A stretch of 32,977 nucleotides of DNA from positions 1 through 32,977 of the forward strand of contig QHWJ01000060.1 of NCBI GenBank assembly GCA_003222535.1, written 5' to 3'. Both the position numbers and the translations under genes were made by a program. Shown piece by piece: positions 1 to 32,977 of this stretch. The notes below the pieces were generated by a model that saw nothing but the letters and a program-made list of their open reading frames with translations, had not been told where the DNA came from and made no database searches. This stretch comes from Acidobacteriota bacterium. Lineage in GTDB: Bacteria; Acidobacteriota; Vicinamibacteria; Vicinamibacterales; CAVVIG01. Position 1 is the stretch's first letter. Each line of letters opens with the position of its first letter.

Positions 1-16
1 AGAGGCGGATCCAGCA

Positions 17-1258
17 GTGAGGCTGAGGGTGCTCGACGCGAGCGACACGCGGGCGCTGGCCCGCCTGCTCGCGCCGGCGCGCGACGACAATCGCGCCTTC
101 GACCGGCGCGTCGAGGCGATAGTCGACGGCGTGCGGACTGGCGGCGATCGTGCGCTCGCGCGGTTCGCGCGGCGGTTCGACGATGTGTCGGCGCCGTGGG
201 AAGTGTCGGCCGGCGAGATGCAGGCCGGCGCGGCCCGTGTCGAGCCGGTGGTGCGGCGCGCCATCCATCGGGCCGCGCGAGCTATCGCCCGCGTCGCCTT
301 CCGTCAGATTCCGCACCATTTCGATCTCAATGTGGCGCCCGGCGTGTCGGTCGAGCAGCGCGTGGAGCCAATCGAGCGAGTGGGCTGCTACGTGCCCGGC
401 GGCCGGTTCCCGCTGCCCTCTTCCCTGCTGATGACCGCCGTGCCGGCGCGCGTCGCCGGCGTCCGTGAGATCTTCGTGGTGTGCCCGCGGCCCGAACCCG
501 CCGTCATGGCGGCCGCGCTCGAAGCCGGCGTCACGAAGCTTTTCCGCATCGGCGGCGCCCACGCCGTGGCGGCGCTGGCCTACGGCACCAGGACGATTCC
601 GCGCGTCGACAAGATCGTCGGGCCGGGCAACCGCTACGTCGCGGCCGCCAAGGCGCTCGTCGCGCGCCGCTGCGCGATCGACTTCTACGCGGGACCGACC
701 GAGATCGTGATCGTCGCCGGCGCCGGACAGCCGGCGTGGATCGCCGCCGACCTCATCGCACAGGCCGAACACGACCCCGACGCGCGCGCCATCCTGATCA
801 CCTGGAGCCGGCGGCTCGCCGATCGCGTCGTGAAGGCAGTCGCCGAACGAAGTTTGGGCCGCGCCATCGTCCAGCGCTCGCTCGGCGCGAACGGCGCCGT
901 TGTCGTGACGCGCACGGCGAACGAGGCGATGACGCTTGCGAACCGGTTCGCGCCCGAGCACCTGGTCGTCGATCGCGAAGCGCTCGCCCGGCGGCCGCTG
1001 ACGGCCGGCGCGGTGTTCATCGGCGCCTATTCGGCGCAGGCGGCCGGCGACTACGCGACAGGTTCGAATCATGTGTTGCCGACTTCGGGGGCGGCCCGCT
1101 TCCGCGGCGGTCTTTCGGCCGCGGACTTCGTGCGCGTGATGTCCGTGCAGCGCGTCACGCGCGCCGGGCTCGCGCGACTGGCGCCGACGGTTCTGCCCTT
1201 CGCGCGCGCCGAAGGCCTCGAGGCGCACGCCGAATCGATTGAGGTCCGGTTCCAATAG
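17..1258 (+). CDS. hisD: Histidinol dehydrogenase
   Basis: HisD catalyses the last two steps of histidine synthesis, the NAD- and zinc-dependent four-electron oxidation of L-histidinol to L-histidine. The 413-residue product has the family's zinc and catalytic residues. AQAEHD near residue 248 gives the Gln/His zinc ligands, APEHL near 312 gives the Glu-His catalytic pair, GDYATGSNH near 345 holds the Asp ligand, and EAHAES near 403 gives the C-terminal His. Length is slightly below the usual ~430. The GTG start at 17 is preceded by a GAGG-like ribosome site, and the gene appears complete. It opens a his cluster in which hisC, hisB and hisH follow closely; hisG presumably lies just upstream of the window. 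A degenerate heptamer array starts right after the stop. Confidence 0.96.
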   Translation: MRLRVLDASDTRALARLLAPARDDNRAFDRRVEAIVDGVRTGGDRALARFARRFDDVSAPWEVSAGEMQAGAARVEPVVRRAIHRAARAIARVAFRQIPHHFDLNVAPGVSVEQRVEPIERVGCYVPGGRFPLPSSLLMTAVPARVAGVREIFVVCPRPEPAVMAAALEAGVTKLFRIGGAHAVAALAYGTRTIPRVDKIVGPGNRYVAAAKALVARRCAIDFYAGPTEIVIVAGAGQPAWIAADLIAQAEHDPDARAILITWSRRLADRVVKAVAERSLGRAIVQRSLGANGAVVVTRTANEAMTLANRFAPEHLVVDREALARRPLTAGAVFIGAYSAQAAGDYATGSNHVLPTSGAARFRGGLSAADFVRVMSVQRVTRAGLARLAPTVLPFARAEGLEAHAESIEVRFQ

Positions 1259-1321
1259 GCGTTCGGCGTTCGGGAGTCGGCCTTCGGCGCTGGTCGTCAG
1301 TCGTTGAGCGTTGGTCTTTGG
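1259..1321. repeat. Degenerate heptamer array between hisD and hisC
   Basis: The 65-nt hisD-hisC gap reads in a 7-nt register as nine degenerate units (gcgttcg, gcgttcg, ggagtcg, gccttcg, gcgctgg and so on), beginning immediately after the hisD stop and ending at the hisC start. No inverted arm is obvious here. It belongs to the same 7-nt-period class seen at six other places in the window. Confidence 0.6.
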
Positions 1322-1323
1322 CC

Positions 1324-2367
1324 ATGAGTCATTACCAGAAGCCACCGGAACTGTATGGCGGTCTGCGGCTCCATCAGAACGAGAACACGGGCGGCTGTTC
1401 GCCGCGCGTGACCGAGGCGCTCGCGCGGTTGCGCGCGGATCAGGTCGGCTTCTATCCGCCCTATGCTGCAGCGACCGACGCGGTCGCCATGTATCTGGGC
1501 GTGCCGCCCGATCGCGTGACGCTCACCAACGGGCTCGACGAGGGCCTCATGGCGCTGTCGGTGGCGTACCTGCGGGCGGAGATCGGCGGCCCGGTGCTCG
1601 AAGCGATCGTGCCGGAGCCGGCGTTCGAAATATTCCGATTGGACACTGAAGTGGCGGGTGGGAAGCTCGTGCAGGTGATGCCGAAGGCGGACTTCGCTTT
1701 TCCGCTGGACGAGGTGCTGGCGGCGGTCACCCCGAACACACGCGTCGTGTTTCTGACGAACCCGAACAACCCGACGGGCGTCAGCATGCCGCTCGGCGAC
1801 ATCCGCGCGGTCGCGCGGGGCGTCCCCGCCGGCGCGATCGTGTTCGTCGACGAGGCCTACGCGGAATTCGCGGACGAGAGCTTCATCCCCGAGCTGGACG
1901 CCTTTCCGAACGTCGTCGTGGGACGCACGTTTTCGAAGGCGTTCGGTCTGGCCGGACTCCGGATTGGCTGCCTCGTCTCCGCGCCGGCGACGGTCGACCC
2001 GATTCGGCGCGCCGTGCCGGTGTACAGCGTCAGCGTCGCCGCCGTCGCCGCCATTCAGGCCGCGCTGTCGGATCTCGATCACATGCGCGGCTACCTAAGG
2101 CAGGTCACCCAATCGAAAGCGCTGCTCTACGCGGCGTGCGATCGACTCGGCCTCACATACTGGAAGAGCCGTTCGAACTTCGTGCTCGTGTGCGCCGGCG
2201 ATCGTACCGACGCCCTCGTCAACGGCGCGTTCGCACGGGGAGTGTACCTGCGCGATCGCTCCACCGAACCGGGGTGCGCCGGCTGCCTCCGCATCACCAC
2301 CGGCATCGTCGATCACACGCGGCGCGCGATAGCCGTCATGGAAGAGGTTCTGTGCGCCGCGCGGTAA
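1324..2367 (+). CDS. hisC: Histidinol-phosphate aminotransferase
   Basis: HisC is a PLP-dependent class I/II aminotransferase that converts imidazole-acetol phosphate plus glutamate to histidinol phosphate. The 347-residue product shows HQNEN near the N terminus, NPNNPTG, FVDEAY, and the PLP-lysine region [14 protein letters not shown] with the Schiff-base Lys near residue 205. The C-terminal LRITTG carries the carboxylate-binding Arg. I chose the ATG at 1324. A TTG two codons upstream (1318) is possible but falls in the heptamer array. The 3' end overlaps the hisB start by 16 nt, which suggests translational coupling. Confidence 0.95.
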
Positions 2368-2939
2368 TCGACCGCCGGACGACCGAGACCGAGATCCGGC
2401 TCGGCCTCGGGCTCGACGGCAAGGGGCGGTATCGCGTGCGGACCGGAATCCGCTTTCTCGATCACATGTTGGAGCTCGTCGCGCGTCACGGGGCCTTCGA
2501 TCTTCGCATCGACGCGCGCGGCGACCTCGACGTCGACCAGCATCACACCGTGGAGGATCTCGGGATCGCCCTCGGCGAGGCGGTGTCGAAGGCGCTGGGG
2601 AACCGGCGGGGCATCAATCGCGCCGGCTATTTCGTGATGCCGATGGACGAGACGCTGGCCGTCGCCGCAGTGGACCTCGGCGGCCGGCCGCACACCGTGG
2701 TCGATCTGCAGGTGAAGCTCGCGCGGGTCGGCGATCTCCAGACCGAGCTCGTCCACGATTTCTTCGAGGGCTTCTCGATCGGCGCGAGGGCCAACGTCCA
2801 CGTGAAGGTGCTCTACGGCCGGTCGAGCCACCATAAGATTGAAGCCGTCTTCAAGGCGTTCGCGCGCGCGCTGCGCGTCGCCTGCGCGAAGGATCGCCGG
2901 CTCGCCCGCATGTTACCGAGCACCAAAGGCCTGCTGTGA
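2352..2939 (+). CDS. hisB: Imidazoleglycerol-phosphate dehydratase
   Basis: This is a monofunctional manganese-dependent dehydratase that converts imidazole-glycerol phosphate to imidazole-acetol phosphate. The 195-residue protein has the duplicated metal-binding motifs QHHTVED and SHHKIEA, plus FLDHM near the N terminus. Length matches the bacterial monofunctional enzyme, and the HAD phosphatase domain of the enterobacterial fusion is absent. The frame stays open further upstream, but homology begins at the GTG at 2352, inside the end of hisC. The end overlaps hisH in a GTGA arrangement. Confidence 0.95.
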
Positions 2940-3550
2940 TCGCGCTCATCGATTACAAGGCCGGCAACCTGACGTCGGTGAAGAAGGCGCTCGCCACGAT
3001 CGGCGCGGACGTCTTCGTGCCCCAATCGCCCGGCGATCTGGCCGAGGCGAGCGGCATCATCGTCCCCGGCGTCGGACACTTCGGGGCGACCCGGGCGCTC
3101 GATCAATCCTGGATCGACGCGATCCTGGCCCGCGTCGGCGAAGGTCGGCCGCTGTTTGGCATCTGCCTGGGCATGCAGTGGCTGTACGAAGGCAGCGACG
3201 AAGCGCCGGACTGTCCCGGACTCGGACTGTTCAGCGGACGATGTTTTCGGCTGGGAACGGTCCGGCTTCAGCCGGACCGGAACATCAAAGTTCCCCACGT
3301 CGGCTGGAACAGCCTTTCGATCGAGCGTCGCATGTCGATTGTCGAGGGTGTCCAGGCAAACGCACAGGTGTACTTCACACACAGTTACGCGGCGCCGCGG
3401 AGCGGCGAGACGGTCGCCATCACGGAGCACGGCGGGGCCTTCACCGCAATCGTGCAGCGCGGGCAGGTCGCCGGCGTGCAGTTCCACCCCGAGAAATCCG
3501 GGGATGTCGGACTTCGCATCCTCAGGAACTTTCTGGAGCTGGTAGGATGA
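2936..3550 (+). CDS. hisH: Imidazole glycerol phosphate synthase, glutaminase subunit
   Basis: HisH is a class I glutamine amidotransferase that feeds ammonia to HisF through the HisF barrel. The 204-residue product has PGVGHFG (oxyanion strand), the nucleophile in GICLGMQ near residue 77, and the catalytic His-Glu in FHPEKSG near 183. The GTG start overlaps the hisB stop by 4 nt. A perfect 9-bp hairpin (3258-3279) lies in frame between CFRLG and the conserved KVPHVGWN strand, and adds about nine residues (GTVRLQPDR) not expected in the family. The catalytic residues are untouched, so the enzyme is probably active. It pairs with hisF, separated from it by a long inverted repeat. Confidence 0.95.
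3258..3279. repeat. Small GC hairpin inside hisH
   Basis: Perfect inverted repeat with 9-nt arms cggtccggc / gccggaccg around the loop TTCA. The gc-TTCA-gc or gc-TTTA-gc centre is shared with hairpins at 27540-27559 and 28290-28309, so it looks like one copy of a dispersed small palindromic family inserted in frame. Confidence 0.75.
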
Positions 3551-3553
3551 GCC

Positions 3554-3714
3554 CGCAGAGGTTGCAGAGGACACAGAGAGTAATAGCCACGGAGACACCG
3601 AGACACAGAGCCAAGGTTTTCTCTCTGTCTCAACAAAGAGCTGAGGCTTTCTCTGTGTCTCAGCGTCTCTGTGGCTTGACCCTCCGCGTCCTCTTTAACC
3701 TCCGTGTGCTCCAC
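3554..3714. repeat. Long inverted short-word repeat between hisH and hisF
   Basis: The gap is filled by 8-9-nt words of the type gcagaggac and cacggagac, followed by their inverse. The block gccacggagacaccgagaca at 3585 pairs imperfectly with the strand ending tgtctcagcgtctctgtggc at 3676. An outer layer (3555-3582 against about 3680-3705) pairs as well. The whole could fold into one hairpin of roughly 150 nt. It starts within 10 nt of the hisH stop and runs almost to the hisF start. Confidence 0.85.
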
Positions 3715-3721
3715 GACAGCG

Positions 3722-4579
3722 ATGCTCTCTAAACGCATCATCGCCTGCCTTGACGTCAGGAACGGCCAGGTCGTCAAGGGCGTCAACTTCGAAGGACTGC
3801 GGTCGGCCGGCGATCCGGCCGAACTGGCGCGGCGATACAACGCCGAAGGCATCGACGAGCTGGTGATTCTCGACGTCACGGCGACCCTCGAAGCGCGGCG
3901 CGCGCTGGCGGACACAATCTCGCGCGTCGCTCGCGAGCTCTTCATTCCGCTTGCGGTCGGAGGCGGCATCCGCACCGAAGCCGACGCCGCCGCGGCCGTC
4001 GAGGCCGGCGCCGACAAGGTCAGCCTGAACACCGCGGCGCTCGCCGAACCGGCGCTCATCACCACCGTAGCCGAGCGGTACGGGAGCCAGGCGGTGCTGG
4101 TCGCCATCGATGCGAAACGCGAGACACCGGCTCCGCCGGCGAAAAACGGCCCGAATCCGCAAGTCGTTCCGCGCGAAGCGCGGCAACGAGGAGCTCGTGA
4201 GGCATTGCTCAGACGGGCTCCCGGGCGCGATCGCTTCTCGGTGTACGCGCGCAGCGGGCAGAGCGCGTCGGGCCGCGATGCCGTCGACTGGGCGCGCGAG
4301 GCGGAAGACCGCGGCGCCGGCGAGATCCTGCTGACGTCAATCGACCGCGACGGCACCAAGGCCGGCTTCGACTGCGCGATGACGGCCGCCGTGTCGTCGG
4401 CCGTGTCGATCCCGGTCATCGCCTCCGGCGGCGCCGGCGGCTTCGATCACTTCGTCGACGTCTTCACGACCGGCCGCGCCGACGCGGCGCTCGCGGCGTC
4501 GATCTTTCATTACGCCGAGACCAGCGTGCGCGCGTTGAAGCAGCATCTTCGCGAACACGGCATTCCGGTTCGGCTTTAG
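3722..4579 (+). CDS. hisF: Imidazole glycerol phosphate synthase, cyclase subunit, with loop insertion
   Basis: HisF is the TIM-barrel cyclase that makes imidazole-glycerol phosphate and AICAR from PRFAR and ammonia. The start ATG at 3722 gives [12 protein letters not shown], matching the family N terminus with its catalytic Asp. The second catalytic Asp is in [23 protein letters not shown] and ASGGAGG phosphate-binding segments are present. The product is 285 residues against the usual ~253. The excess is a block of about 30 residues between VAIDAK and the FSVYARSG strand, in the active-site loop after beta-strand 5. It coincides with a palindromic sequence described separately. The frame and all key residues survive, so the gene is probably functional. 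In many his operons hisA precedes hisF; here the order is F then A. Confidence 0.93.
4121..4228 (+). repeat. In-frame palindromic element inside hisF
   Basis: This segment has no counterpart in ordinary hisF genes and contains a perfect hairpin, ccgcgc-gaa-gcgcgg (4169-4183), followed by ggcaacgaggagctcgtgag and then gcattgctcag. In a second forward frame it reads [10 protein letters not shown] and on the reverse strand PRFARND. From memory these are hallmarks of a palindromic intergenic repeat widespread in bacterial genomes. The boundaries are estimated from where HisF homology stops and resumes. Confidence 0.7.
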
Positions 4580-4585
4580 TGGCCG

Positions 4586-4724
4586 CCACGACAGCCACGA
4601 AAGACACGAAAGATACGAAAGACGCGAAAGAAAATAGGATCGTTTGGTTCTGGGCTTTCGTATGGTCGTGTGCTGGCGTTTTTCGTGCCTGTCGCGTTTT
4701 TCGTGCCTTTCGTGCTTTTCGTGG
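4586..4724. repeat. Inverted nonamer array between hisF and hisA
   Basis: Arm 1 (4595-4630) is a tandem 9-nt array of acgaaagac-type units. Arm 2 (4677-4724) is its inverse, with units such as tttttcgtg and cctttcgtg also at 9-nt spacing. The arms are separated by about 46 nt. The array begins close to the hisF stop. It can form a long imperfect hairpin in the his transcript. Confidence 0.85.
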
Positions 4725-4768
4725 TTGATCTCGAGCGCCCGTAGAATGAGCGCAAATCCATCCGCAGG

Positions 4769-5461
4769 ATGCTGATCCCTTCCATCGATCTCCAGGGCGG
4801 CGCCGTCGTGCAGCTCGTGCAGGGCGAGCGGCTCGCGATCAAGGACGATGACGTCTTTCGCTGGGTGCGCCGGTTCGAGCGCTTCCCTAAAGTGCAGGTC
4901 ATCGATCTGGACGCCGCGCTGGACCGTGGCGACAACCTCGCGATCGTGCGGCAAATCGCCGGCGCAATCTCGTGCCGCGTCGGAGGCGGCATCCGCACCC
5001 TCGATCGCGCGCAGGACGTGCTTGCCGCCGGCGCGCAGCAGATCATCGCCGGCTCGGCGCTCTTCAAGGATGGACAGCCGGACCTCGCGTTCGCGCAGCG
5101 GCTCAGCGACGCCGTCGGCCGCGAGCGCGTCATCGCCGCCGTCGACAGCCGCAACGGATACGTCGTGATTCACGGCTGGAAGACGGCCCTGCCGCTGACC
5201 GCGTCGGAGGCCGTCCGCGCGCTGGAGCCTTACTGCGACGAGTTTCTGTACACCCACGTCGACAGCGAAGGGCTGATGGGCGGGACGAACATGGAGGCGA
5301 TCCTGGCGGTCCGGCATGCGACGATGCGCCGCGTGACCGCGGCCGGGGGCATCAGCACCCAGCGTGAGATCGACGACCTCCACGCCCGCGGCATCGATGC
5401 CGTTGTCGGCATGGCCATCTACACGGGCGCGCTGGATCCTGACGCGCTTCCTCATGGCTGA
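4769..5461 (+). CDS. hisA: ProFAR isomerase (HisA)
   Basis: HisA is a TIM-barrel isomerase of the HisA/HisF family that opens the ribose ring of ProFAR to give PRFAR, the HisF substrate. The 230-residue protein starts MLIPSIDLQGG with the catalytic Asp and has the second Asp in AAVDSRNG, with GGGIRTL and GGIST phosphate-binding loops. It is slightly shorter than usual (~240-245). An AGGA-like site precedes the ATG at 4769. The C-terminal residues His-Gly and the TGA stop are supplied by the first units of a heptamer array, so the natural end of the protein may have been replaced. hisI/hisE do not follow. Confidence 0.93.
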   Translation: MLIPSIDLQGGAVVQLVQGERLAIKDDDVFRWVRRFERFPKVQVIDLDAALDRGDNLAIVRQIAGAISCRVGGGIRTLDRAQDVLAAGAQQIIAGSALFKDGQPDLAFAQRLSDAVGRERVIAAVDSRNGYVVIHGWKTALPLTASEAVRALEPYCDEFLYTHVDSEGLMGGTNMEAILAVRHATMRRVTAAGGISTQREIDDLHARGIDAVVGMAIYTGALDPDALPHG

Positions 5462-5488
5462 TGGCTGATGGCTAATAGCTAATGGCTT
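5454..5488. repeat. Heptamer array overlapping the hisA stop
   Basis: Five tandem heptamers: atggctg, atggctg, atggcta, atagcta, atggctt. The hisA TGA spans the junction of units 1 and 2. No inverted arm is present. The same word, in inverted form, is found at 32161-32241. Confidence 0.9.
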
Positions 5489-5529
5489 GACCCTTGAACG
5501 TTTCTGCCAGCGAACCCGTCAAAGGTCCC

Positions 5530-6285
5530 ATGCGGAAATATGTGCTCGCCTTGGGTATCCTTGCGCTGGCCACGCCGGCCGTCACTGCGGCGTTTGAGGA
5601 AACGGAACACATCAGCCGGACGATCAGGATGGAACCCGGCGGGACGCTGCGGCTCAGGAGCTTCTCGGGCCGGGTTACGGTCACCACGTCGGACCGGCCC
5701 GAGGTCGTCGTCGACGCCGTGCGCCGCGGCACCCGCGACCGCCTGGACCGCATCAAGCTGGACGTCCACAGCGACGGCTCGAGCGTCGTGGTCGTGAACG
5801 CCAACCGGCCGGAGCGCTCCTGGCACTGGTTCACCGACGGGAACAACGTCGTGGAAACGGACTTCGACATCAAGGTGCCGCGCCGGACGAGCCTCGACCT
5901 CTCCGTGTTCAGCGCGCGGGTGATCGTCGACGGCGTCGAAGGGTCGCACAAAATCCACGGCTTCTCCTCGCGGGTGAGCCTGAACGACGTGACCGGCTCG
6001 GTCAAGGCGCACACCTTCAGCGGGTCTGTCCTGATTCGCGCGAAATCGTGGGAGCCGGACCAGACGATCGACGTCGACACCTTCAGCGGTAATGTCGAGC
6101 TCCACGTGCCGGAATCCGCCCGCGGGAGCGTTTCCTTCAACTCCTTCAGCGGCCGGCTGAGCTCCGAGATGCCTCTCACGCTGCACAGCTCCAGCCGTCG
6201 TTCGCTCAAAGCCGAGCTCGGCGGCGGCAACGGCGGGACGCTTCGCTTCAAGACCTTCAGCGGCAGCGTCAGGATCGATCGGTGA
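5530..6285 (+). CDS. Secreted DUF4097-type beta-repeat protein
   Basis: The 251-residue product has a signal peptide (MRKYVLALGILALATPAVTA, cleavage before AFEE) followed by repeated short beta segments carrying an F-S-G/A-x-V pattern: SFSGRVTV, FSARVIV, FSSRVSL, TFSGSVLI, TFSGNVEL, SFSGRLSS and TFSGSVRI. This resembles the DUF4097/DUF4098 adhesin-like families, right-handed beta repeats found on exported proteins; their biochemical role is not known. I chose the ATG at 5530, since the open frame upstream to 5494 precedes the signal peptide. It stands alone between the his cluster and the glycan cluster, 90 nt before the next gene. Confidence 0.82.
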   Translation: MRKYVLALGILALATPAVTAAFEETEHISRTIRMEPGGTLRLRSFSGRVTVTTSDRPEVVVDAVRRGTRDRLDRIKLDVHSDGSSVVVVNANRPERSWHWFTDGNNVVETDFDIKVPRRTSLDLSVFSARVIVDGVEGSHKIHGFSSRVSLNDVTGSVKAHTFSGSVLIRAKSWEPDQTIDVDTFSGNVELHVPESARGSVSFNSFSGRLSSEMPLTLHSSSRRSLKAELGGGNGGTLRFKTFSGSVRIDR

Positions 6286-6408
6286 GGTCGGGTGGCCATA
6301 CCCACCAGGCCCCACCTGTTCCGCCAGAGCGCCGAACCTCCAACCTACTGATAGAATAGGAATTGTCCCTTCCGGGTGTCGGGCGACGCTTTCAGAGTCG
6401 CCGTGAAG

Positions 6409-6427
6409 GCGAGCCTGAAAGGCCCGC
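6409..6427. repeat. Possible small hairpin near the GT2 fusion start
   Basis: Arms gcgagcc / ggcccgc with one mismatch around tgaaa, followed by tctac (gtaga on the other strand). It resembles the small gtag-prefixed hairpins inside the TolC gene. It lies between the alternative GTG (6376) and the chosen ATG (6433), so it may affect start choice. Confidence 0.4.
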
Positions 6428-6432
6428 TCTAC

Positions 6433-8580
6433 ATGCGAAGGGCACTGCCTATCGTGAGCATCGCAGTCCAGGCCGATTCTGAAGTCCGTTGCGATACGCG
6501 TCCGGCGGCAGCCGACCGAATCGCCACGGACGGAAAATTCCTGCGCGTTCGGCCGTCGCCGCGCTCCGCTATCGGTGTGGCTGCGGCGGGACAACACGCC
6601 GGCGCGCCCGGTGCGGAGGCGGCCGCGGGTGAGCGATTCCTCGTCAAAGGCGTGACCTACGGGACCTTTGCGCCCGACGCGCAGGGCTACCAGTTTCCCT
6701 CCATGCAACAGGTTGCCGCGGACTTCCGCCAGATGGCGAGCCTCGGCATCAACACCGTCCGGACGTACACACCGCCGCGGCGGGATCTGCTCGACGCCGC
6801 CGCGGGCGAGGGGCTGCGCGTCATGGTCGGCCTGCCCTGGTCGCAGCACGTGGCGTTTCTGGACGACCGCGCCCTGAAGCGCGGAATCCGCCGGGACATC
6901 ACGGCGAGGATCGCCGAGCTCGGTGACCATCCTGCGGTGCTGACTTTCGCGGTCGGCAACGAGATCCCGCCGGGTGTGGTGCGCTGGCATGGCCGGCTGC
7001 GCGTTGAAAACTTCCTGCGCGGCCTGTACGAAGACGCGAAGGCGACGTCGCCGGACAGCCTGTTCACGTACGTCAATTTTCCGCCGACCGAGTTTCTCGA
7101 TCTTTCTTTCTTCGACATCTGCGCGTTCAACGTCTACCTGCATCACGAAGCCGACCTGCGCGCGTACGTCGTGCGTCTGCAGCACATCGCCAGTCAGAAG
7201 CCGCTGCTCCTGGCTGAAGCGGGTGCCGACAGCACGCGGGAAGGCGAAGCGGGGCAGGCCGAGATCACCTCGATGCACATCCGCGCGGCATTCGAGGAAG
7301 GCGCCTGCGGCGCGATCGCCTTTGCCTGGACCGACCAATGGTGGCGCGGCGGCCAATCGGTCGAAGACTGGACGTTCGGGCTCGTCGATCGCGACCGACG
7401 CGTGAAGCCGGCCGCGCTCGCCGTCGCGTCGGCCTTCGCGGACGCGCCCTTTTCGCGCGCGCGGCAGCGCACGTGGCCCAAAGTATCGGTCGTCGTCTGC
7501 GCGTACAACGCCGCCGACACGCTCGCGGACTGCCTGGCCTCGCTGGAGCGGCTCACCTATCCGGACTACGAGATCGTGGTCGTCAACGACGGGTCGAAGG
7601 ATCGGACAGGGGACATCGCCCGCAGCTTTGCGCGGGTGCGCGTCGTCGATACGCCGAACGCCGGCTTGAGCGCCGCGCGTAATGTCGGCCTGGCCGAAGC
7701 CGCGGGCGAGATCGTCGCCTATACGGACGCCGACACACGCGTCGATCGCGACTGGCTCACGTTCCTCGTTCAGCCGTTCCTCACATCCGACGCCGTCGGC
7801 TCCGGCGGACCGAACGTCGTGCCGGCCGACGATCCGCCGATGGCGCAGTGCATCGCGCGCGCGCCGGGCGGCCCCACTCACGTGCTGCTCGACGATCGCG
7901 TCGCCGAGCACGTACCGGGCTGCAACATGGCGTTCCGCCGCGACGCGCTGCTCGCGATCGACGGCTTCAATCCCATCTACCTCCGCGCTGGAGACGATGT
8001 GGATGTGTGCTGGCGGCTGCAGGCGCGGGGCTGGAAGATCGGATTCGCGCCGGCCGCGCTCGTGTGGCATCACCATCGGACGTCGGTGAACACGTACTGG
8101 AAGCAGCAGATCGGCTACGGCGAAGGTGAAACGTGGCTGATGGCGCACCACCCCGACAAGTTCCTCGACGGCCGGATGCTGTGGCGCGGCCGCATCTACA
8201 GCCCGCTGCCGTTCGTCCGCTCGCTGTGGAGCACACGCGTCAACGCCGGTGTGTGGGGGACCGCGGCGTTCCCGTCGGTGTACCGCACGGACGTGCATCC
8301 GTTCGCGTTCCTGCCCAACTCGATCAAGTGGCAGGCGATCTCGTACGCGCTCACGGCTGCCGGCGCCGTTGTCGCCGCCTCGCGCAACCACATCTGGGCG
8401 GCGGCGCTGCTGCTCGGCGGCGGTCTGGTCGGCGTCGCGGCGACCCTCGCGAAGAACATCGCGTACGCGATGCGGTCCGAGGTGGACTCGCTCGAGGGCA
8501 ACAAGCTCTGGTACCGCTCGACGCTCGCTTACCTGCACTTCATCCAGCCGCTGCCGAGGCGTGGCGCGCGCTGCTGCTGA
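6433..8580 (+). CDS. Glycoside hydrolase-like / family 2 glycosyltransferase fusion (3' frameshift)
   Basis: Two modules are visible. The N-terminal half (about residues 70-340) is a clan-A TIM-barrel glycoside-hydrolase fold: KGVTYGTF, NTVRTYTPP, the acid/base-type Glu in FAVGNEIPP, and LLLAEAG as the likely second Glu. The second half is a GT2 domain starting at KVSVVVCAYN, with VVNDGSKD, the metal-binding YTDADT, GCNMAFRRD, AGDDVD and QQIGYG. A membrane segment follows (SYALTAAGAVVAA..., near 8340-8450). The frame stops at 8580, but related-looking sequence continues in the -1 frame (8541-9035), so the gene has either a real frameshift or a sequencing indel. The start is uncertain: ATG 6433 has an AAAGG 10 nt upstream, and GTG 6376 is an alternative. 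The role is probably polysaccharide or glycoconjugate synthesis at the membrane. Confidence 0.85.
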   Translation: MRRALPIVSIAVQADSEVRCDTRPAAADRIATDGKFLRVRPSPRSAIGVAAAGQHAGAPGAEAAAGERFLVKGVTYGTFAPDAQGYQFPSMQQVAADFRQMASLGINTVRTYTPPRRDLLDAAAGEGLRVMVGLPWSQHVAFLDDRALKRGIRRDITARIAELGDHPAVLTFAVGNEIPPGVVRWHGRLRVENFLRGLYEDAKATSPDSLFTYVNFPPTEFLDLSFFDICAFNVYLHHEADLRAYVVRLQHIASQKPLLLAEAGADSTREGEAGQAEITSMHIRAAFEEGACGAIAFAWTDQWWRGGQSVEDWTFGLVDRDRRVKPAALAVASAFADAPFSRARQRTWPKVSVVVCAYNAADTLADCLASLERLTYPDYEIVVVNDGSKDRTGDIARSFARVRVVDTPNAGLSAARNVGLAEAAGEIVAYTDADTRVDRDWLTFLVQPFLTSDAVGSGGPNVVPADDPPMAQCIARAPGGPTHVLLDDRVAEHVPGCNMAFRRDALLAIDGFNPIYLRAGDDVDVCWRLQARGWKIGFAPAALVWHHHRTSVNTYWKQQIGYGEGETWLMAHHPDKFLDGRMLWRGRIYSPLPFVRSLWSTRVNAGVWGTAAFPSVYRTDVHPFAFLPNSIKWQAISYALTAAGAVVAASRNHIWAAALLLGGGLVGVAATLAKNIAYAMRSEVDSLEGNKLWYRSTLAYLHFIQPLPRRGARCC

Positions 8581-9035
8581 TCTCGGGCAACGTCACCGAA
8601 GATCGCTTCTGGGGCGAGTCGTGGACATCGGCCGACCGCGTGCTGACGCAGCTCGCCGACTGGCTGCGCCGCTCGCGCGCGGTGCGGACGATTGAAATCG
8701 ACGAGGGCTGGTCGGACGACCGCGACGTCAGCGTGTTCGTCGACCGCTGGGCCTGGCTCGACGTGCGTGCGCTCGTCGAAGAGCATGGCTCCGGCAAATC
8801 GCTCGTCCGCATGAGCACGCACCTGCGCCCGACCATGTTCGGCGTCGTGGCAGCGGTCGGCCTCGGCGCCGTGCTCCTCGCCGGCGCCGCGACCGGCGCG
8901 GCGCTGCGCCGGCCGCTCGCGGGCTCGATCGTCTCCGCGCTGGCGGTGCTGCTCATCGTGGTCATCGCCTGGCGGACCGCGCAGACCACGGCCATCGTCC
9001 GGCGTGGGATCGCGAGGGTGACGCTCGGGGCGGGC
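8541..9035 (+). other. Displaced C-terminal part of the GT2 fusion (-1 frame)
   Basis: After the GT2 frame ends, the -1 frame reads on without a stop, from about AEAWRALLLISGN through EDRFW, TSADRVL and IEIDEGWSDD to two hydrophobic helices (GVVAAVGLGAVLLAGAATGA and SIVSALAVLLIVVIA). It begins mid-domain with no credible start or signal, and fits as the natural tail of the glycosyltransferase. One missing base near 8550 would restore LHFIQPL followed by AEAW. The frame then continues straight into the NHL-repeat protein, so a single very long fusion is also possible. Confidence 0.6.
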
Positions 9036-10247
9036 ATGGTCAAGATGCGATCGAGCCGGGTCCGCGCGCCGCTGATCGCGCCGTCGCTGCTCCGCATGTA
9101 CGGGTTGCGCAGCGCCTTCATCTTCATCGTGATGATCGTGGCGCTCGGCTCGAGCACGCTGATGCTGCGCGAAGCGGCGACCGGCCCGGTGATCGGCGGG
9201 AAGAAAGGGTACGCGGGAGACTACGGCCCCGCGATCGAAGCGTGGCTCGACACGCCGGGGGGCGTCGTCGTCGGACCCAACGGCGACATCTACATCGCCG
9301 ATTCGAACAACGACGTCATCCGCCGGGTGGACACGCGCGGGGACATCGAGCCGGTGGCGGGCAACCACGACCTGGGCACCGGGTTCTCCGGCGACAACGG
9401 TCCGGCCATCGTCGCACAGCTCGACACGCCGGACGGCGTCGCGATTGCGCCCGACGGCGACCTCATCGTCGCCGACTCCCACAACGACCGCATCCGTCGT
9501 GTCGACAGGCCGACCAGGGTCATCACTACGATCGCAGGCTCGGGCGAGAACGGCTACGACGGCGACGAGAAGCCCGCGGTGGACGCGGCGCTGAACACGC
9601 CGAGCGCCGTGGCGGCGGCGCCCAACGGCGATATCTACATCGCCGACACGCTGAACTACCGCATTCGAATGATCGACGCGAGGACCGGCCTCATTCACAC
9701 GGTGGCGGGCGACGGGGCGCCCGGCGACGCGCAGAACGTCGGCGACGGGGGACCGGCGACCGACGCGCATCTGAACATGCCGAGCGACGTCGCGATCGAC
9801 ACGCGAAACGGCGACCTCTACATCGCCGACATGCATCACAACCGCGTGCGCAGAGTCGACGCGAAGACGCACATCATCTCGACCGTCGCCGGCAACGGCG
9901 TCTGGGGCTATTCGGGCGACGATGGGCCCGCCACGGCCGCACGGTTCGCGGGACCGGCCGGCGTCGCGGTCGTCCACGAGCCCGGCGGGAAGGTGACGAT
10001 CTTCATCGCCGACTACTACAACGGCCACGTCAGGGCCGTCGGCCCCGACGGCATCCTGCGGGATCTCAGCGACGAGGGGCGCGAAGCGTTCGGCGCACCC
10101 ACGCGCGTCGCCTACGACCCGCGTCGCGGCTTCCTGTACGTCGCCGATTCGAGCCAGGACCGTGTCGTGCCGTTGATCATTCCGCGGATCGCGCCGAACC
10201 TCGTGCCGAAGCAGCCGCTGCTGCCGCCGCGGAAGGTGGGCGGATGA
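9036..10247 (+). CDS. Membrane-anchored NHL-repeat beta-propeller protein
   Basis: The product is about 403 residues. An N-terminal transmembrane anchor (SAFIFIVMIVALGSSTLML) is followed by about six NHL-type repeats with the recurring pattern GDIYIADSNNDVIRRVD, GDLIVADSHNDRIRRVD, GDIYIADTLNYRIRMID, GDLYIADMHHNRVRRVD, TIFIADYYNGHVRAVG and FLYVADSSQDRVVPL. Between repeats there are VAGNG-YSGDDGPA segments typical of this class. NHL propellers usually bind proteins or glycans; no catalytic motif is seen. The ATG at 9036 is a guess, because the frame is open upstream. The stop overlaps the ABC exporter start (ATGA), so the two are coupled. Confidence 0.8.
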   Translation: MVKMRSSRVRAPLIAPSLLRMYGLRSAFIFIVMIVALGSSTLMLREAATGPVIGGKKGYAGDYGPAIEAWLDTPGGVVVGPNGDIYIADSNNDVIRRVDTRGDIEPVAGNHDLGTGFSGDNGPAIVAQLDTPDGVAIAPDGDLIVADSHNDRIRRVDRPTRVITTIAGSGENGYDGDEKPAVDAALNTPSAVAAAPNGDIYIADTLNYRIRMIDARTGLIHTVAGDGAPGDAQNVGDGGPATDAHLNMPSDVAIDTRNGDLYIADMHHNRVRRVDAKTHIISTVAGNGVWGYSGDDGPATAARFAGPAGVAVVHEPGGKVTIFIADYYNGHVRAVGPDGILRDLSDEGREAFGAPTRVAYDPRRGFLYVADSSQDRVVPLIIPRIAPNLVPKQPLLPPRKVGG

Positions 10248-12076
10248 GCGAACCGCTCCTCGTCTGGACGCTGTCGTTCCTGCGGCCGTACCGCAAGCGC
10301 GTCGCGCTGCTGGCGGTGCTGCTCCTGTCGGAAATCGGGCTCGGCGCGCTGCAGCCGTGGCCGCTCGCGATCGTCATCGACTACGTGCTGGGCGGAAGGC
10401 CGTTTCCGGCGCGCCTGGCGCCAGGGATCGCCCTGGTCACCGAGAACCATCGTTTCGTCCTGCTCACCGCGGTCGTCATCGCCGGCGTCGTGCTGCAGGT
10501 CGTGAACCAGCTGGTCTCCGCCTACGGCACGCAGGTGCAGGTCGATGCCGGTCAGCGCATGGTGTACGACCTGCGCGGCAAGCTGTTTCAACACCTGACG
10601 GCGCTCGGGCTGCATCACCACATCACGACGAGCACGGCGGACGCCGTGTACCGCGTCGACGTCGACGCGTACGCGATCGAAAACCTGGTGATGAGCGGGA
10701 TCTTTCCGCTGGCGACTTCGATCGCATCGTTGACGGTCATGTTCGGCATCCTGCTGTACATGAACGTCACCATCGCGCTGCTGTCGCTGGCCGTCGTGCC
10801 GTTCATGTATCTCTGCCTGCGGTACTACACGTCGACGCTCGTGAACCGCGAAGAGCGCGTGAAGGAGCTCGAGTCGAAGCTGCTCGAGCGGCTGTACGAG
10901 ACGTTCGGCGCGATGCGACTCGTCAAGAGCTTCGCGCGCGAGCCGCACGAGCTGCAGCGCTACGCCCGTGCCGGCGACACCACGATGAGCGCCCGCATCG
11001 CGATCACCTGGCAGCAGTCGCTGTTCTCGGTCGTCGTCAGCACCATCACGATTCTCGGGACCGCGCTCGTCGTCATCGTCGGCGGCCGCCTCGTGATGGA
11101 CGGCCGGCTGAGCGTCGGCCGGCTGACGGTCGTCATCAGCTATCTCGCGGCGGTCTACGGCCCGCTCTCGGCCATCGCGCACACCACCGGCCAGCTGCAG
11201 GGCGCGCTCGCCGGCGCAAAGCGCGTTCGCGCGATGTTCGCGATGACGCCGGAGACGGTGGAAGCACGGGATGCGATCGCGGCGACTGAGGTCAGGGGCG
11301 ACATCCGGTTCGAGGACGTGGGCTTCACGTATCCGGGCGGGGCGACGGTGCTGCACGACATCGCGTTCGACGCCAAGCCGGGCCAGGTGGTCGCGCTCGT
11401 CGGGCTGACCGGCGCAGGCAAGACGACGCTCGTCAGCCTGATCCCGCGGTTCTACGACGCGGCGGTCGGGCGCGTGCTCATCGACGGCGTGGACGTGCGC
11501 CAGTACCGGGTGAGGTCGCTGCGGGAGAAGATTGCGATCGTGCTTCAGGATCCCGTGCTGTTTTCGGGCACCATCGCGGACAACCTGCGGTACGGCCGGC
11601 TCGACGCGACACGCCAGGAAATCGAAGAGGCGGCGCGCGCGGCGCACGCCCACGAGTTCATCTCGCGGCTGCCGAAAGGCTACGACACCGAGATCGCCGA
11701 AGCCGGCGGCGAGCTGTCGGGCGGCGAGCGCCAGCGCCTGAGCGTGGCGCGGGCGATTCTGAAGAACGCGCCGATTCTGATCCTCGACGAGCCGACCTCG
11801 TCGCTCGATTCGATCTCCGAGGAGATTGTGTTCGCGGCGCTGCGGCGCCTGCGCGCCGGCCGCACGACCATCGTCATCGCGCACCGCCTGTCGACCGTGC
11901 GCGACGCCGATCGCATTCTCGTGCTCGATGGCGGCCAGATTGCGGCACAGGGACGCCACGAGGAGCTGGTGAAGTCCAGTCAGTTGTACCGGCGGATGTG
12001 CGCGCGGCTGTCGGTCGGCAAGTCGCTCGACGACCCCGAGAGCATCGATGAGCTGATCGAGGCCGCAAAGAGATGA
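10244..12076 (+). CDS. Type-I ABC exporter, fused TMD-NBD
   Basis: This is a 610-residue half-transporter that presumably homodimerises and exports a lipid-linked, glycolipid or small-molecule substrate. Residues 1-330 hold six hydrophobic helices. The ATPase domain follows with Walker A GLTGAGKTTL (near 387), Q-loop VLQDPVLFS, signature LSGGERQRLS (near 491), Walker B ILILDEPTSSLD (near 511), and H-loop IAHRLSTVRDAD (near 545). All motifs are canonical, so it should be active. The start is the ATG at 10244, overlapping the NHL stop. The neighbouring glycosyltransferases suggest a glycan or glycolipid substrate, in the style of MsbA-like exporters. Confidence 0.93.
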   Translation: MSEPLLVWTLSFLRPYRKRVALLAVLLLSEIGLGALQPWPLAIVIDYVLGGRPFPARLAPGIALVTENHRFVLLTAVVIAGVVLQVVNQLVSAYGTQVQVDAGQRMVYDLRGKLFQHLTALGLHHHITTSTADAVYRVDVDAYAIENLVMSGIFPLATSIASLTVMFGILLYMNVTIALLSLAVVPFMYLCLRYYTSTLVNREERVKELESKLLERLYETFGAMRLVKSFAREPHELQRYARAGDTTMSARIAITWQQSLFSVVVSTITILGTALVVIVGGRLVMDGRLSVGRLTVVISYLAAVYGPLSAIAHTTGQLQGALAGAKRVRAMFAMTPETVEARDAIAATEVRGDIRFEDVGFTYPGGATVLHDIAFDAKPGQVVALVGLTGAGKTTLVSLIPRFYDAAVGRVLIDGVDVRQYRVRSLREKIAIVLQDPVLFSGTIADNLRYGRLDATRQEIEEAARAAHAHEFISRLPKGYDTEIAEAGGELSGGERQRLSVARAILKNAPILILDEPTSSLDSISEEIVFAALRRLRAGRTTIVIAHRLSTVRDADRILVLDGGQIAAQGRHEELVKSSQLYRRMCARLSVGKSLDDPESIDELIEAAKR

Positions 12077-12081
12077 TGACA

Positions 12082-12196
12082 TTGCGGATCGCGGATCGCG
12101 GATCGCGGATTGATTGCGGATTCAGTGCGACGGAATCTGCAACTCCGGAATCTGCAATTCCGGAATCCGCAATCCGCAGTCCGCAATCCGCAATCC
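12082..12196. repeat. Inverted heptamer array after the ABC exporter
   Basis: Units ttgcgga, tcgcgga, tcgcgga, tcgcgga (12082-12109) are followed, after a mixed middle with ggaatctgcaa and ggaatctgcaatt words, by the inverse units atccgca, atccgca, gtccgca, atccgca up to 12196. The array starts 6 nt after the exporter stop and ends 1 nt before the next ATG. Confidence 0.88.
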
Positions 12197-12197
12197 C

Positions 12198-13316
12198 ATG
12201 AGGATCCTCTTCGCCGGCATCATCGCCCGGTATCCGTTTGGCGGCGTCACGTGGTGCTCGCTCATGTATCTGCTCGGCCTGCGCGCGCTCGGACACGAGG
12301 TCTTTTACATCGAGGACACCGGCGAGTGCGTCTACGATCCCGTGCAGAACACGCGCGCCACCGATCCCGCCTATGGCACCGCCTACATCCACAACGCCCT
12401 CGAGCCGTTCGGCCTCGGCGACCGCTGGTCGTTCGTGAACTACGACGGCAGCCATCACGGCAGGAGCGCGGAAGACGTCGTACGCTACGCGGCCGGCGCC
12501 GACCTCTTCATCAATCTGTCCGGCGGATCCTGGTTCTGGCGCGACGAGTACACGCGAATTCCCCGCAAGGTGTTCATCGATTCGGACCCGGCGTTCACGC
12601 AGCTCGCGATCGCCAAGGCGGAGCCGTGGTACGTGGAGTTCTTCCGGCGCTTCGACCATCTCTTCACCTTCGGATCCAACATCGGCACGCCGGCCTCGCC
12701 GATTCCGACCGGCGCCTTCACCTGGCACAAGACGTGGCAGCCGATCACGATGGACGACTGGCGGGCGGACCGCGCGCCCCGCGATCGCTTCACGACGGTG
12801 ATGACCTGGCAGATGGAAAGCTTCGCCGACGTCGGCGGGAACAAGGATTCGGAATTCGTGAAGTTCATCGAGCTCCCCTCGCGGACGTCGCAGCGGCTCG
12901 AGCTCGCCATCAACGGGCCGCAGCAGCTGCTCCGGCGGCACGGCTGGGACACGGTGGACGCGATGGCCGTATCGCGCACGCCGGCGGATTACCGCGCCTT
13001 CATCCACGGGTCGAAGGCCGAATTCGGCGTGGCCAAGCACACCTACGTCGTCCACCGATCGGGCTGGTTCAGCGATCGGACCGAGTGCTACCTCGCCTCG
13101 GGCCGTCCGGCGCTGGTGCAGGACACCGGATGGACGGCGCATCTGCCGTGCGGGGAGGGACTGCTCGCGTTTTCGAACATGGACACCACGCTCGACGGGA
13201 TCGCCCGCATCAACGCCGACTACGATCGTCACGCGCGGCGGGCGATCGATGTGGCGCGCGAGCACTTCGACGCCCGCGTGGTGCTGCCGAAGCTCATCGA
13301 GGTCGCCTGCTCATGA
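12198..13316 (+). CDS. Glycosyltransferase-like protein (GT-B type)
   Basis: The 372-residue protein starts MRILFAGIIARYPFGGVTW, the glycine-rich N-terminal strand-loop of GT-B transferases. LGLRALGHEVFYIED follows, typical of GT1/GT4 N-terminal domains. The C-terminal half has FGVAKHTYV, GWFSDRTECYLASGRPALVQDTG and GLLAFSNMD, resembling the donor-site region of glycosyltransferase family 1 proteins, where the EC-LASG-PVL segment contacts the sugar nucleotide. The sugar and acceptor cannot be predicted. The ATG at 12198 is chosen because upstream codons lie in the heptamer array. The gene lies between the ABC exporter and a GT4 gene. Confidence 0.72.
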   Translation: MRILFAGIIARYPFGGVTWCSLMYLLGLRALGHEVFYIEDTGECVYDPVQNTRATDPAYGTAYIHNALEPFGLGDRWSFVNYDGSHHGRSAEDVVRYAAGADLFINLSGGSWFWRDEYTRIPRKVFIDSDPAFTQLAIAKAEPWYVEFFRRFDHLFTFGSNIGTPASPIPTGAFTWHKTWQPITMDDWRADRAPRDRFTTVMTWQMESFADVGGNKDSEFVKFIELPSRTSQRLELAINGPQQLLRRHGWDTVDAMAVSRTPADYRAFIHGSKAEFGVAKHTYVVHRSGWFSDRTECYLASGRPALVQDTGWTAHLPCGEGLLAFSNMDTTLDGIARINADYDRHARRAIDVAREHFDARVVLPKLIEVACS

Positions 13317-13318
13317 CA

Positions 13319-13415
13319 GGGACCACGAACGGCGTTACACGAAGATCACGACCAGATGTCTTCGTCTTCGTGTACCTTCGCAAACGTCGGGTCTTCGTGA
13401 TAAACCGTCGTGACC
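13319..13415. repeat. Short-word inverted repeat between glycosyltransferase genes
   Basis: This array of cacgaagat/cacgacc words on one side and tcttcgtct/tcttcgtga words on the other starts within a few bases of the upstream stop. It is the same 8-9-nt class as the hisF-hisA element but more degenerate. Confidence 0.7.
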
Positions 13416-13419
13416 ACCG

Positions 13420-14448
13420 ATGAGAATCGCGCACATCGCGCCGGTTGCCACGACCATCCCGCCGCCGAAGTCGGGATCGGTGGAGACGATGACGTCGCTC
13501 CTCACCGAGGGGCTCGTGGCACGCGGTCACGACGTGACGCTGTTCGCCACGGGTGATTCGAAGACCAAGGCGAGTCTCTGCGCGATCTACCCGCATGGCT
13601 ACTGGCACGATGAGAACATGTGGCCGTGGGAGCTGTACGAGATGCTGAACCTCGCGGCGGCCGTCGAGCGCGCGGCCGACTTCGACATCATTCACTATGA
13701 GGCCGCCTACTATCCGATGTCGCTCGCCTTCGCGCGCCTCTCGCCCACGCCGATCGTCCAGACCCTGCACCACTCACCGAGCGCGGCGGAGATCCGGCTG
13801 TGGGCGCGCTACCCGGAGGCGCCGTTCGTCGCGATCTCGGGCGAACAGGGCCGCCTGCTGAGCGGCCTCAACGTCGTCGCCACCGTGCTGCACGGCATCG
13901 ACACGGATAATTTCGTCTACCGTGAGAAGCCCGACGACTACCTGCTGTTCCTCGGCCGCTTCACCGACGGCAAGGGTGTGCTGCAGGCCATTGAGATCGC
14001 CAAGCGGATTGGCATGCGGCTGATCCTGGCCGCGGCGGTAAACGAGTACTATCGCGAGCGTGTGGCGCCGCACGTCGACGGCCGCCACGTCGTCTTTTAC
14101 GGGGAAGCTGATTTTCAGGCGAAGGTGAAGCTGTTCGGCGGCGCGCGAGCGCTGCTCTACCCGATCCAGGCGCGCGAGCCGTTCGGCCTGGTACTGGCCG
14201 AGGCGATGGCCTGCGGCACGCCGGTCGCCGCCCTTGATCGCGGCGCCGTTCGGGAGGTCGTCGAAGAAGGCGTCACGGGGATGGTTTTCGAGGACCTCGA
14301 GCAGATGGCCAACGAGCTGCCGCGGGTCTTCGATCTCGATCGCCGTCGCGTGCACGAGCGCGCCGTCGCCCGTTTCGGCGCGGCACGCATGGTCGACGAG
14401 TATGTGTCCGTCTACGCGAGGATCGCGCAGGCCCATGGTGTCCGATAG
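13420..14448 (+). CDS. Family 4 glycosyltransferase
   Basis: The 342-residue protein is a GT-B retaining transferase. The N terminus MRIAHIAPVATTIPP with GSVETM is the acceptor-domain loop, and GLVARGHDVTLFATGD is typical of the family. The donor domain has LLFLGRFTDGKGV and the E-x7-E element in EPFGLVLAEAMACGTPV, the nucleotide-sugar binding motif of GT4. It probably transfers a hexose or N-acetylhexosamine from a UDP or GDP donor. Its end overlaps the PIG-L deacetylase start by 14 nt. A GT4 followed by a PIG-L deacetylase recalls the first two steps of mycothiol and bacillithiol synthesis, but the substrate here is unknown. Confidence 0.9.
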   Translation: MRIAHIAPVATTIPPPKSGSVETMTSLLTEGLVARGHDVTLFATGDSKTKASLCAIYPHGYWHDENMWPWELYEMLNLAAAVERAADFDIIHYEAAYYPMSLAFARLSPTPIVQTLHHSPSAAEIRLWARYPEAPFVAISGEQGRLLSGLNVVATVLHGIDTDNFVYREKPDDYLLFLGRFTDGKGVLQAIEIAKRIGMRLILAAAVNEYYRERVAPHVDGRHVVFYGEADFQAKVKLFGGARALLYPIQAREPFGLVLAEAMACGTPVAALDRGAVREVVEEGVTGMVFEDLEQMANELPRVFDLDRRRVHERAVARFGAARMVDEYVSVYARIAQAHGVR

Positions 14449-15244
14449 TCTCCTTCCTCTCGCCGGCCGTACGGTGCTCGGGATCTTCGCGCATCCAGAC
14501 GACGAGTCGCTGGCATGCGGCGGAACGCTGGCACGACTGGCCGACGCCGGCGCCCGGGTGATCCTGCTGTGCGCGTCGCACGGCGAGGCCGGCTCGATCA
14601 GCGATCCGGCGCTCGTGCCCGACGGGAACCTGGGTGCCGTACGCGCGCGCGAGCTGCGCGACGCGGCCGCCGTGCTCGGCATCGCCGAGGTGATCCTCCT
14701 GGATCACCCCGACGGCGACCTCCGGTGGGTCCAGGTGCCCGAGCTGCACCAGGAGATCGTCGCGACGATCCTGCGCTGCCGTCCCGATGCGGTGATCACG
14801 TTCGCCGAGGACGGCCTCTACTGGCATCTCGATCACATCGGCGTGCACGAGCGCACGTTCACGGCGGTCCGATCGTTCGGCGCCGCCGCGCCGCCGCTCT
14901 ACTACGTGACCATGCAGCTCGGCGTGATGCGCGAGATGGTGGACGCGGCGCACGGCAAGGGCGGCGCGCCGCCCGATTCCAGCTTCTGGGGCATCGCGCC
15001 CGACGCGTTCGGCGACGGCGCGAAGCCGCCGACCTTCGTCATCGACGTGCGCGACTGGGTGCCGCGCAAGCTGGCCGCGCTGCGCTGCCATCGCACGCAG
15101 ATCGGGCGCAACAACCCCATGGCGTGGATCGACGACGACGAAGCGCGGCAGTGGCTCGGCGTCGAGCAGTTCCGCCGCGCACCTCTCGAGGCCACCGGCG
15201 AGGGGATCCTCGAACACCTCGGCGAAATCCAGCATGCGGACTGA
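14435..15244 (+). CDS. PIG-L family N-acetylglucosaminyl deacetylase
   Basis: The 269-residue zinc-dependent deacetylase has the signature AHPDDES (H20, D22, D23) and the second histidine cluster HLDHIGVH (H131, H134, H138). The family (PIG-L, MshB, BshB) removes acetyl groups from N-acetylglucosamine-containing substrates, which fits its coupling to the GT4 upstream. There is no signal peptide, so it acts in the cytoplasm. The ATG at 14435 lies within the end of the GT4 gene, and its 3' end overlaps the methyltransferase start by 11 nt. MshB and BshB are close relatives; without the rest of those pathways I do not assign a specific thiol product. Confidence 0.92.
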   Translation: MVSDSLLPLAGRTVLGIFAHPDDESLACGGTLARLADAGARVILLCASHGEAGSISDPALVPDGNLGAVRARELRDAAAVLGIAEVILLDHPDGDLRWVQVPELHQEIVATILRCRPDAVITFAEDGLYWHLDHIGVHERTFTAVRSFGAAAPPLYYVTMQLGVMREMVDAAHGKGGAPPDSSFWGIAPDAFGDGAKPPTFVIDVRDWVPRKLAALRCHRTQIGRNNPMAWIDDDEARQWLGVEQFRRAPLEATGEGILEHLGEIQHAD

Positions 15245-16499
15245 AACGCTCGACGTGCTCCGCTGCCCCTACTGCGGCGGGCGGCTGTCGCTCGTCGACT
15301 CGCTGTATCACAGGAGCGCTGCCGGCGAGATTCACGACGGGATCCTCGGCTGCCACTGCTGCATCTTTCCCGTCGTCGACGGCATTCCCGTGCTGCACCT
15401 GCTGCCCGCGGCCACCACGGCGCGCGACCAGATCCAGGCGGGCCGCGCCGACCTCGCGCGCCGCACCATGTTCGGCCTCGACGACGAGCAGGCCGAGGCC
15501 TTCGACGCTGTGGCTTCGTCTGCGACCGCGACGTATCGCGATACCGTCGGCGCGCTCGGACCCAACTTCGAGGGCGGCTATTTTCTCTATCGCTTCTCGG
15601 ACCCGACCTACATCGTCGCGCAGTCGGTGGCCCGCGTCGTGGCGGCCACAGTCCTCGGCGGCACGCGCCGCGCGATCGACATCTGCGGCGGATCGGGGCA
15701 CGTGACGCGATCGCTGCTCGATCTCTCGCCGTTTCCGCCCGTGCTCGCCGACCTGTACTTTGCGAAGGTCTGGCTGGCGCGTCGGTTCACGGCCCCGGGC
15801 TGCGAGCCGGTGTGCTGTGACGGCAATGCGCCGATGCCGTTCGCGCGCGGCGCGTTCGGCTTCGCCATGTGCACCGACGCGTTCATGTACATCTGGACGA
15901 AGCGGCAACTGGTCGGCGAGATGGAGCGCCTGATCGATCATCGCGCCGGCGGCTCTCATTCCGGCGCCGTGCCTGGCGCCGTCCTGATCGGCCACACACA
16001 CAACGAGCGCACCTGGAGCCCGTCGCACGGCCAGCCGTTGTCGCCTGAAGGGTACGCCGATCTGTTCGAGACGCTGGAGCCGCGAATCTTCGGCGAGGCG
16101 GCCCTGTTCGCGGACGTCGTCGGCGGCGGGCCGCTGGACCTCTCGCGGCGTGACGATGCCGAGACGCTGGACCGGAATCCCGCGCTGACGATCATCGCCA
16201 GCCGCAACCCCGCCGTCTTTGCGCGGCATCCGCTGCCGCCGCCCGAAACCTCCGCCGGCGACTTCCGGATCAACCCGCTGTACGCGGTCGAGCCGGAGGG
16301 CGATCGCGTGCGGCTGCGCCTGCGGTTTCCATCCGAGGACTACGAGCAGGAATACGGCGCGTGCCGCCAGTATCTGCCTGATGAGCTGACCGTCGGCACC
16401 GCCGTGCTGTCGGCGCTGCCTGACGCCACGAACTCCGGACCGCTTGCCGACCTGGCCCGCCGCCGCATCATCCTCAAGCTGCCGAAGCGGTATTACTAG
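15234..16499 (+). CDS. SAM-dependent methyltransferase with Trm112-like zinc-binding N terminus
   Basis: The 421-residue product begins with a small Cys-rich module (CPYCGG at 11-16, CHCC at 40-43, FPVVDGIPVL), typical of Trm112-like zinc ribbons attached to bacterial methyltransferases. A class I methyltransferase core follows: motif I AIDICGGSGHVT near residue 148, and ADLYFAKVWLARRF and DAFMYIWTKRQLVGEMERL as later motifs. The C-terminal third is less recognisable. The substrate is unknown; the operon suggests methylation of a sugar or a sugar-linked product. The ATG at 15234 overlaps the deacetylase. The last codons and stop are repeated immediately downstream as a 29-bp duplication. Confidence 0.82.
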   Translation: MRTETLDVLRCPYCGGRLSLVDSLYHRSAAGEIHDGILGCHCCIFPVVDGIPVLHLLPAATTARDQIQAGRADLARRTMFGLDDEQAEAFDAVASSATATYRDTVGALGPNFEGGYFLYRFSDPTYIVAQSVARVVAATVLGGTRRAIDICGGSGHVTRSLLDLSPFPPVLADLYFAKVWLARRFTAPGCEPVCCDGNAPMPFARGAFGFAMCTDAFMYIWTKRQLVGEMERLIDHRAGGSHSGAVPGAVLIGHTHNERTWSPSHGQPLSPEGYADLFETLEPRIFGEAALFADVVGGGPLDLSRRDDAETLDRNPALTIIASRNPAVFARHPLPPPETSAGDFRINPLYAVEPEGDRVRLRLRFPSEDYEQEYGACRQYLPDELTVGTAVLSALPDATNSGPLADLARRRIILKLPKRYY

Positions 16500-16539
16500 T
16501 CCGCGGTATGCCGAAGCGGTATCACTAGTCCAGGGTATG
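16482..16539. repeat. 29-bp tandem duplication over the methyltransferase stop
   Basis: Positions 16482-16510 and 16511-16539 match at 26 of 29 bases. The unit contains the last methyltransferase codons and its TAG stop (ccgaagcggta...actagtcc...ggtatg). The second unit ends in tatgatg, which includes a TATGAT resembling a -10 box about 24 nt before the kinase gene. Confidence 0.9.
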
Positions 16540-16563
16540 ATGTGCCGCATTTGACGTCCATCT

Positions 16564-17334
16564 ATGGGGCGACTCACTCCAGCCGCGATCCGGCGTGCCC
16601 GGACCTCCGCTCGCGAGCACTTCACGGACCCGTCCCGCCCGCGAGGTCTGCTCGTCGCCTTTGAAGGGCCCGACGGCTCCGGCAAAACCACGCAGCGAAA
16701 GCTGTTCAAGACCTGGCTGGCATCCGAGGGCTACGACGTCGTTACCACGAAGTGGAACTCGTCGAATCTGATCAAGCCGCTAATCAAGAGCCGCAAAGCA
16801 GTCCGGGCGCTGAGCCCCGAGGAGTTCTCGCTGCTGCACGGCGCCGATTTCCGTCATCGGGTCGAGCAGGTCATCCTCCCTGCGCTCTGGGAGGGGAAGC
16901 TGGTCATCGCCGATCGCTTCCTCTTCACCGGCCTCGCCCGCGACGTCGCGCGGGGACTCGACCTCGACTGGGTGCTCAGGCTGTACCAGCCGCTGCTGTG
17001 GCCCGACCTCGTGTTTTATTTCGCCGTGTCGCCGGTGACGTCGGGGAAGCGCGTCACCGCCACGCGCATGCCGAACTTCTACGAGGCGGGTCAGGACGTC
17101 ACCGACGTCGACGATCCGGTCGAGAGCTATCAGCGCTTCATCGCACGTGTCATCCGTGAGTACGAGTCGCTCGCGCTGATCTTCAACTTCATCACCGTCG
17201 ACGCCGAGCAGTCGATCGGCCAGCAGCATCGCCAGATACGGGAGCTGTTTTTCGAGGGGCAGCGCCGCCCCTGGTCGGAATGGAACGTGGACGCTGTCGC
17301 CGAGTGGCTGGCGCTGAACGGAAGGCACCGATGA
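16564..17334 (+). CDS. Thymidylate-kinase-like P-loop kinase
   Basis: The 256-residue protein has a tmk-type Walker A, EGPDGSGKTTQ (residues 34-44), and VIADRFLFTGLARD near 115, equivalent to the DR(Y/F) element of thymidylate kinases. GKRVTATRMPNFYEAGQD looks like a lid region. It carries an N-terminal extension of about 25 residues and is longer than housekeeping dTMP kinase (~210). Lineage-specific tmk-like proteins often phosphorylate other substrates, so I do not call it tmk. It overlaps the next gene by 4 nt (ATGA), and that gene looks like a partner lacking the P-loop. Confidence 0.8.
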   Translation: MGRLTPAAIRRARTSAREHFTDPSRPRGLLVAFEGPDGSGKTTQRKLFKTWLASEGYDVVTTKWNSSNLIKPLIKSRKAVRALSPEEFSLLHGADFRHRVEQVILPALWEGKLVIADRFLFTGLARDVARGLDLDWVLRLYQPLLWPDLVFYFAVSPVTSGKRVTATRMPNFYEAGQDVTDVDDPVESYQRFIARVIREYESLALIFNFITVDAEQSIGQQHRQIRELFFEGQRRPWSEWNVDAVAEWLALNGRHR

Positions 17335-17888
17335 ACGGCGCCAGGCGCGGGAAGCCGGCGCTGATTGCCGTCGACGGTGTCGACGCCACCGCCGTCCTGG
17401 CGGAGGCGCGAGCGGCGCTTGGATCACCAGAGCGCGGCGGCATCAGCCGCTGGGACGCCTCAGGCGTGTTTCAGGATCTGGCCGTGGCGGACGCCGGGGC
17501 CGGCGCCCCCTCGGCGCGCACGCTCCTGATGCTCTATGCCGCCGACCTCGCCTTTCGCCTGCGATGGGAGATCCGGCCGGCACTCGCCGAAGGTCGAACG
17601 GTCATCGCGGCTCCATACGTGGAAACCGCTGTCGCCCTCGGCCGCGCCGTGGGGCTGGAGGCCGGATGGCTGACGGCTCTCTTCCGCTTCGCGCCGCGCC
17701 CGGCCGAGCGGCGCTTCGTGCATCGGCGCCCCGCGCGCGCGCTCACGATCAAGGATGGATTCGTGGGATTCGCCTGCGACCGGATGGTGATCGGACCCAA
17801 CCGGACGCGGCGTCAAATCACCGAAGGAACCGTGGCTCACCTGCGCCGCTCGGCGCAGCGGATGCGCGCCCGAAGAGTGCGATCGTAG
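17331..17888 (+). CDS. P-loop-less thymidylate-kinase-like partner
   Basis: The 185-residue protein looks like a degenerate P-loop kinase. The first strand (ALIAVDGVDATAVLAEARAAL) corresponds to the Walker A strand but has DATAV where the G-K-T/S would be. A middle segment LRWEIRPALAEGRTVIAAPYVETAVALGRAVGLEAGW mirrors the strand-helix in the upstream kinase (EGKLVIADRFLFTGLARDVARG). No known function can be given. Coupled translation with the upstream kinase suggests a regulatory or scaffolding subunit of a heterodimer. The ATG at 17331 overlaps the upstream TGA. Confidence 0.65.
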   Translation: MNGARRGKPALIAVDGVDATAVLAEARAALGSPERGGISRWDASGVFQDLAVADAGAGAPSARTLLMLYAADLAFRLRWEIRPALAEGRTVIAAPYVETAVALGRAVGLEAGWLTALFRFAPRPAERRFVHRRPARALTIKDGFVGFACDRMVIGPNRTRRQITEGTVAHLRRSAQRMRARRVRS

Positions 17889-17892
17889 ATTG

Positions 17893-17953
17893 GTAACGAA
17901 GATTCGCTCGCCGACGGATCGTCACTCGGCGGTTCCAGGCGAAGCTTCGTTAC
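17893..17953. terminator. Hairpin between convergent genes
   Basis: Inverted repeat gtaacgaag (17893-17901) / cttcgttac (17945-17953), extended inward by ttcgc / gcgaa with a mismatch, around a 30-nt loop. It lies just after the plus-strand kinase-partner stop and contains the minus-strand CotH remnant stop. No T-tract follows, so a Rho-independent terminator is only possible. Confidence 0.5.
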
Positions 17954-18394
17954 CGGCGCAGCGACGAGCGCCACACGCGATCTCGGGCCACCTGCGCGCG
18001 CACGAGGTCGCTCCGCGTTCGCGCCCAGTCCGTCAGGAAGCCTATCGACTCGTCCCAATCCGCGTTCGTATAGGCCTCGCGCGACGGATCGGCGTAGTTG
18101 GCCTCTCGAATCTGGTCGGCCACGCGCGTGACTTCCGACTCCAGCCACCCAACCCCTGACGCCGGTGCGCCGACCGGGGCCTGGAGAATCGAATCGGCGC
18201 ATTCGAGCAGCGTGTTCAGGTAGAGCTCGCGCAGCTCCGTGAACTGGAACGCGCGCAGCACGAGCCGGTTGCGACGACTCTCCGGGCCGTCGTCGATGTT
18301 CCTGAAAATGGAATAGGCCGGGCTCTCCCAGAACGTATTGCTCTTGTCCCACGGGATCGGCAGTATTTGAGGGAGGAGCAACGCAGCCAGACCC
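17950..18394 (-). pseudogene. CotH-kinase family protein, C-terminal remnant
   Basis: The minus-strand frame reads IPWDKSNTFWE, then RLVLRAFQFTELRELYLNTL, then a final stretch with YTNADWDESIGFLTDWARTR. This is the order seen at the end of CotH-kinase-like proteins: a W-D-x-x-N-T-F metal site, a helical re-placement segment, and a conserved (F/Y)(S/T)N-x-D-(F/W) near the C terminus. Only about 145 residues are present. The kinase N-terminal half is missing, and the frame runs into a GC-rich palindromic repeat at 18395 exactly where homology stops. CotH kinases phosphorylate secreted proteins; this copy lacks most of the catalytic core. Confidence 0.65.
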
Positions 18395-18456
18395 GGGGTC
18401 CCCAACGCGGCAGCCGCGTTGGGGTGGAGAAGGGATGCAGCGCGGCTCGAATGCAG
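18395..18456 (+). repeat. GC-rich palindromic repeat, copy A
   Basis: A perfect 11-bp hairpin, ccccaacgcgg (18400-18410) / ccgcgttgggg (18414-18424) with a 3-nt loop, is preceded by ggggtc and followed by tggag-gggatgc-tcgaatgcag. The same string order occurs on the opposite strand at 19932-20026. Confidence 0.85.
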
Positions 18457-18504
18457 ATGGAGTTGCGCCCCGGGCTGCCAGGAGCGCCCCCGGCACCAGC
18501 GCGA

Positions 18505-19389
18505 TCAGCACAGCGCCTCGTCGGCCGCGCCCGCCGCGGCGGCGTCATTCTCGGCCGCCTCCCTCAGGGTCCGGAACAGCTCCGCCGCGTCGGCCACCGC
18601 CGTCGGCTCGGTGACCACAATCGCCACCTCTCGCCGGAAATCGAGGCTGAGCGCCGCCAGCGCCAGGCTTCCGACGACGACGGTCCGGTCGTCGATGAGC
18701 ATGATCTTACCGTGCGATTTCAGCCCGCCCACACGCTTCGACGAGAAGATCTCGACGGGCAGGCCCGCGGCCCGCCTCGCGTTCAAGATCGACACCAGAT
18801 CGGGATCCGACAGCTTGGCGTCGATCAGGCGGATGCTCGCGCGCGCCTGCTCGATGAGCGCGGTGAATTGCCGGCGTGCGCGCTCGGGACCGACAATCAA
18901 CCGCTCGGTCAAATCGTCGGGCATCGCCAGCCGTGCGCAATCCGCCGCCCACAGGCGCCGCAGCCCGGACACGACAGCCGGATCGTGGGTCACGACCACG
19001 GCGTCGCACGTCCGGCGAAAGCACTTTTTCGTGAGGTTCAGGGACGCGACGAGCGCGGGGCCTTCGTCGGCGACGAGGTACTTGGCGTGATACTTCACCA
19101 CCGGATCGGTGTAGGTCCGGAGGGTCGCTCCGGTCTCGCCGAGTGCGCTCCACAGCTGGTCCAGCTTCCTGCGGCCGCCCTTCGCGCGGGAGGTGACGAG
19201 CACCTCGACGGCCACGCCGCGCCTCGTCGCCGCCGCGAGCTCCTCGAAGATCCCGGCGTCGTTGCAGCGGAACAGCGACAGCGTGATGCGGCTGCGTGCC
19301 CGACGGATCACGTCCAGCAGGATGGCGCGCCGCTCGCCGACGGACACGACGAGCCGGTCCGGCGTTACCTGTACATCGTTCGTGTTCAT
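18505..19389 (-). CDS. Phospholipase D family protein (two HKD motifs)
   Basis: The 294-residue protein has two HxK(x)4D motifs: HAKYLVAD at residue 101 and HGKIMLID at 226, followed by ASLNLT and VGSLALA (the S/N-rich tails of PLD sites). This is the complete catalytic pair for phosphodiester transfer. No signal peptide or membrane segment is seen, so it is probably cytoplasmic. Substrates in the superfamily include phospholipids and nucleic acids and cannot be told apart here. ATG 19389 is chosen; an earlier in-frame start at 19416 is possible. The gene is intact but lies among remnants, flanked by inverted copies of a palindromic repeat. Confidence 0.85.
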   Translation of the reverse strand: MNTNDVQVTPDRLVVSVGERRAILLDVIRRARSRITLSLFRCNDAGIFEELAAATRRGVAVEVLVTSRAKGGRRKLDQLWSALGETGATLRTYTDPVVKYHAKYLVADEGPALVASLNLTKKCFRRTCDAVVVTHDPAVVSGLRRLWAADCARLAMPDDLTERLIVGPERARRQFTALIEQARASIRLIDAKLSDPDLVSILNARRAAGLPVEIFSSKRVGGLKSHGKIMLIDDRTVVVGSLALAALSLDFRREVAIVVTEPTAVADAAELFRTLREAAENDAAAAGAADEALC

Positions 19390-20307
19390 CCACGCTCCCG
19401 CTTCTGATGCTCCCACGCCACGGACTCGACCCCCGCGCCTTCCTCCGTCACCTGACGCCAGGGTCCTCGAGTGACGTCCGCGGATCCAGCCACGTGTGCT
19501 GCTCGACCGTCACGCGTCGGACTGCAAGATCTCGCGCGGCTCGAACACAATCTGACTGATTGCGGGCGAAGACGTCCTCGATTGGGACTGGAGCGTCCTT
19601 CCTGCGCCATGCGCGCCGCGTCGACGGACCAGGACATCCAAAACACGCGCCAGTTGAGCGAGCTCGAGGACACAGGGATACGGCCGGGGGCGCCGCCGCG
19701 GACGCAAACGTCCCTCCGACGCGCTGTCCCGTCGCACGAGCGCTTCGGGTGCCGGCGCTGACAATCAGGTGAACAGCACTGAGATCGGGGACGAGACTGC
19801 GGTATCCGCCGCGAAACAGCCGCTGCAGGTGCCGCTCGAAGGCGTCCAGCGGCGCCGAGCGGCTGCATCGGCGGCGTCACGCGGCGATCGCCGGCCGCCC
19901 GTCCAGCAGCCCGCGGTAAAAGTCCGGCTGCATTCGGGGCCCCCAGCGCGGCTGCCGCGCTGGGGACCCCGTTCGACCGGCGACGCATCCCCGCTCCACC
20001 CCGACGCGTCTGCCGCGTTGGGGACCCCGGCGCCGGCGCCGTTGCTCCTCCGTCAAATCATTGCCCGATATTCTCCATCGTCGCGCCTGCCATCGGGGCG
20101 CCGCGCCGGCTTCGGTGCGACGCCGGGACTTTCCGCACGGGCTGCTTGACATCACTCGACACGTCAAACTTGTAAGTCGGTAATGAAAATGTCCCAGGGT
20201 GGCGGGACTATAGCACCAACGCCGGAGCGGGCACTCGAAGACCGGCAACCTTCGTCGTTTGACGCCGGGCCGATGAGCACGATTGGAAGCATAATAGCGT
20301 CCTCAAC
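19390..20307. other. Decayed region without an intact gene
   Basis: No frame in either direction gives a convincing full-length protein. On the minus strand, short protein-like pieces occur in different frames, for example DFYRGLLDGRPAIAA just before 19877, LDAFERHLQRLFRGGYRSL near 19830, and VEQHTWLDPRTSLEDPG near 19480. They suggest a broken gene upstream of the PLD gene and in its direction. I could not assign the family. Copy B of the palindromic repeat lies inside it at 19932-20026. Confidence 0.5.
19932..20026 (-). repeat. GC-rich palindromic repeat, copy B (double unit)
   Basis: It has two hairpins: ccccagcgcgg / ccgcgctgggg (19941-19965, perfect 11 bp) and ccccgacgcg / cgcgttgggg (one mismatch, 19999-20023). 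Read on the minus strand it gives ggggtcccca...ggggtggag...gggatgc...tcgaa...gaatgcag, matching copy A at 18395. Copy A looks like this element with the second hairpin removed. Confidence 0.82.
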
Positions 20308-21013
20308 ATGAACATCCGAGAGGGTATGCGCGTGCTCATCCTTTCTGACGCCGCTGGTCGCGGCGTGCACCGTCGCGCGCACGGACACAGTCGGTCCAAG
20401 TCCGATTCCGGGTCAGCCTTCGTTGAACCAGCCGCCGCCACAGCCGTCGTTCGTCGTGACGCTCGTTGGCGCCGGCGACATCGCCGACAGCGCCTCGGAG
20501 AGAGGCTCGCATGCCGAGGCGACGGCCAGGCTGGTGGAGAGAATCGGCGGCGCGGTCTTCACGTTGGGGGACAACGCGTACTTCAACGCGACTGCCGCCG
20601 ATTTCAACAGCTGCTACGGACCGCGATGGGGAGGGTTCAGGAATACTGGCATCACCCGCTCTTCACGTCGGCGCCGAGCGCGGGCAGCAATGCGATCATG
20701 CGGAGCATCTGGAGCCTCCTGTACGACTATGGCGTGGACGTGGTGATCAACGGCCATGACCACCTCTATGAGCGATTCGCGCCGCAGGACGTCAACGGCC
20801 GTCGAGACAACTTCGGCATCCAGGAATACGCGTCGGCACCGGCGGCGCGCCGCTGTACGAGTTCGGGCCGATCATGCCGAACAGCGTCTACAGGAACAAT
20901 CGTGTCTACGGCGTGCTGAAGCTGACGCTCCGTGACGTCGGCTGGGACTCGGTGTTCATCGAAGCCGGCACCGAAGCGATGCTCGACCTGAGCATGAACA
21001 ACCTCTGTCATTG
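20308..21013 (+). pseudogene. Calcineurin-like metallophosphoesterase lipoprotein, broken
   Basis: Three frames are needed to read one protein. Frame 1 gives a lipoprotein-type leader (FLTPLVAAC) and the N-terminal metal site VTLVGAGDIADS with GDNAYFNATAADFNSCYGPRWG. The next frame gives EYWHHPLFTSAPSAGSN and VVINGHDHLYERFAPQD. The last frame (about 20835-21013) gives the C-terminal strands ending DLSMNNLCH. Related phosphoesterases carry a GNHD-type segment of about 80-90 residues between GPRWG and YWHHPLF; here the two halves abut within a few codons, so that segment is deleted. The beginning is also out of frame with the ATG at 20308 or 20326. With a catalytic segment missing and at least two frameshifts, it cannot make an active enzyme. 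Confidence 0.85.
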
Positions 21014-21021
21014 ACCAGAAC

Positions 21022-21128
21022 CGGGTCTCAGAGACCCGATATCGACGCGAAGTTTTCGGTCCTTGGTTCCTGGTGATCGGTCCGTTCCCGGTCCATGGTC
21101 CGTTCCTGGTTCGTGGTCCCTGGTCCGC
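21022..21128. repeat. Palindrome and heptamer array upstream of the ATPase gene
   Basis: A perfect palindrome cgggtctc-a-gagacccg (21022-21038) is followed by heptamer words ggtcctt, ggttcct, ggtgatc, ggtccgt, and further ggtccat/ggtccgt/ggtccct units to 21128. No inverted arm follows. The related ggtccgt word is used at 24463-24619. Confidence 0.8.
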
Positions 21129-21180
21129 GCGCAAAGGGCCACGTACCTGGGACGCGAGCGGCCCGTCCCGGCTGCACGCT

Positions 21181-21212
21181 GCCATTACGGTATAATCCGT
21201 AGCCATTACGGT
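21181..21212 (+). promoter_or_regulatory. Promoter dyad and direct repeats at the ATPase start
   Basis: TATAAT (21191-21196) sits at the centre of a perfect dyad, tacgg-tataat-ccgta (21186-21201). The same bases form two 11-nt direct repeats gccattacggt (21181-21191 and 21202-21212) spaced exactly 21 bp, the second running into the GTG start at 21211. A start about 7 nt after the -10 box would give a nearly leaderless mRNA. No convincing -35 box is seen. Confidence 0.6.
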
Positions 21213-22368
21213 GTTTGACGTAACGCAGAACCCCTTCGTGTACGGCGAGGTCGTGCCGGCGGCGGCGTTCGTCGACCGCGTGGCCGAGCTCGAGCGGCTG
21301 GTGGGCGACCTGGCGGCGGCGCAGAAGGTCTTCCTGATTTCGCCGCGCCGCTACGGCAAGTCGTCGCTCATTCGCCGGGCGCTGGCGGTGATGACGCGCC
21401 GCGGCGCACTCACCGTCGAGGTGACCGTCAGCAGCTTCAGCTCGTACGTGGCGTTTCTCGAAGGCTACGCGCGCGCGCTCGTCGCTGCTGAAGCCACCGG
21501 CGGACGCGCGCGGACGTGGCTGCGCGAGGTGATCGGTTCGGCGCGCGCCGAAGTGCGATACGCGCCGGGGGAATCGGGCCCCGGCGCCGTCTTCGTGTCC
21601 TTCCCGGGCGTGCGGTCCGACCGCGACATCTCGCGGCTCGCTGTGGACGTGTTCGCGCTGCCGGGGCGGCTCGCCGAGGCGCGCCGCCGCAAGGTTGTCG
21701 TCGCACTCGACGAGTTCCAGGCGATTGGCGGCTTCAACGGCGGGTCGGTCGAACACGCGATGCGGGCCGCGGTGCAGCACCAGCGCGACGTGGGGTATGT
21801 GTTCGCGGGGTCGGAGCCGAGCCTGATGGAGCGCATGCTCGGACCGAAGCGTCCGTTCTACAAGGCCGGACCGGTGATGAGGCTCGAGAAGATTCCGGCC
21901 GACGAGTTCGTCGCGTTCATCGACGCGCGGTTCGCGCGATCGGGCATGCGTCCGGAGCCCGGGCTGGGCGCCGCGATCGTCGAGCTGGCAGGCAACCTGC
22001 CGTACGACGTGCAGCGGCTCGCGCATGAAACATGGGACGAGGTCCGCGGCCGCGGCAGGCGGCGTGCCGCGCTCGACGACCTGCACCAGGCGCTCAAGCG
22101 GCTGCTCACCGAGCAGCAGATGATGTTCGAGGCCGTGTGGCAGCGGCTGACCCTCGCGCAGCGCGCCGTCCTCCGGGCGGTCGTGCTCGAAGACGACGGC
22201 GGGCTGCTCTCCGCCGACGTCCGCACCCGCCATCGCCTGGGCGGACCGTCCACGGTGCAGGCGGCGCTCGCCGCCCTCGTACGGGGCGATCTGATCGCCC
22301 GCGACGCGGATCGCTATACCGTCGTCGATTCCCTGCTGCGCGAGTGGGTCGCACGCCGGACGTTTTGA
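21211..22368 (+). CDS. Archaeal-type (ATPase_2/STAND-like) AAA ATPase
   Basis: The 385-residue protein begins with NPFVYGEVV...FVDRVAELERL, the entry motif of PF01637-type ATPases. It has Walker A SPRRYGKSS (44-52), Walker B KVVVALDEFQAI near 162, and a sensor-like FAGSEPSLMERML near 195. The C-terminal part (from about residue 290) looks like a winged helix: AQRAVLRAVVLEDDGG, then STVQAALAALVRGDLIARD. Such proteins are often single-gene accessory ATPases of unknown role, some linked to toxin-antitoxin or mobile loci. The GTG start at 21211 is fixed by an overlapping regulatory dyad. The gene is intact, though both flanks are decayed. Confidence 0.85.
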   Translation: MFDVTQNPFVYGEVVPAAAFVDRVAELERLVGDLAAAQKVFLISPRRYGKSSLIRRALAVMTRRGALTVEVTVSSFSSYVAFLEGYARALVAAEATGGRARTWLREVIGSARAEVRYAPGESGPGAVFVSFPGVRSDRDISRLAVDVFALPGRLAEARRRKVVVALDEFQAIGGFNGGSVEHAMRAAVQHQRDVGYVFAGSEPSLMERMLGPKRPFYKAGPVMRLEKIPADEFVAFIDARFARSGMRPEPGLGAAIVELAGNLPYDVQRLAHETWDEVRGRGRRRAALDDLHQALKRLLTEQQMMFEAVWQRLTLAQRAVLRAVVLEDDGGLLSADVRTRHRLGGPSTVQAALAALVRGDLIARDADRYTVVDSLLREWVARRTF

Positions 22369-22394
22369 CGCGGGCCACCGCTGTTTTCATTCCA

Positions 22395-22662
22395 GCATCC
22401 GGCTCACCGACACGCGTCGATGCACGACCGACACAGAAAGCGCACGACGCGCGTCAGAGGGAGCGGAGGCCATAGCGTTGCAAACCCGCATACAGACTCT
22501 CATGCGCCCGAAAGGGACGACTGCGTCGTTGACTCGATTCCGCAGGAAGCAGCGGAATCGTACCTGCACGTAGTGATTGACGCGACGGAACACCGCGCGC
22601 GGGTACCCGTACCGGAAGTACGACGACCAACCCCGCAGCTGGGCTCGCGTCTTCGCTCTCAC
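22395..22662 (-). pseudogene. Group II intron reverse transcriptase/maturase remnant
   Basis: The minus strand reads AQLRGWSSYFRYGYPRAVF and VNHYVQVRF in one frame (22662 to about 22525), then ESLYAGLQRYGLRSL and a stop in another frame (to 22454). This is the C-terminal maturase/endonuclease order of group II intron proteins (L-x-GW-x-(N/S)YF(R)YG, INHYVQ-R, then a short tail). Only about the last 70 residues remain, with a frameshift. Some 50 nt after the stop the minus strand has gagccggatgc (22405-22395), which looks like the 5' strand of intron domain V; the 3' strand is absent. It is a dead intron fragment. Confidence 0.8.
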
Positions 22663-22792
22663 GACAGGTCATGCCGTGCGCCCGGCTGCAATCGCCCGGC
22701 CGGACCGATCCGTTTCGCGTCATCGGTTACCCTTCTAGGCCGGACCGGAGCTACATGCTGAACGAGCAATTCACATGGCTGACTCCTTTCAG

Positions 22793-23245
22793 TCAGCAAG
22801 CGTCGCCAGAGTTAACCTGGTGTGACCGGAGCAACGAAGACGAACGGAGAAGACAGCGGCAAAGCCGAAGCGACCTGCATGCGGCGTGAACGCGGTTCGA
22901 CGGGCGTCGCGAAGCGACGCCCGTCGGCCTGCTACGCAAGCCGGCCCGTCGAACCGCTCTCCTCCGCGCGTCTCCGTTACACCGTTTCTCCGTGTGAAAA
23001 CCGTTACCTCCGTCGTCTCCGCACGTGGCTCCCCGAAGCCCGCCATCGAATGCGAACGTACCGTCACCGCGCGTCGAGGTGGTCGCGACGACGATCTCGC
23101 CGTCGCGCAATTGCACCGTCGTCCCGGGCAAGGGCAGGCCCGTCTGGTCGACCACGATGCCACGGACATCCTGAGCATCGGCTGGAAACGAGACGGCCGT
23201 CATCACCGCGGTGACGAAGCCGGCGATTCTCAGCCAACGGTTCAC
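22793..23245 (-). pseudogene. TonB-dependent receptor N-terminal remnant
   Basis: A GTG start at 23245 with an AGGTGGAGG ribosome site gives VNRWLRIAGFVTAVMTAVSF-PADAQ, a clear signal peptide. It is followed by VRGIVVDQTGLPLPGTTVQL and then TSTRGDGTFAF, which is a carboxypeptidase-regulatory-like plug-entry domain of the kind at the start of TonB-dependent receptors. Homology stops near 23030, where a composite inverted repeat begins, and the remaining frame to 22793 is only repeat-derived sequence. The beta-barrel is missing, so the gene is truncated to about 70 genuine residues. Confidence 0.8.
22830..23022. repeat. Composite inverted repeat with three-way-junction core
   Basis: The outer layer has short words (gaacggagaagac on the left; gtctccg, tttctccg, acctccg on the right). 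The core is a perfect 12-bp stem, cggttcgacggg (22893-22904) / cccgtcgaaccg (22945-22956), enclosing a perfect 10-bp hairpin cgggcgtcgc-gaa-gcgacgcccg (22901-22923, overlapping the outer stem by 4 nt). It interrupts the receptor remnant. Architecture and right-arm sequence match the element at 25772-25975. Confidence 0.85.
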
Positions 23246-23309
23246 GTCCGCCTCCACCTTATGGCTCGGTCTGCGTGAAGTAATTCTAGCGAAGATCGCC
23301 ACCGAGTAT

Positions 23310-24428
23310 TCAAGCCGATCGCTTCGTTGAGCGGGCGATCGCGAGCGACAGGATCGCCACTCCCCAGGCCAGGAGCGCCAGCGCTTGAGGCCACAGCGTC
23401 TCCAGACCGACGCCCTTCAGAAAGATCGACCGCAGGATCACGAGGAAATAACGAAGCGGGATCAGGTACGTGAACGGCTGGATGACCGCCGGCATGTTTT
23501 CGATCGGGAAGATGAAGCCCGAGAGGTAAATCATCGGCGTCAGCAGAAAGAACGTTGTCGTCATCATCGCTTGCTGTTGCGTGGACGAGATCGTCGAGAC
23601 GAAGAGCCCGAGCCCGAGCGTGGTCAGCAGATAGATCGATGTGAGCCCGAACAGCAGCCAGACGCTGCCGCGCAGCGGCACCTGAAACCAGAGCACGGCG
23701 GTACCGAGCACCAGGCAGACGTCGACCATCCCGACAAGCGCGTACGGCAGGAGCTTGCCGACAATCAGCTCCCAGCGTCGCAGCGGCGTGACGTTCAGCT
23801 GCTCGAGAGTACCCAGCTCCTTCTCGCGCACGATGCCCATCGACGACAGATTCGTCGTGATCACCAGCAGCAGCAGCGCGAGGACGCCCGGCAGCATGAA
23901 GTCGCGGCTCTCGAGCCGTGGATTGAACCAGACTCTCACCCTGGGCTCGATTCCCGCGGGCGTCACGCCCGGAGGGACGAGCGTGCCGGAGATCTCCTGC
24001 GAGTACGCCGCGATCAAGTTGGTCGCATAGCCCAGGGCCACATTGGTCGAGTTGGCGTCGCTGCCGTCGGCAACGACCTGCACCTTCTGCGGAACGCCCC
24101 GCCCGAGCGTCTCGCCGAACCCCGCGGGGATCGCGAGCGCCATCCATGCCCGGCCGCGCTCCAGATACGGATCGATCTCCCGGGCGCTGGCGACGATGTC
24201 GACGATTGTGAAAGTCGGGGAGGCGCGGAACCGCCCGATCAGGTCGCGGCTCGCGGTCGATCGGTCGGCGTCCGCCACGACGATCGGCACGTCCCGGACG
24301 TCGGTCGTGGCAGCGTAGCCCAGCATGAACAACTGGAGAATTGGCGCGACAATCACGAGGCCGAACAGTCGCGGGTCCGCCTTCAGCTCGAGCAGCTCCT
24401 TCCACACGAGGAAGCCTACGCGGCGCAT
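23310..24428 (-). CDS. ABC-2 type permease, YbhR/YbhS-like (second)
   Basis: The 372-residue inner-membrane protein has one N-terminal helix (LFGLVIVAPILQLFMLGYA), a large periplasmic domain (about residues 45-175), and five C-terminal helices including LLLLVITTNLSSM and GLFVSTIS with QQAMM. The typical IVREKE-GTLEQL-VTPL cytoplasmic motif precedes the second helix. This is the ABC-2 permease layout of YbhR/YbhS and YhhJ, drug or ion exporters. A GAGAGG site lies before the ATG at 24428. It is the last gene of the minus-strand export operon, separated from the paralogous permease by an inverted heptamer repeat. Confidence 0.92.
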   Translation of the reverse strand: MRRVGFLVWKELLELKADPRLFGLVIVAPILQLFMLGYAATTDVRDVPIVVADADRSTASRDLIGRFRASPTFTIVDIVASAREIDPYLERGRAWMALAIPAGFGETLGRGVPQKVQVVADGSDANSTNVALGYATNLIAAYSQEISGTLVPPGVTPAGIEPRVRVWFNPRLESRDFMLPGVLALLLLVITTNLSSMGIVREKELGTLEQLNVTPLRRWELIVGKLLPYALVGMVDVCLVLGTAVLWFQVPLRGSVWLLFGLTSIYLLTTLGLGLFVSTISSTQQQAMMTTTFFLLTPMIYLSGFIFPIENMPAVIQPFTYLIPLRYFLVILRSIFLKGVGLETLWPQALALLAWGVAILSLAIARSTKRSA

Positions 24429-24462
24429 CTGGAACCTCTCTCACAAAATCAATGTGAACGCG

Positions 24463-24619
24463 ACGTCCTTGGTCCTTTGTTCTTGGTGCTCGGTCCGTTC
24501 CTAGTCCGTGGTCCGGCCTTGGTCCCGAGTCCTTGGTCCGCGCACCAAGGACCGGAGGACCGAAGGACGGACTAAGGACCATGGACGGACGAAGCACGAA
24601 GGACCAAGAACCGAGGACA
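24463..24619. repeat. Inverted heptamer array between the two permeases
   Basis: The left arm uses cttggtc/ggtccgt words (to about 24540). The right arm uses the inverse: aaggacc, gaggacc, gaaggac, then a looser run ending accgagg. The two arms can pair to form a long imperfect hairpin. The right arm ends at the stop codon of the upstream permease (24620). Confidence 0.88.
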
Positions 24620-25744
24620 CTAGCTCCACTCCCGGCGCAGCCGGACCGATGCCAGGGCCAGGACGGCCAGCGCAAACGCCGCGAGGGCGGCGAGCTCGCG
24701 GCCAAGCGCCTCGAGGCCGACGCCCTTCAGCACGACACCGCGCAACGCGATGAGAAAGTAGCGCGCCGGTACAGCGTAGGTGACGAGCTGAAGGAACCGC
24801 GGCATGCTCGAAATCGGAAAGATGAAGCCGGACAACATGAGCGTCGGCAGGAACGACACCAGCAGCGCGGCCTGAAACGCAACCTGCTGGGTGTCGGCCA
24901 CGCTCGAAATGAGCAGGCCGAGGCCGAGCGCCCCGGCGAGGAACAGCGACAGCGCGACCAGCAGCAGCAGCCACGATCCGCGCATCGGCATCCCGAACAA
25001 CGCCATCGCCACGACGATGATCCCCAGCGCGGAGACCAGCGAGACGACGAAGTACGGCACCGTCTTGCCGGCGACGAAGGACGCGGCGTCGAGCGGCGCC
25101 ATCCGGACCTGCTCCATCGTCCCGCGCTCTTTTTCGCGGACGATGGAGAGAGCCGTCGAGACGACCGCGGTGATCATCGCGATGTACGCGATGAGCCCGG
25201 GCACGAGAAACAGCGTGCTGCGCAGCGCGGGGTTGTACCAGACGCGGGGCTCAGCCGACACGAGCGGTGCGGACGGGGCCGTGGCGGGCCGGTAACGCGC
25301 CGACTCGCTGCGGATGATCGTCAGCGCGTACCCCATCACCGTCGTGGCCGTGTTCGCATTGTCACCGTTCAGCAGCACCTGCACGGCGGCCGGTCCTGCC
25401 GTTCGCACGGCGCGGCCAAGGCCCGAGGGAATCACCAGGGCCGCACCTACGTCGTTTCGATTCATCAGGCGCGTCGTGCCTGCGGCGTCGACGCTCGCGA
25501 CCAGATCGAAGTAGCCGGAGTTGACGAACGCCGCAATCAGGGCGCGGCTCTCCATCGTGCGATCGCGGTCGTCCACCGCGAGGCCGACGTGCCTGATATC
25601 GAAGTTGAGCGCGTACCCGTACAGCAGCAGAAAGAACGCGGGGACGAACAGCAGCGTCATCAGCGTGCGGGTGTCGCGCCAGATTTGTCGAAACTCCTTC
25701 CGGGCGACGGCCATCATCTTGCGCATGGTTAGAAGCGATCTCAT
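24620..25744 (-). CDS. ABC-2 type permease, YbhR/YbhS-like (first)
   Basis: The 374-residue paralogue of the next permease has the same layout: an N-terminal helix (LMTLLFVPAFFLLLYGYALN), a periplasmic domain beginning FDIRHVGLAVDDRDR, and five C-terminal helices after SIVREKERGTMEQVRMAPL. The pair would form the heterodimeric membrane part of the exporter. The start is uncertain: ATG 25744 (used here), or the in-frame ATGs at 25726 and 25717, where homology (MRKMMAVARKEF) begins. A composite inverted repeat fills the 238-nt gap to the upstream ATPase gene. Confidence 0.92.
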   Translation of the reverse strand: MRSLLTMRKMMAVARKEFRQIWRDTRTLMTLLFVPAFFLLLYGYALNFDIRHVGLAVDDRDRTMESRALIAAFVNSGYFDLVASVDAAGTTRLMNRNDVGAALVIPSGLGRAVRTAGPAAVQVLLNGDNANTATTVMGYALTIIRSESARYRPATAPSAPLVSAEPRVWYNPALRSTLFLVPGLIAYIAMITAVVSTALSIVREKERGTMEQVRMAPLDAASFVAGKTVPYFVVSLVSALGIIVVAMALFGMPMRGSWLLLLVALSLFLAGALGLGLLISSVADTQQVAFQAALLVSFLPTLMLSGFIFPISSMPRFLQLVTYAVPARYFLIALRGVVLKGVGLEALGRELAALAAFALAVLALASVRLRREWS

Positions 25745-25771
25745 GAACGCCAGGGCCGACTGTGCGAATTG

Positions 25772-25975
25772 CCAGAGGACGCAGAGACCGCGGAGGAAAC
25801 GGCTTCACACGGAGACACGAAGACACGGAGACGAATCCGAGAAGAGGGCGTCGCGTGCGACCAGCCCGCAGCGCGGGCGGCGGCCGGCTTCGCCGGCCCC
25901 TGGTCGCACGCGTCTTCCCCGTGTCGTCTCCGTTGCTCCGTTTCTCCGGGTAAACCCGTTATCTCCGGACCCTCC
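25772..25975. repeat. Composite inverted repeat with double-hairpin core
   Basis: The left arm has gaggacgcagagaccgcgg and acacggag/acacgaag words at 8-nt spacing. The right arm is the inverse (gtgtcgtctccg, gtttctccg, atctccgg). The core is a perfect 12-bp stem, gcgtgcgaccag (25853-25864) / ctggtcgcacgc (25900-25911), holding two hairpins: cccgc-agc-gcggg (25865-25877) and ggccggc-ttc-gccggcc (25882-25898). It therefore looks like a three-way junction. Confidence 0.88.
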
Positions 25976-25982
25976 GATGGCT

Positions 25983-26912
25983 CTAGTGCCCCGCCCGCTC
26001 GACGACTTCGAGGAAGACGTCTTCAAGCGACGGCTGCACCACGTCGATCGACGTCACCGCGACGCCCGCCGCTTCGAGCCGCTTCTTCAGCGCGGGTGCT
26101 GAGTGTCGCGGATCGTCCTTCAGCACCGCATGCACGGACGTGCCGAAAACGCTCGTCTTCTCGATTCCCGGCATCCGATCGAGCAGCCGCATGGTTTCCA
26201 CCGGATTCGCCGCGTGCACTTCGACGATCGCGCGGTCGCCAAACAGGCGCTTCAGCTCGTCGGTCGTACCGAGGGCGGCGAGCAGACCTCGATGAATGAT
26301 CGCCAGCCGATGACAGTGCTCCGCCTCGTCGAGATAATGCGTCGTCACGAGGACCGTCACGCCTGACGCGGACAGGCGGTCGATCAGGCCCCAGAACTCG
26401 CGCCGGGACAGCGGGTCGACGCCGCCGGTCGGCTCGTCGAGAAAGACGATGGGGGGCTCGTGGAGAATCGCGCAGCCGAGCGCGAGCCGCTGACGCCACC
26501 CGCCGGCCAGGTCGGCCGCACGCGTGTGCTCCCGGCCGTGAAGGCCCGCCATGTCGAGGACGAAGCGGCGGCGCGCCTCGACGCGCTCACGATCGAGGCC
26601 GTAGATGCCGCCGAAGAAGCGGATGTTCTGGTCGACGGTCAGCTGTTCGTAGAGCGAAAAGCGCTGCGACATGTATCCGATGCGGCGTTTGACGCCTTCC
26701 GGATCGCGGCTGACGTCGGCGCCGCCGACCTTCGCCGAGCCGCTCGTCGGTTTCAGCAGGCCGCACAGCATCCGGATCGTCGTCGACTTGCCGGCCCCGT
26801 TGCTGCCGAGGAATCCGAACACCTCGCCCTGGCCGACCTCGAACGTCAGCCGATCGACGGCGACGAAATCGCCGAAGCGTTTCGTGAGATCGGTCGCCGT
26901 GATCGCGTTCAT
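25983..26912 (-). CDS. ABC ATPase (YbhF C-terminal-half-like)
   Basis: The 309-residue nucleotide-binding protein has Walker A GSNGAGKST (36-44), Walker B IVFLDEPTGGVD and a canonical H-loop VTTHYLDEAEHC. Its signature is atypical, LAGGWRQRLALG in place of LSGGQ. A C-terminal domain of about 80 residues follows the H-loop region and ends SLEDVFLEVVE, as in the YbhF/CcmA class. The start ATG at 26912 overlaps the TolC stop (ATGA). It should work with the other ATPase of the operon; in E. coli YbhF the two halves are one polypeptide. Confidence 0.92.
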   Translation of the reverse strand: MNAITATDLTKRFGDFVAVDRLTFEVGQGEVFGFLGSNGAGKSTTIRMLCGLLKPTSGSAKVGGADVSRDPEGVKRRIGYMSQRFSLYEQLTVDQNIRFFGGIYGLDRERVEARRRFVLDMAGLHGREHTRAADLAGGWRQRLALGCAILHEPPIVFLDEPTGGVDPLSRREFWGLIDRLSASGVTVLVTTHYLDEAEHCHRLAIIHRGLLAALGTTDELKRLFGDRAIVEVHAANPVETMRLLDRMPGIEKTSVFGTSVHAVLKDDPRHSAPALKKRLEAAGVAVTSIDVVQPSLEDVFLEVVERAGH

Positions 26913-28321
26913 TTGCCCAGCGCCCGCGCCAGCCGGGCATCGGCGAGGTGCGCGTTGGCAAGCGCCTGGGTTCGATCCAGCTCGGCCTGCAGCAGCGCCA
27001 CGTGGGCGTCCAGCACGTCGGTGCTGGTCGCCACTCCCGCCGCGAAGCGATCGCCGAGCACCCGGCGCGCTTCGGTCGCGCTGCGAACGGCGTCGGAGGC
27101 GGCATCGATCGCGGCACGGCTCGCGTCGAGCTCGCTCAGACGCTGCCGGATCTCGACCGCCAGCGAGGCGTCGAAGTCGGCGAGCCGTTCCTGAACGGCC
27201 CGGGCCGACGCCACCGCTTCCGCCATCTCGCTGCGCACGCGTCCGCCGTCGAAGAGCGGCCAGTTCACGTTCACGCTCGCGTCCCACGACGCTCGCCACG
27301 CCTCCTCGCGTGGAAAAATACGCGGGTTCGGGCGCGCGTAGTCGATCCCGCCGCCGGCGGCGACGATCGGCCTGGTTTGAGCGGTCGCGGCCCGGCTGCG
27401 TTCGGTGGCGGCGCCGAGGCGCTTGACCAGCGCCGCCCGCTCGGGCCGCTGCCGCCTGGCCGTGTCAATCAACGACGCGAGCGGCTCGCGCGCAACGGAG
27501 GCCGGGGAGGGCGCCCCTTCACGGGTGCCGGACTCGTAGGGCACCGCTTCAGCGGTGCCGAACGCTTCGAGAGCCGTACCCGGAGGGACGCCGACGAGCC
27601 GCGCCAGCTCCGCTTCGGCGACGTCGCGTGCCGCGCGCGCCTGGACGGCCAGCATCCGCTGTCGCGATTCCTGCGCCTCCACGGTGAAGACATCGCTCGG
27701 CGGCACGAGTCCGGCTGCCAATTGATTGCGCACGTCCTTCAAATGGGCGGCGATGCGGGTGACGGCCTCCTCCACCACGCGCCGCGATTCGGTCGTGGTG
27801 ACGAGCGACCAGAACGCGCGGGTGATCTCCAGCGTCAGATCGGCGCGGGCCGTCGCGATCTCATCAGCCGACGCCGTGGCGTCGATGCGCGCGGCTCGCT
27901 CGAGCGCGTCGAGACGGCCGCCCGTGTAAATCGGCCACTGGAGATCGAGCCGCGTGCGGTAGTTGTCGGGGACGTCGGGATAGATGACGCGGAGCTGGTT
28001 GTTCGGCAGCAGGATCCCAAACGTGTCCACGTGATTGGTCCGGGTGTAGCCGGCCTGCCCGGCGATCTGCGGCAGCGTCGCGGCGCGGCGCTCGCCGACA
28101 ACGGCGCCGGCCGCGTCGCCGCGGGCGGCCGCCTCCGCGATGCGATGGCTCGTCTCGAGACCCCGCCGGACCGCATCGTCGAGCGTCACCCGCAGCGGCG
28201 CCGGCTCAGGCGTCTGCGCCGTGGCGATCGGCGGCAGCCACAACAACACCGCCGTCAGCCACGCGGCGCACCGCAGAACGCGTTCGTAGGGCCCCGCTTT
28301 AGCGGTGCCGCTCGTGTTCAT
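26909..28321 (-). CDS. TolC-family outer-membrane efflux protein with hairpin insertions
   Basis: The 470-residue protein has a signal peptide (RVLRCAAWLTAVLLWLPPI, cleavage after ATAQ), then two outer-membrane-efflux repeats: LDDAVRRGLETSH, WPIYTGGRLDALERA and NQLAAGLVPPSDVFTVEAQ in the first, and VNWPLFDGGRVRSEMAEAV and DRFAAGVATSTDVLDAHVAL in the second. These fit the periplasmic coiled-coil barrel and beta-barrel of TolC. Two stretches look foreign. The first ten residues (MNTSGTAKAGPYE) come from a hairpin placed before the signal peptide. A mid-protein segment (GTAEAVPYESGTREGAPSP) comes from a tandem pair of the same hairpin. Both ends couple to neighbours through ATGA overlaps. Confidence 0.92.
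   Translation of the reverse strand: MNTSGTAKAGPYERVLRCAAWLTAVLLWLPPIATAQTPEPAPLRVTLDDAVRRGLETSHRIAEAAARGDAAGAVVGERRAATLPQIAGQAGYTRTNHVDTFGILLPNNQLRVIYPDVPDNYRTRLDLQWPIYTGGRLDALERAARIDATASADEIATARADLTLEITRAFWSLVTTTESRRVVEEAVTRIAAHLKDVRNQLAAGLVPPSDVFTVEAQESRQRMLAVQARAARDVAEAELARLVGVPPGTALEAFGTAEAVPYESGTREGAPSPASVAREPLASLIDTARRQRPERAALVKRLGAATERSRAATAQTRPIVAAGGGIDYARPNPRIFPREEAWRASWDASVNVNWPLFDGGRVRSEMAEAVASARAVQERLADFDASLAVEIRQRLSELDASRAAIDAASDAVRSATEARRVLGDRFAAGVATSTDVLDAHVALLQAELDRTQALANAHLADARLARALGK
27509..27559. repeat. Tandem pair of small hairpins inside the TolC gene
   Basis: The second unit is a perfect hairpin, ggcaccgc-ttca-gcggtgcc (27540-27559), preceded by cgtag. The first is imperfect, ggcgcccc-ttca-cgggtgcc (27510-27529). 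Each encodes a stretch of the type GTAEAVPYE/GTREGAPSP in the TolC frame. Confidence 0.8.
28285..28309. repeat. Small hairpin at the TolC gene start
   Basis: cgtag then ggccccgc-ttta-gcggtgcc (28290-28309, one mismatch). It encodes SGTAKAGPYE in the TolC frame, parallel to GTAEAVPYE from the copy at 27540. It lies between the start codon and the signal-peptide core. Confidence 0.82.
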
Positions 28322-29250
28322 GAGGTCGCTCCCTGGCGTTGATGAAGCCGCGCGATGAAGACATCCTCGAGCGATGCGGTCAGGGGCCGGACACCGGTCA
28401 CCGTCAATCCGGCATCGGCGAGGCGCGACGCCAGCAACTCGCCGGGGGTGGCGTCCGCGCGATCCATCTGGACGTGCGCCCGCTCGCCGAACATCTGCAC
28501 GTCGGTCACGCCGGGAATCTGTTTGAGCACCTCCGGCGCGCGACGATGGTCGCCGACGATGACTTCGAACAGCGTCCCCGGAAGCGTGGCGCGAAGCGCG
28601 TCGGGCCGATCGAGCGCGAGCAGCCGGCCGTCGTGAAGCAGCGCGACGCGCGTGCAGCGTTCGGCTTCGTCCAGGTATGGCGTCGCCAACACGATCGTGA
28701 TGCCCTGGGACAGGAACTCCGAGAGCAGCTTCCAGAACTCGCGCCGCGACACCGGATCGACGCCGGTTGTCGGCTCGTCGAGCACGATCAGCGCCGGTTC
28801 GTGGACGAGCGTGCACGCGAGCGCCAGCTTCTGTTTCATGCCGCCCGACAGCCGGTCGGCGAGACGTCCACGAAAGTCCGTGAGCTGCGTCATCCCGAGC
28901 AGTCGGTCGCGGCGCGCACGATAGTCGCGAACGCCATGAATTTCGGCGAAGAAGGCGATGTTCTCGTCGATGCTGAGATCGCCGTACAGGCTGAATCGCT
29001 GCGAAAGGTAGCCGACCGATGCGGTGAGGCGGCGATGATGACCAACCGGATCGAGGCCCAGCACGCGCACGCGGCCGGCCTCGTGCCCTAGCAGGCCGCA
29101 GATCAGCCGGATCGTCGTCGTCTTGCCGGCGCCGTCCGGGCCGATCAGCCCGAACATCTCGCCCCGCGCCACCGACAGCGACAGCTCGCGGACGGCTGTC
29201 GTCCGGCCGTACCGCTTGGTGACCCGATCGAGCGTGATGGCGTCGGCCAT
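28318..29250 (-). CDS. ABC ATPase (YbhF N-terminal-half-like)
   Basis: The 310-residue nucleotide-binding protein has Walker A GPDGAGKTT near residue 38, a canonical signature LSGGMKQKLALA, and Walker B LIVLDEPTTGVD. At the H-loop it reads LATPYLDEAERC, so Pro replaces the usual His. A C-terminal extension ends SLEDVFIARLHQ. Its start (ATG 29250) follows the HlyD stop by 5 nt; its stop overlaps the TolC start. The weak H-loop here and the weak signature in the partner ATPase would fall in the same composite ATP site. Confidence 0.92.
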   Translation of the reverse strand: MADAITLDRVTKRYGRTTAVRELSLSVARGEMFGLIGPDGAGKTTTIRLICGLLGHEAGRVRVLGLDPVGHHRRLTASVGYLSQRFSLYGDLSIDENIAFFAEIHGVRDYRARRDRLLGMTQLTDFRGRLADRLSGGMKQKLALACTLVHEPALIVLDEPTTGVDPVSRREFWKLLSEFLSQGITIVLATPYLDEAERCTRVALLHDGRLLALDRPDALRATLPGTLFEVIVGDHRRAPEVLKQIPGVTDVQMFGERAHVQMDRADATPGELLASRLADAGLTVTGVRPLTASLEDVFIARLHQRQGATS

Positions 29251-29255
29251 GTCTC

Positions 29256-30293
29256 TTACCTGGCGCCGTCGGCGAACGGAATCTCTGCCTCGACCGGCAT
29301 TCCCACCTTCAGCGTGCCGGCGGCGTTGTTCACCGACACCTTCACGCGGTAGACCAGCCTGGAGCGGTCCTCGGCGGTCTGGACGTTGCGCGGGGTGAAC
29401 TCTGCCCTGGACGAGATGTAACTGACGGTGCCGGCGAGCCCGGGGCCGCCCGCGTCGGTGAACAGCGTCGCGGGCTGACCGAGCCGCAATCGCGGCACGA
29501 CCGGCTCGACCACGTAGACGTTGGCCCATACGTGATCGAGGTCGGTGAGCAGGAGGATCGCCGCGCGCGGCTGCAGCAGCTCGCCGACGTCGGCGAGCTT
29601 GTCCGCGACGATGCCCGCAATCGGCGCGGTGACGGTCGCGTCGGCAATAGCCTTGTCCCACGTGGCGATCTGCGCAGCCGCGGCGGCGACGCGAGCACGC
29701 GCCGCGTCGATCTCTTCGCGGCGGGATCCCGCGCGCAGGCGGGCGACGGTTTCCCGTGCCGCGCGCACGCGGTCCCCCGCGCCCTGCGCGCGCGCCTTCG
29801 CCACATCCCTTCTCGTCACCGCATCGTCGCGCTGCCTGCGCGAGCCGGAGTTGGAAGCGAGCAGCGCCTCGAAGCGATCGACGTCAGCCTCGGCGGCGGC
29901 AAGCTCGACCTCGGCCGCGCGGACGTCGCTTTCGGTCGTGGCGAGCTGCGCCTCCGCCTGACGAATGTCCTCGACCCGGGCGCCGGCGAGGAGCAGGCGA
30001 AGCTGCGCCTCCGCCTGCTCGCGGTCCGCCCTCGCCCGTGCCATCGCGAGCTGCGCATCCGCTTCGTCCAGACGCGCGACGACGTCGCCGGCCCGGATGC
30101 GATCGCCTTCGGCGACGCGCAGCTCGATGAGTCGTCCGCCCACTTGAGCGGCGACGTGGACATCGGTCGCTTCGACCTGACCCGATACGCGCACGTGGTC
30201 GGCGGGCGGCTTCTCGGCGCAGGCGACCGCGCACGCCACCGCGGCGGCGAGGAATATTCGCGAGGGCTCCGGGGTTCGAGGGAGGAGCTTCAT
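29256..30293 (-). CDS. HlyD/membrane-fusion protein (lipoprotein)
   Basis: The 345-residue periplasmic adaptor has a lipoprotein-type leader (MKLLPRTPEPSRIFLAAAVA then CAVACAEK), a barrel-sandwich half VSGQVEATDVHVAAQVGG, a long Ala/Arg/Glu-rich coiled coil (about residues 75-215), the second sandwich half ATVTAPIAGIVADKLADVGE, and a beta-barrel with LVYRVKVSVNNAAGTLKVGM. This matches YbhG-like adaptors linking an inner-membrane ABC transporter to TolC. The ATG at 30293 is chosen; it lies 4 nt after the TetR stop with GGGAGGG upstream. Confidence 0.92.
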   Translation of the reverse strand: MKLLPRTPEPSRIFLAAAVACAVACAEKPPADHVRVSGQVEATDVHVAAQVGGRLIELRVAEGDRIRAGDVVARLDEADAQLAMARARADREQAEAQLRLLLAGARVEDIRQAEAQLATTESDVRAAEVELAAAEADVDRFEALLASNSGSRRQRDDAVTRRDVAKARAQGAGDRVRAARETVARLRAGSRREEIDAARARVAAAAAQIATWDKAIADATVTAPIAGIVADKLADVGELLQPRAAILLLTDLDHVWANVYVVEPVVPRLRLGQPATLFTDAGGPGLAGTVSYISSRAEFTPRNVQTAEDRSRLVYRVKVSVNNAAGTLKVGMPVEAEIPFADGAR

Positions 30294-30297
30294 GGTG

Positions 30298-30930
30298 TCA
30301 CCCTCCCGTGTGCCGTGCATCGCGAGCGAGCGATCGGCGCGCCGACTCCTGCGCCTGCCGGACGAACTCCCCAGGCGAGAGCGAGCGCATGTCCATGAGG
30401 CGCAGATGCGAGATTTCCTTTCGGATGGGCGTCCCGGCCAGATAGAACACGATCGGCGCGAGCATGCTGAAATACGCGAACAGGGGATGGACGCGGCGGA
30501 AGTCGCCGGCGGCGACGCCGGCCTGCACGATGGCGGCGATGGCGCGCGGCACGCCGGCGAGCGCCTTCAGCGTCCCGCGATCCAGGTGCGCGCCGCCCTC
30601 GGCCACCTCGCGGAGCATAATCGCGGGGAAGAACGAGTGCTCCTGAATGAAGCCGGCCATGCCTGCGATCGCGCGGTCGACCTTCTCGGCGGACGTGCCG
30701 CTGCCGGCGCCGATCGCGCGCAGGCGTTCGGCGGCACGCGTGAAGATCTGCCGCAGCAGCGTGCGGTACAGCCGCTCCTTGCTGTTGAAATGGTAGTAGA
30801 GCATCGCCTTGTTGACCCTGGCGCGGCGGGCGATGCGGTCGACGCGCGCGCCGGCGAATCCGCGGGCGGCGAACTCGAGCGCGGCGGCGGCGAGGATGGC
30901 ATCCGGGGAGACACGGGCGGGGCGAGCCAT
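30298..30930 (-). CDS. TetR-family transcriptional regulator
   Basis: The 210-residue protein has a TetR N-terminal helix-turn-helix at residues 8-56 (ILAAAALEFAARGFAGARV followed by NKAMLYYHFNSKERLY), including the Y-Y-H-F recognition-helix end. The C-terminal ligand domain resembles those of efflux regulators. It is the first gene of the minus-strand exporter operon, as CecR (YbiH) is for ybhGFSR in E. coli, so it most likely represses its own operon and responds to an exported compound. No clear operator palindrome was found; the upstream region is dominated by a heptamer array. Confidence 0.92.
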   Translation of the reverse strand: MARPARVSPDAILAAAALEFAARGFAGARVDRIARRARVNKAMLYYHFNSKERLYRTLLRQIFTRAAERLRAIGAGSGTSAEKVDRAIAGMAGFIQEHSFFPAIMLREVAEGGAHLDRGTLKALAGVPRAIAAIVQAGVAAGDFRRVHPLFAYFSMLAPIVFYLAGTPIRKEISHLRLMDMRSLSPGEFVRQAQESARRSLARDARHTGG

Positions 30931-30942
30931 GGAAATGGATGC

Positions 30943-31045
30943 TGGTTGCTAGTTAGTAGTTACTGGTTACTGGTTACTAGTTACTAGTTACAAGCAACTA
31001 GCAACTAGCAACTAGCAACTAGCAACTAGCAACTAACTGGTTAGT
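30943..31045. repeat. Inverted heptamer array between TetR and epimerase genes
   Basis: The left arm has ttactgg, ttactgg, ttactag, ttactag units. After ttacaa the right arm is six identical tandem heptamers gcaacta (30994-31035), then actggttag. The arms pair as gttgctagtt / aactagcaac. This is the most regular array in the window. It occupies the divergent promoter region; the remaining 31046-31179 shows nothing I can name except the ribosome site GGAG at 31171. Confidence 0.93.
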
Positions 31046-31179
31046 TAACTCCAGCGCGCCGGCCCTGTCAAGGCGGTCCCGCCGTCCGCGCCAGGCCACG
31101 ATGAGATTCGGACCGTTCGTCGCCGGCCTGTAAGGAGCGTGTTCACACTTCTCGTACACGTTCCCACACTGGAGTGGCC

Positions 31180-32139
31180 ATGAAAGTCGTGATCGCCGGC
31201 GGAAGCGGATTTCTCGGGCGTCCCCTCGCGGCCGCTCTCACCGCGGACGGCCACGACGTCGTAACCCTCACCCGCGTCGCGCCGGCGGCACGCGGCGCCA
31301 ACCGTAACGCGATGGCCGCAGCCGACGGTAGCGCGAAGGCTTCAGCCGAGCGATCAGCCGCGTGGACGCCCGACGGCCGCACCGGCCCCTGGGCCTCGGA
31401 GATCGACGCCGCCGGCGCCGTCGTCAACCTCGCGGGCGAATCGATCGCCGGCAGCCGCTGGACGGCCGCGCACAAGCGGCGGATTCTCGACAGCCGCGTG
31501 CAGGCGACGCGCAGTCTCGTCGCCGCCATCCGCGGCGCCGCCACGCCTCCGCGTGTATTCGTGAGCGGATCCGCCGTGGGCTACTACGGCCCGCTCGACG
31601 ACGAGATCGCGACGGAAGACACGAGGCCCGGATCCGACTTCCTCGCGGGCGTGTGCGTCCAGTGGGAGGCGGAAGCGGCGCGGGCCGCGAGCGATCGCAC
31701 GCGCGTGGTCGGCATCCGCACCGGTCTGGTTCTCGAACGGGACGGCGGGGCGCTGCCCGAGATGCTGCCTCCGTTCAGGTTCGGCGCCGGTGGACCTGTG
31801 GGGTCGGGGCGGCAATACTGGCCCTGGATCCATCGCGCGGATTGGATCGCGCTCGTGCAATGGGCGCTCCAGAGGCCCGAGGCGAGCGGCGCGTTCAACG
31901 CGACGGCGCCGAATCCGGTCACCAACAGGGATTTCGCCAGGGCGCTCGGCCGCGCGGTGCATCGTCCCGCGTTCATGCCCGCGCCGGCTTTCGCGCTGCG
32001 CATCATGCTGGGGGAAATGGCGGACGCATTGCTGCTGTCCGGACAGCGCGCCGTGCCCGCCAGAGCCGAGCGTCTTGGCTTCCGCTTCCGTTACCCACGC
32101 ATAGACGAGGCGCTCGATGCGCTCTTCGGCCACGCGTAG
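31180..32139 (+). CDS. YfcH-like NAD-dependent epimerase/dehydratase family protein
   Basis: The 319-residue protein has a Rossmann fold: MKVVIAGGSGFLGRPLA (nucleotide loop GGSGFLG), AVVNLAGESIAGSRW, RRILDSRVQATRSLV, then VSGSAVGYYG with the Tyr of the SDR site. The C-terminal region has RFGAGGPVGSG and WPWIHRADWIALV. These are features of the YfcH/SDR39U1 (TIGR01777) family, whose substrate is not known. A segment of about 25 residues (AARGANRNAMAAADGSAKAS...) precedes AWTPDGRTGPW and is absent in typical members; it includes a possible small hairpin. The ATG at 31180 has GGAG nine nucleotides upstream. Confidence 0.9.
   Translation: MKVVIAGGSGFLGRPLAAALTADGHDVVTLTRVAPAARGANRNAMAAADGSAKASAERSAAWTPDGRTGPWASEIDAAGAVVNLAGESIAGSRWTAAHKRRILDSRVQATRSLVAAIRGAATPPRVFVSGSAVGYYGPLDDEIATEDTRPGSDFLAGVCVQWEAEAARAASDRTRVVGIRTGLVLERDGGALPEMLPPFRFGAGGPVGSGRQYWPWIHRADWIALVQWALQRPEASGAFNATAPNPVTNRDFARALGRAVHRPAFMPAPAFALRIMLGEMADALLLSGQRAVPARAERLGFRFRYPRIDEALDALFGHA
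31326..31354. repeat. Possible small hairpin inside the YfcH-like gene
   Basis: ggtag followed by cgcgaaggc-ttca-gccgagcg. The arms pair imperfectly, but the gtag prefix and ggc-ttca-gcc centre resemble the hairpins in the hisH and TolC genes. It lies in the extra segment of the protein. Confidence 0.45.
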
Positions 32140-32155
32140 CGCGGCCGAAGAGCGC
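32119..32155. terminator. Hairpin over the YfcH-like gene stop
   Basis: Perfect 13-bp inverted repeat gcgctcttcggcc (32119-32131) / ggccgaagagcgc (32143-32155), with the TAG stop in the 11-nt loop. No T-tract follows. It lies between convergent genes, so a termination or mRNA-end function is likely. Confidence 0.6.
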
Positions 32156-32160
32156 CGCGT

Positions 32161-32241
32161 CATGGCTAAGGGCTGATGGCTTATGGCTGTGCGACTGGTT
32201 GGCCATCAACCATAGCCATGAGCCATCAGCCATTAGCCATG
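32161..32241. repeat. Inverted heptamer array between convergent genes
   Basis: Arm 1 (32161-32188) is four heptamers of the type catggct; arm 2 (32214-32241) is the inverse, agccatg-agccatc-agccatt-agccatg. Arms match at 26 of 28 positions. Arm 2 supplies the last four codons and the stop of the minus-strand dehydrogenase. The same word follows hisA at 5454. Confidence 0.92.
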
Positions 32242-32977
32242 GCGGATTTGTACGCTTTCCACGCCGGACGGATGAAGCTGCGATCGAGCGCCTTCACGGT
32301 GGCGGCGCCGCTCAGGCCGAGCGCAATCCGCAGCTCACCCTGCAGGAGCTCGACGACGCGCTGGACGCCGAGCTGACCGAACGCGGCGAGGCCCCAGAGG
32401 TACGGACGGCCGATCAGAATCGCGCGCGCGCCGAGGGCGAGCGCCTTGATCACGTCGCCGCCGCGCCGGATGCCGCCGTCGACGAGCACCGGGATTCGTC
32501 CGCTGACCGCGTCGACCACCTCGGGCAGCGCGTCGAGTGTGCCGCCCATGCCGTCGAGCGTTCGCGCGCCGTGATTCGACACGACGATCGCGCGCGCGCC
32601 GTTCTCGACGGCGAGGCGCGCGTCTTCCGCCGTCAGGATGCCTTTGACGACGATCGGCAGCTTCGTCGCGGGACGCACCCACTTCATCCACTCCCACGTC
32701 AGGTTCGGCGTGTACGGATCGAGCATGCCGGCCTGGAAGCCGACGCGGAACTCCTGCGTGCCGAAGACGCGCGTCCGCGCCCACTCCGGATCCCATTGAT
32801 CGCGGCTCGGACGATCGCGCGCGCTGGTGTACGGATAGTCGACGGTGACGCAGATCGCCGACGCGCCGGCATCCTCGGATCGTTTCGCGAAGTCGACCGC
32901 TTGCGCCTGCGTCGCTTCGCCGAGCGTCGCCGCCCACCAGTTCGGCGCCTGGCCCGCCTTGCCCATCTCCGCCAGCA
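32226..32977 (-). CDS. FMN-dependent alpha-hydroxy-acid dehydrogenase (partial)
   Basis: The C-terminal ~250 residues of a lactate/glycolate oxidase-type TIM-barrel flavoenzyme are present; the N terminus lies beyond the window. It shows CVTVDYPYTSARDR, PIVVKGILTAEDA, the active-site IVVSNHGARTLDG (catalytic His and substrate Arg present), PVLVDGGIRRGGDV and AILIGRPYLWGLAAFG, the FMN phosphate loop. The family oxidises L-lactate, glycolate or mandelate-like acids; the substrate is not certain. The final residues Met-Ala-Asn-Gly and the TGA come from a heptamer array, so the original C-terminal tail may have been replaced. Confidence 0.93.
   Translation of the reverse strand, partial: LAEMGKAGQAPNWWAATLGEATQAQAVDFAKRSEDAGASAICVTVDYPYTSARDRPSRDQWDPEWARTRVFGTQEFRVGFQAGMLDPYTPNLTWEWMKWVRPATKLPIVVKGILTAEDARLAVENGARAIVVSNHGARTLDGMGGTLDALPEVVDAVSGRIPVLVDGGIRRGGDVIKALALGARAILIGRPYLWGLAAFGQLGVQRVVELLQGELRIALGLSGAATVKALDRSFIRPAWKAYKSAMANG

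Follow-up and report, generated by a model that had tools for sequence, protein, structure and literature searches.

The window analysed here, the 32,977 nucleotides of contig QHWJ01000060.1 from an Acidobacteriota genome, contains a gene for a TolC-type outer membrane efflux protein (OEP) into which three copies of a short hairpin are built at two places (Table 1). The gene is read from the minus strand, while the hairpin letters are quoted from the plus strand. Its ATG, at position 28321, is preceded by GGGAG and overlaps the stop codon of the ABC gene upstream, an arrangement that puts the N-terminal hairpin (copy 1) within the region that is likely translated. This copy lies 12 nt past the start of the open reading frame (ORF) and encodes GTAKAGPY(E) ahead of a hydrophobic stretch resembling a signal peptide. 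In the middle of the gene, copy 2 encodes GTAEAVPY(E) at residues 255-262 of the protein, and its neighbour, copy 3, which carries a GGAG tag and one inner mismatch, follows at a distance of 30 bp in the same frame and encodes GTREGAPS. This 30-bp spacing recurs in other arrays of the same hairpin family.

Table 1. Coordinates of the TolC-type gene, its hairpin copies (REP copies) and the hairpin within hisH
Feature	Positions	Strand	Basis and letters
TolC-type outer membrane efflux protein gene (OEP), 470 aa	26909..28321	-	Pfam OEP E=1.3e-53; TolC chains by phmmer; coding prediction
REP copy 1: GTAG tag and hairpin	28286..28309	+	One mismatch to family consensus; plus-strand letters GTAGGGCCCCGCTTTAGCGGTGCC
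REP copy 2: GTAG tag and hairpin	27536..27559	+	Exact consensus; GTAGGGCACCGCTTCAGCGGTGCC
REP copy 3: decayed tandem neighbour of copy 2	27506..27529	+	GGAGGGCGCCCCTTCACGGGTGCC
Sister-family hairpin inside hisH (2936-3550), encodes VRLQPD	3260..3277	+	Family listing, alignment and DNA; GTCCGGCTTCAGCCGGAC

An earlier note on this DNA had proposed that one hairpin family is inserted at two places of a single TolC gene, and both the genome-wide counts and the orthologue alignment presented below bear this out. The peptides that it read from the copies (GTAKAGPYE, GTAEAVPYE and GTREGAPSP) are encoded as it stated and in a single frame, and the CGTAG prefix that it saw on two of them is indeed present. 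The centre gc-TT(C/T)A-gc that it ascribed to all copies is found in two of the three, the centre of the third being ccTTCAcg, and this third copy begins with its decayed tag at 27506 instead of 27509. When up to three mismatches are allowed, the window yields four matches (two places, both counted on each strand), whereas 0.04 are expected in shuffled sequences; copy 3, with its four mismatches, does not enter this count. Single-sequence structure prediction of the protein reached a mean pLDDT of 50, too poor to place the inserts, and its low-confidence segment at residues 254-281 is compatible with a loop. A tblastn comparison of the TolC protein with phages gave one weak and uninformative match. 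Elsewhere in the window, positions 18365-18451 and 19972-20058 form an inverted pair with 87-nt arms that are 84% complementary and contain a CCCCAACGCGGC palindrome, another repeat candidate, and a degenerate GTTACTAGTTACTGG / AGCAACTAGC tandem at 30940-31033 forms inverted arms.

At the genome level, the family pattern (GTAGGGCACCGCTTYAGCGGTGCC) is found with up to three mismatches at 169 places of the 8.06-Mb genome, divided almost evenly between the strands (85 and 84), while the same pattern read backwards is found at none under the same threshold. The distribution of these places over many contigs rules out an assembly artefact. Each unit measures 24 nt and is formed by an unpaired GTAG at the foot and 8-bp arms, with CTTYAG at the centre. 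Copies occur singly, as inverted pairs and as direct arrays, the latter mostly at 27-45 bp, and, apart from a few bases at the foot, the 20 nt on either side of 84 of the copies are not conserved. In 1.32 Mb of sequence from this genome, a sample partly chosen around the hairpin family (regions around copies plus 60 long contig stretches, most of them holding copies), 160 CTTYAG-centred hairpins were counted against 14 in the reversed sequence. This centre was used because the scan for GTAG hairpins with any centre was too noisy (197 against 88 in the reversed sequence).

Judged by its sequence, the family is classed here as a GTAG-class REP element and not as part of a REPtron. REPs of this class are palindromes of 20-40 bp with an unpaired GTAG at one foot, as is the 24-nt unit, and they are dispersed in high copy number, in pairs or arrays, as are the copies described here. 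They are also mostly extragenic, in agreement with the 56 intergenic copies among the 93 that have at most one mismatch, the intragenic share being nonetheless substantial. In the portions of PMC2817692 and PMC3733652 compared, the GTAG REPs and their associated RAYTs likewise combine a GTAG head, a palindrome and a short centre with more than 100 copies in pairs or arrays; the REP of H. influenzae (GTAGGGTGGGCTTcAGCCCACC), listed in PMC2817692 together with one of Thioalkalivibrio (GTAGGTCGGCCTTCAGGCCGAC), has the same plan and centre as the TolC-type family. By contrast, the TolC-type stem is absent among the GTAG REP stems in those portions, and a RAYT flanked by it was not found in this genome. 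Two other classes were considered and rejected. The MITEs of PMC3733652 span 70-300 bp with terminal inverted repeats of 15-30 bp, in contrast to a 24-nt unit with unconserved flanks. Rickettsia palindromic elements, for which the compared part of PMC3733652 cites in-frame cases, are also palindromic repeats read in frame within unrelated proteins, an RPE-like behaviour that the present copies share inside genes; RPE-4 and RPE-6, however, carry a CGTC tag, whereas the tag here is GTAG.

A sister family with the same centre (GTCCGGCTTYAGCCGGAC) occupies 174 places of the genome with at most one mismatch. Its copy in the window lies in hisH, where the encoded VRLQPD directly precedes KVPHVGWN in a loop of the protein (window 3240-3295). 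A single Y1_Tnp gene was found in the genome; its translation contains an HVHLL motif, and the gene lies between an exact sister-family hairpin and a stem variant of that hairpin. No copy of the TolC-type family flanks this gene, the nearest listed on the contig being ~7 kb away. According to the part of PMC8266576 consulted, TnpAREP proteins recognise GTAG plus hairpin and cleave single-stranded DNA. A REPtron, in which the RAYT gene is flanked by the stem in question, does not describe the TolC-type family, as the sole RAYT found has sister-family flanks in an assembly that is 95.5% complete, so that another RAYT could be missing.

The two families differ in their spread among genomes. With at most one mismatch, the TolC-type family was detected in three of the 60 genomes compared, including its own, with 93 places in its own genome, two in G040 and one in G009. 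The match in G040 was discounted as non-independent, since its contig (L103, G040:C843) is 99.8% identical over 2,195 bp to a contig of the genome under study (C403, L099), the two genomes belonging to different genera; this identity would reflect bin contamination or recent transfer. An exact scan of a named genome collection, which may omit records very near the window, retrieved one stretch, from the Acidobacteriota MAG JAUSDY010000024.1, where the copy is flanked by two longer ORFs and overlaps the very end of a mechanical ORF of 110 residues. The exact sister stem, on the other hand, is present in 29 of the 60 genomes, and sister-family counts are high in the relatives G013, G023, G021 and G041. 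From this difference, the TolC-type family looks like a young, nearly genome-private burst and the sister family like an older, shared one.

The history of the in-gene copies can be followed in the relatives of their hosts. The mid-gene insert of the TolC-type gene is missing in all 23 aligned orthologues, which leave a gap of ~15 residues, and this absence identifies it as an insertion and not as a TolC motif. The site falls between the two OEP repeats, where the aligned proteins vary in length. The peptide of copy 1 is likewise found in none of the 21 orthologues whose N-terminus is covered (L042 and L045 run off their contigs there, and L056-L061, partial or ~30% identical, were kept out of the alignment). 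An exact empty site at the DNA level was found in none of the TolC orthologues, the closest of which is 74% identical in protein. Furthermore, the peptides inserted in PurH, the amidase, MetH and the DnaK-type gene of this genome are missing in the 8, 9, 5 and 9 aligned relatives, respectively; these alignments and that of the HisH site were restricted to loci covering the insertion site, leaving out L174, L175, L185-L187, L191-L194, L196, L197, L199 and L209-L211. One PurH relative (L166) presents GGRAFGSAGG in the loop that holds the insert here. Its DNA could be a decayed tagged hairpin, in which case the PurH insert of this genome may predate the burst.

Hairpin-like inserts, some of them decayed, were also encountered in other genera at four of the nine insertion sites checked. 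The TolC N-terminus in G016 contains two hairpins, one of them GTAG-tagged; the second PurH loop in G011 contains GTCCGGCTTGAGCCGGAC and an imperfect copy; and the first DnaK-type loop carries a decayed hairpin in G011 and a GGGCGGAGCAAGCTCCGCCC palindrome in G014. In the HisH loop there is an imperfect hairpin in G014 and one exact plus one imperfect in G023, all belonging, like the hairpin in the window, to the sister family and read as VRLKPD-type peptides. The HisH inserts of the window and of G023 are oriented differently, which points to separate insertions, although inheritance followed by decay could also account for them. At the remaining five sites (TolC mid-gene, first PurH loop, amidase, the MetH linker with its two inserts and second DnaK-type loop), no hairpin-like inserts were seen in other genera. 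As a separate observation, lineage-specific tandem repeats of SQVDG-type and QHSAPST-type occur at or near insertion sites of this genome in the N-terminus of the G002 TolC orthologue (L035) and in the G016 amidase (L176), respectively. In the compared portion of PMC3733652, one shared site is described (recB of two Xanthomonas), in contrast to the four of nine sites that recur in other genera here.

Besides the intergenic copies, 28 of the 93 lie wholly inside predicted genes and nine partly so. Given that genes, called with a codon-score gene finder written for this analysis, make up ~86% of the classified sample, they are avoided by the hairpins, yet not spared. In four of the nine partial copies (4/93 overall) the TAG of the tag serves as stop codon, a use also known for GTAG REPs and their flanking genes. 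Of the 20 other predicted ORFs that hold a whole copy, 18 were compared with Pfam, leaving aside C101 (81 aa) and C180 (70 aa), and 17 of these match, among them PurH, the MetH domain set, HSP70 (DnaK-type), DNA polymerase III alpha subunit, Omp85, amidase, polyprenyl synthetase, a MutL-type protein and biotin ligase; the predicted ORF on C419 has no Pfam match. GTAG and CGTC REPs wholly inside ORFs were described in 2013 (PMC3733652), and the portion compared includes several copies per ORF, dimers, N-terminal cases, hosts such as DNA polymerase and repair genes and TAG as stop codon; its passages on frame or phase contain no test of the reading frame.

The in-gene copies of the TolC-type family show a bias in reading frame. 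More than one frame is stop-free in each orientation, antisense copies being readable as GTAEAVPY or APLKRCPT and sense copies as VGHRFSGA or, for the C variant, RAPLQRC. All 21 copies in well-supported (strong) genes (16 genes of more than 150 residues that score above 25) keep to a single frame in each orientation, 14 of them encoding GTA[EK]A(V/A/G)PY-type and seven VGHRFSGA-type peptides, and five further copies with two or three mismatches in strong genes agree. The other seven of the 28 in-gene copies, in weakly scored genes and excluded from the 21, follow the same frame in six cases, C419 being the one that differs. Tagged hairpins with other stems obey the rule in seven of eight cases in strong genes, with an alternative frame at C313:65473. 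Counter to a strict rule, two copies with two mismatches each in a DUF2085 gene (C162) are read in the alternative frame. Independent antisense sites are divided 11 to 0, or 11 to 1 counting C162, with a chance under equal use of 0.0005 or 0.003. Spacings between neighbours are multiples of three in 9/9 cases within one strong gene against 14/39 outside genes, the former figure being partly built in because both copies must share one open frame.

The earlier note had taken the preserved frame as a sign of a length and frame preference or of strong selection. The bias is real; an intrinsic, codon-measuring preference common to hairpins is rejected, given that C162 uses the other open frame and that the sister family is not frame-locked, with two frames in each orientation in strong genes (sense 4 and 5, antisense 3 and 1; 13 copies, not all independent). 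It is possible, if doubtful, that the frame is set by target choice, with hairpins entering between C and G, a step that in this GC-rich genome is commonest at the codon boundary and would yield the frame seen in each orientation. Among the 84 copies, 85% have C before them and 64% have G after them, and 50% of the CG dinucleotides in predicted genes span a codon boundary. Nevertheless, under such a null just 59% of the open antisense insertions would fall in the frame observed, compared with 11/11 (p=0.0033) or 11/12 (p=0.018), so that target preference helps and seems insufficient alone. Given this partial effect and the several frames of the sister family, the bias more probably arose by selection against harmful frames than by a mechanism that measures codons, and the frame mix of the sister family would speak for the removal of a peptide with Cys and basic residues.

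In-gene copies might instead be retained because their RNA hairpins adjust translation or the stability of the transcript, with the N-terminal TolC copy acting on initiation. In line with this idea, the three copies tested have RNA folding energies of -11.5 to -16.3 kcal/mol, copy 1 lies close to the start of its ORF and the strong hosts C216, C225 and C339 have copies within their first eight codons; mid-gene positions, the use of both orientations and the absence of the elements from aligned relatives make such a role improbable. Retention of the peptides for their function, that is, the reusable protein module put forward in the earlier note, is more improbable still. The strong frame bias and the near-identical peptides of 16 well-supported genes are what such a module would produce; the host proteins, however, are unrelated, their relatives manage without these peptides, the likeness of the peptides follows from the identical DNA of a young family and the sister family is read in several frames. 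A conserved TolC motif of the usual kind, encoded in relatives by non-palindromic DNA, which the earlier note had set as the alternative to its own reading, is rejected by the orthologue alignment and by the same DNA at many unrelated places.

In all, these hairpins are very probably GTAG-class REPs from a recent, near-private burst, whose in-gene survivors sit in tolerant sites and are translated as passive extra residues. REPs of this class are short and non-autonomous, and a RAYT (Y1 HUH transposase) presumably mobilises them in the form of folded single strands. After a recent burst of the TolC-type family, nearly confined to this genome, copies inside genes would survive at a linker, loop or terminus that tolerates them, provided that the frame is kept, no stop codon is introduced and the peptide is acceptable. 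In the TolC-type gene the outcome would be one copy just past the start codon and a tandem pair between two OEP repeats, probably all read as passive additions. A bolder extension, unlikely on present evidence, is that the stem itself has been shaped by life in genes, its 24 nt (8 codons) offering, whichever way round they lie, one frame that is open and benign, so that the unit can enter coding sequence with no frameshift, and that a limited set of loops (PurH, DnaK-type, HisH and the TolC N-terminus) acts as recurrent landing pads for hairpins across genera, so that mobile DNA would steadily supply core enzymes of this bacterial group with longer loops.

Gene-borne hairpins are already known from other bacteria, and no account of the present case was found in the open-licence literature on Acidobacteria, as far as it was covered. 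What is new is not a system but a young and unusually frame-faithful case with clear frame and loop statistics. It catches the spread of a mobile hairpin inside genes at an early stage, with near-identical copies in core enzymes and relatives without these inserts available for comparison, and the frame and loop statistics of the TolC-type family can separate insertion bias from selection. For annotation, it warns that peptides such as GTAEAVPYE, VGHRFSGA and VRLKPD, where this group's proteins contain them, can come from mobile DNA that is read through and need not be motifs.
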